Source: Haloactinopolyspora alba | GTDB taxonomy: Bacteria > Actinomycetota > Actinomycetes > Jiangellales > Jiangellaceae | Length of the DNA: 64,000 nt | Direction: 5' to 3' | Assembly (NCBI RefSeq): GCF_003014555.1 | Contig: NZ_PYGE01000019.1 | Coordinates: 1 to 64,000, forward strand | Shown: positions 1 to 64,000 of the stretch, piece after piece | How the letters are laid out: each line of letters begins with the position of its first letter | Position numbering within the stretch: the stretch's first letter is position 1 | Position numbers and translations under genes: made by a program | The notes under the pieces: generated by a model | What the model was told of the DNA's origin: nothing | Seen by the model: only the letters and a program-made list of their open reading frames with translations | The model's database searches: none

Positions 1-66
1 CCCCTCATCGCCCTCACCATGCTCAACCTCGGCGGCTACCGCCCCAACCTCCCAGGCCGAACCTGA
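1..66 (+). CDS. C-terminal tail of an unidentified protein
   Basis: An open frame runs from the window edge to a TGA at 64-66 and encodes 21 residues ending LGGYRPNLPGRT. Codon choice is G+C rich in the third position, as in the neighbours, so this is probably the end of a real gene whose body lies outside the window. The tail is too short to assign to a family. It ends 57 bp from the stop codon of the convergent gene. Confidence 0.3.
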   Translation, partial: PLIALTMLNLGGYRPNLPGRT

Positions 67-123
67 CCCACGGATCAGTCACAACAGCCGGAATTCCATG
101 GTGAACGTGGTCATTTTCGATGA

Positions 124-2259
124 TCACGGGCTGGAGGTGCCGAACCAGCGTTCGTACAGGGTGTCGTACTCGCCGCTCTCGACAAGTTCGAGCAATGCGA
201 CGTCGATGCGCTGGCGCAGTCCGGAGCCGTACGCGGAGCCGACGCCATAGCCGAACTCCTCGAAGACCGCCCCCACGACCTGCAGGTCGCCCTCCCCGGA
301 GTGCGCGGCCTGGTACTGCAGCACCGGCGCGTCGTGCACGAGCGCATCGACACTTCCCGCGCGCAGCGCGGCGTAGGCCTCGTCGGGGCTGTCGAACAGC
401 ACCGGGCCGAGCCCGCGTGCGGTCAGGTACTGCGCGCCGTGGGTCTGCGCGACCGAGCCGACGCTGTGCCCGGCGAGGTCGTCCGGGCCGGTGATCTCGC
501 CGCGGATCTCGTCGACGGCCATGGTGCTGGTGATGCTGGCGGTGAAGTAGGCGAGCAGGAAGTAGCCGGCGAGGATCCAGCCGACCGCGAACACCCGCGC
601 CAGGTTCCGCCGCGGCGTGTTGTTTCCGGCGCCGAACGGGGTGATGGCGACCACCGCCCACCAGATCGACTCCGGGATTCCGTGCAGGTAGTCGGTGGGG
701 ATGTCCGGGTTCCGGCGCCGCTCGAGCAGCCAGATGATGTGCCCGACGACCAGCAGGATCAGCCCGAAGATCACCGCGAACCAGAGGATCCAGGTCACGA
801 TTCTGCTGCTGGCGATGCGGCTCAGGGTGGAGCCGATACCGGAGCCTTCCTCGCTGGCCACCATCACCTGCAGCCCGGAGTCCAGCGTGGGCTGGGACAG
901 CGCCAACGAGCGGGCCCGGTCGGCGGTGATGTCCAGGCCGCCCAGAGCGACGTCGGCGGCGCCTCGTTCGACGTCGTCGATCTGCTTGGCCAGACTGTTG
1001 ACCTGCTGGATCTCGTAGTCGGCGCCGAGATTCTCGGCGATCAGACGCCACAGCTCCACGCTGAACCCGGTGTAGGACCCGTCGGAGTACACGACGAACG
1101 GTGCCAGGGCCCGGGTCGCGACGGTGAGCGTCCCGTCGTCCTGGGTGGGAGCCGGGTCGTCCTGGCCGGAACCGGCCGGGCCGCCGTTCTGGCCCGAGCC
1201 CGCCGGGCCGCCGTCCTGCGCCCGGCCCGGGTCGGCGGTCGCCAGCCACTCGTCCACCTGGCCACGGTTCTGTGCGATCCACTCCCGCGCGTGCCGCCGG
1301 ATGTCGGCCGGCGCGCCCTCGCCGGCGCGCATCCGGGCGTTCTGCGCGGAGATGTCCTCGAGTGGGATGGTCACGGCCCGCAGCAGGCGGCGGACGGGCG
1401 GGTGCTCGTCCAGGAACGCGCTGTTGCCGACGGCCCTGATGTCGTTGGGCGGCCAGCCGTCGGGGACGTCGAGCCAGGTGACGTCCTCGCCGGGGACGAG
1501 CTCGCCGACCGTCCAGTTCGGTGTCCACGTGTAGAACAGCACCGGTTCACTGCGCTGATACCGCTCGACCACGTCGTCCATCCGCGGCGCGTAGTTGCCC
1601 TGGACGTGCGTGACGGTCTCGCGCAGACCGAGCTCGTCGAGGTGGCGTTCGATCACCGACTCGCATCCCCACCCGACCTGGCAGCCGAGGAGGTCGGCTT
1701 TGCCGTCGTCGTCGGTGTCGAAGTGCTCGGCCACGGCCGGGTCGGCGAGATCGGCCAGCGACGTGATGTCGTGGCGCTCGGCGCTGGCGCGGTCGATCAG
1801 GTAGCCCTGACGGGCGCCGTCGCTGACCTGTGTTCCGACCGGTTCCACCGCGCCTTTCGCGCCGACCTCCTCGATGGCGGTGTTGTGCAGCGGGAACCAG
1901 CCGTTCGCCCACAGGTCGACGTCGCCGGCCGCCGCGGCTCCGTAGAACTCGGCGTTGCCCATCGTGGTGACGGACTCGACGGAGTAGCCGAGCTCCTCGA
2001 GCAGCTGGCGATACACCTCCGCCTGGAACCAGCCGGTGTCCCAGGTCGCGCGCGCCATCCGGATGCTTTCGGCGCCGCTGCCCGGGTCACCGCCGTCGCC
2101 ACCGCCGGCACCGTCGTCGCGGTCGTCGCCGGTGCCGGTTCCCGCCGCACCGGGCGTCGCGGCGGCAACCGTGGCCGTCGCCGCGACGGTGAGCAGGACG
2201 AGGAGCCGACGCAGCGCGGTCACCCGAGGTGACGGTTCGGTTCGGCGGCGCCGCTCCAT
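124..2259 (-). CDS. Glycine-betaine-binding domain fused to a glutamate-receptor-like (GluR0-type) ion channel
   Basis: The protein has 711 residues. After a signal peptide or anchor (residues 14-40) comes an OpuAC/ProX-type domain (about 64-335) with the betaine-box-like DLWANGWFPLHN, a calcium-loop-like DTDDDGKAD and GCQVGWGCE. A Gly/Pro linker with two GGPAGSGQ-like repeats (346-375) leads to lobe 1 of a family 3 solute-binding domain (376-475). That domain is split by a transmembrane helix (487-512), a re-entrant pore segment (528-550) and a second helix (555-580), and lobe 2 follows (583-705). Lobe 1, TM-pore-TM, lobe 2 is the architecture of bacterial glutamate receptor channels such as GluR0. 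YFTASITSTM lies where animal receptors have SYTANLAAF. The potassium filter TVGYG is not conserved; ITPFGAGN replaces it. A ligand-gated channel sensing betaine-type and amino-acid-type ligands is inferred. It lies 66 bp downstream of the LLM oxidoreductase gene on the same strand. Confidence 0.85.
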   Translation of the reverse strand: MERRRRTEPSPRVTALRRLLVLLTVAATATVAAATPGAAGTGTGDDRDDGAGGGDGGDPGSGAESIRMARATWDTGWFQAEVYRQLLEELGYSVESVTTMGNAEFYGAAAAGDVDLWANGWFPLHNTAIEEVGAKGAVEPVGTQVSDGARQGYLIDRASAERHDITSLADLADPAVAEHFDTDDDGKADLLGCQVGWGCESVIERHLDELGLRETVTHVQGNYAPRMDDVVERYQRSEPVLFYTWTPNWTVGELVPGEDVTWLDVPDGWPPNDIRAVGNSAFLDEHPPVRRLLRAVTIPLEDISAQNARMRAGEGAPADIRRHAREWIAQNRGQVDEWLATADPGRAQDGGPAGSGQNGGPAGSGQDDPAPTQDDGTLTVATRALAPFVVYSDGSYTGFSVELWRLIAENLGADYEIQQVNSLAKQIDDVERGAADVALGGLDITADRARSLALSQPTLDSGLQVMVASEEGSGIGSTLSRIASSRIVTWILWFAVIFGLILLVVGHIIWLLERRRNPDIPTDYLHGIPESIWWAVVAITPFGAGNNTPRRNLARVFAVGWILAGYFLLAYFTASITSTMAVDEIRGEITGPDDLAGHSVGSVAQTHGAQYLTARGLGPVLFDSPDEAYAALRAGSVDALVHDAPVLQYQAAHSGEGDLQVVGAVFEEFGYGVGSAYGSGLRQRIDVALLELVESGEYDTLYERWFGTSSP

Positions 2260-2325
2260 GCGGAAAGTTTCGGTGAGCGAGATCGGCTCGTCAACGTGGG
2301 CGAGGTCCGCCCCGCGTCGCCGGCG

Positions 2326-3210
2326 TCACGTCTCGCGGAGAGCGGGAATCACCTTGAGCGCGGCTCGCTCGAGTTCCTGCAGATGCTCGTCCGCGGGCCA
2401 TGCGAAGGAGAAGTCGTCCATACCCGCCGCCTGGTAACGCTCGACGAGCTCGTCGAGTCCGGTGCCGGAAGCGAACGGGTCGGTGCTCGCCCACAGCAGG
2501 ACGGATCGGCGCAGCGAGCGCGGATCCCGGCCGGCCCGTTCGCACAGCTCGTCGAGGTGCCGATTCAGCTCGGCGGCGCGGGCGACGTTGTCGTCGACGC
2601 CGGCCTCGGGCAGTCCGTTGGTGTTCCAGACGTCCGCCCGCTCGGCTGCCACCCGGAGCATCGTGGGTGCCTGCCCACCGACGATGATCGGAGGCCGGGG
2701 ACGTTGCAACGGCATGGGCCGCGTCGGCAGGCCGTCGACGCGGTACCACTCACCGTCGAAGCTGTACGGCTCGCCGTCGCTGCTCATCGCCTCGTCGAGG
2801 ACGCGGACGTACTCCGCGAAGCGGGCCACCCGTTCGCGGACCGGCCAGGGAGGGGTCCCGATGGCGTGGTGGTCGGCCGCCATGACGCCACCGCCGATGC
2901 CCAGCTCCAGCCGGCCTCCGGACAGATGGTCGACGGTGACCGCTTCCTTCGCCAGCATCGCGGGCGGGCGCAGGATCGGGTTACTGACCAGCGTGCCGAC
3001 CCGGACCCGAGCGGTCGCCGTCGCGGCGGCCGACGCGAGGGTCCAACCGTCGAGCCAGGGCGGATCGTCGGCGAAGATGTTTCCGACGTGGTCGGGCAGG
3101 TAGAGCTGGTCGAAACCGAGCTCTTCGACCTGGCGGAACCGGTCGATCAGGGTGGATGCGTCGGCGTCCGGGAGCACCATCACGCCGAAGCGGGGTTCGG
3201 TGGAGGTCAC
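2326..3210 (-). CDS. LLM-class (luciferase-like) flavin/F420-dependent oxidoreductase
   Basis: The 294-residue product has the bacterial luciferase-like TIM-barrel pattern: an N-terminal FGVMVLP strand, GFDQLYLPDH near residue 35, RVRVGTLVSNP near 70 and AVTVDHLSGGRLELGIGGG near 90-110. The family uses FMNH2 or F420 to oxidise or reduce small organic substrates; the actual substrate cannot be read here. I chose the GTG at 3208-3210 because it overlaps the upstream stop codon by four bases (GTGA) and gives the normal family N-terminus. A much longer open frame upstream is antisense-like low-complexity sequence. It is translationally coupled to the imine-reductase-like gene. Confidence 0.88.
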   Translation of the reverse strand: MTSTEPRFGVMVLPDADASTLIDRFRQVEELGFDQLYLPDHVGNIFADDPPWLDGWTLASAAATATARVRVGTLVSNPILRPPAMLAKEAVTVDHLSGGRLELGIGGGVMAADHHAIGTPPWPVRERVARFAEYVRVLDEAMSSDGEPYSFDGEWYRVDGLPTRPMPLQRPRPPIIVGGQAPTMLRVAAERADVWNTNGLPEAGVDDNVARAAELNRHLDELCERAGRDPRSLRRSVLLWASTDPFASGTGLDELVERYQAAGMDDFSFAWPADEHLQELERAALKVIPALRET

Positions 3211-4082
3211 GGGTGTGTGATCCCTTCGTAGATGCGGCTGAAGACCTCGTCGCCGTGCCCGTCGGCGATCTGCGCGTCGATGATCCGTTGGACGGGTTCC
3301 AGCACGCCCGCGCCGACGTGCTGGTCCCTGCCGGCCCGGACGATGAGGTCGACCGCGGACTTGGTGAACTCGAGGTCCTGGACGTCGGTGGTGTAGTCGC
3401 CGGAGTCGATGGACTCGGCCAGGTCGGGCAGGCTCGCCGTCATGGCGGTGAGCCAGGGACCGGCCAGCGCGGCGAACTCCTTCGCGCTGACGCCGGCGGT
3501 GGAGACCATCGCGGCGCCGTGGAAGAACCCGGCGAACATCGCGTACATCCCCGCCAGCAGGGCGAGGTCGTGCAGCGCGGCCGCGCCCGCGTCGTCGCCC
3601 ACGTAGTGGCTGTCGGCGACGGCGTCCAGCACCGGACGGTACTGCTCGAACGCCGCCGGCGCACCGCTGTAGAAGATCGCGGCGCCGGGTTGTCCGATGG
3701 TCTCGGGGACGGCCAGCATGCCGCCGTCCAGGTAGGTGATGCCGTGATCGTGTGCCCAGCCCGCCATCTCGCGCGCCTGTGCCGGTGAGCCGGTGGTGAC
3801 GTTCACCAGCACCCGCCCGGACAGTGACCGCGCCACCGGGTCGAGGACCTCGTACACGCTGTCGTAGTCGAACAGGCACGCGATGACGAGCGGGCTGCTG
3901 GTCACGGCGTGCTCGGCGGTGTCGGCGGCCCGCGCGCCGGCCGCGACGAGGTCGTCGGCCCGGTGTGGTGTCCGGTTCCAGACGGTGGCCGGGTGACCGG
4001 CGGCCAGGAGGGTGCGGGCCATCGCGGCACCCATCGCGCCGAGTCCGAGGACCGTGACCTGTGTGTCGTGTGCGTCTGTCAT
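3207..4082 (-). CDS. NAD(P)-dependent 6PGDH/3-HIBDH superfamily oxidoreductase, imine-reductase-like
   Basis: The 291-residue protein begins with a Rossmann motif, VTVLGLGAMGAAMA, followed by the NADP-type WNRTPHRAD loop. The C-terminal half starts DLALLAGMYAMFAGFFHGAAMV, the helix that in imine reductases carries the catalytic acid and the substrate cleft. Length and layout match IREDs and beta-hydroxyacid dehydrogenases; IRED-type is preferred from the DLALL and GFFHG context. It is the first gene of a unit with the LLM oxidoreductase. A large inverted repeat lies 34-74 bp upstream and probably controls it. The substrate is unknown. Confidence 0.85.
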   Translation of the reverse strand: MTDAHDTQVTVLGLGAMGAAMARTLLAAGHPATVWNRTPHRADDLVAAGARAADTAEHAVTSSPLVIACLFDYDSVYEVLDPVARSLSGRVLVNVTTGSPAQAREMAGWAHDHGITYLDGGMLAVPETIGQPGAAIFYSGAPAAFEQYRPVLDAVADSHYVGDDAGAAALHDLALLAGMYAMFAGFFHGAAMVSTAGVSAKEFAALAGPWLTAMTASLPDLAESIDSGDYTTDVQDLEFTKSAVDLIVRAGRDQHVGAGVLEPVQRIIDAQIADGHGDEVFSRIYEGITHP

Positions 4083-4115
4083 GGTCCGATGCTCCGACGA
4101 TACGAACCATGCAAC

Positions 4116-4155
4116 AAGTACCTACTTTGAAGTCAGGTACTTACCTCGTGGTAAG
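4116..4155. promoter_or_regulatory. Compound inverted repeat, probable repressor operator
   Basis: AAGTACCT at 4116-4123 and AGGTACTT at 4135-4142 form perfect 8-bp arms around 11 bp. An overlapping second dyad, CTTACC (4140-4145) and GGTAAG (4150-4155), has a 4-bp spacer. The block sits just upstream of the imine-reductase-like gene on the minus strand. Spaced AAGTACC/GGTACTT half-sites resemble HxlR/MarR-type winged-helix operators, but no such regulator is encoded next to it. Confidence 0.5.
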
Positions 4156-4294
4156 AATCGGCGTTGACGAGGGTCGCCATACTCAGCTCCGCCACGCGGC
4201 GTCGTCGACGCGGTCGAGGAAGCCGTTGAGATGCTCGAAGACGTGCCGGCCACGGTCGAGCCCCGTCGCGTCACCAACTCCGCGCCCGCGTGTT

Positions 4295-4307
4295 GGCAAC
4301 GGTTGCC
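4295..4307. promoter_or_regulatory. Palindrome upstream of hydantoinase operon
   Basis: GGCAAC-G-GTTGCC is a perfect 13-bp dyad lying 66 bp before the hyuA start codon. Size and symmetry would suit a LacI- or GntR-like operator. The rest of 4156-4373 shows no convincing gene. Confidence 0.35.
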
Positions 4308-4373
4308 GAGGCGCCCCGCCGCGCCGGCCGGGTTGAATCGCGGCACCAGCAGGTGAGCCGGAAGGAGACGTGG

Positions 4374-6446
4374 ATGCCGTCCGCCGTCCGTATCGGCATC
4401 GACACCGGGGGGACGTTCACCGACGTCGTGGCCGTCGACGAGGTGACCGGCCGGTACACGGCCACGAAGACGCCGTCCACGCCGGACGACCCGGCCGAGG
4501 GGTTCATGACCGGCGTGCGCAAGGTGCTCGACCTGCTCGGTGCCACCGGCGAGGACGTCACTGCCGTCGGCCACGGCACCACCGTGGCGACGAACCGGCT
4601 GCTCGAGGGGAAGATCGACGACCTCGGGTTCGTCACGACCGAAGGGTACGCGCACGTGCTCGAGATCGCCCGGCAGTCGGTGCCGGACGGGTACGGCAAC
4701 AGTTACTTCTGGGTCAAGCCGCCGCGTATCGTCCCCGCCGACCGGGTCCGCACGGTCGGCGGCCGCCTCGCGTTCGACGGCAGCGAGATCCGCGCGTTCG
4801 ACGAGCAGGACGCGGTGGCGGCCGCCCGGTTCTTCCGCGAGCGCGGCGTGTCCACCATCGGCGTGTGTTTCCTGCACGCCTACGCCGACCCGGCGCACGA
4901 GCTGCGGATGCGCGACGTGCTGGCGCGTGAGTACCCGGGGGCCACGGTCTCGTTGTCGTCGCGGGTGCTGCGCGAGTACCGCGAGTACGAGCGCAGCGTC
5001 ACCACGCTGGTGGACGCCGCGGTGAAGCCGAGCATCGCGCGGTACGTGCGCACCATCGGCGCACGCCTGCGCGACCTGGTTCCGGGCGGGCGGGACGTGC
5101 CGTTCTCGGTGATGAAGTCCAACGGCGGCGTGCTCTCGGCGGACGAGGTGGTCGAGCAGCCGATCAGCACCGTGCTGTCCGGGCCGGCCGCGGGTGCGCT
5201 CGGCGCCGCGGTCGTGGCCCGCGAGGCCGGGTTCCCCAGCGTGCTCACACTGGACGGCGGCGGTACCTCCACCGACGTCACCGTCGTCGTCGACGGCCGG
5301 CCCGCGCTGACGACCGAGGGCGGCGTCGGCGGGTACCCGAGCAAGATCCCGATGATCGACGTGGCGACGGTCGGCGCCGGTGGGGGCTCCGTGGCGTGGG
5401 TCAGCCCGGAACGCACGCTCAAGGTCGGCCCGCACTCCGCGGGCGCCGAGCCGGGGCCGCTGTGCTACGGCGCCGGCGGCACCGAGCCGACGCTCACCGA
5501 CGCGCACGTGCTGCTGGGGCGGCTGCCGGCGCGGCTGCTCGGCGGCGAGATGTCACTCGACGTGGCGTCGGCGCGCAGGGGAGTGGCCGTGCTCGCGGCC
5601 GAGTTGGGACTGGACGTCGAGCGGTGCGCCGAGGGCATCGCGGAGATCTCCGCATGGAACCAGGCGAACGCGCTGCGGCGGATCACCGTCACCCGCGGCC
5701 TGGACGTCCGCGACTTCACCCTGGTCACGTTCGGCGGCTCCGGCTCGCTGGCCGCGTGCCGTCTCGCCGACGTGCTGGGCCTGTCCCGCGTGCTCGTGCC
5801 GCGCGACCCCGGCAACCTGTCGGCGTACGGGCTGCTCACCGTCGACGTCCGCAACGACTACGTGCGCACCGCCGTCGCCCGGCAGGACGCGCTGGACCCG
5901 GACGCGGTCGCGGCCGTGCTGGACGAACTGCGCGCCGAAGCGGCTCGTGCGCTGGACCGTGAGGGCTTCGCACGGGAAGCGCAGCGGTTCGTCCGCACCG
6001 CGGACCTGCGCTATCTCGGTCAGGCCTCGGAGGTCCGGGTGGACGTCCCGGACGGCCCGGTGACCGGCGAGCTGGCCGATGCGGTGGCCGCGGCGTTCCA
6101 CGCCGAGCACCGCGCCCTGTACGGCTACGACTTCCGCGACGATCCCCGGCAGCAGGTCGAGTGGGTGAACCTGCGCGTGACCGGCGTCGGGCCGATCCGC
6201 CGTCCGGAGATCGTGCCCGTCGGGCCCGGGAGTGGCGCCGAGCCGGCCGCCTTCCGTCCGGTCCACTTCGACGGGTGGCAGGACACGCCGGTGTTCGACC
6301 GGGCGGCTCTGGGAGAGGGGGACGCGGTCGTGGGCCCGGCGGTGATCGAGGAGTACGGATCCACCGTCCCGGTCCATCCCGGGTTCCGCGCCGACGTCGA
6401 TCGGCTGGGCAGCCTCGTGCTCACACGGCAGGAGGACACCCGATGA
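4374..6446 (+). CDS. hyuA: Hydantoinase/oxoprolinase family protein, subunit A
   Basis: The 690-residue protein has the ASKHA-type phosphate-binding start RIGIDTGGTFTDVVAVD (residues 6-22), a second nucleotide motif LDGGGTSTDVTVVVDG near 300, and the LSGPAAGALGAA motif between them. The family comprises ATP-dependent cyclic amide hydrolases (N-methylhydantoinase A, 5-oxoprolinase, caprolactamase) and acetone carboxylase beta subunits. Residues here fit the hydantoinase side, but ring substrate cannot be told from sequence. The ATG at 4374 follows GGAAGGAGA; the open frame extends upstream without homologous sequence. Its stop overlaps hyuB by 4 bp, as expected for two subunits of one enzyme. 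Confidence 0.9.
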   Translation: MPSAVRIGIDTGGTFTDVVAVDEVTGRYTATKTPSTPDDPAEGFMTGVRKVLDLLGATGEDVTAVGHGTTVATNRLLEGKIDDLGFVTTEGYAHVLEIARQSVPDGYGNSYFWVKPPRIVPADRVRTVGGRLAFDGSEIRAFDEQDAVAAARFFRERGVSTIGVCFLHAYADPAHELRMRDVLAREYPGATVSLSSRVLREYREYERSVTTLVDAAVKPSIARYVRTIGARLRDLVPGGRDVPFSVMKSNGGVLSADEVVEQPISTVLSGPAAGALGAAVVAREAGFPSVLTLDGGGTSTDVTVVVDGRPALTTEGGVGGYPSKIPMIDVATVGAGGGSVAWVSPERTLKVGPHSAGAEPGPLCYGAGGTEPTLTDAHVLLGRLPARLLGGEMSLDVASARRGVAVLAAELGLDVERCAEGIAEISAWNQANALRRITVTRGLDVRDFTLVTFGGSGSLAACRLADVLGLSRVLVPRDPGNLSAYGLLTVDVRNDYVRTAVARQDALDPDAVAAVLDELRAEAARALDREGFAREAQRFVRTADLRYLGQASEVRVDVPDGPVTGELADAVAAAFHAEHRALYGYDFRDDPRQQVEWVNLRVTGVGPIRRPEIVPVGPGSGAEPAAFRPVHFDGWQDTPVFDRAALGEGDAVVGPAVIEEYGSTVPVHPGFRADVDRLGSLVLTRQEDTR

Positions 6447-8347
6447 CCCGCGCCGGCCGGCCGTACCACCTGACACCGGGCGTGGACGCCGACCCGGTGC
6501 TCGTCGAGATCGTCCAGGGCTACCTGGCGTCGGTGGAGCGCGAGGTGGAGACCGCGATCGGGCGCACCTCGCGGTCGCCGATGATCCGCGACGCCCACGA
6601 CTACCGCGCCGGCCTGCACGACCGGCATCTGCGCAAGCTGACCGGCCGCTCGTACTCGGCGCTGGTGGACCCGGTGGTCCGTGATCACCCGATCGAGACC
6701 ATGCGCCCCGGAGACGTGTTCTTCCACAACGACGTGTATCTCTCCGAGGGCGGCATCGGGCACCTGCCGGACCTGTGCGTGACCACACCGGTGTTCCATG
6801 CGGGACCGGACGGCGCGCCCGCCGTCGTCGCGTTCGTGCAGGCCTTCGGGCACCACGACGACATCGGCGGGACCGTCCCCGGCTCGATGCCCTCGCACGC
6901 GACCAGCGTGTTCGAGGAGGGACTGATGGTGCCGCCGATCAAGCTGTGGGACGCGGGGCGGCCCAACGAGGCCGCGCTGACGATCATGACCCGCAACTCG
7001 CGGATGCCGGATTCGCTCGCCGCCGACCTCGACGCCGAGTGCGCGGCCTGCCTGATGGGCGCGCGGCGGATGGCCGAGCTGTTCGACCGCTACGGGCAGG
7101 ATTCCGTCGAGGCGTGTTTCGACGCGATCCTGGACCGGACCACCGAGACGTTCCGGCGCGAGGTGCTGTCGAAGATCCCGCCGGGCAGTTACACGTGGGA
7201 GGACTACGCCGAGCACGACGGCGTCGACCCGCCCATGCTGCACCGCCAGCGGATCACCCTGACCCGCACCGACGACGCGGACGGGCCGGGGCTGGTGGTC
7301 GACTTCACCGGCACCGGGCCGCAGGCGCGCGGGCCGATCAACCACTGCGGCGACCACGCCGACGGCGCGTTCCTGAAGAAGTGGCTGGCCCCGATCCTGC
7401 GCAACCTCGCGGACACGCCCGAACGGATGGCGGAGCTGGACGTCAACGAGGGCGTCGTGCCGCTCGTCGAGATGCGGTTCCCGCCTCCGGGGACACTGCT
7501 CACGCCGGCGTTCCCGGCGCCGACGAACGCGCGCACGTTCGTCATCCTGCGGCTGCTGGGTGTGCTGGCCGGGGCGGTCGCGAAAGCCGTCGACGGGCGG
7601 ATGCCTGCCGATCAGGAGACGATCCGCTACACCGGCGTGTACGGCACCGACGCCCACGGCCGGCCGTACCTGATGCGTGAGGTGCTGGGCGGCGGCTCGG
7701 GCGGGCGGTACTACGCCGACGGGGAGGACACCGTGCACGTCGTCCCGGACTCGCGGAACCTGCCGACGGAGTTCAGCGAGTCGCGGTTCCCGTTCGTCGT
7801 CGAACGCCTCGGCCTCGCGGTCGACTCCGGCGGGCCCGGCCGGTACCGGGGCGGGTTGGGTTACGAGAAGCACGTCCGGATGCTGCGCGACGCGCACTTC
7901 ATGTCCATCGCCGACCGGTCGATCCTGTCCTGCTGGGGACTGCGCGGCGGGCGGGCCGGGCAGCCGTTCGCGGTGACGATCGACCCCGGCGGGCCGCACG
8001 AACGCGAGGTCGACGCGCTGGCCGACGCCGAACCCGTCGCGGCGGGTGAGGTCGTCCGGATCCGCACCACCGGTGGCGGCGGCTGGGGCGACCCGCTGCA
8101 GCGTCCGTACGACGACATGCTGCGCGACCTGCGGTGGGGCAAGGTGTCGTTCGAGGGTGCGCGAGCCGACTACGGCGTCGTCGCTTCCGGCCCGCCGGAG
8201 GCGCCGGTGCTCGACGAGACGGCAACCGCTGCACTGCGCACGGAGCTTGCCGCCGAGCGCGGCGCCGAGCAGCCGTTCTTCGACCGCGGCCCCGGATACG
8301 CCCGCCTGGCCGACGGCCGCGCCGCCGCGGACGTCGACTGGCGTTGA
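6443..8347 (+). CDS. hyuB: Hydantoinase B/oxoprolinase family protein, subunit B
   Basis: The 634-residue protein matches HyuB/oxoprolinase C-terminal half: SRSPMIRDAHDYRAGLHD near residue 50, the PGDVFFHNDVYLSEGGIGHLPD block near 90-110, histidine-rich AFGHHDDIGGTVPGSMP near 135-150, and the terminal GGGGWGDPLQRP typical of the family. It forms a hetero-oligomer with HyuA, which uses ATP to open the amide ring. ATG at 6443 lies within the hyuA stop (ATGA), so the two are translationally coupled. A 134-bp gap follows before the CoA-transferase; it contains a TAGTCT -10-like element but no gene. Confidence 0.9.
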   Translation: MTRAGRPYHLTPGVDADPVLVEIVQGYLASVEREVETAIGRTSRSPMIRDAHDYRAGLHDRHLRKLTGRSYSALVDPVVRDHPIETMRPGDVFFHNDVYLSEGGIGHLPDLCVTTPVFHAGPDGAPAVVAFVQAFGHHDDIGGTVPGSMPSHATSVFEEGLMVPPIKLWDAGRPNEAALTIMTRNSRMPDSLAADLDAECAACLMGARRMAELFDRYGQDSVEACFDAILDRTTETFRREVLSKIPPGSYTWEDYAEHDGVDPPMLHRQRITLTRTDDADGPGLVVDFTGTGPQARGPINHCGDHADGAFLKKWLAPILRNLADTPERMAELDVNEGVVPLVEMRFPPPGTLLTPAFPAPTNARTFVILRLLGVLAGAVAKAVDGRMPADQETIRYTGVYGTDAHGRPYLMREVLGGGSGGRYYADGEDTVHVVPDSRNLPTEFSESRFPFVVERLGLAVDSGGPGRYRGGLGYEKHVRMLRDAHFMSIADRSILSCWGLRGGRAGQPFAVTIDPGGPHEREVDALADAEPVAAGEVVRIRTTGGGGWGDPLQRPYDDMLRDLRWGKVSFEGARADYGVVASGPPEAPVLDETATAALRTELAAERGAEQPFFDRGPGYARLADGRAAADVDWR

Positions 8348-8481
8348 CACGAGATGCGTGGGTTGCTGCGAATCTTCCCCCGTGTTCTCGGCAGACCGTG
8401 CCGTCGATGCGGCCGCACCGGTCGCCGTAGTCTGCCGAACAAGAACCGAGCAGCGCACGCGGTCGAGCCGGAGGTGGATCG

Positions 8482-9684
8482 GTGGACGAGGACGACACCG
8501 CGCGGACGGGCGACGACGCCGAGCGCACGGGGGCGGACGGGCCGCTGGCGGGTTACCTCGTGGTCGACCTCAGCCGTGCGCTGGCCGGGCCGCACGCGGG
8601 CATGATGCTCGCCGACCTGGGCGCGCGAGTGATCAAAGTCGAGGCACCCGGGCGCGGCGACGAGTCGCGCGGGTGGGGGCCGCCGTTCGTCGGACCGGAC
8701 GACCAGCCGGTGTCGACGTACTTCATGTCCTGCAACCGGAACAAGGAGTCCGTGACCGCCGACCTGAAGTCCGACGACGGACGTGAGCTGCTCACCCGGC
8801 TCGTCGCCCGCGCCGACGTTCTGATCGAGAACTTCCGGACCGGTGTGCTCGACCGGCTCGGGTTCGATGTCGAGCGGCTGCACGAGATCAATCCCGGGCT
8901 GGTGGTGCTGTCCATCACCGGGTTCGGGCACGACGGCCCCGAGGCCGGCCGCGCGGGCTACGACCAGATCGGGCAGGGCGAGGCCGGGCTGATGAGCGTC
9001 ACCGGCGAGCCCGGCTCGCCGAGCAAGGTCGGCGTGCCGATCGCGGACCTGCTGGCCGGTATGTACGGCGCGTCCGGCCTGCTCGCTGCGTTGCTGGAGC
9101 GGGAGCGTACCGGCCGGGGACGCGTCGTGCGCACGTCGCTGCTGGCGTCGGTGGTGGGCGTGCACGCGTTCCAGGGAACCCGTTGGACGGTCGCCGGCGA
9201 GGTTCCGGAGCCCACCGGCAACCACCACGCGGCCATCGCTCCCTACGGCCTGTTCCACACCGGTGACGGCGCGCTGCAGGTGGCGGTCGGTAGTGAGGCA
9301 CAGTGGCGCGCGTTCGCCGATGTCGTCGGCATCGATCCGGACGATCCGCGGTTCGCGACCAACGCCGACCGGGTCGGGCACCGGGACGAGCTGATCGCGG
9401 AGATCGAGGCGGCCATGGCCGACGCCCCGGCGCATCGGTGGCTGGCCCGCATCGACGCGGCCGGTATCGCCTGCGGCAAGGTGCGCACCATCGACGAGGT
9501 CTACGAGTGGGATCAGACCCGGTCGCAGGGGCTGCTGGTCGACGTGGAGCATCCGCTTCTCGGGCAGGTGCAGCTGCCCGGACCACCGGTGCGTTTCGAC
9601 GGCGGCGACGGACGGCGGCACAGCGCGCCGCCGGTGCTCGGTCAGCACGACGCGTCCGTGCGGGCGTGGCTCGACGAGCCATGA
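8482..9684 (+). CDS. CaiB/BaiF (class III) CoA-transferase
   Basis: The 400-residue protein has the family N-terminus VVDLSRALAGPHAGMMLADLG, GARVIKVEAPGRGD, and CNRNKESVTADLKS. The catalytic aspartate is expected at D189 in GVPIADLLAGMYG. Class III enzymes move CoA between carboxylic acids through an aspartyl-CoA thioester. The start is GTG at 8482, preceded by a GGAGGTGG ribosome site. Overlap by 4 bp with the carboxyltransferase gene suggests the acyl-CoA made here is that enzyme's substrate; malonyl-CoA or a ureido-malonyl-CoA would fit the neighbouring ring-opening amidohydrolase (inference). Confidence 0.9.
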   Translation: MDEDDTARTGDDAERTGADGPLAGYLVVDLSRALAGPHAGMMLADLGARVIKVEAPGRGDESRGWGPPFVGPDDQPVSTYFMSCNRNKESVTADLKSDDGRELLTRLVARADVLIENFRTGVLDRLGFDVERLHEINPGLVVLSITGFGHDGPEAGRAGYDQIGQGEAGLMSVTGEPGSPSKVGVPIADLLAGMYGASGLLAALLERERTGRGRVVRTSLLASVVGVHAFQGTRWTVAGEVPEPTGNHHAAIAPYGLFHTGDGALQVAVGSEAQWRAFADVVGIDPDDPRFATNADRVGHRDELIAEIEAAMADAPAHRWLARIDAAGIACGKVRTIDEVYEWDQTRSQGLLVDVEHPLLGQVQLPGPPVRFDGGDGRRHSAPPVLGQHDASVRAWLDEP

Positions 9685-11177
9685 CCACCCGCCGCGGCGC
9701 ACTCGCCCTGCTCGAGCTGGTTCTCGACGACGGGTCGCTGCTGCGCTGGGACGGCGACCCGGTCGATGTCGCGGCGAGTGGGTCCTACGCCGACGAGTTG
9801 GACGCGGCCCGCGCCCGTAGCGGGGTGGACGAGGCGGTGATCACCGGCGCCGGGAGGCTGAATGGCAGGCGGGTGGCCGTCGCCGCCGGTGAGTTCGGTT
9901 TCCTCGCCGGCTCCGTCGGCGTGGCCGCGGCCGAACGGCTGACGGCGGGCATCGAGCGCGCCACGGCCGAGCGGCTGCCGTTGCTCACCGCGGCGGTGTC
10001 GGGTGGCACCCGGATGCAGGAGGGCACGCTCGCGTTCGTGCAGATGGTGAAGATCACCGACGCGATCGCCGCCCACAAGGCGGCCGGGCTGCCGTTCCTG
10101 GTCTACCTGCGGCACCCGACGACCGGTGGCGTGTTCGCGTCCTGGGGGTCACTCGGGCACGTGACGGTCGGTGAGCCCGGTGCGATGATCGGCTTTCTCG
10201 GCCCGCGCGTGTACGAGGCGCTGTACGGTCACCCGTTCCCGCCGGGTGTCCAGGTCGCGGAGAACCTGTATGCCCGCGGCCTGCTGGACGCGGTGCTGCC
10301 GGCCGAGCAGCTGGCCGAGATCGCCGATCGGGCGCTCGCGGTGCTGACCGCGCCCCGAACAGGGCTGCCGCACAGCCGCGAGCTGCCCAAGGAGGCACTG
10401 GCCGACGTGCCGGCGTGGGAGTCGATCACCCGGTCGCGCCGGTCCGAACGTCCGGGTGTGCGCCGGCTGCTGCGGGTCGCCGCGACCGACGTGGTGACGT
10501 TGAACGGCACCGGACAGGGCGAGGCGGACCCGGGGCTGCTGCTGGCGCTGGCCCGGTTCGGCGATGCGCCGTGCGTCGTGCTGGGCCAGGACCGCCGGAC
10601 GCAGGCGCTTGCGGGGCCGATGGGACCCGGTGCGTTGCGCGAGGCGCGCCGCGGCATGCGACTGGCCGCCGAGCTGGGCCTGCCGCTGGTGACGGTGATC
10701 GACACCCCTGGCGCCGCGCTGTCCACCGCGGCGGAGGAGGGCGGCGTCGCCGGCGAGATCGCCCGCTGCCTGTCGGAGCTGGTGACCCTGGACGCGCCGA
10801 CGCTGTGCCTGCTGCTGGGGGAGGGAACCGGCGGCGGCGCGCTGGCGCTGATGCCGGCCGACCGGGTGGTGTGCGCCCAGCACGCCTGGCTGTCGCCGCT
10901 GCCACCGGAGGGCGCGAGCGCGATCGTGCACCACGACACCGGCCACGCCGCCGAGATGGCCGCCGCTCAGCGTGTGCGGTCGCTGGACCTGCTGCGCGAC
11001 GGCATCGTCGACCGGATCGTCGCCGAACACGACGACGCCGCGGACGAGCCGGAGGACTTCTGCCGCCGCGCCGGGCACGTGCTGCGCTACGAGCTGGTCC
11101 GGCTGCTGGACGAGCCGGCCGCGGACCGCCGGAACGACCGCCACGAGCGCTACCGAAGACTCGGCAGCCCGGCGTGA
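9681..11177 (+). CDS. Fused AccD/AccA-like acyl-CoA carboxyltransferase or decarboxylase
   Basis: The 498-residue protein joins two crotonase-fold halves. The N-terminal half is AccD/MdcD-like (SGGTRMQEGTLAFVQMVK near 110, PTTGGVFASWGSLG near 150, GEPGAMIGFLGPRV near 165). The C-terminal half is AccA/MdcE-like (VIDTPGAALSTAAEEGG, then LLGEGTGGGALALMPADRVV). The AccD zinc ribbon is missing, and no biotin carboxylase or biotin carrier gene is in the window. The biotin-independent malonate decarboxylase MdcD/MdcE pair is therefore a plausible functional analogue. Coupled by ATGA to the CoA-transferase, it may decarboxylate the CoA ester that enzyme makes. Transcarboxylation cannot be excluded. 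Confidence 0.8.
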   Translation: MTTRRGALALLELVLDDGSLLRWDGDPVDVAASGSYADELDAARARSGVDEAVITGAGRLNGRRVAVAAGEFGFLAGSVGVAAAERLTAGIERATAERLPLLTAAVSGGTRMQEGTLAFVQMVKITDAIAAHKAAGLPFLVYLRHPTTGGVFASWGSLGHVTVGEPGAMIGFLGPRVYEALYGHPFPPGVQVAENLYARGLLDAVLPAEQLAEIADRALAVLTAPRTGLPHSRELPKEALADVPAWESITRSRRSERPGVRRLLRVAATDVVTLNGTGQGEADPGLLLALARFGDAPCVVLGQDRRTQALAGPMGPGALREARRGMRLAAELGLPLVTVIDTPGAALSTAAEEGGVAGEIARCLSELVTLDAPTLCLLLGEGTGGGALALMPADRVVCAQHAWLSPLPPEGASAIVHHDTGHAAEMAAAQRVRSLDLLRDGIVDRIVAEHDDAADEPEDFCRRAGHVLRYELVRLLDEPAADRRNDRHERYRRLGSPA

Positions 11178-11333
11178 GCACCACGGAGTCCTCGTGGACT
11201 GACGCGGATATCGTCGCGGCGTTGGTGTGATGTCGCCGACGCGCCGGGCGCCGTTTGGGCGAAGCTGACCATCGTGCGCGCGGTGCCGCGCTCCGTAGGC
11301 TCGGCGGATCAGAGCAAGGAGGGCCGCGTCCGG

Positions 11334-12281
11334 GTGAAAGTGCTGATCGCGCTGGGCGGTAACGCCATGACCGCGCCCGACGGTTCGGCCCGGCCGGGTG
11401 ACCAGGTCGCCGCCGTGACGGCGGCCGTCGAGCCGGTCGCGGAGCTGGTGGCCGAAGGGTTCGACGTCGTCCTGACCCACGGCAACGGACCGCAGGTGGG
11501 CAACCTGCTGGTGAAGAACGAGCTGGCCGCGTCCGTCGTGCCGCCGGTGCCGCTGGACTGGTGCGGCGCGCAGACCCAGGGGACCATCGGCTACATCATC
11601 GTGAACGCTCTCGAGCGTGCGCTGGCCGCGCGGGGCTCGCGCCGGCGGGTGGCCGCGGTGGTGAGCCGGACACGGGTCGCCGCGGACGACCCGCGGCTGT
11701 CCGCGCCCTCCAAGCCCATCGGCCGGTACCTGCCGTTGGAGGAGGCCCGGGTGATGATCGAGCACGGCCAGGTGTGGGAGGACCGTGGCGAGCGCGGGTG
11801 GCGCCGGGTGGTCGCGAGCCCGGAACCACTCGAGGCGCTGGACGCGGCTGCGGTGTCCGGGCTGACGGCGGCGGGCTTCGTCGTCGTGGCCAGCGGTGGC
11901 GGCGGCATCCCGGTGGTGCGCCAGGACGACGGCACGCTGCGAGGGGTCGAGGCCGTCGTCGACAAGGACCTCGCCGCCGCGCTGCTGGGACGGACGCTCG
12001 GTGTGGACGTGCTGGTCATCGCCACCGACGTGGACGCGGCGATGGTCGGGTTCGGCACCGGGAACGCCCGCCCGCTCGGTCGGGTCGACGTGGGGACGCT
12101 GCGCGAGTACGCCGCCGAGGGCTACTTCGCCGGCGGCAGCATGGGCCCGAAGGTGGAGGCAGCGTGCCGGTTCGTCGAGGGCGGCGGACAGCGCGCGTCC
12201 ATCACCTCGCTGGCCAACATCGGCGCGGCCGTCCGCGAAGGGGCCGGCACGACGGTCGTCGCGGCGGCCGGGAACAACTGA
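11334..12281 (+). CDS. arcC: Carbamate kinase
   Basis: The 315-residue protein shows amino-acid-kinase motifs of carbamate kinase: [12 protein letters not shown] at the N-terminus, [17 protein letters not shown] near residue 45, [15 protein letters not shown] near 75, [12 protein letters not shown] near 180, and [13 protein letters not shown] near 265. It makes ATP, ammonia and CO2 from carbamoyl phosphate and ADP in catabolic settings. The GTG at 11334 is chosen because AAGGAGGG lies 10 nt upstream. There is no arginine deiminase nearby; the gene sits between the carboxyltransferase and ring-opening amidohydrolase, so the carbamoyl phosphate probably comes from ureide breakdown (inference). 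The 156-bp gap before it has no gene. Confidence 0.93.
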
Positions 12282-12309
12282 CGAGCACGAACACGAGAGG
12301 TGGCTGACC

Positions 12310-13416
12310 ATGGCCGAGCCGATCGACGTCCACAAGGTGGCGATCAAGCACGTCAGCGACGCGTCCGGGCTGAGCGAGCTGATCGACTCCGGCGCGGTCG
12401 AGGCCGACCGGGTGATCGCCGTCGTCGGCAAGACCGAGGGCAACGGCGGCGTCAACGACTACACCCGGATCATCGCCGACCGTGCGTTCCGTGAGGTGCT
12501 CGTCGGCCGGGGCACCCGCACCGACGACGAGGTGAAGCAGATCCCGATCGTGTGGTCCGGCGGCACGGACGGCGTGCTCAGCCCGCACGCGACGATCTTC
12601 GCGACGGTCCCGCCCGAGCAGGCGGTGCGCACCGACGAGCCGCGGCTGACCGTCGGGTTCGCGATGAGCGAGACGCTCCTGCCGGAGGAGATCGGGCGTC
12701 GCGGCATGATCGACAAGGTCGCCGCCGCCGTGCGGGTCGGCATGGAGCGCGCCGGCATCGACGACCCGGCCGACGTGCACTACGTGCAGACCAAGACACC
12801 GCTGTTGACCATCCACACCATCCGCGACGCCAAGGCGCGCGGGGCGAGCGTGTGGACCGAGAACACGCACGAGTCCATGGACCTGTCGAACGGGACCACC
12901 GGGCTGGGCGTCGCCGTCGCGCTCGGCGAGATCGAGCCGCCCGACGACGCCGCGGTCATGCACGACCGCGACCTGTACTCCGCCGTCGCCTCCTGCTCGT
13001 CCGGGGTCGAGCTCGATCAGGCGCAGGTCGTGGTGGTCGGCAACGCGCGCGGTGTCGGCGGGCGGTTCCGCATCGGGCACGCGGTGATGCGCGACGCGCT
13101 GGACACGGACGGCATCTGGGCGGCGATCCGGGACGCCGGGCTCGACCTGCCCGACCGCCCGCACCCTGGTGACCTCGACGGACGCCTGGTCAACGTGTTC
13201 CTGAAATGCGAAGCCAGCCAGGACGGCACGGTCCGCGGCCGCCGCAACGCGATGCTCGACGACTCCGACGTGCACTGGCATCGCCAGATCAAGGCGTGCG
13301 TGGGCGGGGTGACCGCGTCGGTGACCGGCGACCCGGCGGCGTTCGTGTCGGTGTCGGCCGCGCACCAGGGCCCCGACGGTGGGGGCCCGGTGGCGGCCGT
13401 CGTCGACCTCGGCTGA
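12310..13416 (+). CDS. Ring-opening amidohydrolase (cyanuric acid hydrolase/barbiturase family)
   Basis: The 368-residue protein fits the AtzD/Bar family of about 360-380 residues, made of three similar domains with one Ser-Lys dyad each. Candidate dyads are K41 ([13 protein letters not shown]) with S83 ([12 protein letters not shown]), K162 (VQTKTPLL) with S230/S231 ([10 protein letters not shown]), and K299 ([10 protein letters not shown]) with S347/S349 ([10 protein letters not shown]). These enzymes hydrolyse cyanuric acid to carboxybiuret or barbiturate to ureidomalonate. The neighbouring CoA-transferase and malonate-decarboxylase-like gene favour barbiturate or a related 1,3-diazine over cyanurate. 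It starts 28 bp after carbamate kinase with a GAGAGGTGG ribosome site. Confidence 0.93.
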
Positions 13417-13429
13417 CCCTCGGCCGACC

Positions 13430-14587
13430 TCAGCTACCGGTCACGCGCTGGAACGGCGTGGGGGTGGCGCCGGTCCAGCGGTAGAGCTCGGCGTAGGCGT
13501 TCTCCTTCTCGACACCGTCCTCGACGACGTCCTCGCCGCGCACGGCGTAGTAGTAGCCGTTGCCCAGGGACACCAGGCCGTACTGGCCGTGGAAGTCCCA
13601 GCCGAAGGTGCCGGTGGCCGGGTCGTAGCGCCCGTCGGGCGCCAGCGAGAGGAGCTCGCCGGTCTCCGGTTCCGGCTGCCCGGCGACGATGCCGGTGACC
13701 GGGTCGGTCGCGGCGTCCACCATGAAGAAGGAGTAGTTCGGGAACTGCTCCTTCTTCCCCTCGTAGACGGCCATCATCCACCGCTCGGTGTGCGGGTCGT
13801 ACTCCAGGTTCTGCACGCCGTACGTGGTGTTGCCGGTGCGCAGGAAGTACTTGCCGTCGACGGCGGCGGGGCCGCTGGTGTGCGGGTCCTGCTGGCTCAG
13901 CGGCCGCTCGTACCTGCGCCAGCGGCTGACGTCGTACTCCAGCACGACCTGGTGGTCGTTGTCGACGCGGTCGGTGTTGGAGTACACGCCGTAGGCCACC
14001 ATGAGCTTCTGCTTGCCGTGCGTCGAACCGAACGACGGGCCGAACGCGACGCCGTCGATACCGCTGCACCCGTACCGGTGGTCCGGGGTGTCGGCAACGT
14101 CACCGTCGAAGACGCCGTCGCCGTTCATGTCGGCGGTGAAGTCCTCGACCACCTCCGGCAGGTAAACGGTGGTCATGACGCCGTCGCTCTCGGCGTCCAT
14201 GCCCACGCGGTCGATCTCGTCGACGTCGAAGATGGCGATGTAGAACGCCTCGGCGTCCTTGTACTCCAGCGACCCGTAGACGCGGCCGTCCTTGACGTTG
14301 AGGGTGAGGTCGCCGAGATGGCCGGTCAGGCCCTCGACGGTGCCGAGGACGTTGCCGTGAAGGTCGGTCTTGACGAGCATCTGGGTGAACGAGAAGTACA
14401 TGTGGCCGTTCTTCTCGTCGACGGCGACGCCTTGGACGTGGCTCGTGGGCCAGGCTCCGCCGTACACCGAGGTCGGCATCTCAGGTATCTCGGCCATGTC
14501 CGGCATGCGGCCTGCGTGCGCGGCCGGTGCCGCGAGCCCCGCGAGTGCGACGAGCGCGGCCAGGGTCGCGCCGAAGAGCGTGCGCAT
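13430..14587 (-). CDS. Secreted protein of unknown function, probable beta-propeller
   Basis: The 385-residue protein has a clear Sec signal peptide (MRTLFGATLAALVALAGLAA, cleavage after AHA near residue 25). The mature part shows repeated strand patterns ending in Asp/Gly turns, including GVAVDEKNGHMYFSF, LTLNVKDGRVYGSLEY and IDGVAFGPSFGSTHGK, suggestive of a propeller. A calcium-loop-like sequence, DMNGDGVFDGD, is near 153. I do not recognise a named family. GAGGAG precedes the ATG at 14587. It converges on the ring-opening amidohydrolase gene, 13 bp away, and is divergent from fmt. Confidence 0.75.
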   Translation of the reverse strand: MRTLFGATLAALVALAGLAAPAAHAGRMPDMAEIPEMPTSVYGGAWPTSHVQGVAVDEKNGHMYFSFTQMLVKTDLHGNVLGTVEGLTGHLGDLTLNVKDGRVYGSLEYKDAEAFYIAIFDVDEIDRVGMDAESDGVMTTVYLPEVVEDFTADMNGDGVFDGDVADTPDHRYGCSGIDGVAFGPSFGSTHGKQKLMVAYGVYSNTDRVDNDHQVVLEYDVSRWRRYERPLSQQDPHTSGPAAVDGKYFLRTGNTTYGVQNLEYDPHTERWMMAVYEGKKEQFPNYSFFMVDAATDPVTGIVAGQPEPETGELLSLAPDGRYDPATGTFGWDFHGQYGLVSLGNGYYYAVRGEDVVEDGVEKENAYAELYRWTGATPTPFQRVTGS

Positions 14588-14745
14588 GAGTCCTCCTCAT
14601 GATCGTCGGAACGGCGCACGATACGTGCCGACTGTGAGCCGCGGGGACATCGCAGCCGACCGGACGGTGACCGAACAGCGACGAATGTCGGACTTCGCCG
14701 CGCCGACGAGCGGAACCGTCGAACGCCGGCGGACGTCCCGGCGGA

Positions 14746-14758
14746 TAGGGTCGCGTCC
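14746..14758 (+). promoter_or_regulatory. Leaderless -10 box of fmt
   Basis: TAGGGT at 14746-14751 is followed by 7 nt and then the fmt ATG, the spacing that starts transcription at or next to the A of ATG. No Shine-Dalgarno sequence is present. No obvious -35 is seen. Confidence 0.55.
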
Positions 14759-15688
14759 ATGCGGGTTCTGTTCGCGGGCACGCCCGAGGTGGCGGTGCCG
14801 TCGCTCGAAGCGCTGCTGGCTTCCCATCACGAGGTCGTGGCGGTGCTGACCAGGCCGGACGCCCCGGCAGGGCGGGGGCGGTCGGTCACGCCGAGTCCGG
14901 TCGCGCGCACCGCCGCGGACGCCGGCGTCGAGGTGCTCCGGCCGAAACGGCCCGGCGACGCGGAGTTCCTGACCCGGCTGTCGGAGATCGCTCCCGACTG
15001 CGTGCCCGTGGTCGCCTACGGCGGGCTCGTCCCGCCGGGCGCGTTGGAGATCCCGCGGCACGGCTGGGTCAACCTGCACTTCTCACTGCTTCCCGCGTGG
15101 CGCGGCGCGGCACCCGTACAGCACGCCGTGCTGGCAGGCGACGACGTGACCGGCGCGTGCACGTTCCAGCTCGAGGAGGGACTGGACACCGGCCCGATCT
15201 ACGGCACGGTCACCGAATCGATCCGGCCCGGCGACACCAGTGGTGACCTGCTGCATCGCCTCGCCGCGTCCGGGTCCGAGCTACTGCTGCGCACGGTCGA
15301 CGGCATCGAGGACGGCTCGCTGGTCCCGCAGCCGCAGAGCCCCGACGGCGTCTCGCTCGCGCCGAAGCTCGAGGTCGACGACGCCCGGATCGACTGGAGC
15401 GCCCCGGCGCTGCGGATCGACCGGTTGATCCGTGCGTGCACGCCGGCGCCCGGCGCCTGGACCACGTTCCGCGACGAACGGATCAAGCTGCGCCCCGTCA
15501 CGCTCGAACGCGGCCGCAACGGGCCGGCGCCGGGCGAGCTGGTCGTCGAGAAGTCCGGCGTCCGGGCGGGTACCGGCAGACACGCCGTCGTTCTCGGTGA
15601 GGTGCAGCCGCAGGGCAAACGGCCGATGCCGGCGGTGGACTGGGCGCGTGGGGTCCGGCCCGAGGCGGGGGAGCGGTTCGGATCGTGA
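14759..15688 (+). CDS. fmt: Methionyl-tRNA formyltransferase
   Basis: The 309-residue length is normal. [18 protein letters not shown] begins the Rossmann-like formyl-folate domain. The catalytic block [17 protein letters not shown] (Asn105, His107, and the SLLP loop) and Asp143 in EGLDTGPIY are intact, and the C-terminal OB-like domain ends AVDWARG. It formylates Met-tRNAi with 10-formyl-THF for translation initiation. A leaderless promoter is likely (TAGGGT 7 nt before ATG). It overlaps rsmB by 4 bp, the usual actinobacterial pair. Confidence 0.96.
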
Positions 15689-17058
15689 GTGGCACCCGCA
15701 CCCGGCGCGCCCCCGACCCGGCGCGCCAGGCAGCGTTCGACGTCCTGCGCGCCGTCTCGGACGAGGACGCGTACGCGAATCTCGTGCTGCCGGCGCTACT
15801 ACGGGAACGGCGGCTGGACGCCCGCGACGCGGCCCTGGCCACCGAGCTCGCCTACGGGGCGCTGCGCGGACAGGGAACCTACGATGCGGTGCTCGGCGCA
15901 TGCTCGACCCGGCCCGTCGACGAGCTGGACGCGCCCGTGCTGGATGCGCTGCGGCTGGGCGCTCACCAGCTGCTCGGCATGCGGGTGCCGTCGCACGCGG
16001 CAGTGTCGACGACGGTGGACCTGGTGCGCTCACGTGTCAACGACGGCGCGGCGCGGCTGGCCAATGCCGTGCTGCGCAAGGTCGGCGGGGACGATCTGGA
16101 CGGCTGGACGGACCGGCTGGCACCGTCCGCCGAGACCGACATGACGGGCCGGCTGGCCTTCCGGCACGCCCATCCGGAATGGATCGTCCGTGCCTTCGTC
16201 GACGCATCCGGGGGAGACGTCGCGGCGGCCGAGGCCTGTCTCGTGGCCGACAACGAACCAGCGGAGGTCAATGTGGTGGCACGGCCCGGCCGCGCCAATG
16301 TGGAGGAACTGACGACCGCGGGCGCACGACCGGCGCGGTGGTCGCCGTACGGAGCGGTCGTCGACGCGGGAGATCCGGCGCGGATCCCGGCGGTGCGTGA
16401 CGGCCGCGCCGCGGTGCAGGACGAGGGCAGTCAGCTGGTGACGCTGGCACTCGCCGATGTGCCGGTGGACGCGCCGGACGAGCGATGGCTCGACATGTGC
16501 GCCGGCCCCGGCGGCAAGGCCGCGTTGCTGGCCGGGCTCGCGTCCGGGCGCGGTGCGCGGCTGCTGGCGGTGGAGAAGCACGAGCACCGGGCGCGCCTGG
16601 TGGAGCAGACGTTGCGCGGCGCCGCGGGCGAGTACGAGGTGCTGGTGGCCGACGCCACCGCGCCGCCGTGGCCGGAGGAGGATTTCGACCGGGTCCTGCT
16701 CGACGCTCCGTGCACCGGGCTGGGAGCACTGCGCCGGCGACCCGAAGCCCGATGGCGCCGGGAGCCGTCCGATGTCGGCGAGCTCCGCAAGCTGCAGGTC
16801 GCGCTGTTGCGCTCGGCCGTGTGGTCGGTGCGCCCGGGCGGCGTGGTCGCCTACGTCACCTGCTCGCCGCATCTGGCCGAGACCTCCACGGTGGTGGACG
16901 ACGTCCTCGGTGAGCGTGGCGACGTGGAGCGTGTCGATGCGCGGGCGTACCTGCCGGGCGTCCCCGAGCTGGGCGACGGCCCCGACGTGCAGCTGTGGCC
17001 GCACGTGCACGGGACCGACGCGATGTACCTGGCGCTGCTGCGCCGGACGGAAGGGTGA
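15685..17058 (+). CDS. rsmB: 16S rRNA (cytosine-967-C5) methyltransferase RsmB/Sun
   Basis: The 457-residue protein has an N-terminal NusB-like RNA-binding domain (about 10-150) and a NOL1/NOP2/Sun methyltransferase domain. Motif I is [16 protein letters not shown]; motif IV is [20 protein letters not shown] with the release cysteine in DAPC, and motif VI is [11 protein letters not shown] with the nucleophile cysteine in TCSPH. The GTG start at 15685 overlaps the fmt stop. Confidence 0.94.
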
Positions 17059-17062
17059 CCGG

Positions 17063-17692
17063 ATGACGATCGAGACGCTCAGCGGCGACGAGCTGCCGGA
17101 CCTGCCCGAGTTCGACGATCCGCCCGAGGACCCGGTGGGGCTGGTGCGGTCGTGGCTGGACGCGGCGGTGCGCCGCGGTGTGCGCGAGCCCCACGCCGCG
17201 GCGCTGGCGACCGCCGACGCGGCCGGGCGGCCGAGCAACCGGACGTTGCTGGTGAAGGAGGTCACCGACCGCGGCCTCACCTTCACCACCGACTCCGGCA
17301 GCGGCAAGGGGGCGGACCTGGCGGTACGCCCGTACGCCGCGACGGTGTTCTACTGGCGTGAGACGTTACAGCAGATCCGGGTGTCGGGGGTGGTGACCCA
17401 GCTGTCCGACGAGGTGTCCGACACGTTGTTCGCCGAACGGCCGGTCGAGGCGCAGGCGACGACGGCCGCCTCGGCGCAGAGCAGACCGCTGGACAGTGAC
17501 GCCGAGCTGCGGGACCGGGCCGAGAAGCTGGCGGCCGCGGGTGATTCGGTGCCGCGACCGGAGACCTGGCGCGGCTATCTGCTCACCGCGGACATGGTCG
17601 AGTTCTGGCAGGGCCGGGCGAGCCGGCTGCATCGGCGGCTGCGCTACGAGCGCGGCGACGAGAGCTGGTCGGCACGCCGGCTACAGCCGTGA
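17063..17692 (+). CDS. pdxH: Pyridoxal 5'-phosphate synthase (PdxH-like PNP/PMP oxidase)
   Basis: The 209-residue protein has the PdxH pattern: RPSNRTLLVKEVTDRGLTF (FMN/PLP contacts), FYWRETLQQIRVSGVV, ESQA-type helix replaced by AASAQSRPL, and the terminal RLRYERGDESWSARRLQP that closes the active site. It oxidises pyridoxine or pyridoxamine phosphate to PLP with FMN; phenazine-pathway paralogues share the fold, so the substrate is probable, not certain. ATG at 17063 is 4 bp after rsmB. Together with the Uma2 gene it interrupts the common rsmB-rpe neighbourhood. Confidence 0.82.
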   Translation: MTIETLSGDELPDLPEFDDPPEDPVGLVRSWLDAAVRRGVREPHAAALATADAAGRPSNRTLLVKEVTDRGLTFTTDSGSGKGADLAVRPYAATVFYWRETLQQIRVSGVVTQLSDEVSDTLFAERPVEAQATTAASAQSRPLDSDAELRDRAEKLAAAGDSVPRPETWRGYLLTADMVEFWQGRASRLHRRLRYERGDESWSARRLQP

Positions 17693-17718
17693 CGTGCGCG
17701 GAATCGGAGTTGGACCGG

Positions 17719-18273
17719 TCAGATGTCGACGAGTTCGGCCGGCACGACCGTCACCGGGTACGGGCTCTCGAGGGTGAGCGCCTCGGCGCCGTCGGCGCGT
17801 CCGGCCACGGTGTAGGCGCCGTCGACCAGTTCGTAGGCGACGATCGACTGTTCGACGGGGTCCACGACCCAGTAGGACCGGACGCCGGAGTCGGCGTACT
17901 TCGAGAACTTCAGCACCCGGTCTTTACGCCGGGTGCTGGGGGACAGGACCTCGACCGCGAGCGGGAGCGGCCGGGTGATGTTCTTCGCGCCGATGTCGGC
18001 TCGAGCGACGACGAGGACGTCCGGCTGCAGCGAGGTGAAGTGGTCGGGCTGCCAATCCAGCGGCGCCATGAACACCTTCAGCTCCTTCGGGCAGACCGAC
18101 CGGAGCAGGACGAACAGCTCGCCGATCGCGGCCTGGTGCACCGGGACGGGTGCCGGGCTCACCAGGAGGATCCCGTCGACCAGCTCGTACTGCAAGCCGT
18201 CGTCGGGTAGGTCTTCGAGGTCGTCGACGGTCCAGTCGTACGACTCACGGGGCATCACCGCCATGGCTGTCAT
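17719..18273 (-). CDS. Uma2-family (DUF820) putative endonuclease
   Basis: The 184-residue protein has the restriction-endonuclease-like core of the Uma2 family: YELVDGILLVSPAP, LQPDVLVVARAD, and LAVEVLSPSTRRKDRVLKFSKYADSGVRSYWVVDP, supplying a D...E-x-x-S/K-type site. The function of this expanded family is not established. GGAGG lies 5 nt before the ATG at 18273, which decides this start over an upstream ATG. It is convergent with the PdxH-like gene and divergent from rpe. Confidence 0.88.
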   Translation of the reverse strand: MTAMAVMPRESYDWTVDDLEDLPDDGLQYELVDGILLVSPAPVPVHQAAIGELFVLLRSVCPKELKVFMAPLDWQPDHFTSLQPDVLVVARADIGAKNITRPLPLAVEVLSPSTRRKDRVLKFSKYADSGVRSYWVVDPVEQSIVAYELVDGAYTVAGRADGAEALTLESPYPVTVVPAELVDI

Positions 18274-18423
18274 TGTGGCCTCCTCGTGGGCTGATGTCAC
18301 CCGAGTGTGCCGGGTGATGGGGCCGCGACGGGTTGTTCACACATGCCCTGGCGGTTGCCCTGTCGCCGTTGCTGGTTGCCCTGATCCGGGGGCATCGGGG
18401 TGCTGCCGCTAGCCTGGTCGATC

Positions 18424-19083
18424 GTGGGTATCCAGATCGCACCGAGCATCCTGTCCGCCGACTTCGCCAACCTCGAGTCCGAGGTCGACCGCCTCGGTGA
18501 CGCCGACCTGGTGCACGTCGACGTCATGGACAACCACTTCGTCCCCAACCTGACCCTGGGGCTCCCGGTGGTCGAGGCGATCCTGGCCCGCACCGAACGC
18601 CGGGTCGACTGCCACCTGATGATCGACGAGCCGGACCGCTGGGCGGCCGGCTACGCCGAGGCCGGTGCCCACAACGTCACCTTCCACGCCGAAGCTGCGG
18701 CCGCACCGGTACGGCTGGCGCGCGAGCTGCGTCGGCACGGCGCCCGGGCGGGCGTCGGGCTCAAGCCTGCGACTCCGGTCGAGCAGTTCGAGGACCTGCT
18801 GCCCGAGATCGACATGCTGCTGGTCATGACCGTCGAGCCCGGCTTCGGCGGGCAGCGCTTCCTGGACGTGTGCCTGCCGAAGATCCGTCGTGCCCGCGAG
18901 TTGGTCACCCGTTCGGGCATGGACATCTGGATCCAGGTGGACGGCGGGGTGTCCGACGAGACCATCGAGCGCTGCGCCGACGCCGGAGCGGACGTGTTCG
19001 TGGCCGGATCCGCCGTCTACGGCGCCGAGGACGCGGCCGCGGCTGTCGAGGACCTGCGCCGGCTGGCTGCCGGGCACGCCTGA
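18424..19083 (+). CDS. rpe: Ribulose-phosphate 3-epimerase
   Basis: The 219-residue TIM barrel contains all family signatures: [17 protein letters not shown] (substrate Ser), [17 protein letters not shown] (metal His and Asp), [13 protein letters not shown], and [12 protein letters not shown], then IQVDGGV. It interconverts ribulose-5-P and xylulose-5-P, the ribulose-5-P also feeding riboflavin synthesis next door. TAGCCT at 18410-18415 lies 8 nt before the GTG at 18424, indicating a leaderless message. Confidence 0.96.
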
Positions 19084-19263
19084 CTGCCACTCCCGCCCGG
19101 CGCGGCCCGATGTCGTGGTCGCGCGGATCTCGGCGCTGGAGACCAGCCGGTTCCCCATCTCCGAGAACACGCCGCCACCGACGCTGCCGAGCGCCGGCAC
19201 TGATGTGACCGAGACGACGGAACAGTTCCGGGCTGTTCGTGGTTACGCTGTGACGAGACACTA

Positions 19264-19399
19264 CGCGTGCTCCGGGGTCGGTGAAAGTCCGAACCGGCGG
19301 TGACAGTCCGCGACCCGGTCGTCGTCCACACGAGACGCCCGGCTGACCCGGTGGAACTCCGGGACCGACGGTGAAAGTCCGGATGGGAGGCAGCACGCG
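19264..19399 (+). ncRNA. FMN riboswitch (RFN element)
   Basis: The conserved RFN core is plain to see: GGGGTCGGTGAAAGTCCGAA, then GGCGGTGACAGTCCGCGACC, and the 3' half with GGACCGACGGTGAAAGTCC and GGATGGGAGGCAGCACG. The closing P1 helix pairs CGCGTGCT (19264-19271) with AGCACGCG (19392-19399). It senses FMN and lies upstream of ribD, so it represses the riboflavin operon when FMN is plentiful. The 180 bp between rpe and the riboswitch show no gene. Confidence 0.97.
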
Positions 19400-19413
19400 C
19401 GGCAGCAGGTACT

Positions 19414-19476
19414 GCCGTACGTACGGCCCGCATGCCGTACGGCCCCGGAGCTCGCTTCGCGACGAGCGAGGAGGGG
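19414..19476 (+). promoter_or_regulatory. Riboswitch expression platform with alternative hairpins
   Basis: GCCGTACGTACGGC (19414-19427) is self-complementary. Its right half, GTACGGC (19421-19427), can instead pair with GCCGTAC (19434-19440). A separate 6-bp stem, CTCGCT (19451-19456) with AGCGAG (19465-19470), runs into the ribD ribosome site GAGGAGGGG (19468-19476). No T-run follows any stem, so control of translation is more likely than termination (inference). Confidence 0.55.
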
Positions 19477-19479
19477 CCG

Positions 19480-20523
19480 GTGGCCAGTCCCACGGAGCTG
19501 ACGGCGATGCGCCGCGCCATCGAGCTGTCCAGCCGCGCGGTCCTCACCACGCCCCCGAATCCGGACGTCGGCTGCGTCGTGCTGGACGCTGCCGGGTCCG
19601 TCGTCGGCGAGGGCTGGCACGAGTACGCCGGAGGGCCGCACGCCGAGATCAACGCGCTGCGGGAGGCGGGTGAGCGCGCACGGGGCGGCACGGCCGTCGT
19701 CACGCTCGAGCCGTGCGCGCACGCCGGCCGCACCGGTCCCTGCACCGACGCCCTGCTCGCGGCAGGCATCGCCCGCGTCGTCGTCGCCGTGACCGATCCG
19801 AACGACGCGGCCGCGGATGGTGCCGCCATCTTGCGGGCCGGTGGCGTCGACGTCGAGACCGGTGTGCTGTCCGGCGAGGCCGCACGGGCCAACAGCCGCT
19901 GGCTGACCCCGTTCCATACCGGACGCCCGTTCGTCGTCTGGAAGTACGCGGCCACCCTGGACGGACGCAGCGCGGCGGCCGACGGCACGAGCCGCTGGAT
20001 CACCGGGCCCGAGGCGCGCGCGGACGTGCACCGGCTGCGCGCCGCCGTCGACACCGTGGTGGCGGGCATCGGCACCGTCCTGGCCGACGATCCCCAGCTC
20101 ACCGCGCGCACCGATCCGCCGCCCACCAGGCAACCGCTGCGCGTCGTCGTCGACCGGACCGGTCGTACGCCGTCAGACGCCCGCGTGCGTGACGACGCCG
20201 CGCCCACCTGGGTCGCCACCGCGGCCGAGGCGGGCGCCGGCGACGACGGCGAGGTGGACCTGACCAAGCTGCTGGCCGCGCTGTACCGGGACGGCCGCCG
20301 TTACGTGCTGCTCGAGGGTGGACCGCGGCTGGCTGGTGCGTTCTGGCGCGACGGTCTGGTCGACCGGGTCGTCGGCTACGTCGCGCCCGCCTTGCTGGGG
20401 GCGGGACGCAACGCGCTGGCCGAGGCCGGCGTCGGCACCATCGACGAGGCGATCCGCCTCGACGTCACCGATGTCACCGTTCTCGGCGGCGACATCCGGA
20501 TCACCGCACACAGGAAGGCGTGA
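19480..20523 (+). CDS. ribD: Bifunctional diaminohydroxyphosphoribosylaminopyrimidine deaminase/reductase RibD
   Basis: The 347-residue protein has a cytidine-deaminase-like zinc domain (residues 5-140: PHAEINALREAG, and EPCAHAGRTGPC supplying the zinc Cys residues) and a reductase domain (about 150-345: KYAATLDGRSAAADGTSRWI, LLEGGPRLAGAFWRDGLVD). It performs the second and third steps from GTP to riboflavin. The GTG at 19480 is preferred because GAGGAGGGG lies 3 nt upstream; an in-frame ATG at 19432 falls inside a riboswitch-platform hairpin. First gene of the rib operon. Confidence 0.95.
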   Translation: MASPTELTAMRRAIELSSRAVLTTPPNPDVGCVVLDAAGSVVGEGWHEYAGGPHAEINALREAGERARGGTAVVTLEPCAHAGRTGPCTDALLAAGIARVVVAVTDPNDAAADGAAILRAGGVDVETGVLSGEAARANSRWLTPFHTGRPFVVWKYAATLDGRSAAADGTSRWITGPEARADVHRLRAAVDTVVAGIGTVLADDPQLTARTDPPPTRQPLRVVVDRTGRTPSDARVRDDAAPTWVATAAEAGAGDDGEVDLTKLLAALYRDGRRYVLLEGGPRLAGAFWRDGLVDRVVGYVAPALLGAGRNALAEAGVGTIDEAIRLDVTDVTVLGGDIRITAHRKA

Positions 20524-20529
20524 GGGCTG

Positions 20530-21147
20530 TTGTTCACCGGGATCGTCGAAGAACTGGGGGAGCTCGTCGGGTTCGACCGCCGCGCCGAGTCGGCCGGGCT
20601 CACGGTGCGGGGGTCCGCCGTCGTCGCCGACGCCGTGCACGGCGCGTCCATCGCCGTCGACGGCGCGTGCCTCACCGTGGTCGACGTGGACGCCGACCGG
20701 TTCACCGTGGACGTGATGCGCGAGACGCTCGAGCACACGACGCTGGGCAACCGTGCACCGGGCGACGTGGTCAACCTCGAGCGCGCGGTGCGGGCGTCGG
20801 ACCGGCTCGGCGGGCACATCGTGCAGGGCCACGTCGACGGCGTCGGCACGATCGCCGGCCGCGAGCGCGGCGACCGCTGGGACGTCGTGCGCGTGAGTGC
20901 GGCCGCTGATCTGGTGCGTTACGTCGCGCACAAGGGGTCGATCGCCGTCGACGGGGTGTCGCTGACCGTCTCGGGCGTGGGCGACGGCTGGTTCGAGGTG
21001 AGCCTGATCCCCACGACGCTCGAGCTGACCACGCTGGGACGGCGTGAGCCGGGTGACGTCGTCAACCTCGAGGTCGACGTCGTCGCCAAGTACGTCGAGC
21101 GGCTCCTGGACCGACCCGGCCCGACGGACGAGGAGGCGCCGCGATGA
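20530..21147 (+). CDS. ribE: Riboflavin synthase, alpha chain
   Basis: The 205-residue protein begins with the invariant FTGIVEELG (the start codon is TTG at 20530, giving MFTGIVEE) and repeats two lumazine-binding barrels, each with an SLTV- or CLTV-type motif: [14 protein letters not shown], and [14 protein letters not shown]. It dismutates two lumazines into riboflavin. It lies 6 bp after ribD and overlaps ribBA by 4 bp. Confidence 0.95.
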
Positions 21148-22400
21148 CCGCCGTGCACCTGGACACCGTCGAACGCGCGATCGCCGACATCCGCGCCGGG
21201 CGCGCCGTGATCGTCGTCGACGACGAGAACCGCGAGAACGAGGGCGACCTGATCTTCGCCGCGTCGCGCGCGACGCCCGAGCTGATGGGCTTCATGATCA
21301 GGCACACGTCGGGCGTCGTGTGCGTGCCGATGCCCGCCGCCGAGCTCGACCGGCTGAAGCTGCCGCCCATGACGTACGTGAACGAGGACCGCAAGGGCAC
21401 CGCGTACTCGATCTCGGTCGACGCCCGGCACGGCACCACCACCGGCATCTCGGCGGCCGACCGTGCGCAGACCGCGCGGGTGCTGGCCGACTCGGCCACC
21501 GAGGCCTTCGAGCTGACCCGTCCGGGGCACCTGTTCCCGCTGCGGGCCGTGGACGGCGGGGTGCTGCGCCGGCCGGGGCACACCGAGGCCGCGGTCGACC
21601 TCGCGCGCCTGGCCGGCCTGTCGCCGGCGGGCGCCATCTGCGAGGTCGTGCACGACGACGGGTCGATGATGCGCGCGCCGGCGCTGCGCGAGTTCGCGGA
21701 CGAGCACGGGCTGGCGATGATCTCGATCGAGGACCTGATCCGGCACCGTCGTCGCACCGAGCGACAGGTCGAACGGGTGGCGACGACGCGCCTGCCGACC
21801 GTGCACGGCACGTTCACCGCACATGCCTACCGCGACATGGTGGACGACATCGAGCACGTGGCGCTGGTGATGGGCGATGTCACCGGGGCGGATCCGGATG
21901 CCGGTGACGAGCCGGTGCTGGCACGGGTGCACTCGGAGTGCCTGACCGGCGACTCGTTCGGTTCGTTGCGCTGCGACTGCGGTCCGCAGCTGCAGGCAGC
22001 CCTGGCGATGGTGGCCGCCGCGGGCCGCGGCACCGTGGTGTACCTGCGCGGGCACGAGGGCCGGGGGATCGGCCTCGTGCACAAGCTCCAGGCTTATGCG
22101 CTGCAGGACGGCGGTCTGGATACCGTCGACGCGAACGTGGAGCTCGGGTTGCCGGCCGATTCCCGCGATTACGGCACCGGTGCGCAGATCCTGGCCGACC
22201 TGGGCGTACGGTCGATCGCGCTGATGACGAACAACCCGGCGAAGCTCACCGGCATCGAGGGGTACGGGCTGAAGCTCGCCGAGCGGGTCGCGCTGCCGGT
22301 GTCGGCGAACCCGGAGAACCTGCGGTACCTGACCACCAAGCGAGACCGTATGGGCCACGACCTGGACGGCCTGCCGAGCGAGAGAGGGAACACGACATGA
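21144..22400 (+). CDS. ribBA: Bifunctional 3,4-dihydroxy-2-butanone-4-phosphate synthase/GTP cyclohydrolase II
   Basis: The 418-residue fusion has an N-terminal RibB domain (residues 1-205: [18 protein letters not shown] binding Mg and ribulose-5-P, and [18 protein letters not shown]) and a C-terminal RibA domain (about 210-400: [20 protein letters not shown] with the zinc cysteines, [12 protein letters not shown], and NNPAKL). The two activities make both precursors of riboflavin. All key residues look intact. ATG at 21144 sits within the ribE stop, and the stop overlaps ribH. Confidence 0.96.
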
Positions 22401-22873
22401 GCGGAGAGGGCGCACCGACGCTGCGCATCGAGAAGGCCGGTGACCTGCGGGTCGCGGTCGTGGCGGCGTTGTGGCACACCACCGTGATGGACGGCCTGCT
22501 GGCCGGCGCTCGCCGCGCGCTCGACGAGGCGGACGTGCGGGACCCGCTGGTGCTGCGGGTGCCCGGGTCGTTCGAGCTGCCCGTGGCGGCGGCGCGGCTC
22601 GCGCGGGCCAACTACGACGCGGTGGTCGCGCTCGGCGTCGTCGTCCGCGGTGCCACTCCGCACTTCGACTACGTCTGCCACGCCGCCACCGACGGGCTGA
22701 CCCGCGTCGCCGTCGACACCGGAGTTCCGGTCGGATTCGGGGTTCTGACGACCGACGACGACGCTCAGGCGCTGGATCGTGCCGGTCTCGAAGGCTCCCG
22801 CGAGGACAAGGGCCACGAAGCGGCCCAGGCGGCGCTGGCCACCGTCGTGGCGCTGCGCGACTGCTACGCCTGA
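22397..22873 (+). CDS. ribH: 6,7-dimethyl-8-ribityllumazine synthase
   Basis: The 158-residue protein contains the lumazine synthase motifs [11 protein letters not shown] (near residue 52), [17 protein letters not shown] (near 80; the catalytic His of the family sits in this segment), and GFGVLTTDD (near 112). It condenses the pyrimidinedione with dihydroxybutanone phosphate and normally forms 60-mer or pentamer shells. It is the last gene of the rib operon, coupled to ribBA by ATGA. Confidence 0.95.
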
Positions 22874-22937
22874 ACTCGCGGCGTCGCTGCCGGCCCCGCG
22901 GCGCGCGTCGACGCGGCTCCGCGTACCCTGGTGCGAC

Positions 22938-23201
22938 GTGAAGAGCTTCGATGATCTGTGGCACGAGCTGTCCGCCAAGGTCGACGCCGGTGACGCCGGC
23001 TCGGGGACCGTCCAAGCGGTGAACGGCGGAGTCCATCAGGTCGGCAAGAAGGTGGTCGAAGAGGCCGCCGAGGCATGGATGGCCGCCGAGCACGAGAGCA
23101 CCGAGCGCGCGGCTGAGGAGATCTCCCAGCTGCTGTACCAGGCTCAGGTGTTGATGCTGGCTCGCGGCATCGCGCTCGACGACGTCTACCGCAAGCTCTG
23201 A
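22938..23201 (+). CDS. hisE: Phosphoribosyl-ATP pyrophosphatase
   Basis: The 87-residue protein is an all-alpha NTP pyrophosphohydrolase of the MazG-like type, with [16 protein letters not shown] and [17 protein letters not shown] providing the EEAAE and metal-binding acids. It performs the second step of histidine synthesis. The GTG at 22938 follows TACCCT (22924-22929) by 8 nt, a leaderless promoter inside the rib-his string. hisG begins 15 bp downstream. Confidence 0.93.
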
Positions 23202-23216
23202 GAGGCAGACTCCGCC

Positions 23217-24077
23217 ATGACCACCACCCCCGTGCGTATCGCCGTGCCCAACAAGGGGTCGCTGGCCGGACCGTCCACGGAGATGATGCGCGAGGCCGGG
23301 TATCGCCAGCGCGGCTCCGGCGCGCGTGACCTCGTGCTGCGCGACCCGGACAACAACGTCGAGTTCTTCTACCTGCGTCCCCGCGACATCGCCGTCTACG
23401 TCGGGTCCGGCAAGGTCGACGTCGGCATCACCGGCCGCGACCTGTTGCTCGACTCCGGCGCGTCCGCGCATGAGCTGCTGTCGCTCGGCTTCGGCGGCTC
23501 GACGTTCCGCTTCGCCGCCCGGCCCGGCACCGCTGCCGACGTCGCGGACTTCGCCGGCCTGCGGGTGGCGACGTCGTACGCCGGGCTGCTCGAGACGTAC
23601 TTCGGCGAACGCGGGGTGGACGCGTCCGTGATCCGGCTGGACGGTGCCGTCGAGACGGCCGTCCAGCTGGGCGTGGCCGACGTCATCGCCGACGTCGTCG
23701 AGACCGGCACCACGCTGCGCCAGGCCGGCCTCGAGATCGTGGGGGAGCCGATCCTGCACTCCGAGGCGGTGCTGATCTCCCGCGGCGACGGCGAGCGCCC
23801 GCCGGCGGTCGAGCAGTTGCTGCGCCGGCTCAACGGCGTCCTGGTCGCGCGCGGCTACGTGATGATGGACTACGACATCCGCGCCGAACGGGTGGAGGAG
23901 GCCAGCGCGCTGACGCCCGGCCTGGAGTCGCCGACGGTGTCGCCGCTGCACCGCGAGGGCTGGGTCGCCGTGCGTGCGATGGTGCCGCGCGCCGACGCAC
24001 AGCGGATCATGGACGACCTCTGGGAGCTCGGCGCCCGGGCCATCCTCGTCACCGACATCCTCGCCTGCCGCATCTGA
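23217..24077 (+). CDS. hisG: ATP phosphoribosyltransferase, long form
   Basis: The 286-residue protein has the catalytic periplasmic-binding-like fold ([54 protein letters not shown], the PRPP loop) and a C-terminal ACT-like regulatory domain (about 210-286) that binds histidine. It catalyses the first and feedback-inhibited step of histidine synthesis. The GAGAGG ribosome site precedes ATG. Its last 33 bp recur, with two changes, at 24785-24817. Confidence 0.95.
24045..24077 (+). repeat. Direct repeat copy 1, 3' end of hisG
   Basis: The last 33 bp of hisG, from CTCGTCACCGACATC through the TGA, match 24785-24817 at 31 positions. The two copies are 740 bp apart and bracket the broken methyltransferase. 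Confidence 0.85.
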
Positions 24078-24083
24078 CCGTCG

Positions 24084-24817
24084 TTGGGACACGACGTCAG
24101 CGGCGTTGCCGCGGCGTTCGACGCGCGCGCGGGCACGTACGCACGCAGCGACTGGCACGTCCGGTACGCCGAACGGCTGGTCGAACTGGCCGCGCCCAGC
24201 CCGGGTATGCACGTTCTCGATGCGGCGACCGGTACCGGCTTCGCGGCCCTGGCCGCTGCGCGAGCGGTGGGGCCGACCGGCCGCGTCGTCGGGGTCGATG
24301 TTGCTGCGGGAATGCTCGACCATGCGCGGCGAGCTGCCGTCGCGGCCGGGCTCGGGAGTCTGGAACTGGTGCGAACGGACGCGACCGACCCGGCGGGGTC
24401 GGCGGCGTCGTCGCGTTCTCCACCATGCGGGCGGGCCATCCCGCATCCGCGCGGATGTTCCGGGAGCACGCCGCGAGTTACGGGTTGACGCTCGAAGACC
24501 CCGCCGCATCGCTCGGTGACGCCGACCGTTGCCGGCGTGTGCTCCGTGAGGCGGGATTCGTGCCCGGCGACATGATCGCCGAGACGGTCCGATTCAGTCC
24601 CGAGGACGTTGCCGATTCGTGGAGCGCACACGTCCGAGGCCCGCACCGACAGGCGGTCGCCGACCTCACACCCGACCAGCTCGCCGCGTTGCGCACGGCG
24701 TACACCGAGGCTGTGCAACAAGCGATGTCGGACGACGACAGTTTCCTCGACGCGGAGGTCATCTACGCGTTCGGTGCCGCGGGACTCGCCACCGACATCG
24801 TCGCCTGCCGCATCTGA
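24084..24817 (+). pseudogene. Degenerate class I SAM-dependent methyltransferase
   Basis: The frame beginning at a TTG (24084) encodes a normal methyltransferase start: GVAAAFDARAGTYARSDW, HVLDAATGTGFAALAAA (motif I), VVGVDVAAGMLDHARR (motif II). After LELVRTDATD the homologous frame is lost. It resumes one frame over near 24398 with GGVVAFSTMRAGHPASA and runs to the stop at 24817. The stretch that should hold motifs III-IV is missing, so this is an internal deletion plus frameshift, not a sequencing slip alone. The final 11 residues, LATDIVACRI and the stop, copy the end of HisG at the DNA level. Not expected to be functional. Confidence 0.8.
24785..24817 (+). repeat. Direct repeat copy 2, displaced hisG 3' end
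   Basis: Matches 24045-24077 except for T/C and C/G changes at the sixth and the 16th positions. It supplies the C-terminal codons and stop of the methyltransferase remnant. Such a copy could come from a tandem duplication or from insertion of DNA at the end of hisG. Confidence 0.8.
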
Positions 24818-24878
24818 GACGGAGGTAGCCTGCCGCGTATGCCCGATCGAATTGGATCGGTGGTCATGGCGTTGCCGT

Positions 24879-27065
24879 TCAGAACGGCGGGAGGTCGTCG
24901 GCAGGATCCGGTCGTTGCCCGGAGCCGGATGGGCCGGGTGGATCGGGTGGATCGGGTGGATCGGGTGGATCGGGTGGATCAGGTGGTTGGTGTCCGACTT
25001 CCGTCCGGCGGACGTCACCGGTGCGGCCGGTGGGCGAGACCCAGCGGAACTCACCAGGGCGCGGCTGCTCGATGCGCCAGCGGGTGCGGTGCTTGACCAG
25101 GTGGTGCTTCTTGCAGAACAGGCCGAGGTTGCACGCCGCGGTGGGTCCGACCGGGTAGTGGATCGAGTGGTCGAGTTCGCACACCTGGGCTGGCGCGTCG
25201 CAGCCGGGGGCTTTGCAAGCGCGGTCGCGGAGGATGACGTGGTCGATCAAGTCCTGGGTGGGGGTGTAGCGAGCGCGGCCGTGGGAGAGCACGGCGCCGT
25301 CGACGGCGTCTGTGCCCACCCAGCGCCAGAGTCCTGCGATGGACAGATGCCGCGCGACGTCGGCCGAAATGGGGCCGTAGCCGTCAAGCTCGCCAGGATG
25401 TTCGTCCAGCCCCAGCAGCGTGGACAACGGCACGGTGACGTTGACGGCCACCGGGCGTCTGTGCGCGCTGGCCAGCTTCAACCCACCGCCACAGGCGGGA
25501 CACACGTCCGCGGGTCCAGCCCCCGTGAAGTCATGAGCGCCATCTGCGCCCTGAGCGCTGAATGCGCCGAGCGTTCCGCCTGTGCCGGGGGCCGGGCGCT
25601 GGGGCGTGTGCCCGTCTTGGCCCGCTGCTTGCTCCGGGAACTCGTCCGAGGTTTCGGCCACGTCACGTGTCGCGGCGGCATCGCCCGCTGAGGCTGCGCT
25701 GTCTGCGTCGTCTGCGGAGGCCGCGCTGCCCGAGGTGTCTGTACCGGCCGAGGCATCTGTTCCAGCCGGTTGAGCGGCGCCGGTTGCGGCAGGTTCGATG
25801 CGCCCGGTCGTCAGGGCGGCCCAGGCGAGCCGAGCCAGGGTGTCGGCGCGGCGCTGGTCCGCGGTACGTGCCTGGGGGTCACCGGTCATGCTGTCGCGGT
25901 GTTTGAGGGTTCTCTGACCGGCTTCGAAGACGGCCTTCAACGCGGCGGCGTCTTCGGCAGGCAGCAGCGCCTCGACCCAGGTCATGCCGTCCTCGGCCGG
26001 GGAGAACCGGGCATGACGACGCTCCCGCGCCGCGCGGTGCCGCTCTTCGCTGGCGACCGGAGCGAGCCGGTGCACCAACATTTTGATCTTGCGACGCAAC
26101 TGCCGCGTGTTCATCGTAGCGGCCTGAGCAAGTGCAGCCGCCTCGACCAGATGGGCTGTCTCACGCTCCACCGTGCGCAGCTCTGTCTGGACGACCCGGG
26201 CGCGCCGCTCATCGATCACCCCCGCCGACAGCGCGGCATGCGTGGCGGGGAAGTCCTGTGCCAGCTCGACGGATTCGGCCACGAGGTTCTCGGCCTGCCC
26301 CGACGTGAGCTGGAGCGCGCCGGAGACCTCCAATGCGGTACACGACCGTGCCGACACTGCCCCGAACCCGGTGCCGGACGGCAGCGGCTGCATGTCCGGA
26401 CGGCGGGACAACTCGGCGATCGCCGCGGCCTGAGTGCCGCGGGCCCAGGAGGCCAACCGCTGACACGCCGCCGCGACCTCGCCCAGCTCGAGATCACTGA
26501 CTCCCGCCAGACCAGCCGCCCCGGCGCCGGCATCTGAGTCGAGCAGGCCACCAGCCGCGGCTGCAGGCGAAACAGCGGCGTCGGGAGCCGTCGAAACGGT
26601 CGGAGCGACAAGCCGTTCCAGTAGCCCGGCGAGCGCGGCACCCGGGGCCACCCCGGACGCCGTGCGGACCATCTTGCCGCGTCCGTCATCGATCATGCTG
26701 TACGGCTCGCCGTGATCGGGAGCCACCAGCAACGGCTCTCGGTCCACCGCCGTCGCCAGTTCGCACAGCACGGAACGATCAGCGTCGTCAGGAGGTGCGG
26801 AATCCAACTGGTCCATCGGGCCCGCGAACCACTCCGCCGGACCAGGCAGCGCCCAGCCGTCCGGATCATCGGCGGCACCGTCCGCCTCGGGTAGCGCCGT
26901 GACATCCGGGCGCCACGCCGCATCCCGCGCGGTCAGGTGATCCGGCACCACCGGGGCCGCTACGTCGTCGAGGCTCCGCGGCAGCAAGTACTCGGTGGGC
27001 AGCCAGCCCACCGAGTCACCCTCACCGCCCCAGCCGTCGAACATGACCACTACTGTATCAGACAC
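24879..27065 (-). CDS. DUF222/HNH (13E12-repeat type) putative endonuclease
   Basis: The 728-residue protein carries the DUF222 helical region (about 170-400, including RRPDMQPLP, LVHRLAPV and RFSPAEDGMTWVEALLPAEDAAAL) followed by an Ala/Asp/Thr-rich low-complexity spacer (about 420-530) and a C-terminal HNH domain. The HNH block has CDAPAQVCELDHSIHYPVG, NLGLFCKKHHLVKH, with zinc-type Cys and HNH residues intact. The C-terminus is Pro-rich with repeated DPP units. The family is multicopy in actinobacteria (the mycobacterial 13E12 repeat) and its role is unclear. Start: GTG at 27065 or ATG at 27044. Confidence 0.88.
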   Translation of the reverse strand: MSDTVVVMFDGWGGEGDSVGWLPTEYLLPRSLDDVAAPVVPDHLTARDAAWRPDVTALPEADGAADDPDGWALPGPAEWFAGPMDQLDSAPPDDADRSVLCELATAVDREPLLVAPDHGEPYSMIDDGRGKMVRTASGVAPGAALAGLLERLVAPTVSTAPDAAVSPAAAAGGLLDSDAGAGAAGLAGVSDLELGEVAAACQRLASWARGTQAAAIAELSRRPDMQPLPSGTGFGAVSARSCTALEVSGALQLTSGQAENLVAESVELAQDFPATHAALSAGVIDERRARVVQTELRTVERETAHLVEAAALAQAATMNTRQLRRKIKMLVHRLAPVASEERHRAARERRHARFSPAEDGMTWVEALLPAEDAAALKAVFEAGQRTLKHRDSMTGDPQARTADQRRADTLARLAWAALTTGRIEPAATGAAQPAGTDASAGTDTSGSAASADDADSAASAGDAAATRDVAETSDEFPEQAAGQDGHTPQRPAPGTGGTLGAFSAQGADGAHDFTGAGPADVCPACGGGLKLASAHRRPVAVNVTVPLSTLLGLDEHPGELDGYGPISADVARHLSIAGLWRWVGTDAVDGAVLSHGRARYTPTQDLIDHVILRDRACKAPGCDAPAQVCELDHSIHYPVGPTAACNLGLFCKKHHLVKHRTRWRIEQPRPGEFRWVSPTGRTGDVRRTEVGHQPPDPPDPPDPPDPPDPPGPSGSGQRPDPADDLPPF
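24933..24983 (+). repeat. 9-bp tandem repeat coding for DPP units
   Basis: About five copies of GGTGGATCG run head to tail at the 3' end of the DUF222/HNH gene; on the coding strand each gives Asp-Pro-Pro. The last copy is slightly changed. In-frame 9-bp units let copy number vary without frameshift. Confidence 0.8.
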
Positions 27066-27073
27066 ATGTTCGA
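27037..27073. promoter_or_regulatory. Inverted repeat over the DUF222/HNH start
   Basis: TCGAACATG (27037-27045) and CATGTTCGA (27065-27073) are perfect 9-bp arms 19 bp apart, and both lie at the candidate start codons. The TCGAAC/GTTCGA half-sites recall actinobacterial LexA boxes, but in those the halves are only 4 bp apart, so SOS control is not shown. Confidence 0.4.
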
Positions 27074-27225
27074 ATCAATCTGCAGGCAACGGGTTCCAGG
27101 CATCACGGAATGATCACGGACTCCCCAGGGTGAGATCCGCTCCCGATCCTTGGGTGGTTTTACCGGGCTGGCGAGATGCGGCGAGCACCTGCCGGCCACG
27201 CCCTGAGCCGCAACAGCCGGGCCGC

Positions 27226-28050
27226 TCAGTCCAGGACGGTGACGTCATCGCCGACGGCGATGCGGCCAGGGCCGTCCGGGATCAGGTTCGTGGCGAACCA
27301 GACCTTGCCGTCCCACCGGCGGTGCCGCGCCAGGGTGCGCAGCGGCTCCTTGCCCGTGGCCAACGTCACCGGATCGATGGTCGTCATCACACACCTGTCA
27401 CAGGCCTTGACCACCCGGTACTCGACGGAACCGATCCGCACGCGACCCCAGCCGTCCTCGGCGAACGGCGCCGCCCCCTCGACGACGACGTTCGGACGGA
27501 ACCGGCGCATCGGCAGCGGCTCCGGTGCGTCCTCGCCGCGTTCCAGGGCGGTCTCGGCGATCCAGTCGTTCAACTGCCGTAGTGACGCCGTGGTCGCGAG
27601 CAGCAGCGGGTAGGCGTCGGCCAAGCTGACCCGGTCGTCCGCCGTCCCGTACGCCGGATCGACCGGCCTGCGGGTGGGGTCGTCGAGCCACACGAGCCGG
27701 ACGTCGACGTCGAGCAGCTCGGACAGCCACGTGTCGGCGGCCGGGCCGGCGTAGGTCGCGTCCAGCTTGCTGCTGTGCACCTGCACCGGGCGAACGTCGG
27801 AAGACGTGGTCGCGTCCACGTCGATGCCGGCGGCGTGCGGTCCGTCGAGCCGTACCCGCCCGGGGCCGAGCGGCGTGGCCGTCACGCCGAGCAGGTCGCG
27901 GTGCTCGCGCGCGGTGACCACGGAGCCGTCGCCGTCGACGACCATCCACCGGCGGTCGTCGGCCAGCCCCCACGGCTCGACCCTCGCATCGGTGACCGGG
28001 AGTGCCCGCGTGGACTTGATCGGGTGGATGTTCAGCTCGGCGACGCGCAT
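27226..28050 (-). CDS. MOSC-domain protein, YcbX/mARC-like molybdenum enzyme
   Basis: The 274-residue protein begins with the MOSC N-terminal barrel (MRVAELNIHPIKSTRALPV, DRRWMVVDGDG) and has a C-terminal MOSC domain with VVKACDRCVMTTIDPVTL. In that motif the cysteine pattern matches the molybdenum-ligating cysteine of YcbX/mARC proteins, which reduce N-hydroxylated compounds with a partner flavoprotein or ferredoxin. This shorter form lacks YcbX's fused 2Fe-2S domain. ATG at 28050 is chosen because upstream frame belongs to the kinase gene's shadow. It lies 5 bp after the kinase gene. Confidence 0.88.
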   Translation of the reverse strand: MRVAELNIHPIKSTRALPVTDARVEPWGLADDRRWMVVDGDGSVVTAREHRDLLGVTATPLGPGRVRLDGPHAAGIDVDATTSSDVRPVQVHSSKLDATYAGPAADTWLSELLDVDVRLVWLDDPTRRPVDPAYGTADDRVSLADAYPLLLATTASLRQLNDWIAETALERGEDAPEPLPMRRFRPNVVVEGAAPFAEDGWGRVRIGSVEYRVVKACDRCVMTTIDPVTLATGKEPLRTLARHRRWDGKVWFATNLIPDGPGRIAVGDDVTVLD

Positions 28051-28055
28051 GTGCC

Positions 28056-28643
28056 TCACGGTACACAGACGACGGTCTCGGTCCCGGGCTCGTGCGGCCG
28101 GGACGTGTCGATGCGCAGGTCGGCGCGCTCGCGGGTCCGGTCCGCGGTGAACAGTGCCTCCTCCTGCCGTGCCCAGCGGTCCCAGTGCGGGGCGAACGTG
28201 TCGCCGTCCCGGGCGAGGCCGCGCCGCTTGCGCACCTCCGGCGGCGCGTCGACCCAGATCAGTATCGACAGATACGGCGCCGCGGCCGCCGATCCGCTGC
28301 CACAGCCCTCGATCAGCAGCACCGGCGCGGGCGGGACGTCCACCCACTCGCCGTACGTGCCGCGGTGCCAGTCCCAGCGGCGGTAGCGCGCCGGCCGGCC
28401 CGCGGCCAGCGGCGCCAGTACCTCGTCGGCGACGTTCCGGGCCCCCGCCGCGAGGCCGTCCCAGCCGGGATACAGGTCGTCCATGTGCACCACCGCGGCG
28501 TCGAGGCGGGCCGCCACCGCGGCGGCGAGCGTCGTCTTGCCCGAGCTCGACGGGCCGTCGACGGCGACCGTCGTCGTGTCGCCGGCGCCAGCGGGAGCCG
28601 CCCGGATACGTGCGGCCAGCGTGTCGAGAGCGATGACGGGCAC
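28056..28643 (-). CDS. P-loop kinase, uridine-kinase-like
   Basis: The 195-residue protein carries the Walker A motif VDGPSSSGKTTLA near residue 25, followed by the HMDDLYPGWDGL substrate block near 55 and RYRRWDWHRGTYGEW near 90, the pattern of uridine/phosphoribulokinase-like proteins. Its substrate is unverified. GTG at 28643 is supported by TAGGCT on the minus strand 7 nt upstream (28656-28651), a leaderless start. Only 33 bp separate it from the divergent ADP-ribosylglycohydrolase gene. Confidence 0.8.
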   Translation of the reverse strand: MPVIALDTLAARIRAAPAGAGDTTTVAVDGPSSSGKTTLAAAVAARLDAAVVHMDDLYPGWDGLAAGARNVADEVLAPLAAGRPARYRRWDWHRGTYGEWVDVPPAPVLLIEGCGSGSAAAAPYLSILIWVDAPPEVRKRRGLARDGDTFAPHWDRWARQEEALFTADRTRERADLRIDTSRPHEPGTETVVCVP

Positions 28644-28676
28644 GCGGGCGAGCCTAGTCGGTGGTGGTGTGATGAC

Positions 28677-29816
28677 ATGGCGCCCATGGCGTGGACGAGG
28701 CGGGCACTGGAGGACTACCGGTCGCGGGTGCGTGGGTGCCTGCTCGGCGGGGCGGTGGGCGACGCGCTCGGTGCGCCGGTCGAGTTTCTCGCTCTCGACG
28801 AGATCGAGCAGCGGTGCGGACCCGCCGGCGTGCGCGAGTACCTGCCGGCCGCTCCGGACGACCAGCGGTACGGCCTGGTCACCGACGACACCCAGATGAC
28901 GCTGTTCACCGCGGAAGGGCTGATCCGCGCGGGGGTGCGCACCGATCGGGGCATCGGGTTCACCGTCGCCGTCGTCCATGCCGCGTACGACCGCTGGCTC
29001 GACACCCAGCTCCTGCCGGGGCCGTCCGGCCCGGTCAGCGGCTGGCTCGCCGGGCAGAGCTGGCTCTACGCGCGCCGTGCCCCGGGAACGACGTGCATGA
29101 ACGCCCTGCAGGACGCACGCGACGGCGGCACGCGCATCGCCAGGTACGGCACGCCGGCCGTGAACCATTCCAAGGGATGCGGGACGGTGATGCGCAGCGC
29201 ACCGTTCGGGTTGATGGCGCCGGGGACGTGGCCGGACGAGCAGGTGTTCGCGATGGCGGCCGAGGCAGCCGCGTACACCCACGGACACCCCACCGGCACG
29301 CTGGCCGCGGGAACGCTGGCCGTCATCGTCGCGAGGCTCGTCGCCGGCGACGATCTCGATGCCGCGCTCGACGCGGCGGCGGCCGAGCTGTCACAGCACC
29401 AGGCGCACGACGAGACCTCCCGGGCGCTCGAGGCGGCGCGCCACGCCGCCCGGACCGCACCGGTGACGCCGGCTGTGCTCGAAGCGCTCGGCGGCGGCTG
29501 GACGGCCCACGAGGCCCTCGCCATCGCCGTGTGCGCCGCAGCGGCCGAGCCCGAGCCCGAACGCTTCGGCGACGCGCTGGCGCTGTCGGTCACGCACGGC
29601 GGAGACAGCGACTCCACGGGGTCGATCTGCGGCAACATCCTGGGCGCGTGGCACGGTGAGACCGCGCTGCCCCCGGCCCTGGCCTTCGAGGTGGAGGGCA
29701 GGGGCACGATCCTCGAACTCGCCGACGATCTCGTCTGGGAGTTCACCCGGGCCCGCGAGCTGCACGGCGACCACGGGCCCGACACCCGGTGGCGGGTGCG
29801 TTACCCCGGTGGGTGA
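28677..29816 (+). CDS. ADP-ribosylglycohydrolase family protein
   Basis: The 379-residue protein has the all-helical ARH fold signatures: RGCLLGGAVGDALGAPVEF near residue 20, LVTDDTQMTLFTAEGL near 70 with the metal aspartates of TDDTQM, NHSKGCGTVMRSAPFGL near 165, AAYTHGHPTG near 200 and THGGDSDSTGSICGNILGA near 310. These enzymes remove ADP-ribose from proteins or small molecules using two Mg ions, and every metal ligand looks present. The start may be ATG 28677 or 28686; neither has a good ribosome site. Confidence 0.9.
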   Translation: MAPMAWTRRALEDYRSRVRGCLLGGAVGDALGAPVEFLALDEIEQRCGPAGVREYLPAAPDDQRYGLVTDDTQMTLFTAEGLIRAGVRTDRGIGFTVAVVHAAYDRWLDTQLLPGPSGPVSGWLAGQSWLYARRAPGTTCMNALQDARDGGTRIARYGTPAVNHSKGCGTVMRSAPFGLMAPGTWPDEQVFAMAAEAAAYTHGHPTGTLAAGTLAVIVARLVAGDDLDAALDAAAAELSQHQAHDETSRALEAARHAARTAPVTPAVLEALGGGWTAHEALAIAVCAAAAEPEPERFGDALALSVTHGGDSDSTGSICGNILGAWHGETALPPALAFEVEGRGTILELADDLVWEFTRARELHGDHGPDTRWRVRYPGG

Positions 29817-29828
29817 GGCCGGGTGAGG

Positions 29829-31112
29829 TCACAGGAACGTCTTGCCGTCGCCACGGTACGTGGCGACGGTGTCGACCAGGCGCTCGCCGCGCACGAGGTA
29901 GTACGAGTCGAACCGCTCGGACAGCTCGCCGGCCTTACCGTGCCGGAACCAGACCCGGTCACCGATGGCGAGGTCGTCGGCCGGCGTGCCCAGCAGCGGC
30001 GTCTGCGCCTCGCCGGCGCCCTCGGCGGCGTCGAGGCGCAGTCCCTCGGGCAGCCACGGCACCGGCAGCCGGTCGGTGCCCGCCGCGCCGCTGGCGACGT
30101 AGCCGCCGCCCGCGACGGTGACGATGCCCGGCCCGGGCCGCCGGACCACCGGCACCGCGAAGAACGCCGCCGGTCGCGGCGAGAAGCTGGTGTAGCCGTC
30201 GAACAGGCGCGGCGCCAGCAACCCCGACCCCGCCGTCACCTCGGTGACCGACGGGTCCGACACCGTGCGCTCCACCGACCCGCTGCCGCCGCCGTTGACG
30301 AACTCGAGATCGGCGACCTGACGCACCGCCTCCACCGCGGCGGCCCGACGCTCGGCGAGCTCGGCCCACGAGCGCTTCTGCATGTAACGGATCTGCCTGG
30401 CACGCCATCCGCCGCCGGGAGGCACGTCCTGCACACCGGCGATCTGCGACTCGTAGCCCATGATGCCGACCAGGCGGAACCCCGGGCGGGACTCCACCGC
30501 CCGGGCGAGGCGCACGATGTCGTCGACGGTGTGCAGTGGCGAGCGTTTCGCGCCGATGCGCATCCGGCCGCCGAGAGGGCGCCACGACAGGTCGAGTTCG
30601 AGGCAGACGCGGACCTCCGCGCGGTCGTCGGCCGACGCGACGGCGTCCACCAGGTCGAGCTGCGCGACGTCGTCGACCATCAGCGTGATCTTGTCCGCGA
30701 GATCCTCGTCGCCGGCCAGGCGGGTCAGCCCGCGCCGGTCCGCGCTGGGGTAGCCGACGACGACGTCCTCGCACAGCCCGGTGGCCACGAGCCACAGCGC
30801 CTCCGACAGCGTCAGTGCCAGCACGCCGTGGAACCCGTCGCGCGCGAGAACGTCGCGCAGCAGCGTCCGGCTGCGCAGTGCCTTGCTCGCCACCCGCACG
30901 GGCACACCTGCGGCCCGTCGCACCAGGTCCGCGGCGTTGGCGTCCCAGGCCTCCATGTCCACGGCGGCCAGCGGCGCCTCGAAACCGGACGTCGCGGTGT
31001 TGAGCCGGTGTCGCAGGTCGGCTCGTGAACTGGCCACCGGCGGCGTGGGCTGGGCCTGGTTCGGCGGCTGGGGAACGTCTGGTGCGGGGGTGTCGGGCAC
31101 GGTGATCTCCAC
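29829..31112 (-). CDS. PLP-dependent amino acid deaminase/aldolase (alanine racemase N-terminal type)
   Basis: The 427-residue protein has an alanine-racemase-like TIM barrel, with the probable PLP lysine in VRVASKALR (about residue 77), CLELDLSWRPLGGRMRIG, and GIMGYESQIAGVQD. The small C-terminal domain has AVPVVRRPGPGIVTVAGGGYVASG and a metal-type GDRVWFRHGKAGELSERFDSYYL similar to D-threonine aldolases and D-serine dehydratases. The exact substrate is unknown. GTG at 31112 gives the N-terminus; the first 30 residues are Pro-rich and probably disordered. Confidence 0.83.
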   Translation of the reverse strand: MEITVPDTPAPDVPQPPNQAQPTPPVASSRADLRHRLNTATSGFEAPLAAVDMEAWDANAADLVRRAAGVPVRVASKALRSRTLLRDVLARDGFHGVLALTLSEALWLVATGLCEDVVVGYPSADRRGLTRLAGDEDLADKITLMVDDVAQLDLVDAVASADDRAEVRVCLELDLSWRPLGGRMRIGAKRSPLHTVDDIVRLARAVESRPGFRLVGIMGYESQIAGVQDVPPGGGWRARQIRYMQKRSWAELAERRAAAVEAVRQVADLEFVNGGGSGSVERTVSDPSVTEVTAGSGLLAPRLFDGYTSFSPRPAAFFAVPVVRRPGPGIVTVAGGGYVASGAAGTDRLPVPWLPEGLRLDAAEGAGEAQTPLLGTPADDLAIGDRVWFRHGKAGELSERFDSYYLVRGERLVDTVATYRGDGKTFL

Positions 31113-31213
31113 AGCGAATCCTTACCAGATCGGGACGATCAAGACCATGATGCCGTCTCGGTGCATCGACGGCACATCGCGCTGCCTGCAAGTTACTAGA
31201 GGCCGATCTGTCC

Positions 31214-31226
31214 TAGGCTGGCGCAG
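31214..31226 (+). promoter_or_regulatory. Leaderless -10 box of sixA-like gene
   Basis: TAGGCT at 31214-31219 lies 7 nt before GTG at 31227. There is no ribosome site between them. Confidence 0.55.
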
Positions 31227-31736
31227 GTGGTGAAAACACTCGTCCTCGTCCGCCACGCCAAGGCGGCGAACCCCGAAGGTGTCCCGGATCACGAACGCCC
31301 GCTGTCCGAGCAGGGCCGGCGCGACGCGCCCGAGGTCGGCCGGTGGTTACAGTCCGCCGGCACGGCGCCGCAGGTGGCGCTGGTCTCGAGCGCGGCTCGG
31401 ACGCAGGAGACGTTCCAGCTGCTGGCCGGAGAACTCGCGACCGCGCCGGAGGCCCGGTTCACCGACGAGGCCTACTACGCCGGCGCGGGCGAGCTGCTCG
31501 AACTGATCCGCTCGCTCCCGGAGGACGGGCCCAGCGCCGTCGTCGTCGCCCACAACCCCGGGATCAGCTCGCTCGCCAACGCGCTCGACGACGGCGAATC
31601 CACGGTCGAGGACACGACCCGGCTGCGCACCGGGATGCCCACGTCGTCGCTGGCGATGTTCCGGGTGTCCACCGAGTGGTCGGCGCTCGACCCGGGAACC
31701 GCCCGGCTGACCGCGTTCGCCGTCGCCCGCGGCTGA
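31227..31736 (+). CDS. SixA-like histidine phosphatase
   Basis: The 169-residue protein has the histidine phosphatase RHG-type motif LVLVRHAKAANPEG (His phosphorylated in catalysis), SSAARTQETFQLL with the second arginine, and VVAHNPGISSLANAL with the second histidine. Length and sequence match the SixA branch, which acts on phosphohistidine in E. coli; related members remove phosphate from other small substrates. GTG at 31227 follows a leaderless -10 box. The gene is tail-to-tail with serB, leaving a single base between stop codons. Confidence 0.88.
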   Translation: MVKTLVLVRHAKAANPEGVPDHERPLSEQGRRDAPEVGRWLQSAGTAPQVALVSSAARTQETFQLLAGELATAPEARFTDEAYYAGAGELLELIRSLPEDGPSAVVVAHNPGISSLANALDDGESTVEDTTRLRTGMPTSSLAMFRVSTEWSALDPGTARLTAFAVARG

Positions 31737-31737
31737 A

Positions 31738-32961
31738 CTAGGACAGCGGAGGCGCCGGTGTCGGCGTCCCGTCCGCGGCGTCGGCCGCCTCGATGTCGGC
31801 GCGGCTGATGCCCAGCAGGTAGAGCACCGCGTCCAGGTACGGCACGTTCACTGCGGTGTCGGCGGCGTCCTGGACCACCGGCTTCGCGTTGAACGCGACG
31901 CCCAGTCCGGCGGTCGCGATCATGTCGAGGTCGTTCGCGCCGTCGCCGACGGCGATGGTCTGCGACAGCGGCACGCCCTCCTCAGCGGCGAAACGGGTGA
32001 GCGCGGCCGCCTTGCCCGGCCTGTCCAGGATCGGCCCGACCAGGTCGCCGGTGAGCCTGCCGTCCACGACCTCGAGCGTGTTCGCGGCCGCGTAGTCGAT
32101 GCCGAGGTCCGCGGCGAGGGCGTCGGTGATCTGGCTGAACCCGCCGCTGACGATCGCGCAGCGGTAGTCCAGACGCTTGAGGGTGCGGATGAGTGTCTTC
32201 GCCCCCGCGGTGAGCTGGACGGCGTGCCGGACCTCGTCGATGGCCGAGGCGGGCAGGCCGGCGAGCAGCCGCACGCGGGCTCGCAGCGACTCGGCGAAGT
32301 CCAGCTCGCCGCGCATGGCGCTGGCGGTCACCTTGGCCACCTCGTCCAGCACGCCTGCCTTCTCGGCGAGCATCTCGATGACCTCGCCCTGGACCAGGGT
32401 GGAGTCGACGTCCATGATGACCAGGCGCTTCGCCCGGCGGATCAGGCCGGACGGCTGGACGGCGACGTCGGTGCCCTCGGCGACGGCGACGGCTGCCAGC
32501 TCGGCCTTGAGCGCCTCGGGGTCGGCGCCGGACACCTCCAGCTCGACCGACGTGACCGGGTACGAGGCCAGCCGGTCGATCCGGTCGATGTTGGCGCCGC
32601 AGCCGGCGACGGCCTGCGCCAGGGCGCCGAGCGCGGTCGGGCGCAGTGGCGAGCCGAGGACGGTCACGTGTGCGCGGTCCTCCGGACGCCGGTGGTCGCC
32701 GTGTCCGGCGCTGATGTCGATGTCGACGTCGAGGCGCTCGGCGAGGCCGGCCAGCTCACGGCGCAGCGCGTCCTCGTCGGGCGGGTCGCCCAGCAGCGTG
32801 GCCAGCACCAGCCGGCCGCGTGCGGTGACCTGCTCGACGTCGAGGACGTCGACGTCGAACGGGGACAGCGTGGAGAACAGCGCCGCCGTGACGCCCGGGC
32901 GGTCGGTCCCGCTGAGCGTCACGAGGAGGGTGCGGGGCGAGGGTTCGGTTGAGACGGTCAT
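31738..32961 (-). CDS. serB: Phosphoserine phosphatase with ACT domains
   Basis: The 407-residue protein has two N-terminal ACT-like regions (about 10-85, TDRPGVTAALFSTLSP; and 98-165) and a C-terminal HAD domain. HAD motif I is VIMDVDSTLVQGEVIEMLA (nucleophile Asp of DVDST), motif II IVSGGFSQI, and motif III GDGANDLDMI. It makes L-serine in the last step of the phosphorylated pathway. Mycobacterial SerB2 has the same architecture and is serine-regulated. On the minus strand, TAGTCT is 9 nt before the ATG. Confidence 0.94.
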   Translation of the reverse strand: MTVSTEPSPRTLLVTLSGTDRPGVTAALFSTLSPFDVDVLDVEQVTARGRLVLATLLGDPPDEDALRRELAGLAERLDVDIDISAGHGDHRRPEDRAHVTVLGSPLRPTALGALAQAVAGCGANIDRIDRLASYPVTSVELEVSGADPEALKAELAAVAVAEGTDVAVQPSGLIRRAKRLVIMDVDSTLVQGEVIEMLAEKAGVLDEVAKVTASAMRGELDFAESLRARVRLLAGLPASAIDEVRHAVQLTAGAKTLIRTLKRLDYRCAIVSGGFSQITDALAADLGIDYAAANTLEVVDGRLTGDLVGPILDRPGKAAALTRFAAEEGVPLSQTIAVGDGANDLDMIATAGLGVAFNAKPVVQDAADTAVNVPYLDAVLYLLGISRADIEAADAADGTPTPAPPLS

Positions 32962-33044
32962 CGGGGCCCCAGACTACCGGGGGTGCCGGGACGGCACCGT
33001 GGCGGCTGTGCCGTGGCGGGGTGGTGGCCGTCACGAGGCGGAGG

Positions 33045-33803
33045 TCAGGGGGTGTCGGCGAGGGAGTTGCAGGCGGCGACGAGGGCGTGCCGGGCGGCCT
33101 GCTCCAGGGGTGTGAGCGCGGCCCGGCGGGACTCGGCGCTGCTGGCCGACACGGCCCCGCCGTCGTCGGTCAGCGCGAAGCCGACGATCGAGCGGAGCCG
33201 GGCGGCCCGCGCCGCGACGGTCTGCGCCTGGCTGGGGAAGCCGCGTGGCAACGGCTCGGCGACCCGGCTCTCACGGACGTCCTCGAGCAGCGCCGCCACC
33301 TCGGGGCGCCACGCCGGGACGTCCAGGGCCGTGAGCTCGGACCCGGCTTCGAGCAGGGCGGCCGACAGTGCCTGGTCGGCCTCGGCCAGCGAGTCGCCCG
33401 GCGGTGCCGGCTCGGCGTTCCGGCAGGTCCAGGTGACCAGGTGTCCCTGGTCGCCCGGGGGCCCGAAGACCTGGATGTCCGGCAGCAGCGCGTACGGCGC
33501 TCCGTCGGTGAGCACGACCTCGCCGACGTCGACGGCGTCGCCGTTGAGCTCGGCCGGCCCGCCCAGTCCGCGTGGGTCGCCGGGCACCGGCAGCGCGACC
33601 CGGAAGGCGGTGGCGCCGGCGTCGCGCAGCGCCGGCAACGCCTCCGCGAGGCTGACCGTGCCGATGGTTCCGGGGATGTCGGAGACGTCGTGCGGCTCGT
33701 CGTCGGCGCAGGTCCGGGTGGTGACGTCGTCGAGCGCGGCCGCACCGCGCAACCACGCCGTCGCCCACGCGGCCAGGCGCGCTGAACGGGGCAGGGTGAC
33801 CAT
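33045..33803 (-). CDS. Conserved actinobacterial protein of unknown function
   Basis: The 252-residue product starts MVTLPRSARLAAWATAWLRG, and continues with a repeated Ala/Leu pattern and a middle segment LVTWTCRNAEPAPPGDS. No membrane helix or catalytic motif is evident. I recall similar products next to serB in other actinobacteria but cannot name the family. ATG at 33803 has TAGGGT 8 nt upstream on its strand (33817-33812), a leaderless arrangement, and is divergent from the ABC ATPase. Confidence 0.75.
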   Translation of the reverse strand: MVTLPRSARLAAWATAWLRGAAALDDVTTRTCADDEPHDVSDIPGTIGTVSLAEALPALRDAGATAFRVALPVPGDPRGLGGPAELNGDAVDVGEVVLTDGAPYALLPDIQVFGPPGDQGHLVTWTCRNAEPAPPGDSLAEADQALSAALLEAGSELTALDVPAWRPEVAALLEDVRESRVAEPLPRGFPSQAQTVAARAARLRSIVGFALTDDGGAVSASSAESRRAALTPLEQAARHALVAACNSLADTP

Positions 33804-33886
33804 GTCCGTCAACCCTACCGACGAGCCGATAGAGTCGGTCGCGGTCGTCCGCGATCCGCGAACTCACCGAGGAGCCGCATCCACCC

Positions 33887-34693
33887 ATGTCCGACGTGCT
33901 CGAACTCGCCGACGTGACGCTCCTGCGCTCCGGCAACCGGCTGCTCGACGACGTGACGTGGGCCGTGGCCGACGGCGAGCGCTGGGTCGTTCTCGGTCCC
34001 AACGGCGCCGGCAAGACGACCCTGCTGCAGCTGGCGGCGGCGCAGCTGCACCCCAGCAGCGGCTACGCGGCCGTGCTCGGCGAGCTGCTCGGCGGCGTGG
34101 ACGTGTTCGAGCTGCGCCCGCGCATCGGGCTCACCAGTGCCGCCCTGGCCGAACGGATCCCGCCGGGCGAGCGGGTGCTGGACGTCGTGCGCACCGCCGC
34201 CTACGCCGTCGTCGGCCGGTGGCGCGAGGCGTACGAGGACATCGACGACGACCGCGCGCGGTGGCTGCTGGACCGGCTGGCCATCGCCCACCTGGCGGAG
34301 CGGACGTTCGGCACGCTGTCCGAAGGCGAGCGCAAGCGCACCCAGATCGCGCGGGCGCTGATGGCCGACCCCGAGCTGTTGCTGCTCGACGAGCCGACGG
34401 CCGGGCTCGACCTGGGCGGGCGCGAGACCCTGGTGGCCACGCTCGGCGAGATCGCCGCCGACCCCACGTCGCCGGCGACCGTGCTGGTGACGCACCACGT
34501 CGAGGAGATCCCGCCCGGGTTCACCCACGCCATGCTGATGTCGCAGGGGCGGGTCGTGGGCGCCGGCGAGATCGGCGCGACGCTGACCGACGGCCTGCTC
34601 AGCGAGTGCTTCGGGATCCCGCTGCGGGTGGAGCACGACGACGGCCGCTGGGCAGCCCGGGCACAGCGGGCGTCGCCGGCCGTGACCTCCTAG
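33887..34693 (+). CDS. ABC transporter ATP-binding protein, orphan
   Basis: The 268-residue ATPase has Walker A LGPNGAGKTTLLQL (about 36-49), signature LSEGERKRTQIARAL (about 145) and Walker B LLLLDEPTAGLD, with the H-loop VTHHVEEIPPGF. No permease is adjacent, so it is either an orphan or works with a distant membrane unit; its iron-siderophore/ModF-like pattern is only a loose resemblance. It carries a 50-nt leader after the TAGAGT near 33830. NfeD begins 9 bp after it. Confidence 0.9.
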   Translation: MSDVLELADVTLLRSGNRLLDDVTWAVADGERWVVLGPNGAGKTTLLQLAAAQLHPSSGYAAVLGELLGGVDVFELRPRIGLTSAALAERIPPGERVLDVVRTAAYAVVGRWREAYEDIDDDRARWLLDRLAIAHLAERTFGTLSEGERKRTQIARALMADPELLLLDEPTAGLDLGGRETLVATLGEIAADPTSPATVLVTHHVEEIPPGFTHAMLMSQGRVVGAGEIGATLTDGLLSECFGIPLRVEHDDGRWAARAQRASPAVTS

Positions 34694-34702
34694 GCTGAGG
34701 GA
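34691..34702 (+). promoter_or_regulatory. Leaderless -10 box of nfeD
   Basis: TAGGCT at 34691-34696 overlaps the preceding stop codon (TAG) and lies 6 nt before the nfeD ATG. Confidence 0.5.
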
Positions 34703-35167
34703 ATGCAGGGGTTCTGGGACTGGCTCGGCGACTACGCGTGGGTGTCGTGGCTCGCCGCGGCCATCGTCCTGGGCCTGGTCGAGACACTGACGCTCGACCT
34801 GGTGTTCCTGATGCTCGCCGGCGGCGCGGTCGGCGGCGCGGTGGTGGCGCTGTCCGGGTTCGGCGTGGTGTTCCAGGCGCTGGCGGCCATCGTCGTGAGC
34901 GTGGCACTGCTGGGCTTCGTCCGGCCGGTCGCGAAGCGGCACATGCGCTCGTCCACCGCGACGCGCACCGGAGCGGCGGCGCTGGTGGGACGCAAGGGTG
35001 TCGTGGTCCAGCGGGTGGACGCCGAGAACGGACTGATCAAGCTCGCGGGTGAGGTCTGGACCGCGCGGTGCTACGACGGCCGGTCGGTCATCGAAGCCGG
35101 TCGCGACGTCGACGTCATCGAGATCGACGGTGCGACGGCCCTGGTGTTCCCGGCCGAACCGTCGTAG
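34703..35167 (+). CDS. NfeD-family membrane protein
   Basis: The 154-residue protein has about three N-terminal helices (residues 12-75) and a C-terminal OB-fold domain (about 85-150) starting GAAALVGRKGVVVQRVD and ending ALVFPAEPS, the short NfeD type without protease domain. NfeD proteins work with SPFH/stomatin partners in membrane microdomains, and the next gene is such a partner 67 bp on. Confidence 0.88.
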   Translation: MQGFWDWLGDYAWVSWLAAAIVLGLVETLTLDLVFLMLAGGAVGGAVVALSGFGVVFQALAAIVVSVALLGFVRPVAKRHMRSSTATRTGAAALVGRKGVVVQRVDAENGLIKLAGEVWTARCYDGRSVIEAGRDVDVIEIDGATALVFPAEPS

Positions 35168-35233
35168 TAGGTTGTGCCGCACCACACGATCTCGTGCGCG
35201 TGCGCGGCACTCGAAGCAGCCGAAAGGTCCTCC

Positions 35234-36484
35234 ATGGAAGCCGGTCAAGCGTTTGTCCTCTTCGTCGTCGTCCTGCTCGCCGTCTTCGTCCTGGTCACGC
35301 TCGCCAAGTCGGTGCGGATCGTCCCGCAGGCGCGCGCGGGCATCGTCGAGCGCCTGGGCCGGTACCAGCGCACGCTCGACCCGGGCCTGACGGTCATCGT
35401 CCCGTTCATCGACCGCGTCCTGCCCATGATCGACCTGCGCGAGCAGGTCGTGTCGTTCCCGCCGCAGCCGGTCATCACCCAGGACAACCTGGTGGTGTCC
35501 ATCGACACGGTCATCTACTACCAGGTCAACGACCCCAAGGCGGCGACCTACGAGATCGCCAACTACATTCAGGGCATCGAGCAGCTGGCCGTCACCACAC
35601 TGCGGAACGTCATCGGCGGCATGGACCTCGAGCGGACCCTGACCAGCCGTGAAGAGATCAACAACGCGCTGCGCGGCGTGCTGGACGACGCCACCGGCAA
35701 GTGGGGCATCCGGGTGAACCGGGTCGAGCTGAAGGCCATCGACCCGCCGCCGTCCATCCAGGACTCCATGGAGAAGCAGATGCGCGCCGATCGCGACAAG
35801 CGCGCGGCCATCCTGAACGCCGAAGGTGTCCGGCAGTCGCAGATCCTCACCGCCGAGGGGCAGAAGCAGTCGGCCATCCTCACCGCCGAAGGCGAGAAGC
35901 AGTCGCAGATCCTGCGGGCCGAGGCCGAGAAGCAGTCGTCGATCCTGCGCGCCGACGGTGAGGCGAAGGCCATCGGTGCGACCTTCAGCGCCATCCACCG
36001 CGGCAAGCCCGACCAGAAGCTGCTGTCGTACCAGTACATGCAGATGCTGCCGGAGATCGCGAAGGGCGACGCGAACAAGGTGTGGGTGCTGCCCAGCGAG
36101 ATCGGAAAGGCGCTGGAAGGCATGGGCGCCGCGGTCGGCAACTTCGGGTCCGTGCTTCCGGGCGCCGGCGGAGACGGTGCGGACTCGGACGACGTCCCGG
36201 ACGATCTGCCCGAGGGTTCGGCCGCCGATGCGCGCGAGGTCAGTGAGGCCGCCGAAGAGGCCGAGACCGCGAGCGAGTCCGCCGTCACCGCCGCGCAAGA
36301 GGAGGTGCGGCGCGCCCTTCAGGACGCGTACGCGGCCTCGACCGAGCCGGCTCAGGGCGATCCGGAGCTCCCGACGCCCGAGTCGCTGCCGAAACCGGAT
36401 TCGCAGGTGGCCCAGGAGAGGGACGCCGGGTCGGGCGACGAGCCGCCGCTTCCGCCGAAGCCGCCGGCGCCGCCGGCTGAGTGA
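35234..36484 (+). CDS. SPFH/Band 7 (stomatin-type) protein
   Basis: The 416-residue protein has one N-terminal helix (5-26), the Band 7 core (28-200; VPQARAGIVERLGRYQRTL, VVSFPPQPVITQDNLVVS, RNVIGGMDLERTLTSREEIN), and a coiled region with five 11-residue units of the type ILTAEGQKQSA (about 195-245). The 110-residue C-terminus is acidic, then Pro/Glu-rich. It forms oligomeric rings at the membrane and probably acts with NfeD. ATG at 35234 follows GAAAGG; an upstream frame is not conserved. Confidence 0.92.
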   Translation: MEAGQAFVLFVVVLLAVFVLVTLAKSVRIVPQARAGIVERLGRYQRTLDPGLTVIVPFIDRVLPMIDLREQVVSFPPQPVITQDNLVVSIDTVIYYQVNDPKAATYEIANYIQGIEQLAVTTLRNVIGGMDLERTLTSREEINNALRGVLDDATGKWGIRVNRVELKAIDPPPSIQDSMEKQMRADRDKRAAILNAEGVRQSQILTAEGQKQSAILTAEGEKQSQILRAEAEKQSSILRADGEAKAIGATFSAIHRGKPDQKLLSYQYMQMLPEIAKGDANKVWVLPSEIGKALEGMGAAVGNFGSVLPGAGGDGADSDDVPDDLPEGSAADAREVSEAAEEAETASESAVTAAQEEVRRALQDAYAASTEPAQGDPELPTPESLPKPDSQVAQERDAGSGDEPPLPPKPPAPPAE

Positions 36485-37233
36485 GCCTGCTCGAGTTCGC
36501 CGCCGTCGTCGCGGCGGGGTTCGGGGCGGGCACCATCAACGTCGTCGTCGGCTCCGGCACCCTGGTGACGTTCCCGACCCTGCTGGCGCTGGGGTATCCG
36601 CCGGTCGTGGCGAACGTCTCGAACACGGTCGGGCTGGTGCCGGGGTCGGTCGCCGGCGCGTGGGGCTACCGGCGCGAGCTCGTCGGCCAGCGCGGCAGGG
36701 CGCTGCGCTTCGCCGCGGCCGGTGTGCTCGGCGGGGTCGCGGGGGCGCTGCTGCTGCTCGGGCTGCCGCCGGGCGCGTTCGAGACGATCGTTCCCGGGCT
36801 CATCGTGCTGGGCTGTGCGCTGGTGGCGATCCAGCCGTGGCTGGCCCGGCGGTTGCGCGAGCGCCCGCGTCCGCACGAGCACGGCGGCCCGGTCGTGTGG
36901 TCGCTGGTGCTGCTCACCGCGGTGTACGGCGGCTATTTCGGCGCCGCTCAGGGGGTGCTGATGCTGGCGGTTCTCGGCCTCGCCCTGGACGACTCGCTGC
37001 AGCGGCTGAACGCGGTGAAGAACGTGCAGACCGGACTGGTGAACCTGGTGTCCGGCGTCGTGTTCGTGATCGTCGGCGACGTCGCCTGGGCCGCCGCCGG
37101 GGCGGTGGCGCTCGGTGCGGTGCTCGGCGGGCTGGTTGGCGCGCACGTGGGCCGGCGGCTGCCGCCGGCGGTGCTGCGCGGCGTGGTCGTGACGGTCGGG
37201 CTGGTCGCCGTCGTCGTCATGGTGCGTGGCTGA
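36481..37233 (+). CDS. TSUP/TauE-SafE family membrane permease
   Basis: The 250-residue protein has seven or eight hydrophobic helices and the duplicated TauE/SafE half-repeats, GFGAGTINVVVGSGTLVTFP at the start and LTAVYGGYFGAAQGVLMLA in the middle. The family exports sulfite, sulfoacetate or other organic anions. GTG overlaps the SPFH stop (GTGA), so they are coupled, and the stop overlaps the methyltransferase start by one base. Confidence 0.9.
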   Translation: MSLLEFAAVVAAGFGAGTINVVVGSGTLVTFPTLLALGYPPVVANVSNTVGLVPGSVAGAWGYRRELVGQRGRALRFAAAGVLGGVAGALLLLGLPPGAFETIVPGLIVLGCALVAIQPWLARRLRERPRPHEHGGPVVWSLVLLTAVYGGYFGAAQGVLMLAVLGLALDDSLQRLNAVKNVQTGLVNLVSGVVFVIVGDVAWAAAGAVALGAVLGGLVGAHVGRRLPPAVLRGVVVTVGLVAVVVMVRG

Positions 37234-38033
37234 TGGCGACGGTCGTGCGGATCGACGCCACCGGCGACGAGCGGCTGGCGGACTACGTCAGCCTGCGCGA
37301 CGTCCAGCTGCGGACCTCGCTGGAGGCCGAGCACGGGCTGTTCCTCGCCGAGGGCGAGAAGGTGATCCGGCGGGCCGTGACGGCGGGGTACCGGCCGCGC
37401 TCGTTCCTGATGGCGCCGCGCTGGCTGGACACGCTCGGCGACGTGCTCGACGCCGCCGGCGACGTGCCCTGCTACGTGGCGCCGGAGGAGGTCATCGAGG
37501 GTGTCACCGGCTTCCACGTGCACCGCGGGGCGCTGGCGTCGTTGTACCGCTCGCCGCTGCCGGACGCCGGCGAGGTCCTGCGGAACGCGCGTCGCGTCGT
37601 CGTCCTCGAGGACCTGGTCGATCACACCAACGTGGGTGCGGTGTTCCGCTGTGCCGCGGCGCTGGACTGGGACGCGGTGCTGCTGAGCCCCAGGTGCGCG
37701 GACCCGTTGTACCGACGCGCGGTGAAGGTGTCGATGGGCGCGGTGTTCACCACCCCGTACGCCCGGGTGCAGCACTGGTACGAGACGCCGTCGTTGCTGG
37801 CCACGGCGGGCTTCGACGTGCTCGCACTGACCCCTGCTCCGGACGCGGTCGAGCTGGCCGAGGCACGGTACGGTGACCGGCTGGCGCTGCTGGTCGGTGG
37901 CGAGGGACACGGGCTGTCGCCGCGCTGGATGCTGGACGCGCACCAGCGGGTACGGATCCCGATGTCGGGCGGCGTGGACTCGCTGAACGTGGCCGCCGCG
38001 ACCGCCGTCGCCTGCTACGCGTTGCGCCCGTGA
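37233..38033 (+). CDS. TrmH/SpoU-family RNA 2'-O-methyltransferase
   Basis: The 266-residue protein has an N-terminal substrate-binding domain and SPOUT motifs: VVLEDLVDHTNVGAVFRCAA (motif 1), ALLVGGEGHGLSPRWM (motif 2), and RIPMSGGVDSLNVAAATAVA (motif 3), which fold into the SAM-binding knot. It methylates tRNA or 23S rRNA; the site is not determined. ATG at 37233 shares one base with the TSUP stop (TGATG). Confidence 0.93.
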   Translation: MATVVRIDATGDERLADYVSLRDVQLRTSLEAEHGLFLAEGEKVIRRAVTAGYRPRSFLMAPRWLDTLGDVLDAAGDVPCYVAPEEVIEGVTGFHVHRGALASLYRSPLPDAGEVLRNARRVVVLEDLVDHTNVGAVFRCAAALDWDAVLLSPRCADPLYRRAVKVSMGAVFTTPYARVQHWYETPSLLATAGFDVLALTPAPDAVELAEARYGDRLALLVGGEGHGLSPRWMLDAHQRVRIPMSGGVDSLNVAAATAVACYALRP

Positions 38034-38106
38034 CCGGCCCCGAGTTGGCCGTCCGGGCCCTGAAGAGGGATGATCCCAGGTGGGAGTCGAGTGAGGGAGG
38101 GCGTCG

Positions 38107-38970
38107 ATGCAGACCGTGTGGAAGGGCTCCATCTCGTTCGGCCTGGTGTCGATCCCGATCCGCCTCGTCGCCGCGACCCAGGAGAAGGACGTCACGTTCC
38201 GGCAGGTGCACGCCGCCGACGGCGGGCGCATCCGGTACCGGCGGGTGTGCGAGGCCGACGGGCAGGAGGTCGCCTACGCCGACGTCGCGAAGGGCTACGA
38301 GCTGCCCGGCGGCGAGATGGTCGTGCTGGACGACGACGACCTTGCTGACTTGCCCGTGGCCTCGACGAAGTCGGTCGAGGTGCTCGGCTTCGTGCCGTTC
38401 GCGCAGATCGACCCGACCGCGCTGAACCGGGCCTACTACGTCGAGCCGACCGGCGACCTCAAGCCGTACGCGCTGCTGCGCGACTCGCTGGAACGCTCCG
38501 GTCGGGTCGGCGTGGTGAAGGTGGCGCTGCGCAACCGTGAGCGGCTGGCCGTGCTGCGCACCCACGACGGGGTGCTCGTGGTCCAGACGATGCTGTGGCC
38601 GGACGAGGTGCGCCGTCCCGAGTTCGGGTTCCTCGACGAGGACGTCGAGGTGCGCCAGCAGGAGATGGCGATGGCCGAGTCGTACATCGAGACACTCTCC
38701 GGCGACTTCGAACCGGACGACTACGTCGACGAGTACCGCGAGGCGCTGCTCGCCGTCGTCAACGCGAAGGCCGAGGGTGCGGAGACCACCGCGCCGGCCG
38801 AGCCGGCGGAGGCCGAGGGCAAGGTCGTCGACCTGATGGACGCGCTGCGGCGCAGTGTCGAGGAGGCGAAGGCCGAGCGCGCGGGTACGTCCGGTGGTGA
38901 CGAGCCGGCCGGCGGCACCGAGGACGAGCGACCGAAGAAGACCCCGGCGAAGAAGCGCCGCTCCGCCTGA
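38107..38970 (+). CDS. ku: Non-homologous end joining protein Ku
   Basis: The 287-residue protein has the bacterial Ku bridge and barrel: WKGSISFGLVSIPIRLVAAT at the start, KGYELPGGEMVVLDDDDL near 65 and RRPEFGFLDEDVEV near 165. A Lys/Arg-rich tail PKKTPAKKRRSA at the C-terminus resembles the DNA-interacting tails of mycobacterial Ku. It binds broken DNA ends for joining with LigD. No ligD gene is in the window. The gene has an AGGGAGGG ribosome site. It ends one base from the stop of the convergent Nudix gene. Confidence 0.95.
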   Translation: MQTVWKGSISFGLVSIPIRLVAATQEKDVTFRQVHAADGGRIRYRRVCEADGQEVAYADVAKGYELPGGEMVVLDDDDLADLPVASTKSVEVLGFVPFAQIDPTALNRAYYVEPTGDLKPYALLRDSLERSGRVGVVKVALRNRERLAVLRTHDGVLVVQTMLWPDEVRRPEFGFLDEDVEVRQQEMAMAESYIETLSGDFEPDDYVDEYREALLAVVNAKAEGAETTAPAEPAEAEGKVVDLMDALRRSVEEAKAERAGTSGGDEPAGGTEDERPKKTPAKKRRSA

Positions 38971-38971
38971 C

Positions 38972-39841
38972 TCACCGGTCCAGGGCGTCGCGCAGCACCG
39001 ACGGACCGACGCAGCTGCCGCCGGCCGACCGGACACGGGCGCGCAGCGCACGGTCGGCGGTGACGGCCACGACGTGGTCGTGCGGGCGCCGCGCGACGGC
39101 CTCGGCGACGACCGCGACGATGGTGTCGTCGCCGCTGCCCGGCGCCTCGACGACGTCGACCCGCTCGCTCGCCGGCACACCGCGCCCGGCGCCCTCGGTG
39201 ACCAGCGTGATCCGCGGCCACCACCACGCCGCCGGTAGCTCCAGCGCGGACGCCGGGAGTGCGCCGACGGCGCCGAGGGCGTCGTTGAGCCGTGCGGCCG
39301 CGGCCCGGCGGTCGTGCCACCACCCGTCCGGGCGGGACCCGACGACGTTGGCGGCGTCGACCACCAGGACCAGCTCGCGGTGCAGCTGGTCGCGGATCTG
39401 CGGCCACAGGGCACCGAACGCCGGCAGCAGCGGACGGTCGTCGACCTCGTCCACCGGTACCCAGGTGATGTCCAGGCTCTCCGGGTCGCTGGGGCCGGCG
39501 TCGACCGCCCGGGTGGCGGTGCCGACGACCGTGCTGTACGACCACGGCCCGTGGTCCTCGACCCAGCAGTGGCCGGGGCGCACCGCGTCCGGTGGGACGG
39601 CCGCCTCCTCGGCGGCCTCGCGCAGCGCGGCCTGCACGGCGGTCTCGCCGGACGCCCGGGCGCCACCGGGCACCCCCCAGGTGCCGCCGTGGTGGCTCCA
39701 GTGCGCGCGGTGCTGCAGCAGCACGCCCCGGTCGGGGTCCGCGAGCAGCAAGCCGGCGGCGCCGTAGTGTCCCCAGTGGCGCAGGCCGCAGCTGCACTCG
39801 ACCCAGCCGTCGCCGTCGGTGTGGTGATGTGTGACGCTCAC
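38972..39841 (-). CDS. Fusion of Nudix hydrolase and NYN/PIN-like nuclease domain
   Basis: Residues 25-140 form a Nudix domain with box GARASGETAVQAALREAAEE (the REAAEE matches REUXEE) and an N-terminal CxCGxRHWG segment that may bind zinc. Residues 155-289 look like a NYN/PIN-type domain, ELVLVVDAANVVGSRPDGWW, with acidic residues in SGDDTIVAVV and VTADRALRARVRSAG. PIN-like domains cleave RNA with four acids around Mg; the first (D of VVDAAN) and later ones are visible. The combination suggests joint RNA and nucleotide processing. GTG start at 39841. Confidence 0.75.
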   Translation of the reverse strand: MSVTHHHTDGDGWVECSCGLRHWGHYGAAGLLLADPDRGVLLQHRAHWSHHGGTWGVPGGARASGETAVQAALREAAEEAAVPPDAVRPGHCWVEDHGPWSYSTVVGTATRAVDAGPSDPESLDITWVPVDEVDDRPLLPAFGALWPQIRDQLHRELVLVVDAANVVGSRPDGWWHDRRAAAARLNDALGAVGALPASALELPAAWWWPRITLVTEGAGRGVPASERVDVVEAPGSGDDTIVAVVAEAVARRPHDHVVAVTADRALRARVRSAGGSCVGPSVLRDALDR

Positions 39842-39892
39842 CGGCTCAGCTTCGCACGCGCCGTCGGGACCAGCCTGCGCGGCACCGCCGCG

Positions 39893-40363
39893 TCATCCTG
39901 CCCGGCGCACGATGGCGGGGATGACGTACCAGAAGGCGACGAACCAGCACAGCACGGCGGCGGACACCCCGATGGCCAAGCCGCGGTTCATCACCACGTC
40001 CAGCGCGAGCAGCAGCCCGCCGCAGATCGCGAGCATCAGCAGCAACAGCCCGCCCGCCGCCATCCGTGCCGCCGCGGGGATCATCCGGTCGCGCATCCGA
40101 CGCTGGAAGACCATGCGGTGGAACGCGACCGGCGCGATCAGCAGTCCGGTCGCCATCGCGGCGAGGACGAGTGTCGCGGCGAACACGCTGTGAGTGAACG
40201 TGTCCGCCTCCTGGAACGGGCGGGTGAAGGCGATGGCGAGCAGGAAGGCGAACAGGATCTGGGTGCCGGTCTGGGCGAGCCGCAGCTCCTGCAGGAGCTC
40301 GTTCCAATGCCGGTCGAACCGGTGCGCCTGGTCCTCGTCGCGTTCGTAGTGAGCCGTGCTCAT
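39893..40363 (-). CDS. DUF6328-type four-helix membrane protein
   Basis: The 156-residue protein has NELLQELRLAQTGTQILFAF near residue 20, the pattern of DUF6328, then four hydrophobic segments (about 32-52, 60-85, 100-125, 130-150). Function unknown. The ATG at 40363 is preferred to the upstream one since AGGAGA lies 8 nt before it. It is divergent from the next gene, with 78 bp between. Confidence 0.82.
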   Translation of the reverse strand: MSTAHYERDEDQAHRFDRHWNELLQELRLAQTGTQILFAFLLAIAFTRPFQEADTFTHSVFAATLVLAAMATGLLIAPVAFHRMVFQRRMRDRMIPAAARMAAGGLLLLMLAICGGLLLALDVVMNRGLAIGVSAAVLCWFVAFWYVIPAIVRRAG

Positions 40364-40441
40364 CGTCCTGATTCTCCTGGTCGGCGACATCCACGGTCAA
40401 CGCTCGTGTCGGGTGCCCGGCGGTCGATAGAGTCTGCGACC

Positions 40442-41437
40442 GTGGCGATCCGCGGTGACCTGGCCGAATACGAGCGTCAGTTCCGGCGCAGCGGGCTGCC
40501 GCTGTTCATCGAGGACTACTCCGCGAGCGAGGACATCTTCACCCGGGCGGCGCCGCTGCTGGCGCTGGTGTTCGTCGGTGAGATGTTCGGCGCGACCGAG
40601 CTGGAGTGGCCTCTCCTGCTGAACGCCGCCGCCGCGCTCGGCGGGCTGATGATCCTCGTCGTCGCGTTCGGGTTGTTCAACCGCGCCCGGCACCGCCCGT
40701 TCCTGTCGCTGCCGCGGCAGGTCGGCCGCCCCGAGCTGGCGGCGTTCGTGGTCATCCCGGCGCTGCTGCCGGTGATCTTCGGCTTCCAGTGGCACCAGTC
40801 ACTGGCGCTGCTGGCCGGCAACGGCGCGCTGCTCGTGCTGATCTTCTCGCTGGTGCTGTTCGTGAACGCCGAGATGTGGCAGATGTTCGCGAGCATGCCG
40901 CAGGCGTTCGTGTGGGTGGTGATCGCCCTGGTGCTGGGCCTCGGCCTGATGTTCCTGGTGATGCGTGCACCGGGCCTGGTGCGGGAGCTGGAGCACGATC
41001 TGAACACCAGCGAGCAGCCGCTGAGCAGGCGGCAACGGGTGAACGTCGGCCTGACACTCGTCGTCAGCCAGGCGCTGCAGGTGCTGGTGGTCAGCTCCGG
41101 CGTGGGTGCGTTCTTCGTGGTGTTCGGCGTGCTCGCCGTGACGCCCGAGGTGGGGGAGTCGTGGGCGGGCACCGACGGCGCCTGGCACCACCCGTTCGAG
41201 CTGCTCGGACACGACGTCCAGATCACCGAGACGCTGTTGCGGGTCGCCGGCGGCATGGCCGCGTTCACCGGCCTCTACTACGCCATCTCGATCTGGACCG
41301 ACGCTACGTATCGCGACGAGTTCCTGGAGGCGGTGACCGTGGAGATGCGCGGCGTGTTCGAGGCCCGCGCACGCTACTTGGCGTTGCGGACGATCCCGGC
41401 CGGCGACACCGGGCCCGAAGTGGACAGGCGACCCTGA
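40442..41437 (+). CDS. Multi-pass membrane protein of unknown function
   Basis: The 331-residue protein has about six or seven helices: roughly 30-50, 58-80, 95-112, 118-137, 148-170, 205-232 and 270-290. A conserved-looking start, YERQFRRSGLPLFIEDY, precedes them. I recognise no family. GTG at 40442 has TAGAGT 8 nt upstream (40428-40433), so it is probably leaderless. Confidence 0.8.
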   Translation: MAIRGDLAEYERQFRRSGLPLFIEDYSASEDIFTRAAPLLALVFVGEMFGATELEWPLLLNAAAALGGLMILVVAFGLFNRARHRPFLSLPRQVGRPELAAFVVIPALLPVIFGFQWHQSLALLAGNGALLVLIFSLVLFVNAEMWQMFASMPQAFVWVVIALVLGLGLMFLVMRAPGLVRELEHDLNTSEQPLSRRQRVNVGLTLVVSQALQVLVVSSGVGAFFVVFGVLAVTPEVGESWAGTDGAWHHPFELLGHDVQITETLLRVAGGMAAFTGLYYAISIWTDATYRDEFLEAVTVEMRGVFEARARYLALRTIPAGDTGPEVDRRP

Positions 41438-41489
41438 CAGTTTGGTACAGTTACTCGGCCGCAGGTGCTCGAGCCGAGCACCTCAGCAT

Positions 41490-41574
41490 GTCCGGGTGGC
41501 GGAATAGGCAGACGCGCTAGCTTGAGGTGCTAGTCCCCGTCAAGGGGGTGGGGGTTCAAGTCCCCCCTCGGACA
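41490..41574 (+). tRNA. tRNA-Leu (anticodon GAG)
   Basis: An 85-nt class II tRNA. Acceptor strands GTCCGGG (41490-41496) and CTCGGAC (41567-41573) pair with one G-U and leave A as discriminator. The anticodon arm CTAGC-TTGAGGT-GCTAG gives GAG, followed by a long variable arm and the GGTTCAAGTCC T-arm. CCA is not encoded. Confidence 0.97.
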
Positions 41575-41585
41575 CTCTTTTGGCC

Positions 41586-41614
41586 CCACGACCAGGGGTT
41601 CAGCATGGTCGTGG
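41586..41614 (+). terminator. Hairpin after tRNA-Leu
   Basis: CCACGACC (41586-41593) and GGTCGTGG (41607-41614) form a perfect 8-bp stem 12 bp past the tRNA. A CTCTTTT run lies before, not after, the stem, so it may act as a processing or weak termination structure. Confidence 0.4.
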
Positions 41615-41723
41615 CTCTCACTGGCCAGCCCGTCAGACCTCCGCTGTGCCTTCCGGCCCGGGCGATTCGACGCCCCGGCCGACGGGTTCTTCGCGGGGAT
41701 GCAACCTGTGGGAGCGTTTCCGC

Positions 41724-42302
41724 GTGTTTCGTGACATGGATGGCCAAGCGGCGACTTCGCCGAGCAGGGCCGCGCTGACCGCGGACGACTTCGAAGACTG
41801 GGTGCGCGTCAGCAGCGTTCGCCTCAGGCGGCTCGCGTACCTGCTCACGGGCAACCTCGACCAGGCGGAGGATCTGCTGCAGTCGGCCTATGCCAAAGTG
41901 CTGCCGCGGTGGCGCAAGATCTCGACGTACGACTCGCCCGAGGCCTACATGTACCGGGTGATGGTGAACCTGCGGACGTCGTGGTGGCGCCGTTCCCGCA
42001 ACCGGGAGTGGTCGACCGACGAGATCCCCGAGGCGCCATGGCGCGCCGGCACGCCCGGCGAGGGAGACGCGGTCGTGGAGTCCCAGGCGCTGCTGGCGGC
42101 GCTGCGGGCGCTGCCTGAGCGGCAGCGGGCCGCCGTCGTCCTCCGGCACTGGTGCGATCTCTCCGAGGCGCAGACGGCCGAAGCGATGAACTGTTCGGTC
42201 GGCACCGTCAAGAGCAATGCATCCCGGGGCCTGGCGCACCTTCGCGCCGCGCTCGCCCAGACCGCAGACGTCCCCGGCACACCGGAAGGGGACCCACGAT
42301 GA
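41724..42302 (+). CDS. SigE-type ECF RNA polymerase sigma factor
   Basis: The 192-residue protein has sigma region 2 (about 20-85; RRLAYLLTGNLDQAEDLLQSAYAKV in part, RWRKISTYDSPEAYMYRVM) and region 4 (about 115-170; ALRALPERQRAAVVLRHWCD, then TAEAMNCSVGTVKSNASRGL). It matches SigE-family ECF factors of actinobacteria. GTG at 41724 is chosen because GGGAG lies 9 nt upstream; the open frame extends back toward the tRNA but without similarity. The stop overlaps the next gene (ATGA), a probable partner. Confidence 0.9.
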   Translation: MFRDMDGQAATSPSRAALTADDFEDWVRVSSVRLRRLAYLLTGNLDQAEDLLQSAYAKVLPRWRKISTYDSPEAYMYRVMVNLRTSWWRRSRNREWSTDEIPEAPWRAGTPGEGDAVVESQALLAALRALPERQRAAVVLRHWCDLSEAQTAEAMNCSVGTVKSNASRGLAHLRAALAQTADVPGTPEGDPR

Positions 42303-43168
42303 CCACCCCTGACCCCATGCACGAGGCACTCGACCGGCTCGCCCGCGTCGCCGACACCCGTCCTGTCGACGACCCGATGCCGGGCATCACCCGCCGCGCC
42401 CGGGCCAACCGCCGCCGGGCCACCGCCGTGGTGGCCGGAGGACTCGCCGCCGTAGTGATCGCCGGTGCCGGCGCTCTGTCCGTCCTCGACCTTCCCGGCC
42501 GGGCGGGAGAGCCCGGCTACGCCAACTCTCCGAGCGCCTCGTCTTCCCCAGACCCGAGCCCCTCGCCTTCGCCAGACCCGAGCACGCCGACGTCCCCGCC
42601 CCGCGAGCCGGCCTTGGCGGAGTACGACCAGGCGCGCGGTGACGTGGACGGCGACGGTGCTGCGGACACCATCCGCGTCATGATTCCCGAGGCCGACGCC
42701 GAGCAGGGTCAGGACGTGGGCATCCTCAGCACCGACGTATGGCTGCAGGTCGAGCCGACAGCGGGCGCACCGGTCGAGGTCGCCTTCGGCGAGACGCTCG
42801 CACCCTCCATCGCCGGGACACCCGACCTCGACGGGAACGGTACCGCCGATGTGGTCCTGATCTTCAGCGGCGGCGATGCCGGTTCGCTCCAGGTGTTCAC
42901 CTGGGACGGCGACACCGTGGTCCAGGCGGAGCCGGGCCCTGGCTCACCGGCGGACCTCGTCGACGACGGCGGCCTCTACATGGACACGTATATCGGTAGC
43001 TTCGCCCTGGTCGACGGCGGGCTGATCAGCTGGGTCAGCACCGGCGACGCGTCCGAGCCGGACGAGGTGCGGGCCTGGACCTGGCAGCTCGAGGAGAACC
43101 GGCTCGTCGCTACCGAGACCGACCAGGCCCATTGCATGAGAGCCGCCCGTTACCCGGTGCCATGCTGA
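42299..43168 (+). CDS. Single-pass membrane protein, probable ECF partner, with calcium-loop motifs
   Basis: The 289-residue protein has a cytoplasmic N-terminus (1-42, with an Arg-rich GITRRARANRRR), one helix (43-60), a Ser/Pro linker (78-104), and an extracellular domain. That domain has two FG-GAP/integrin-like calcium loops, DVDGDGAAD (115-123) and DLDGNGTAD (176-184). Coupled translation with the sigma gene suggests an anti-sigma role. However, no zinc-type anti-sigma motif is present, so this is inference. Confidence 0.72.
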   Translation: MTTPDPMHEALDRLARVADTRPVDDPMPGITRRARANRRRATAVVAGGLAAVVIAGAGALSVLDLPGRAGEPGYANSPSASSSPDPSPSPSPDPSTPTSPPREPALAEYDQARGDVDGDGAADTIRVMIPEADAEQGQDVGILSTDVWLQVEPTAGAPVEVAFGETLAPSIAGTPDLDGNGTADVVLIFSGGDAGSLQVFTWDGDTVVQAEPGPGSPADLVDDGGLYMDTYIGSFALVDGGLISWVSTGDASEPDEVRAWTWQLEENRLVATETDQAHCMRAARYPVPC

Positions 43169-43178
43169 CTGAGCCGCG

Positions 43179-43802
43179 TCAGGCCGCTCCGGCCAGCCCG
43201 GCCTTGAGAGCACGGGCGAGGGTCACCACGCGCTTGCCCTGGTAGGCCGCGGATGTCCGGGCGGTCTCGTCGACGGGGATGTCGCCGTTCCCGCTCACGT
43301 GCGAGGTGCCGTACGGATTCCCGTCGACCATCTTGATCGGGTCGGTGTAGCCGGGCGAAACCACGACGCCGCCGAAGTGGTGGACGGAGTTGTACAGGGC
43401 CAGCAGGGTCGACTCCTGCCCGCCGTGCAACGTCGAGGTCGAGGTGAACCCGCTGTAGACCTTGTCGGCCAGTGCGCCCTGGGCCCACATCCCGCCGAGC
43501 GAGTCGACGAACTGCTTGAGCTGGCTCGACACGTTCCCGAACCGGGTCGGGGAGCCGAAGACGATCGCGTCGGCCCACGCCACGTCGTCGTGGGTGGCCT
43601 CGGGGATGTGCTCGGTGGCCGCGGCGTGGTCGGACCAGGGCTGGTTCGACGCGACGACCTCCTTCGGCACGAGTTCGGCGACGCGCAGCAGGCGCACGGT
43701 GGCGCCGGCCTCTGCGGCCCCGGTGGCGACCGACTCGGCGAGCTGGTGGACGGTCCCGGTGGACGAGTAGTAGATGACGGCGACGTTGGGCTGCTCGGAC
43801 AT
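43179..43802 (-). CDS. wrbA: NAD(P)H:quinone oxidoreductase, WrbA type
   Basis: The 207-residue flavodoxin-like protein has the FMN-phosphate loop IYYSSTGTVHQLAESVA (residues 10-26), FGSPTRFGNVSSQLKQF (near 88) and the WrbA-type FTSTSTLHGGQESTLLALY (near 117) followed by HFGGVVVSPGY. It reduces quinones by two electrons and so avoids semiquinone radicals. A MarR-type operator lies 67-84 bp upstream, shared with the divergent marR gene. Confidence 0.93.
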   Translation of the reverse strand: MSEQPNVAVIYYSSTGTVHQLAESVATGAAEAGATVRLLRVAELVPKEVVASNQPWSDHAAATEHIPEATHDDVAWADAIVFGSPTRFGNVSSQLKQFVDSLGGMWAQGALADKVYSGFTSTSTLHGGQESTLLALYNSVHHFGGVVVSPGYTDPIKMVDGNPYGTSHVSGNGDIPVDETARTSAAYQGKRVVTLARALKAGLAGAA

Positions 43803-43868
43803 GCTGCTCCCTTGCGTTGAAGGCGCTGGTTGTCGGGCCGGTTCGGAACACGGCTGGCATCGTAAACT

Positions 43869-43886
43869 TATCTGCGCAGGCAGATA
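43869..43886. promoter_or_regulatory. MarR-type operator between wrbA and marR
   Basis: TATCTGC-GCAG-GCAGATA is an 18-bp perfect dyad with 7-bp arms. A similar site occurs at 47124-47141 upstream of the LLM monooxygenase. Position between divergent wrbA and marR fits autoregulation. Confidence 0.7.
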
Positions 43887-43993
43887 TTTCGTCTGTGCGA
43901 TGTGACGTGGCGCACAGAGCGCGATGCTCGCGCCGGCGTCCGGTTCGGTGTTCGTGTTGGGTGGCGACCGGGCGCGCCGGTAGCGTTCAGCCC

Positions 43994-44437
43994 ATGGCGA
44001 CCGCGCGGTTGAGCGAGCTCGAGGACCAAGCCTGGCGCGGGTTCCTGGTCGCGCACGACCGGATCTGGCGTGAGGTCGAGGCCGGGCTCGGTCCGCTGAA
44101 CATGAGCATGGCCGAGTACAGCGTGCTGTCCCTGCTCGGCGAGGCGGGCCGGACGGGCATGCGCATGTCGGAGCTCGCCGAGCGCCGGCTGATGTCCACG
44201 GGCGGGTTCACGCGGCTCGCCGACCGGCTCGAGCGTCGCGGCCTGATCGAGCGCCAGCAGTCGAGCGCCGACGGCCGCGCCGTCGACGTCGTCCTCACCT
44301 CCGACGGCCGTGCGCTGCTGCGCAAGGCGTGGAAGCAGCAGCACGGCGACCTGCGCCGGCTGTTCCTCGATCGGCTGGACGACGACGACCTGCGTGACCT
44401 GGTCCGCATCTGGGCACGGCTCGCCCCGGAAGAGTGA
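43994..44437 (+). CDS. MarR-family transcriptional regulator
   Basis: The 147-residue winged-helix protein starts [20 protein letters not shown] and has the recognition region [20 protein letters not shown], then [19 protein letters not shown] as wing. MarR proteins of this kind dissociate from DNA on binding phenols or quinones or on thiol oxidation. This one has no cysteine, so ligand binding is more likely. TAGCGT (43981-43986) 7 nt before ATG indicates a leaderless start. It probably binds the two TATCTGC-type sites. Confidence 0.9.
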
Positions 44438-44447
44438 GGACGGCGGC

Positions 44448-47072
44448 GTGACCAGGTCGGCCCGCGAGCAGACCCGGCCATCGCGGCGCGTGCTCGTCGC
44501 GCAGATGCGCGAGCCGCTGCGCAAGTTCCTCGCGACCGAGGCGGGCAGTGCCGGTGTGATGCTCGCCGCGGTGGGCGCCGCGCTGGGGTGGGCGAACTCG
44601 CCGTGGTCGGACTCCTACGAGTCGCTGCTGCACACCGAGGCGACCGTGCGGATCGGCGACGCGGTGCTGTCGATGGACGCTGGCCACTGGATCAGCGACG
44701 GTCTGATGGCGCTGTTCTTCCTGGTCATCGGGCTCGAAGTCCGGCGTGAGCTGTCCATAGGAGAACTGACGGAGCGACGACGCGTCGTCGTCCCGGTGCT
44801 CGGCGCGCTGGCCGGCATGGTGGTTCCGGCGCTGCTGTACCTGGCGATCAACCCGTCGGGCGCGGCGGCCGACGGCTGGGGCGTGGTGATCGCGACGGAC
44901 ACCGCCCTGGTGCTGGGCGCGCTGGCGATCGTCGGCCCGGCGAGCTCCACCCAGCTGCGGATCTTCCTGCTCTCGGTGGCCGTGTTCGACGACATCGTCG
45001 CCGTCGCGATCATCGGCGTCGTCTACTCGGGCTCCATCGATCTCCTGGCGCTCGCCGTCGCGGGCGCCATGCTGGTCCTGATCGCGGTGCTGTCCCGGAG
45101 GGGCGAGTGGCGCTACTGGGTCTATGCCGCGGCGTTCCTGGTGCTCTGGGTGGCGACCGTGCGATCGGGCCTGCACGCGTCCATCGCCGGCATGGTCGCG
45201 GGCCTGCTGATCGGTGCGCGTCCTCCGCGCCGTGCCGACGTCGAGCGGGTCGCCGCGCGGTTCCGCGCGTTTCAGCAAGCGCCGCGTCCGGACGTCGGCG
45301 ACGCCGCCCGCAGCGCCCTGCAGCAGTCGGTGTCCATGAACGAGCGGCTCCAGGTGATCCTGCACCCGGCCGTCGCCTACGTGATCGTGCCGCTGTTCGT
45401 GCTGGCCAACGCAGGTGTCGATCTGCGCGGAGGGGTTTTCGGCGACGCGATCACCTCGCCGGTCACCTGGGGCATCGTGGCCGGCCTCGTGGCCGGCAAG
45501 ACGGTCGGTATCGGGGCGACGGCGTTGGTGAGCTCTCGGCTGGGAGCCGGCCCGTTGCCCACCGGGGTGGGAGAGGGGCAGGTGATCGGTGGTGCCGCCC
45601 TGTCGGGGATCGGCTTCACCGTCTCGCTGCTGATCGCCAATCTCGCTTTCACCGACACGGCACTGCTCGACGCCGCGACGGTGGGCGTCCTGCTCGGTGC
45701 CGTCCTCGCGACGCTCACCGCCTGGGTGGTGTTCCGGCTCGCGGCCGTGCTGCGCGGCGAGCGCACCGCCAGCCTGCCAGTGGTCCTCGACCGGCCGGTC
45801 GACCCGGCTCGCGACCACATCCGCGGTCCGGTGGACGCGCCGCTCACGCTCGTCGAGTACGGCGATTTCGAGTGCCCGTTCTGCAGCCGGGCCACCGGCG
45901 TCGTCGACTCGCTGATGGACCGCTTCGGTGACGACCTGCGGTACGTGTTCCGGCACCTGCCGCTCGCCGACGTGCACCCCAAGGCGATCCTGGCGGCCGA
46001 GGCGGCCGAGGCCGCGGCGGCGCAGGGCGCGTTCTGGCAGATGCACGACCGGCTCTTCGCCCACCAAAGCCAGCTCGAACCTCCCGATCTGCTCACCCAC
46101 GCGGCGGTGCTCGGGCTCGACGTCGAGCGCTTCTCCCGCGAACTCGGCACCGGACTGCACGGCGCGCACATCCGCGAGGACGTCGCCAGCGCGGAGGCCA
46201 GCGGCGCCACGGGCACGCCCACCTTCTTCGTCGACGGCCACCGTCAGGTCGGCCGCTACGACGAGGAGGCTCTCGCGGAGGCGCTGACCGGTGGGCAGCC
46301 GCCGCCGGCGGTCGAGACTCCGGCCGCCGGGACGCGGGGGAAGCCCGAAGGGCCGGGGGTACCGGTGATCGGCCGGCTGCGGTCGGGCGACACGGACGCC
46401 GCGCCGCTCGTTCTCGAAGGACTGGAGGAGTCGCCCGACCGCGACGGCATCTACGCGCGGCTGTCGCCGGATCAGCTGGCCGCGCTCTCGAAGCACGGTG
46501 AGCGGCGGCGGCTGGCGGCCCGAGAACCGCTCTTCGGCGACAGCGAGCCGGGCGCGGACTTCGTGGTCGTGCTCTCCGGCACGGTGGCGTTGGTCGACGG
46601 TTACGGCCACGACAACCGGGTCCGTGGCGTCCACGGACGAGGACGGTTCCTCGGCGGGCTCGGCACACTCCGCGGGGAGGCGATGTTCCTCACCCCGGTC
46701 GCACAGCAGGACGCCGAGGTGCTCACGATCCCGCCCGAGCGTCTCCGGACCGCGCTCGACGCCGATCCGAGACTTCGCGAGACGGTCCTGCGGACCTACC
46801 TGCTCCGGAGGTCGTACCTCATCGAGCAGACGGCGGTGCGGATGGTCGGCTCCGGCGCGTCCGCCGACGCCCGGCGGCTGCGTGAGTTCCTCACCGCCCG
46901 GGACGTCATGTACTCGTGGCTCGACCTCGACACCGACGAGAACGCGTCCGCGGTACTCCAGCAACTGGGCGTCGACCCGGACGACACTCCGGTGGCGGTC
47001 ACCCGTGACCGCCGGGTGTTGCTGAACCCGAGCGAGGCCGAACTGGCCGAATCGCTCGGCCTCGACGACTGA
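44448..47072 (+). CDS. Four-domain fusion: NhaA Na+/H+ antiporter, DsbA thioredoxin, cNMP-binding, glutaredoxin-like domain
   Basis: The 874-residue protein starts at GTG 44448, 10 bp after marR. Residues 20-435 are NhaA: the antiport aspartates D181-D182 lie in [16 protein letters not shown]151 in [14 protein letters not shown], and the helices match throughout. Residues 455-615 are a DsbA-like thioredoxin domain with active site C476-P-F-C479 and cis-proline P591 in GTPTFF. Residues 665-785 resemble a cyclic-nucleotide-binding domain ([32 protein letters not shown]). Residues 795-874 match the Grx-like segment that joins this domain to thioredoxin reductase in other actinobacterial proteins, but no reductase domain follows. 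NhaA-DsbA fusions are known; the added tail is unusual. Confidence 0.86.
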
Positions 47073-47123
47073 CGGCTCGACCGGAGCGCCGGCCGTGCGG
47101 AGCACGGACCGACCGGGAATATT

Positions 47124-47141
47124 TATCTGCACAGACAGGTT
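47124..47141. promoter_or_regulatory. Second MarR-type operator, before LLM monooxygenase
   Basis: TATCTGC-ACAG-ACAGGTT repeats the left half of the 43869 site exactly and keeps CAG in the right half. It lies 61-78 bp before the LLM ATG. A short hairpin at 47093-47107 just upstream lacks a T-run and is not called a terminator. Confidence 0.6.
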
Positions 47142-47201
47142 AATGCTGGGCGAGCCGGTCGACAGGCGCCCGGCCCGGTCGACGAGAGCGAGGAACCACT
47201 C

Positions 47202-48263
47202 ATGCCATTCGAGCTCGGGATCATGACGTTCGGCGAGGTCACGGAGGACCTCGCCACCGGAGCCCTGCCGTCGCCGCGGCAACGGGTCCGCGAGACGATC
47301 GAGCAGGCGCAGGTCGCCGACCAGGTGGGCCTGGACGTCTTCGGCGTCGGCGAGCACCACCGCACCGACTTCGTCGGATCGGCGCCGACCATCCTGCTGG
47401 CGGCCGCGGCCGAACGCACCGAGACCATCAAGCTGACCAGCTCGGTCACCGTGCTCAGCTCCGAGGACCCGGTGCGGGTCTGGGAACAGTTCGCCACGAT
47501 CGATCTGCTGTCCGCCGGACGTGCGGAAATCATCGCGGGCCGCGGCTCCTACACCGAGTCGTTCCCGCTGTTCGGGTACGACATGAAGGACTACGCGGAC
47601 CTGTTCCGCGAGAAGCTCGACCTGCTGCTCAAGATCCGTGAGCAGAACCCGATCACGTGGCAGGGACGGTTCCGTCCCGCCCTGGTCGACGCCGACATCG
47701 GCCCCCGCGCCGACGGCGACACCATCCCGGTCTGGGTGGGCGTCGGCGGATCGCCGGCGTCGGCCGTCAGCACGGGCCGACTGGGCCTGCCGATGGCGCT
47801 CGCCCTGCTGCTGGGGCCGATCACCACCCACGTGCCGACCCTCGAGCACTACCGGGCGGCAGCGGCGGAGGCCGGGCACGACGTGAACGCGCTGCCGGTC
47901 AGCATCAACACGCACGGGTTCGTCGGGCGCTCCAGCCAGCACGCGCGGGACACCATGTACCCGTACTTCGCCAAGGGCATGCTCGAGAACAACCACCAGC
48001 GGGGCGAGGGCTTCCTGATTCCGCGGGCAGCGTTCGACGCGCAGTCCTCGCCGCGCGCGGGCCTGTTGGTGGGCAGCGCGCAGGAGGTCATCGACAAGCT
48101 GCTGGCCTATCACGAGCTGTACGGCCTGAACCGCGCCATCATCCAGATGGGGTTCGGCGGGGTGCCGCAGAAGGAGCACCTCGAGGCCATCGAGCGGCTC
48201 GGCACCGAGGTCGCACCGGTCGTGCGCCGCGAGGTCGCCGCGCAGGAGAGGAGTGCGGCATGA
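47202..48263 (+). CDS. LLM-class flavin-dependent oxidoreductase
   Basis: The 353-residue protein belongs to the luciferase-like group, with FELGIMTFGEVTEDL at the start, LDVFGVGEHHRTDFVGSAP (near 45) and FATIDLLSAGRAEIIAGRG (near 97), and the C-terminal IIQMGFGGVPQKEHLEAIE. It would use reduced FMN from the coupled downstream reductase. The operator upstream links it to the MarR regulator. Substrate unknown; oxidation of phenolic or quinoid compounds would fit the regulon. Confidence 0.9.
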   Translation: MPFELGIMTFGEVTEDLATGALPSPRQRVRETIEQAQVADQVGLDVFGVGEHHRTDFVGSAPTILLAAAAERTETIKLTSSVTVLSSEDPVRVWEQFATIDLLSAGRAEIIAGRGSYTESFPLFGYDMKDYADLFREKLDLLLKIREQNPITWQGRFRPALVDADIGPRADGDTIPVWVGVGGSPASAVSTGRLGLPMALALLLGPITTHVPTLEHYRAAAAEAGHDVNALPVSINTHGFVGRSSQHARDTMYPYFAKGMLENNHQRGEGFLIPRAAFDAQSSPRAGLLVGSAQEVIDKLLAYHELYGLNRAIIQMGFGGVPQKEHLEAIERLGTEVAPVVRREVAAQERSAA

Positions 48264-48862
48264 GCGCCCCCACCATCGCCGACACGGCACCGGGCACGAC
48301 CGAGGCCGGCGCCCCCGCGCTGCGCGTCGTCGTCGTGAACGGCAGCCCGAACGAGCAGTCGAAGACGATGGGTCTCGTCGGCGTCGTCCTCGACACCCTC
48401 GGCGGGATGCTGCCCATCGAGACGTCGCGGATCGACGTGTACCGCCTCGGTCCGGGCTTCACCGAGGCCACCGAGCGCGACGAGGTCACGCCCGAGGTCG
48501 ACGCGACGATCCGGCTCGCCGAGGAGGCCGACCTCCTGATCTCGGCGACGCCGGTGTACCGCGGTTCCTATCCCGGGATGTTCAAGCACTTCTTCGACCT
48601 GGTGGACCAGTACGCGCTGGCCAACAAGCCGGTCCTGCTGGCCGCGACCGGCGGTACCGACCGCCACGCGCTCGTCCTGGAACACGCCCTGCGGCCCCTG
48701 TTCGGCTTCTTCCAGGCGCTGACCGTGCCGGTCGCGTTCTTCGGGTCCGCGGGCGACTTCGACGGCACGACGCTGCTCAACCCCAGCGTCTACGGGCGCA
48801 TCGAGATGGGCCTCAACGACGTGGTGGGCGTGCTCCGGGAGCGTCGCGGGCTCGGCCGGTAG
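48260..48862 (+). CDS. NADPH-dependent FMN reductase (MsuE/SsuE-like)
   Basis: The 200-residue flavodoxin-fold protein has VVVNGSPNEQSKTMGLV (FMN phosphate loop, near residue 25), ISATPVYRGSYPGMFKHFFDLV (near 95; the SuuE/MsuE pattern), and LLAATGGTDRHALVLEH (near 130). It supplies FMNH2 to a two-component monooxygenase. ATG at 48260 overlaps the LLM stop, so the two are surely co-translated. Confidence 0.92.
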   Translation: MSAPTIADTAPGTTEAGAPALRVVVVNGSPNEQSKTMGLVGVVLDTLGGMLPIETSRIDVYRLGPGFTEATERDEVTPEVDATIRLAEEADLLISATPVYRGSYPGMFKHFFDLVDQYALANKPVLLAATGGTDRHALVLEHALRPLFGFFQALTVPVAFFGSAGDFDGTTLLNPSVYGRIEMGLNDVVGVLRERRGLGR

Positions 48863-48916
48863 TGCCATCACCGGCTCGGCCCGCCGTCAACGTCCCGGTC
48901 CTGTCGGTACGGCTGA

Positions 48917-49042
48917 TTATGGCGTCATGACTTCGACCGCGAGTTCCGACAGGCCATGGCAGATGCAACCGAAACGTTGGACTTGACCGGCGTGCTTGCC
49001 TTGCTGCGCCGCTGGCAGGCTGGAGCAGGTCGCTATGGGTAG
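48917..49042 (+). pseudogene. Remnant of a small DUF6247-like protein
   Basis: An open frame without start codon, beginning after a stop at 48914, encodes DFDREFRQAMADATETLDLTG followed within the same frame by a Leu/Arg helix VLALLRRW, ending at TAG. This resembles the C-terminal half of DUF6247-type small proteins, which are often found beside toxin genes. The N-terminal half is missing. The rest of 48863-49074 holds nothing recognisable. Confidence 0.4.
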
Positions 49043-49074
49043 CTTGACCTGGTTCTGACCCGGCATCCGGCGGG

Positions 49075-49788
49075 TCAGATCTGCGTGTGCTGGGCGATCG
49101 TGCCGGTTGTCCGGCCGTCGAGCGACTCCGCGATACACGTGACCTCACGATCGAACGACCATCTGTCCTCGCGCGGGTACAGGTAGTAGATGCCGATGGC
49201 CGGGTCCTCGAAGGCGTCCGGGGAGTAGTTCCGCAGCATGACGCTGCACTGCTGCTCGGCTTGGGTGAAAACCGCCGACTCGCCCGGGTAGTCGCCCTCG
49301 GCCAGCTCGAAGTTGGCGTACACCTCGCCATCGTGCGGCTGCGAACAGGGCACCGCGTCGACGTTGTGGACCTCTTCGGTCTCCTCGAGGTCGTTGACGC
49401 AGTCGCCGGCCTTCAGGTCGGTGGCGTCGACCCAGCCCTCCTGGTCGATGCGACCGGTGTCGTCCCGATCCGCACGCTCCTGGCCGATGAGCACGAGCAC
49501 CGTGACGAAGCCGGCGATCCAGACGCCCGAGGCGATCAAGCCGGCAACGGCGTACTTGCGGCCCTTCTGGTTCCGCTCGCTGATCTGGACGAGCGCGATG
49601 ATGCCGAAAATGATGGACAGCACGATCGCCGGGGTGAGCCCGAGGACGAACGACGCGACCGCGAACCCGTTCGTTCTCGGGTCCCGCGGCGCCTCGTCGT
49701 GGTCCATCCACGGGTTGTAGGGCGCCGGCGTGTACGGCGGTGGTTGGGGCAGGGACGAATCAGCGGGAGCCGGGTCGGACTCGGGCAT
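49075..49788 (-). CDS. DUF4190 membrane protein with septum-formation-like domain
   Basis: The 237-residue protein has a Pro-rich cytoplasmic start (1-35), a DUF4190 hairpin of two helices (about 42-66 and 80-103; NGFAVASFVLGLTPAIVLSI), and an extracellular domain (110-237). The latter includes DLKAGDCVNDLEETEEVHNV and VPCSQPHDGEVYANFEL, typical of septum formation/DUF4190 family exoproteins with paired cysteines. Function unproven. Confidence 0.85.
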   Translation of the reverse strand: MPESDPAPADSSLPQPPPYTPAPYNPWMDHDEAPRDPRTNGFAVASFVLGLTPAIVLSIIFGIIALVQISERNQKGRKYAVAGLIASGVWIAGFVTVLVLIGQERADRDDTGRIDQEGWVDATDLKAGDCVNDLEETEEVHNVDAVPCSQPHDGEVYANFELAEGDYPGESAVFTQAEQQCSVMLRNYSPDAFEDPAIGIYYLYPREDRWSFDREVTCIAESLDGRTTGTIAQHTQI

Positions 49789-49810
49789 GGCGGGAAACTA
49801 CCGCATGCGG

Positions 49811-50353
49811 CTACACGTCGACGATCTCTGACTCGGCCGGCATTCCGGCGTGGTGGCCGAACGCCATCGGCAGACCGTTGGCGTTCGGCCAGTCGGTGGA
49901 GTCGGTGACTTGGACGTGGACATGCGGCTGGGTGCTGTTGCCGGAGTTGCCGCAGTCACCGACGGGGTCTCCGGCGGCGAGCACGTCGCCCGGCGCGACC
50001 CGGACACTGCCGTGGCTGAGGTGGACCACGGCGACGAACGGTCCGCCCGGCTCGAGCGCCACCACCACGTGGTTGCCGGCGATGGCCGTGATCCCTGTCC
50101 TCACCCGTCGTGCCTGTCCGAGTGCGTAGGGGATCAGCGCGAGCTGGGAACGACGCGCCGCATGGTCGGGCTCACCGTCGTGGGCGATCACGACGGTTCC
50201 GGCGGCCGGGGCCAGGACGGGGCGCCCGAAGCCGACGAACGCCGTGGGCGGCTCGTGGGACAGCCAGGTGCGCCATGTGGCAGGAGCGGACCGGCCACGG
50301 TCGTCCTCACTCGGCGAACCAGTCGACGAGCGCGGGCCTGGGCTGATGTTCAT
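49811..50353 (-). CDS. M23-like peptidase, apparently N-terminally truncated
   Basis: The 180-residue frame contains the M23/LytM core: VGFGRPVLAPAAGTVVIAHD, AIAGNHVVVALEPGGPFVAVVHL, and NSTQPHVHVQVTD with the HxH zinc pair. Family members of this group have about 80 more N-terminal residues carrying the other zinc ligands (an H...D motif). The first 22 residues here look random, and another frame just upstream (ALVDWFAE then TGA) continues better into DDRGRSA. A frameshift near 50308-50316 or decay is suspected. Confidence 0.6.
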   Translation of the reverse strand: MNISPGPRSSTGSPSEDDRGRSAPATWRTWLSHEPPTAFVGFGRPVLAPAAGTVVIAHDGEPDHAARRSQLALIPYALGQARRVRTGITAIAGNHVVVALEPGGPFVAVVHLSHGSVRVAPGDVLAAGDPVGDCGNSGNSTQPHVHVQVTDSTDWPNANGLPMAFGHHAGMPAESEIVDV

Positions 50354-50404
50354 CAGTCATGGGCCATCATTCTTCCACCCGGGAGAAACCTTGACCCGAT
50401 TAAA

Positions 50405-50421
50405 CCTACTGACTAAGTAGG
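50405..50421. promoter_or_regulatory. Inverted repeat before TSUP gene
   Basis: CCTACT-N5-AGTAGG has perfect 6-bp arms. It lies 14-30 bp upstream of the TSUP ATG, in a locally A+T-rich patch where a promoter would be, so it is well placed for a repressor site. Confidence 0.5.
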
Positions 50422-50434
50422 GTATGGTTCCTGC

Positions 50435-51406
50435 ATGGACTTCGACCTCGCGATGGCCTTCGGTGCGTTCCTGGTGGCGATCGTCGTCGGCATGACCGGC
50501 ATGGGCGGCGGTGCGTTGATGACGCCCATGCTGGTGACGATCTTCGGTGTGCCGCCACTGACCGCCGTCTCCAGTGACCTGGTCGCCGCGGCCGTGATGA
50601 AACCGGTCGGCAGCGTCGTGCACCTGAGACGTGGCACGGTGAACCTCGACCTGGTCCGGTGGCTGTGCATCGGCTCGATTCCGTGCGCCTTCGGCGGGGT
50701 TCTGATCGCGCGGGCACTCGGCGACGGCCAGGACGTGCAGTCGGTGATCAAGGTGGCGCTCGGGGTCGCCCTGCTGATCGCCGCGACCGGACTCGCGGTG
50801 CGCGGATACCTGGCCCTGGTCGACCGGGCTGCCCACCGAGTCGACGACCGGCGGACCGCGGCGCCCGGTGAGCCGGCCGCGATGGCGGCGCCGCACGTCA
50901 AGGCGCGCCCGATCCCGACGCTGATCGTCGGCGCCGTCGGCGGGTTGGTCGTCGGGATGTCGTCGGTGGGGTCCGGTTCGCTGATGATCGTCGCGTTGCT
51001 CGCGCTCTACCCGATGCTCCGCGCGAACCACCTGGTCGGCACCGACCTGGTGCAGGCGGTGCCGCTGGTGGTGGCAGCGGCGGTCGGGCACATCCTGTTC
51101 GGCGACTTCCACCTCGACGTCACCGCGGCCCTGCTCGCCGGGTCGATCCCCGGGGTCTATCTCGGTTCGCTGGTCTCGTCCCGCGCGCCCGGTGGGCTGG
51201 TGCGGCGTGCGCTGGCCTTCGTGCTGCTCGCCTCCGCGCTGAACATGTTCGGCCTGTCCAACGCCGCCCTCGGGCTGACGCTGGCCGGTGTGCTCGTCGC
51301 CGTGTCGCTGATCTGGATGCTGCTGCGTAAGCGGCACGGGCTGACGGCGGTGCCGACGCGCGGCGAGGCGCGCGAGCCGGAGGTGGCCGGTTCGGATCGG
51401 CAGTGA
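50435..51406 (+). CDS. TSUP/TauE-SafE family membrane permease
   Basis: The 323-residue protein has two half-repeats: VGMTGMGGGALMTPMLVTIFG at the start and VGGLVVGMSSVGSGSLMIVA near 170, with about eight helices. A soluble loop of about 30 residues (135-160) separates them. It is unrelated in detail to the other TSUP gene (36481-37233). The family exports sulfite or organosulfur anions. It is preceded by an inverted repeat and divergent from the M23-like gene. Confidence 0.9.
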   Translation: MDFDLAMAFGAFLVAIVVGMTGMGGGALMTPMLVTIFGVPPLTAVSSDLVAAAVMKPVGSVVHLRRGTVNLDLVRWLCIGSIPCAFGGVLIARALGDGQDVQSVIKVALGVALLIAATGLAVRGYLALVDRAAHRVDDRRTAAPGEPAAMAAPHVKARPIPTLIVGAVGGLVVGMSSVGSGSLMIVALLALYPMLRANHLVGTDLVQAVPLVVAAAVGHILFGDFHLDVTAALLAGSIPGVYLGSLVSSRAPGGLVRRALAFVLLASALNMFGLSNAALGLTLAGVLVAVSLIWMLLRKRHGLTAVPTRGEAREPEVAGSDRQ

Positions 51407-51421
51407 ACCGAACCCAGCGGG

Positions 51422-51754
51422 TCACGAGCGGGGTGCGTACATGATGACGGCGACGCCGACGAGGCAGATGGCCGCGCCGATGATGTCGTAGCGGTCGGGA
51501 CGGAACCCGTCGACCAGCACGCCCCACGCCAGCGACCCCGCCACGAAGATGCCGCCGTACGCGGCGAGGATCCGGCCGAAGTGCGGGTCTGGCTGCAGTG
51601 TCGCCACGAAGCCGTACAACCCGAGCGCGATCACGCCGGCTCCGGCCCAGAGCAGACCGCGTTCCTCGCGTACGCCCTGCCAGACGAGCCAGGCACCGCC
51701 GATCTCCGCGACGGCGGCGAGGACGAACAGCGCGATCGACCGAGTGACGGTCAT
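51422..51754 (-). CDS. YnfA/UPF0060 family small membrane protein
   Basis: The 110-residue protein has four helices and the YnfA motifs [38 protein letters not shown] and [18 protein letters not shown]. Related to small multidrug resistance fold proteins. ATG at 51754 is chosen because TAGAGT on the minus strand (51766-51761) lies 6 nt upstream, a leaderless start; the GTG at 51760 would be too close. Confidence 0.93.
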
Positions 51755-51835
51755 GGGCACACTCTAGGTGCGTCCGGCCAGCGCAGTGAACGGTATCGGG
51801 CACTCGGCGGAGCCTTCACACGACGCCAGGTCGTA

Positions 51836-52162
51836 CTACGCCGTCTCGGCCAGCCGCTGCAGCCCGTCCAGGACGTCCTGGTGCGCGCTCGGCACCGTCA
51901 CGGTCAGCTCGGTCCCAGTGAAGGTGAAGGTGAAGAACGAGCAGCATCCGCTCTCTCGCGTGGCGAGGTCGCGGGCGCCGGCCTGGGTCTCGGGGCTGCC
52001 GTCGAGGACGAGGAGGAGCTCGGTGGGGGAGCGACGGGTGACTGACCGGAGCGCGGTGGCGAACAGCGACTCGAACTCGGCCACACGCAACGGCTGCTCC
52101 GCGGTGGGCAGCGTGCACGACGTCGGAACGAACGACGGGTGCGGGGTGCTGGTGGTGTCCAT
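51836..52162 (-). CDS. Small Cys-containing protein of unknown function, MerR-type promoter
   Basis: The 108-residue protein has TSCTLPTAEQPLRVAEFE (residues 14-31), a helical middle, then RDLATRESGCCSFFTFTFTG (near 65-84) with a vicinal CysCys pair, and ends in a strand TVTVPSAHQDVLDGLQRLAE. This pattern recurs in actinobacterial proteins I cannot name. Three cysteines and a MerR-type promoter directly upstream suggest a role in metal or thiol stress (inference). No MerR gene lies in the window. Confidence 0.7.
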   Translation of the reverse strand: MDTTSTPHPSFVPTSCTLPTAEQPLRVAEFESLFATALRSVTRRSPTELLLVLDGSPETQAGARDLATRESGCCSFFTFTFTGTELTVTVPSAHQDVLDGLQRLAETA

Positions 52163-52170
52163 GTCCCCAA

Positions 52171-52201
52171 ACGTAAGTCTGTACCCGGGTACCGGATTCA
52201 A
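52171..52201 (-). promoter_or_regulatory. MerR-type promoter, 19-bp spacer
   Basis: Read on the minus strand: TTGAAT (52201-52196) as -35, TTACGT (52176-52171) as -10, with exactly 19 bp between. The spacer contains the dyad GTACCCGGGTAC (52192-52181). This overlong spacer with a central dyad is the mark of MerR-activated promoters. Confidence 0.68.
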
Positions 52202-52362
52202 CCCCGAGTGTCCACGATGCCGCCGATTTCCCGCCGTGGGGCATGTCACCGATGGCTGAACCGAGACGAACGCGTAGGGTCAAGACCATTGTCGAGCGCC
52301 GCCGTGGCCGCGATCATGGTGTGCGGGTCGCGCGGGCGGAGGCGCCGGGAGGTTTACAGCAC

Positions 52363-53055
52363 ATGGAAGAACACGTGGGGGCCGACGACGGCCGTCCTGG
52401 CTCAGCGGGAGAGCACGCGCTCCAGGAAGCTCACGGCAGCCGCGAACGTGCGGACCGGTTCTACCGGGAACAGATGTCCGATCACCTCAACGCACGGATG
52501 CGCGAGTTCGTGGGGCGCATGGAGATGGTCTTCGTCGGCACGGCGGACTCCGGCGGCGAGAGCGACGTGAGCTTCCGCGCCGGGCCGGCCGGGTTCGTGC
52601 GGGTACTCGACCCGCGGTCGCTGGCGTGGCCGGAGTACCGCGGGAACGGAGTACTGGCGAGCGCGGGCAACATCACCGAGAACCCGCACGTCGGCCTGTT
52701 GTTCATGGATTTCGTCCGCGATCTGATCGGGCTGCACGTGAACGGCACGTCGTCGTTGATCTCGACGAGCGAGTTCCAGGAGCGGTATCCCGATCAGGAG
52801 GTCGAGGCGGACATTCCCGGCCGCCGGCCGGAACGGTGGGTCGTCGTGCACGTCGAGGAGGCCTACATCCACTGCTCGAAGCATGTTCCGCGGATGGTGC
52901 CGGTTCGACGTGGCCGATCGTGGGGGACCGACGACGGCCGGAAGAAGGGCGGCGACGCGTTCGGTGTGGCCGCCGAGCGGGGCCTGGGACCGCATCGGCG
53001 CGATGCCGCGGAGCAGCCGGTCAGCACGCGGATCCGGCACGTCGAGGAGTCCTGA
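52363..53055 (+). CDS. Pyridoxamine 5'-phosphate oxidase-fold flavoprotein
   Basis: The 230-residue protein has a split-barrel flavin fold: FYREQMSDHLNARMREFVG (near 40), MVFVGTADSGGESDVSFRAG (near 60), AWPEYRGNGVLASAGNITEN (near 95), VEEAYIHCSKHVPRM (near 170). These proteins bind FMN, F420 or heme and act on small molecules; the substrate is unclear. ATG at 52363 follows GGGAGG by 10 nt, which decides between several in-frame starts. The basic Arg-rich C-terminus is unlike the core. Confidence 0.82.
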   Translation: MEEHVGADDGRPGSAGEHALQEAHGSRERADRFYREQMSDHLNARMREFVGRMEMVFVGTADSGGESDVSFRAGPAGFVRVLDPRSLAWPEYRGNGVLASAGNITENPHVGLLFMDFVRDLIGLHVNGTSSLISTSEFQERYPDQEVEADIPGRRPERWVVVHVEEAYIHCSKHVPRMVPVRRGRSWGTDDGRKKGGDAFGVAAERGLGPHRRDAAEQPVSTRIRHVEES

Positions 53056-53082
53056 GCCGCCCACGTCTGGTGAGATGGCGGC

Positions 53083-53373
53083 ATGTCCGAACACAGGGAC
53101 GGGCGCGGGCTGACGATCCGGATCGGTCACGAGGAGCTGGTGATCCGGCAGCGCTACGAGACCGCCAGCATCGTCAACGACATCCTCATCGCGGTGTGGT
53201 TCATCGTCGGCAGCGTCATGTTCTTCTCCGAGGCCTGGACCACGGCCGGCACCTGGTGCTTCCTGATCGGCAGCGTCGAACTGCTGATCCGGCCGGTGAT
53301 CCGGCTCGGCCGCCAGGTGCACCTGCGGCGCATCCAGGCCCGTAACCCCGGCGAGGCCGCGCACGACTTCTGA
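53083..53373 (+). CDS. YrhK-family small membrane protein
   Basis: The 96-residue protein has LTIRIGHEELVIRQRYETAS then two helices (about 29-47 and 55-72) and the basic end RLGRQVHLRRIQAR. The YrhK domain occurs alone or at the end of larger membrane proteins; function unknown. It converges with the NmrA-type gene, 7 bp away. Confidence 0.88.
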   Translation: MSEHRDGRGLTIRIGHEELVIRQRYETASIVNDILIAVWFIVGSVMFFSEAWTTAGTWCFLIGSVELLIRPVIRLGRQVHLRRIQARNPGEAAHDF

Positions 53374-53380
53374 GGCAGCC

Positions 53381-54238
53381 TCACGCAGGCCGTGAGCGGA
53401 ACGTGTCGGCGTGATCGACGGCCCATTGCCGGAACGTGCGGGCCGGACGGCCGGTGACGTCCTGCACCGCGGTGGTGACGGGCTCGGGCCGCTCGACCAT
53501 CGCAGCCCAGGCGTCCAGAGCGGCGTCCACGTAGCCGGAGTCACCCCACTGGCTCAGCAGCATCTCGCGGGCCTCGGCCGGCGTGGGTTCGTCCCAGCGC
53601 ACCGTCCGTCCGACGGCCTCGCCGATGATGCGCACCTGCTCGGCCTGCGTGACGGCCTCCGGCCCGGTGAGAGCGTACGAGCGCCCGGCGTGTCCGTCCG
53701 TGGTCAGCGTGGCCGCGGCGACGGCGGCGATGTCGGCCTCGTGGATGAGTGAGCGTGCTGCCGCACCGTACGGCCAGCGGACGACGCCCTCGGTCCGGAT
53801 CTGCTCGGCCCAGCCGAACGTGTTGCCGGCGAACCCGCCCGCGCGGAGGAAGGTCCACTCGAGCCCGGCCGCCTCGATCAGCTCCTCGATCCGGCCCCAG
53901 AACCCGTCCGGGCGGGCGCCGCCGGCATCGGCCATCGCCGACAGGTACACGACGCGGCGAGCGTGCCGCGCGATCGCGTCGACGACGGCCGGTGCGCCCT
54001 CGGCGGAGAACATCGGCCACAGCAGGAAGACGGAGTCGACACCGTCGAGTGCGGCGTGCAGCGTGTCCGGTTCGGTGAGATCGCCGCGCACGACGTCGAC
54101 ACCGGCCGGCAGTTGCGCCGTCACCGGGTTCCGGACCATCGCGCGTACGTCGGTGCCGGCGTCCAGCAGTTGCGGGACGAGATGGCGGCCGGTCTTTCCG
54201 GTGGCGCCGGTGACCAGGACGGTTCCTGCTGCGGGCAT
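53381..54238 (-). CDS. NmrA-like NAD(P)H-binding oxidoreductase
   Basis: The 285-residue protein is an atypical short-chain dehydrogenase: VLVTGATGKTGRHLVPQLLD (nucleotide loop, residues 6-25), VRGDLTEPDTLHAALDGVDS, and RVVYLSAMADAGG in place of the YxxxK active site, so it may sense the redox state or reduce quinones like YtfG. GAGGAG precedes the ATG at 54238. A MerR-like promoter overlaps the end of the metG gene upstream. Confidence 0.88.
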   Translation of the reverse strand: MPAAGTVLVTGATGKTGRHLVPQLLDAGTDVRAMVRNPVTAQLPAGVDVVRGDLTEPDTLHAALDGVDSVFLLWPMFSAEGAPAVVDAIARHARRVVYLSAMADAGGARPDGFWGRIEELIEAAGLEWTFLRAGGFAGNTFGWAEQIRTEGVVRWPYGAAARSLIHEADIAAVAAATLTTDGHAGRSYALTGPEAVTQAEQVRIIGEAVGRTVRWDEPTPAEAREMLLSQWGDSGYVDAALDAWAAMVERPEPVTTAVQDVTGRPARTFRQWAVDHADTFRSRPA

Positions 54239-54271
54239 CGGGTGCTCCTCACGTGGCGTGGTTGTCACCCG

Positions 54272-54302
54272 ATCGTCGAACCTCAACTATGGTTCATGTC
54301 AA
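54272..54302 (-). promoter_or_regulatory. Possible MerR-type promoter of nmrA-like gene
   Basis: On the minus strand, TTGACA (54302-54297) is a perfect -35 box and GACGAT (54277-54272) a weak -10, with 19 bp between. The spacer holds AACC-ATAGTTGA-GGTT (54294-54279), a partly symmetric element resembling MerR/SoxR-type operators. Confidence 0.45.
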
Positions 54303-55808
54303 ACTCGGCGCTGTGACGCGCGGGAACGCCGGCCCCGGCTCGCCCACGGAGCCGCCGGAACCGAGCTGGTCCTGCAACTGCCGTGCACCTCCGGGCAGGA
54401 ACGGCGCGAGCTCGGCCGCCAGCACCCGGCACGCGTGCACCAGTGCCGTCAGGACGCCGTCGAGGCGTTCGCCGGCGCTGCCGTCGCCGTCGCGTTCGCG
54501 CCGCGCCAGCTCCCAGGGCCGTTCGGCCTCGACGAGCCGGTTGCCGGCGTCGACGAGCGTGCGGAGGGCGTCGGTCGCGGCGCGGAAGTCGAACACGGCG
54601 AGCTGCCGGTCGATCTCGGCGGGCAGCAAGTCGGCAGTGGTCACGATGTCAACGTCGCCGGGCACCGGAGCCGTCCCGATTCCCCCGTCGCGGAACCGCC
54701 GGGCCTGGGCGACGGTCCGGTTGACCAGGTTGCCGAGCCCGTGAGCGAGGTCGCCGTCGTGCCGCGCGGCCAGCCTGGCCTCGGTGAAGTCCGCGTCCCC
54801 GACCCGCGGCACCTCGGACAGCAGCCACCACCGCACCGCGTCGGTGCCGTACCGCCGCGCCAGGTCGACCGGGTCGGCGGTGGTGCCGGCGCTCTTGGAG
54901 ATCTTGGCGCCGTCCGCGGTGAGGTAGTCGTGCACGAAGATCGTCGTCGGCAGCGGCTCGCCCGCGGCGAGCAGCAGCGCGGGCCAGTAGACGGCATGGA
55001 AGCGCAGAATGCCTTTCCCGACGACGTGAATGCGCTCGGACGAGCCCGTCCACCATCGCTCGTAGGCGGCGTCCCCGGTGCCGTAGCCGAGCGCGGTGAC
55101 GTAGTTGGCCAGCGCGTCCAGCCACACGTAGACGACCTGCTCCGGGTCGTCGGGCACGGGGATTCCCCAGCCGCCGGCGCGTGCGGCCGGACGCGAGACG
55201 CTGAAGTCGCGCAGCCCGTTGCGCACGAACGCCAGGACCTCGTGCCGCTTGGCGGCCGGCTCGACGCGCAGCCGCCCCGACTCCAGGGCGCGCAGGAGCT
55301 GGTCGGAGTAGCGCGACAGCCGGAAGAACCAGTTCTGCTCGACGACCCGTTCCGGCGGCACGCCGTGTTCGGCGCACGTGCCGCCGGTGAGCTCGTCCGG
55401 ATCGTAGAACCGCTCGCAGCCGGAGCAGTAGAGGCCGTCGTAGCGGTGCCGGTACAGGTCGCCCTGTGCGGCGATCCGCCGCCACAGGCGCTGCACGCCC
55501 GGTGCGTGTCTGGGGTCCGAGGCCGTGCTGATGAAGTCGTCGTACGACAACGCGAGCGGATCGTGCAGCGCGGCGAAGCGCGACGCGTTGGCGGTGACGA
55601 ACTCGGCCACCGGCACGCCGGCGTCGCGGGCGGCGGTGACGTTCTTCAGCGCGTTGTCGTCGGTCCCGGTGAGCAAGCGGGTCGGGGCCGCGCGCAGGCG
55701 CCGGTGCCGGGCGAGGACGTCGGCCTGCACGAGCTCGAGCGCGTGCCCGAGATGTGGCTCGGCGTTGACGTAGGGGATCGCTGTGGTGACGTAGACGGAG
55801 TCGAGCAT
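54294..55808 (-). CDS. metG: Methionyl-tRNA synthetase, divergent short form
   Basis: The 504-residue class I synthetase has the HIGH motif in PYVNAEPHLGHALELVQADV, a Cys4-type insert YCSGCERFYDPDELTGGTCAE with one cluster position changed to His, the active-site strand WLDALANYVTALGYGTG, and the KMSKS loop as AKISKS. The usual TGTDEHG is TGTDDNALKN. It lacks the C-terminal tRNA-binding domain of longer MetRS. It may be a second, specialised MetRS. A leader peptide rich in Met lies upstream. Confidence 0.9.
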   Translation of the reverse strand: MLDSVYVTTAIPYVNAEPHLGHALELVQADVLARHRRLRAAPTRLLTGTDDNALKNVTAARDAGVPVAEFVTANASRFAALHDPLALSYDDFISTASDPRHAPGVQRLWRRIAAQGDLYRHRYDGLYCSGCERFYDPDELTGGTCAEHGVPPERVVEQNWFFRLSRYSDQLLRALESGRLRVEPAAKRHEVLAFVRNGLRDFSVSRPAARAGGWGIPVPDDPEQVVYVWLDALANYVTALGYGTGDAAYERWWTGSSERIHVVGKGILRFHAVYWPALLLAAGEPLPTTIFVHDYLTADGAKISKSAGTTADPVDLARRYGTDAVRWWLLSEVPRVGDADFTEARLAARHDGDLAHGLGNLVNRTVAQARRFRDGGIGTAPVPGDVDIVTTADLLPAEIDRQLAVFDFRAATDALRTLVDAGNRLVEAERPWELARRERDGDGSAGERLDGVLTALVHACRVLAAELAPFLPGGARQLQDQLGSGGSVGEPGPAFPRVTAPSLT

Positions 55809-55809
55809 G

Positions 55810-55898
55810 ACGTGTCCTCTCCGCCCTAGACCGGTCGGGGGACACGTGTGCGGCGAGGCCCCGGCACGGCAGGGCCTCGTGAGTCGCTGGTGTCAGCG
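55810..55898 (-). promoter_or_regulatory. Candidate attenuator hairpins before metG
   Basis: Three stems can form between leader peptide and metG. CGCTG/CAGCG (55885-55898) covers the leader stop codon. CGAGGCCC/GGGCCTCG (55854-55879) has 8 perfect pairs. ACGTGTCC (55847-55840) pairs with GGACACGT (55817-55810), enclosing and overlapping the GGAGAGG ribosome site two bases from the metG ATG. No T-run follows, so control of translation is more likely. Confidence 0.55.
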
Positions 55899-55952
55899 CA
55901 CGCCGGTGGGCCCCGCGGCGGGGCGCATCATCCGGAGCGTGCTCGTGTGCAT
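55893..55952 (-). CDS. 19-residue leader peptide with tandem Met codons
   Basis: The small frame encodes MHTSTLRMMRPAAGPTGVR. A strong -10 box TATGAT (55964-55959) lies 6 nt before its ATG, so the message is leaderless and the peptide is the first thing translated. Internal Met-Met at codons 8-9 and Met codon 1 make it well suited for sensing Met-tRNA in front of a MetRS gene. The stop codon lies 14 nt from a stable hairpin. Confidence 0.6.
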   Translation of the reverse strand: MHTSTLRMMRPAAGPTGVR

Positions 55953-55958
55953 GAAACG

Positions 55959-55964
55959 ATCATA
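55959..55964 (-). promoter_or_regulatory. -10 box of metG leader transcript
   Basis: TATGAT on the minus strand is five of six to TATAAT, 6 nt from the leader peptide ATG. No convincing -35 hexamer is seen at 16-18 bp. Confidence 0.6.
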
Positions 55965-56213
55965 GCACCGGGATGCGAGCGCCGATCGACAAGCGATATG
56001 ACAAGGGCGTGACAGCGCGGATAATGTCCGATTCAAACGTCCTTGACCGATCCTGACGCCGTCATTCGAAGAAATGGAGCTGAGATTTCGGCTTTTCCCT
56101 TGCATGTATTCGGGAATTGCTACACAGTCATTACATGACCTACCCGGTCGTCCGGACCACGAGCTTGGATCTGGTGGGTCACGATGTCGAATACCGCTGC
56201 CAAGGAGACTGAC

Positions 56214-56294
56214 ATGCATCTCGCTACCGGCCTGGTGGACTCGCTCGTCGAACTGCTCAATGGCTTGTTGGAAGGCGTCGCAGGGCTGTTGTGA
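56214..56294 (+). CDS. Orphan 26-residue amphipathic peptide
   Basis: An ATG at 56214 is preceded by AAGGAG at 6 nt and the frame encodes 26 residues beginning MHLATGLVDSLVEL and ending GVAGLL. Leu, Val, Gly and acidic residues alternate to give an amphipathic helix with net negative charge. It is flanked by about 250 bp of locally A+T-richer DNA upstream and a strong terminator downstream, an isolated single-gene unit. It could be a signal, a toxic peptide or a RiPP precursor; no family recognised. The stretch 55965-56213 holds no other gene I can support. Confidence 0.55.
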   Translation: MHLATGLVDSLVELLNGLLEGVAGLL

Positions 56295-56356
56295 CCCGCT
56301 TTCCGATCATGTAGGTCTATTTCCCGAGAGGTGGGCGCTCGGCGGCTCCCCACCCG

Positions 56357-56412
56357 CGCCGCCCGTACGCACCCGGCATTTCCGCCCGGTGCGTACGGGC
56401 GGCGATTCTTTG
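56357..56412 (+). terminator. Strong rho-independent terminator of the peptide gene
   Basis: CGCCGCCCGTACGCACC (56357-56373) pairs perfectly over 17 bp with 56388-56404. A 14-nt loop closes it, and ATTCTTTG follows on the plus strand. The T-rich side is downstream of the peptide gene, showing that it is the transcribed unit. Confidence 0.85.
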
Positions 56413-56414
56413 TG

Positions 56415-57869
56415 TCATGCGGGGTATTCCACCGGGTGTTCCGGGGCGTGTTCCGGCGCCCGTTCGATGGGGACGACGTCGTGCGGCAGGCTCGTCCGCG
56501 CCGCACGCAGGAACGCGTACGGCGTCCGGCGACCCAGGTTCGCCACCCGCGAGGTGTAGACGTCGGCGTACTTCTCGACCTGCCGCGCGAACAGGCTCTT
56601 GTCGTTGCCGGCGCGCATGAGCGGGCCCCAGGTGGCGCTGCCCAGCTCGCCGGCGGCGCGGGCCAGCGGGGCGATCCGGTCGTCCAGCTGGCGCAGCGCT
56701 TCCCGCAGCGCGTCGAGCGTCTCGCGCCCGGCCGGCTCACTGCCGTCGCCGGGCGTGCGCAGCCGGGAAAGCCGCGCTTGCGCGAGACGGTCCTCGAGCT
56801 CGACCTTCTCCGCCATCAGCCGCCGCAGCTCGCTCTCGTCCGCGGCGAAGCGGGCCGCGGCGGCGACCTCGGCCTCGAGCTCGGGCATGATGAGCGCGGT
56901 CCGCCAGCGCAGCGCCGACTTCGTCACGTGCACGTCACCGAACAGATGGTCGCCGACGTAGAGGATCTCGTCGCCGGTGAGCCCGAGGCTCTGCTCGACG
57001 TGGTGCGCGCCACCACCGTGGTAGATCTCGCCGGTGCGGAACGGGCCACGGTGCGGGGTCAACAGACCGCGCTCGGTGTCGACCACCTGGAAGGCCGGTT
57101 CGTTCTCGGAGAAGAACCTCGGCTTCGCCGCGGACACCACGACAATGTCGAACAGGTCACGCCAGTTGCCGGACGGGACGTGCCGGTCGAAGGCGTAGCT
57201 CATCATCGAGCTGGTGTAGGACCATTCGCTGTTCGTGATCAGCAGCAGCCGCTTGCCGGCCAGACGCTGGTCGATCAGCGTCTGGGCGGTGTCGGGGTCG
57301 AGGTCGCAGAACCGGTCCGGGTCCGCGACGATCTCCGCCTTCAGCGCCCCCGTCGTGTGCGACTCGTCGAGGGCGCCGGAGACGATGCGGTACAGCTCGT
57401 CGTAGCCGAGCGGACCGGTGATCACCCCCGCGTCCAGGCGGTCGACCTGCTGGGCGTACAGCGCAGCCTCGGAGATGGAGAACAGCGTGTTCATGAAGCG
57501 GAACCGGGGCTCGGCCAGGTCTACCGTGACGCCGGCGTAGGTCGTGCGCAGCTCGTCGAACGACAGCTGCCGGGTGCCGTGCTGGGCCTGGATGACGTAG
57601 CCGAACCGGGTCGCCTTGACGAGGTTGCCGAGTTCGAGGTCGATGACGAGGCCCTGCAGGTACAGGTCGGGATCGAAGACGAGGTCGTCGACCGGGAACC
57701 CGCCGGAGGCGAGCACCCGGCACGCGTGCCGGAAGGCCGCGTGCTCCCACTCGTCGGTGCGGTAGTGGATGAGGGTGTAGTCCATGTCGTACCCGATGGC
57801 CCGCACCGACCGCAGGTTCAGCGTCCGGTTGGCGTAGACGTCGCGTTCCGGATCGACAGCAGAGCTCAT
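56415..57869 (-). CDS. HAD-IG family 5'-nucleotidase (IMP/GMP-type)
   Basis: The 484-residue protein matches cytosolic purine 5'-nucleotidase-like HADs: motif I AIGYDMDYTLIHY (Asp nucleophile in DMDYT), RLLLITNSEWSYTSSMM as motif II, and EILYVGDHLFGDVHVTKSAL as the Asp-rich motif IV. It removes phosphate from purine mononucleotides. The family is common in eukaryotes and sporadic in bacteria. The gene lies 21 bp after the ABC permease gene, so it may be co-transcribed with it. Confidence 0.92.
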   Translation of the reverse strand: MSSAVDPERDVYANRTLNLRSVRAIGYDMDYTLIHYRTDEWEHAAFRHACRVLASGGFPVDDLVFDPDLYLQGLVIDLELGNLVKATRFGYVIQAQHGTRQLSFDELRTTYAGVTVDLAEPRFRFMNTLFSISEAALYAQQVDRLDAGVITGPLGYDELYRIVSGALDESHTTGALKAEIVADPDRFCDLDPDTAQTLIDQRLAGKRLLLITNSEWSYTSSMMSYAFDRHVPSGNWRDLFDIVVVSAAKPRFFSENEPAFQVVDTERGLLTPHRGPFRTGEIYHGGGAHHVEQSLGLTGDEILYVGDHLFGDVHVTKSALRWRTALIMPELEAEVAAAARFAADESELRRLMAEKVELEDRLAQARLSRLRTPGDGSEPAGRETLDALREALRQLDDRIAPLARAAGELGSATWGPLMRAGNDKSLFARQVEKYADVYTSRVANLGRRTPYAFLRAARTSLPHDVVPIERAPEHAPEHPVEYPA

Positions 57870-57890
57870 GGCACCGACTGTAAGGCGAGC

Positions 57891-58733
57891 TCACTTGATC
57901 GCGCCCATCGACAGGCCACGGACGAGCTGCTTCTGCGCCGCCCAGCCGGCCAGCACCACCGGCAGCGACGCCAGGGTCGCGGCGGCCGACAGCTGGGCCC
58001 AGTACAGGCCCTCGCTGGTCATGAAGCCCACGAGGAACAACGGCACGGTCGCGGCCTGGGACGCGGTGAGGTTGACGGCGAAGAAGAACTCGTTCCAGGC
58101 GAAGATCACGCAGATCAGCGCGGTGGCCGCGAGGCCGGGCGCCACCATCGGCAGCATCACCTGCGTGATGTTCTGGCGCAGCGTGGCCCCGTCCATCTGT
58201 GCGGCCTCCAGTACCTCGGTGGGAACCTCCTGGAGGAACGAGCGCATCATCCACACCGCGATGGGCAGGTTCATCGCCGTGTACAGCACGATCAGCATCC
58301 AGACGTTGTCCAGCGCACCGATCTGCCCCGCGATGACGTAGATCGGCACGATCACCGCGACGACCGGCAGCATCTTCGTCGAGATGAAGAAGAACAGCAC
58401 GTCCTTGGTCCGCTTCACCGGCCGGATGGCCAGCGCGTAGGCCGCCGGCACCGCGAGCAGAAGCACCAGCAGTGTGGACACGGTGGTGGCGAACAGCGAG
58501 TTCAGGAAGTACGTCCCGGCGCCGGCGTCGAACAGGTTGCCGAACTGCTCCAGCGTCGGCTCGAAGAACAGTTTCGGAGGGTCGGTGGCCGCGTCGGTCT
58601 CACGCTTGAACGCCGTCAGGACCATCCAGAACACGGGAAAGAAGAACAGCAGGCCGATGAACCAGGTCAGGACGGTGAGTGCTCCGCCGCCGCGCCGACG
58701 GGTCTGCACGGCCGTGTCGAGGGCAGCCATCAT
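57891..58733 (-). CDS. Carbohydrate ABC transporter permease, MalG type
   Basis: The 280-residue protein has six helices and the EAA loop EAAQMDGATLRQNITQVMLPM near residue 190. The conserved N-terminal GLLFFFPVFWMVLTAFKRE is typical of MalG-like permeases. Its ATG (58733) overlaps the preceding stop codon (ATGA). It pairs with the adjacent MalF-type permease to move a sugar or polyol; no ATPase gene is nearby, so a shared MsiK-type ATPase is likely. Confidence 0.93.
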   Translation of the reverse strand: MMAALDTAVQTRRRGGGALTVLTWFIGLLFFFPVFWMVLTAFKRETDAATDPPKLFFEPTLEQFGNLFDAGAGTYFLNSLFATTVSTLLVLLLAVPAAYALAIRPVKRTKDVLFFFISTKMLPVVAVIVPIYVIAGQIGALDNVWMLIVLYTAMNLPIAVWMMRSFLQEVPTEVLEAAQMDGATLRQNITQVMLPMVAPGLAATALICVIFAWNEFFFAVNLTASQAATVPLFLVGFMTSEGLYWAQLSAAATLASLPVVLAGWAAQKQLVRGLSMGAIK

Positions 58734-59677
58734 GTCTCCTCGGAGAACGTGCGGAACAGCATCCGGAGCGCGAACGTGGCGACGACGATGGTGCCGATGA
58801 CCACGACCACTCCCATGGCGGCGGCCTGGCCGATGTCGAAGCCGAGGAACGCGCGCTGGTAGATGTAGAAGGGAAGGTTGGTGCTGGCCGTGCCCGGGCC
58901 ACCCTGGGTGAGGATGTAGATCTGGTCGAACGTGTTCACCACGTAGATGGCGCCCAGCAGCACGCCGAGTTCGATGTAGCGCCGCAGGTGCGGCAGCGTG
59001 ATGGCGCGGAACATGCGGGTGGGGCCGGCGCCGTCGACCTGGGCCGCTTCGAGCACGTCGCGCCCCTGGCTCTGCAGGCCCGCCAGCACCAGCAACGTCA
59101 TGAACGGGGTCCACTGCCACACCAGGGCGCCGATCACCGAGACGAGCGGATACGAGCTGGTCCAGTTGACCGGGTCGATGCCGACCAGCCCGATGACGTA
59201 GTTCACGATGCCGAACGCAGGGTCGAGCATCGACGTCTGCCAGATCAGCGCACCCGCCACCGGCATGACCAGGAACGGCGTGATCATGAGCGTCCGCACC
59301 ACGGACTGGCCCAGGAACTTCCGGTCGAGCAGCAGTGCCATCCCGATCCCGAGCGCCATCGCGATCAGGACACAGCCGCCGGTGATGACGACGGTGTTGA
59401 GCGCGGCCTGCCGGAACACCCGGTCGGTGAACACGTCCACGTAGTTGGACAGCCCGACGAAGTGCTCCGAGCCCGGGTTGACCAGGTTCCACGAGTTCAG
59501 CGAGTACCAGACGGTGACCAGGAACGGGATCTGCGTGGCGATGATCGTGAAGATCAGCGCCGGCATCAGCGGCGCCCGGCGGCGCCACCCTTGGCGGCGC
59601 GCCGACATGGCCGCGGGTGGTTTCTTCGGCACGGCCGGTGCTGGTGGTGGGCCGGCCGTCGCGGTGTCCGCGCTCAT
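58730..59677 (-). CDS. Carbohydrate ABC transporter permease, MalF type
   Basis: The 315-residue protein has a Pro/Ala-rich cytoplasmic start (1-35), six helices (first about 38-58), and the EAA loop LEAAQVDGAGPTRMFRAITLP near 215. The FDQIYILTQGGPGTASTNLP segment near 255 is the standard MalF/UgpA motif. Coupled at both ends by ATGA overlaps. Confidence 0.93.
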   Translation of the reverse strand: MSADTATAGPPPAPAVPKKPPAAMSARRQGWRRRAPLMPALIFTIIATQIPFLVTVWYSLNSWNLVNPGSEHFVGLSNYVDVFTDRVFRQAALNTVVITGGCVLIAMALGIGMALLLDRKFLGQSVVRTLMITPFLVMPVAGALIWQTSMLDPAFGIVNYVIGLVGIDPVNWTSSYPLVSVIGALVWQWTPFMTLLVLAGLQSQGRDVLEAAQVDGAGPTRMFRAITLPHLRRYIELGVLLGAIYVVNTFDQIYILTQGGPGTASTNLPFYIYQRAFLGFDIGQAAAMGVVVVIGTIVVATFALRMLFRTFSEET

Positions 59678-61035
59678 TCGCCCTCCTCCTGCTGATAGGA
59701 CTCGCCGACGGTCTCCGCGTAGTTCTGCGACTGCTCGAGCGCCTCCTCCACGCTGATCTGGCCGGCGATGGCGGCGGAGATCTGCTGGCCCACCCGGGTG
59801 CCGAGATCCTGGAACTCCGGGATGGCCAGGAACTGGATGCCTTCGTAGGGAACCGGTCGCGTCATCGTCGTGTCCTGGTTGGCATTGCGGATGGCCTGCA
59901 GCGTGGGCTCCGCGTAGGCCTCGGCGACCTCGGCGTATTCGGGGATCTCGTACGTCGACTGCCGCGCTCCGGGGGGTACGCGTTCCCAGCCGTACGCCTC
60001 GGCGACCGTGTGCGCGTACTCCTTGTCCGTCATCCAGGAGATGAACTCCCACGCCTCGTCGGCGTGCTCGGTCGTGGACGGAATGGCCAGCGACCACGTG
60101 TACAGCCAGCCGCTGGCCTCCGTCTCGACGACCGGGGCCTGGGCGTAGCCGTTGAGGCCGGCGGTGACCGAGTCGTCGGGGCTCTCGACGACGTTGACCA
60201 TGGACGTCGCGTCGTACCACATGGCGGTGCGGCCCTGGCCGTACCGAGTGGCGCATTCGGCGAAGCCGGTGGTGGCCGCCCCTTCCTGCCCGTGCTCCTG
60301 GACGAGGTCGACGTAGAACTCGACCGCCTCGCGGACCTCCGGCGAGTCGAGCTGGGCGTTCCAGTCCTGGTCGAACCAGCGGCCGCCGAACGTGTTGATG
60401 ACGGTGTTGAGGGGTGCGAGGTTCTCGCCCCAGCCGGCGAGTCCGCGCAGGCAGATGCCGTCCATGTCCGGCCGTGCCTGCTCGACCGCGGCGGCGCGGT
60501 CACGGACCTCCTGCCAGGTCGGCTGCTCCGGCATGGTGAGGCCGGCTTCGTCGAAGATGTCCTTGCGATAGACCAGGAACGACGATTCGCCGTAGAACGG
60601 CACCGAGTACATGTCGCCCTCGTACGACAGTGACTCGCGGACCGGTTCGAGGAAGTCTTCGGTGTCGTAGTTCTCGGTGGCGTCGGCGTACGGCTGCAGG
60701 TTCACCAGCCAGCCGTTCTCCGCCCACATGCTCGTCTCGTAGTTGCTGACCATCACGACGTCGAACTCGCCGCCGCCGGTGGCCACGGACGCGGTGATCT
60801 TCGCCCGCGACTCGTTCTCGGGAAGCGAGACGAAGTCGACGTTGATGTTCGGGTGTTCCTCGGTGAACTGGTCGGACAGCGAGATGGCGTCGGTCATCTG
60901 CGGGTTGGAGACGATGGCGACCACGATCGTCGTGGCGTCGGACGAGCCGGAGGTGAGGCTGCCGGCTCCGGCGCAAGCGGTGGTGAGGGCGACGGCCCCG
61001 AGGCCGGCGGCTATCCGGATGCGCCGGGCTCTCAT
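59674..61035 (-). CDS. Extracellular sugar/polyol-binding lipoprotein
   Basis: The 453-residue protein has a lipobox LTTAC at residues 17-21, so it is a lipoprotein anchored outside the membrane. The mature part is a family 1 solute-binding protein (FDVVMVSNYETSMWAENGWL, PFYGESSFLVYRKDIFDEAG, and SWMTDKEYAHTVAEAYGWER). It is of the sorbitol/mannitol SmoE-like branch by length and neighbours. ATG at 61035 overlaps the dehydrogenase stop. Confidence 0.92.
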   Translation of the reverse strand: MRARRIRIAAGLGAVALTTACAGAGSLTSGSSDATTIVVAIVSNPQMTDAISLSDQFTEEHPNINVDFVSLPENESRAKITASVATGGGEFDVVMVSNYETSMWAENGWLVNLQPYADATENYDTEDFLEPVRESLSYEGDMYSVPFYGESSFLVYRKDIFDEAGLTMPEQPTWQEVRDRAAAVEQARPDMDGICLRGLAGWGENLAPLNTVINTFGGRWFDQDWNAQLDSPEVREAVEFYVDLVQEHGQEGAATTGFAECATRYGQGRTAMWYDATSMVNVVESPDDSVTAGLNGYAQAPVVETEASGWLYTWSLAIPSTTEHADEAWEFISWMTDKEYAHTVAEAYGWERVPPGARQSTYEIPEYAEVAEAYAEPTLQAIRNANQDTTMTRPVPYEGIQFLAIPEFQDLGTRVGQQISAAIAGQISVEEALEQSQNYAETVGESYQQEEGE

Positions 61036-62036
61036 GCCGGGCCGTCCGTCCGGACGACCTGAGCCTTGATGGTCCGGCCGGAGCGCATCATCTCGAGGGC
61101 GTCGGTGAACTCGTCCAGGGCGAAGGTGTGCGACACGAGCGGCTCGGTGCGCACCACGCCCGCGGCGACGAGGTCGAGGGCGTCGCCGTAGCTGTGCAGC
61201 ACGGCCATCGAGCCGACGACGGTGATCTCGTCGTTGTAGATGCGGAACGGGGAGAGGGTGACCCGCGCGTCCTCGGCGGCCACGCCGAAGATCTGCAGCC
61301 GGCCGCCGCGGTCGAGCGAACGGAACGCGTCCTCGATGGCCGGCGGTGCGCCGGTGACGTCGACCGCTGCGTCGAACGCCCGCGCCGGTAGCTCGTCGAC
61401 GCCGGTGGCGACCTCGGCCGCGCCGAGCTTCTCGGCCAGCGGCAGCTTCGCCTCGGCCAGGTCGACCACGCTGACGCGCGCGCCGCCGGCGGCGAGCAGC
61501 TGGGTCAGGATCAGGCCCATGGTGCCCGCGCCCACGACGAGGATGCGCTCGCCGGCGTCGACACCGAGCCGGTGGACACCGTGCACGGCGCACGAGACCG
61601 GCTCGACGAGCGCGCCCTGGGCGAAGCTCAGCTGGTCGGGCAGCCGGTAGCAGTTGGCGGCCGGCACCGTGACGTACTCGGCGAACGCGCCGTCGACCGT
61701 GTCGCCGGTGGCGCCCCAGTTCTCGCAGAGGTTGCCGCGCCCGCGCCGGCACTGCCGGCAGTAGCCGCAGAACAGGGACGGGTCGACCGCGACCCGGTCG
61801 CCGACGGCGATGCCGGTGGTGACGTCGTCGCCCAGCTCGGTGACGGTGCCGGCGAACTCGTGCCCGGGAACGATCGGGTAGGGGCTCGGTGGGAACTCGC
61901 CGGCGGCGATGTGCAGGTCGGTTCCGCAGATCCCAGCGGCGCCGACCCGCACCACGACCTCGCCGCGCTCGGGCCGTGGCGCGGGAACGTCCCGGACGTC
62001 CACGGTGCCCGGCCGGTCGATGACCGCAGCTTTCAT
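61032..62036 (-). CDS. Zinc-dependent polyol/alcohol dehydrogenase
   Basis: The 334-residue MDR enzyme has catalytic zinc ligands in AAGICGTDLH (Cys37) and PGHEFAGTV, the structural zinc set CGYCRQCRRGRGNLC (four cysteines), and the NAD fold VVGAGTMGLILTQLLA. It resembles sorbitol/L-iditol dehydrogenases. As first gene of the ABC operon, it probably oxidises the imported polyol. GGAGG lies 4 nt before ATG at 62036. Opposite is the SorC-type regulator. Confidence 0.93.
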   Translation of the reverse strand: MKAAVIDRPGTVDVRDVPAPRPERGEVVVRVGAAGICGTDLHIAAGEFPPSPYPIVPGHEFAGTVTELGDDVTTGIAVGDRVAVDPSLFCGYCRQCRRGRGNLCENWGATGDTVDGAFAEYVTVPAANCYRLPDQLSFAQGALVEPVSCAVHGVHRLGVDAGERILVVGAGTMGLILTQLLAAGGARVSVVDLAEAKLPLAEKLGAAEVATGVDELPARAFDAAVDVTGAPPAIEDAFRSLDRGGRLQIFGVAAEDARVTLSPFRIYNDEITVVGSMAVLHSYGDALDLVAAGVVRTEPLVSHTFALDEFTDALEMMRSGRTIKAQVVRTDGPA

Positions 62037-62060
62037 GGAGCCTCCTCTCGTAGCACGTGC

Positions 62061-62097
62061 TGCACAGATGAGCTATTTTTACGCTCAGATGTGTTCA
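62061..62097. promoter_or_regulatory. Operator-like dyad between dehydrogenase and SorC regulator
   Basis: TGAGC (62069-62073) and GCTCA (62083-62087) are 9 bp apart around TATTTTTAC, with outer TGCACA and TGTGTTCA blocks extending the symmetry. An A+T-rich centre amid G+C-rich DNA marks the divergent promoter, and the SorC-family protein is the likely binder. Confidence 0.55.
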
Positions 62098-62165
62098 CTA
62101 CTTGTATCGTGTCTCCCGGTGGTGGTCAAGAGTTCGCCGGTCAGAGATATGCGAGGATCGCGAGG

Positions 62166-63164
62166 ATGATGGCGAGACGGGGGAGACCGCCCGGCGACGG
62201 CCGTCACACGCACGGTCCGTCGGAGCTCGTCCTCGCCGGCGCGGTCGCGCGGCGGCACTACCTCGACGGGCGTTCGAAGGTCGAGATCGCCGACGAGTTC
62301 GGCATCTCCCGGTTCCAGGTGGCGCGCATCATCGCCGATGCTCGGGCCAGGGGATGGGTTCGGGTCGAGATCACGCTGCCCGGGCACATCGACGACGAAC
62401 TGTCGCTGCGACTGCGCGACACGCTCGGCCTGGGCAGCGCGGTGGTTGTCGAGGCGCCGAGCCAGCCGGACTCGGCGACCCGGGAGGAGGTCGCCGGCGT
62501 GGTGGCCGGCCTGCTGGACGAGCAGGTCAGGCCCGGCCAGGTCGTCGGCATGACCTGGAGCCGGACCATCGAGGCGACGGCGCGCCGGCTCGAGCGCCTG
62601 GTGCCGTGCACGGTCGTGCAGCTGGCCGGCTCACTCGCGGTGCCGGGCTCCTCGTCGGGCACGGTCGAGGTGGTGCGCTCGGTCGCGGCGGCGGCCGGCG
62701 GTGAAGCGCTGCCGATCTACGCTCCCCTCGTGGTCGAGGACGCCGCCACCGCCGCGGCGCTGCGGCGCCAGCCGGAGATCGCGCGGGCGCTGGAGCGTGC
62801 CGGCGCGCTCGACATGGCCGTCGTCTCCGTGGGCGGCTGGGGGACCGGGCTGTCGACGGTGTGGGACGCGGTCTCCGATGCCGAGCGCACGGACGGGCTG
62901 GAACACGGCGCTGTGGGCGAGTGCAGCGGCCGGCTGTTCGACGCCGAGGGAAACGACGTCACCGGCGGTTTCGACGACCGTGTCGTCGGGGTGACGCTGG
63001 ACCAGCTGCGCGCGACTCCGGAGGTGATGGTCACCGCCTACGGTGCGCAGCGGGCCGAGGCCTGCCTGGCGGCGGTGCGTGCCGGATTCGTCACCACGCT
63101 CGTCGTCGACACCGCGCTCGCGACGAGGGTGCTGGACATGGTGGGCGCCGCGGACGCACCGTAG
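62166..63164 (+). CDS. SorC/DeoR-family sugar-binding transcriptional regulator
   Basis: The 332-residue protein has a basic N-terminus, a helix-turn-helix (about 20-62; KVEIADEFGISRFQVARIIA) and a sugar-binding C-terminal domain (70-332). SorC family motifs include GMTWSRTIEATARRLE near 125 (cf. GWGRT) and VVSVGGWGTGLSTVW near 220. It responds to a phosphorylated sugar and likely regulates the divergent polyol operon. ATG at 62166 or 62169; the ribosome site is weak. Confidence 0.9.
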   Translation: MMARRGRPPGDGRHTHGPSELVLAGAVARRHYLDGRSKVEIADEFGISRFQVARIIADARARGWVRVEITLPGHIDDELSLRLRDTLGLGSAVVVEAPSQPDSATREEVAGVVAGLLDEQVRPGQVVGMTWSRTIEATARRLERLVPCTVVQLAGSLAVPGSSSGTVEVVRSVAAAAGGEALPIYAPLVVEDAATAAALRRQPEIARALERAGALDMAVVSVGGWGTGLSTVWDAVSDAERTDGLEHGAVGECSGRLFDAEGNDVTGGFDDRVVGVTLDQLRATPEVMVTAYGAQRAEACLAAVRAGFVTTLVVDTALATRVLDMVGAADAP

Positions 63165-63248
63165 CCGGGTGGTCATGTCCCGGTCAGGTGGTGTTCGTCC
63201 GGTACGTCTACGCTCGGCAGCCGTCCGCCGACCCTCGGGAGGAAACAC

Positions 63249-64000
63249 ATGCGCATCACGCCGCTGCTGGCGTCGCTGGCGATGCTGACCGCCGCGGGTG
63301 GCGCCGCAACCCACGCCACCCCCGCCGGAGGACCCGCCGGGACGAGCCCGCCCGGTGAACCGCCGGAGGTACGCGTCGCCACCTACAACGCGAGCCTGAA
63401 CCGCGCGTCCGAGGGCGAGCTGGTCCGCGACCTGTCGACCGGAGACGACCCGCAGGCGCGGGCCGTGGCCGAGGTCATCCAGCACACCCGGCCGGACGTG
63501 CTGCTGCTCAACGAGTTCGACCACGTTCCGCGGCAGCGTGCCGTCGACCTGTTCCGCGAGAACTACCTCGAGGAGCCGCAGCGCGACGCGGAGCCCATCG
63601 ACTATCCCTACGCCTACACCGCGCCGTCCAACACCGGAGTGCCCAGCGGGTTCGACCTGAACAACGACGGCACGGTGGGTGGTGGCGACGACGCGCTCGG
63701 CTTCGGCGCGTTCCCCGGTCAGTACGGGATGGTCGTGCTGTCGCGGTATCCGATCGAGACCGGCGACGTGCGCACGTTCCGGAACTTCCGGTGGCGGGAC
63801 ATGCCCGGGGCGCTGCTGCCGGACGACCCGTCCACCCCGCGTCCCGCTGACTGGTACTCGCCGGCCGAACTCGACGTCGTGCGACTGTCCAGCAAGTCGC
63901 ACTGGGACGTCCCGGTACGGGTCGGGAGCAGGACGGTGCACGTGCTCGCCTCGCATCCCACGCCGCCGACGTTCGACGGTCCCGAGGACCGCAACGGGCT
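63249..64000 (+). CDS. Secreted endonuclease/exonuclease/phosphatase family protein, partial
   Basis: The window edge cuts this gene; 250 codons are visible. A signal peptide (MRITPLLASLAMLTAAGGAA) precedes a Pro/Gly linker and the EEP core: VRVATYNASLNRA (Asn), VLLLNEFDHVP (metal Glu), and GQYGMVVLSRYPIE. A FDLNNDGTVGGGDD insert looks like a dockerin/calcium loop. In other actinobacteria, similar proteins carry phosphodiesterase or phytase activity; not determined here. GGAGGAAACAC precedes the ATG. Confidence 0.88.
   Translation, partial: MRITPLLASLAMLTAAGGAATHATPAGGPAGTSPPGEPPEVRVATYNASLNRASEGELVRDLSTGDDPQARAVAEVIQHTRPDVLLLNEFDHVPRQRAVDLFRENYLEEPQRDAEPIDYPYAYTAPSNTGVPSGFDLNNDGTVGGGDDALGFGAFPGQYGMVVLSRYPIETGDVRTFRNFRWRDMPGALLPDDPSTPRPADWYSPAELDVVRLSSKSHWDVPVRVGSRTVHVLASHPTPPTFDGPEDRNG

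Follow-up and report, generated by a model that had tools for sequence, protein, structure and literature searches.

Ger et al. (2010) described 22 prokaryotic iGluR-type channels, with a K+ filter in Group 1 and without one in Group 2; neither betaine nor OpuAC is mentioned in that paper (PMC2950845). Bacterial GluR0 and the prokaryotic iGluRs are said to be without an N-terminal domain, and in open reviews this layer is regarded as having been added later (PMC6385376, PMC12551409). Here we describe a fused gene in the window, the whole 64,000-nucleotide stretch of Haloactinopolyspora alba DNA that was analysed. Like the Group 1 channels GluR0 (Synechocystis) and NpGluR1 (Nostoc), its product has an SBP_bac_3 core split around M1-P-M3 and no M4. 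The K+ filter of these channels is common to the wider fused family, whereas the lineage of the window is without TVGYG, and of the three proteins only that of the window has an added N-terminal ProX domain. Group 2 channels resemble it in combining GluR0 topology with the absence of a recognisable K+ filter (PMC2950845), but the cyanobacterial solo non-K+ filters (mostly ATQAD/E) differ from TPFGAGN in length and sequence, and on our tree the window protein lies inside the K+-filter fused clade.

The N-terminal domain shares its fold, three-Trp cage and disulfide cysteines with E. coli ProX/OpuAC (1r9l), which is normally free or ABC-linked, whereas here it is built into a channel as its N-terminal layer. 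Eukaryotic iGluRs (AMPA, NMDA, plant GLR) also stack two bilobed layers above the pore, and the D643 region and M3 motif of the window protein resemble those of NMDA and plant receptors. In contrast, the eukaryotic N-terminal domain is LIVBP-like (type I fold) and is accompanied by M4 and a different filter, whereas ProX is a type II periplasmic binding protein. The N-terminal layers of the eukaryotic receptors and of the ProX-fused family look independently acquired. The open literature yielded no account of a ProX-fused channel or of a prokaryotic iGluR with an N-terminal binding domain, and nothing relevant on betaine and glutamate-receptor channels, in agreement with the first-pass annotation, which knew of no described precedent for the betaine module.

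Two binding modules in one channel chain

The minus-strand ORF encodes 711 aa from an ATG start without internal stops (Table 1). Every Pfam match of the protein exceeds the curated cut-off: OpuAC at residues 65-330 (E 1.8e-56, 192 bits, profile positions 2-257 of 257), SBP_bac_3 at 378-707 (E 2.4e-25), divided around an insert, Lig_chan at 490-599 (E 4.8e-13) and Ion_trans_2 at 527-580 (E 1.7e-6). NCBIfam PRK11119 identifies the N-terminal half as ProX (324 bits, with the cut-off at 215). In a PDB sequence search, the nearest solved structures are E. coli ProX 1r9l for residues 59-341 and the Nostoc GluR0 ligand core 2pyy for the stretches 378-476 and 586-708. The window protein is a GluR0-type channel with a ProX/OpuAC domain up front. 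It lacks eukaryotic iGluR features, since the N-terminal domain is OpuAC rather than LIVBP-like and the chain stops after S2 without an M4. The earlier claim of two binding modules in one chain is thus borne out by OpuAC and a split SBP_bac_3 in a single frame, and the proposed GluR0 topology by the Pfam matches, PDB matches and AlphaFold2 model, all of which split the SBP_bac_3 fold by M1-P-M3.

Table 1. Features of the fused gene (positions in the window)
Feature	Residues	Position	Strand	Basis
Entire ProX/OpuAC-iGluR fusion gene	711 aa	124..2259	-	ORF and Pfam
Putative signal peptide / N-terminal hydrophobic segment	1-40	2140..2259	-	Arg-rich start, then LLVLLTVAATATVAAA; helix 11-30 predicted
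ProX/OpuAC betaine-binding domain; cage W121, W197, W245; C193, C199	60-345	1225..2082	-	Profiles, structure comparison
Gly/Ser/Gln-rich linker	346-375	1135..1224	-	Disordered in model
Ligand-binding lobe S1, including R448 (conserved carboxylate-binding arginine position)	376-485	805..1134	-	Pfam, PDB match, alignment
M1 transmembrane helix	486-513	721..804	-	AlphaFold2
Pore helix and loop	524-549	613..690	-	Pfam, AlphaFold2
Altered selectivity filter TPFGAGN	540-546	622..642	-	Alignment
M3 helix; YFTASITSTM at SYTANLAAF-like gate position	552-585	505..606	-	Alignment, AlphaFold2
Ligand-binding lobe S2, including D643 (amino-group-binding acid position)	586-709	133..504	-	Pfam, PDB match, alignment

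AlphaFold2 was run with 36 family members and gave a monomer model with a mean pLDDT of 79 and a low pTM of 0.48, at which the mutual placing of the two modules is not readable. Two lobes flank M1, the pore helix (524-539) and M3, so that the pore unit lies where it had been proposed, between the lobes (486-585), with a block pLDDT of just 55-76 between the filter and the end of M3. When compared with known structures, the model has ProX 1r9l as its top match (Z 32.8 over 287 residues), and the GluR0-type cores 2pyy (Z 26.9 over 212 residues) and GluR0 1ii5 (Z 25.1) are matched too.

Both putative ligand sites are conserved. E. coli ProX W65, W140 and W188, which form the aromatic cage in 1r9l, correspond to W121, W197 and W245, and C136/C142, the disulfide cysteines, to C193/C199. 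Our 56-row family alignment includes the window and omits one Jiangellaceae copy (L018) because of its gap; in it W121, W197 and both cysteines are kept in all 56 rows and W245 in 49, the others having F or Y. R448 and D643, which from motif alignment and family knowledge we take to be the iGluR positions for the carboxylate and amino groups of an amino acid, are each kept in 55 of 56 rows. The residue at the R448 position is lost in Phytoactinopolyspora halophila (L017), where the rest of the channel is kept; with one of three Jiangellaceae copies affected, amino-acid binding may be weakened in this lineage. The conserved residues suggest glycine betaine or a related quaternary-ammonium osmolyte as the ligand of the N-terminal module, and an amino acid as that of the second. 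Sequence does not discriminate between glycine betaine, proline betaine and choline, whether for the OpuAC domain or for the neighbouring BCCT carrier.

A fused family across phyla

Apart from the copy in the window itself, a genome-wide scan recovered 55 fused homologues of full length. They span at least five phyla (Actinomycetota, Cyanobacteriota, Thermodesulfobacteriota, Chloroflexota and Bacteroidota) and also Kiritimatiellae. Isolates such as P. halophila, Salsipaludibacter albus and Halomicronema sp. CCY15110 are among them, and P. endophytica also carries the fused gene, with an assembly gap inside it; most of the others are MAGs, whose individual phylum assignments need caution. Within Actinomycetota, copies occur in Jiangellaceae, Acidimicrobiia and Nitriliruptorales. 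Distribution is sparse in the window's order (3/22 genomes), and in cyanobacteria 68 of 291 sampled genomes have an iGluR core, with 4 verified fused copies among those 68. The apparent break in the L018 gene is a run of N, and we rejected the reading of this gene as broken.

The contig end lies just 124 bp from the gene end, which could point to two genes having been joined artificially by misassembly or a frameshift. We regard this as so improbable as to be negligible, because full-length homologues recur in other genomes and cluster on the tree; the gene is complete, its frame is uninterrupted, and the same fusion with a conserved junction is present in more than 50 other assemblies, isolates included. 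The betaine module is no peculiarity of this gene; it marks out a family spread over several phyla. Separately, a Chloroflexaceae MAG encodes OpuAC fused to an uninterrupted SBP_bac_3 without a pore (L080:294-2465, +); by its domain content this appears to be a tandem binding protein and not a channel.

We placed 98 channel cores on a tree, where the fusion label must change twice to account for the 63 fused rows; a single change is found in 62% of bootstrap trees. The fused set together with two cyanobacterial solo cores forms one side of a branch with support 100/100. This is compatible with a single gain of ProX and one loss, and also with a single gain if the two solo channels are sister to the fused set. 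The cyanobacterial channels L134 and L135 are without ProX and fall with the fused clade; their loci were searched for a ProX frame and none turned up.

A rewritten selectivity filter in Jiangellaceae

The segment T540-P-F-G-A-G-N546 aligns gap-free to TTVGYGD. In the family alignment the filter is [T/S]TVGYGD in 54/56 rows and TPFGAGN in the remaining two (window and L017); L018 likewise reads TPFGAGN. These three Jiangellaceae proteins, the only fused ones with this sequence, are without the TVGYG of Group 1 (K+ type) iGluRs. The altered filter reported in the first-pass annotation is therefore confirmed, but as a change confined to these copies, the other fused homologues having TVGYGD. An exact-pattern search for TPFGAGN in 297 Actinomycetes-class genomes matched no channel frame beyond the three known copies; six further matches lie in short non-channel frames. 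As a separate observation, many cyanobacterial solo iGluRs (L137-L152) have a shorter ATQAD/E-type filter replacing the K+ filter.

On the tree, the rows with GAG make up a single clade (support 100) that is nested among GYG channels, and this holds with the filter columns removed as well. Because of this nesting, and because the other fused homologues carry TVGYGD, the GAG filter is derived: judged from alignment and tree, TTVGYGD changed to TPFGAGN inside a K+-filter family and was then kept in Jiangellaceae. Among the three Jiangellaceae species compared, M1-P-M3 is the most conserved part (79-86% identity, dN/dS 0.09-0.25), and residues 533-552 are identical between the window and L018 despite a pS of 0.52. 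The filter segment is under strong purifying selection in Jiangellaceae, which together with the conservation of M1-P-M3 argues for maintenance of the altered pore. From what is generally known of K+ channels, GAG in place of GYG would lower K+ selectivity; a literature search on alanine substitution in GYG gave no usable source. A filter rewritten and then conserved predicts a weakly or non-K+-selective cation pore in Jiangellaceae, within a fused family whose pore is probably K+-type.

Osmolyte carriers beside the channel and a proposed function

Within the fetched flanks, a BCCT betaine/carnitine/choline transporter gene lies near 41 of 59 fused loci versus 1 of 20 ProX-only control loci (Fisher p 4.8e-7, a value that overstates the evidence as the loci are related). 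It is usually adjacent to the fused gene, often with a stand-alone OpuAC protein, and in the deltaproteobacterial loci L067 and L072 BCCT, OpuAC and channel follow in that order on one strand. Upstream of this cassette in the deltaproteobacterial loci is an enolase-superfamily gene, MR_MLE (L067:1404-2462, +), which might be part of betaine metabolism. No BCCT or separate OpuAC gene lies beside L017 or L018, the Jiangellaceae loci with both flanks, and no BCCT gene within the fetched flanks of the cyanobacterial fused loci; the window's genome has four BCCT genes, all elsewhere. The osmotic role proposed earlier thus gains independent support from the BCCT and OpuAC neighbours of relatives, but such neighbours are absent beside the Jiangellaceae copies.

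A heteromer with a K+-filter iGluR subunit was considered and rejected, as the search of the window's genome found no second iGluR core. With a single core found, the channel is probably homomeric. Plasmid matches are below 60% identity to the channel core, and those listed are unannotated or annotated as substrate-binding proteins.

Our favoured reading, which we consider likely, is an osmolyte-regulated, ligand-gated channel of GluR0 type, a homotetramer with an added ProX layer, weakly or non-K+-selective in Jiangellaceae. The loss of the K+ signature, the missing R448 in L017 and the absence of a BCCT neighbour in Jiangellaceae would also suit a receptor whose pore is dead in this lineage, the protein surviving as a sensor or osmolyte-binding protein anchored in the membrane. 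We find this unlikely, since a nearly frozen filter within the most conserved part of the protein would be needless if the pore were dead. Less likely still, and improbable overall, is a transporter accessory in which the iGluR part is a mere anchor for ProX, the latter passing betaine on to a permease of BCCT or ABC type. The BCCT and stand-alone OpuAC genes adjoining most fused relatives are in keeping with such a role, but most of these loci already have a separate OpuAC protein, and the preservation across phyla of the K+ filter, the M3 gate motif and the ligand-binding Arg and Asp exceeds the needs of an anchor. We also know of no requirement of BCCT carriers for a binding protein.

In the osmolyte-regulated channel that we favour, the membrane-proximal S1S2 clamshell would close on an amino acid and pull M3 to open the pore, as in other iGluRs, and the ProX layer would act as co-agonist or modulator, like the N-terminal domain of animal iGluRs. 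Osmoadaptation proceeds through K+ import and compatible-solute accumulation to later K+ export (PMC5818414). For most of the family, the K+-type pore and the BCCT and OpuAC neighbours make it probable that the channel links the supply of osmolyte outside the cell to K+ release, which would balance charge as K+ is swapped for betaine. It would serve the last step of osmoadaptation, in which betaine outside and its carrier-driven uptake with Na+ are met by a compensating outflow of K+. In the Jiangellaceae lineage, without the K+ signature or BCCT neighbours, the sensing modules keep this architecture and probably drive a cation conductance of another kind. We give roughly even chances to the broader proposal that an animal-like two-layer receptor evolved independently from a ProX layer and GluR0, in a family gating K+ by external betaine beside its carrier, with one lineage switching selectivity through a GYG-to-GAG change.

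Widespread in bacteria and with another type of binding protein as its upper layer, this family offers a natural comparison for the control of gating. The ProX-fused channels would tie osmolyte sensing directly to K+ flux. Some of them keep the K+ filter intact and others have it rewritten, a contrast that may serve for testing the evolutionary loss of selectivity.
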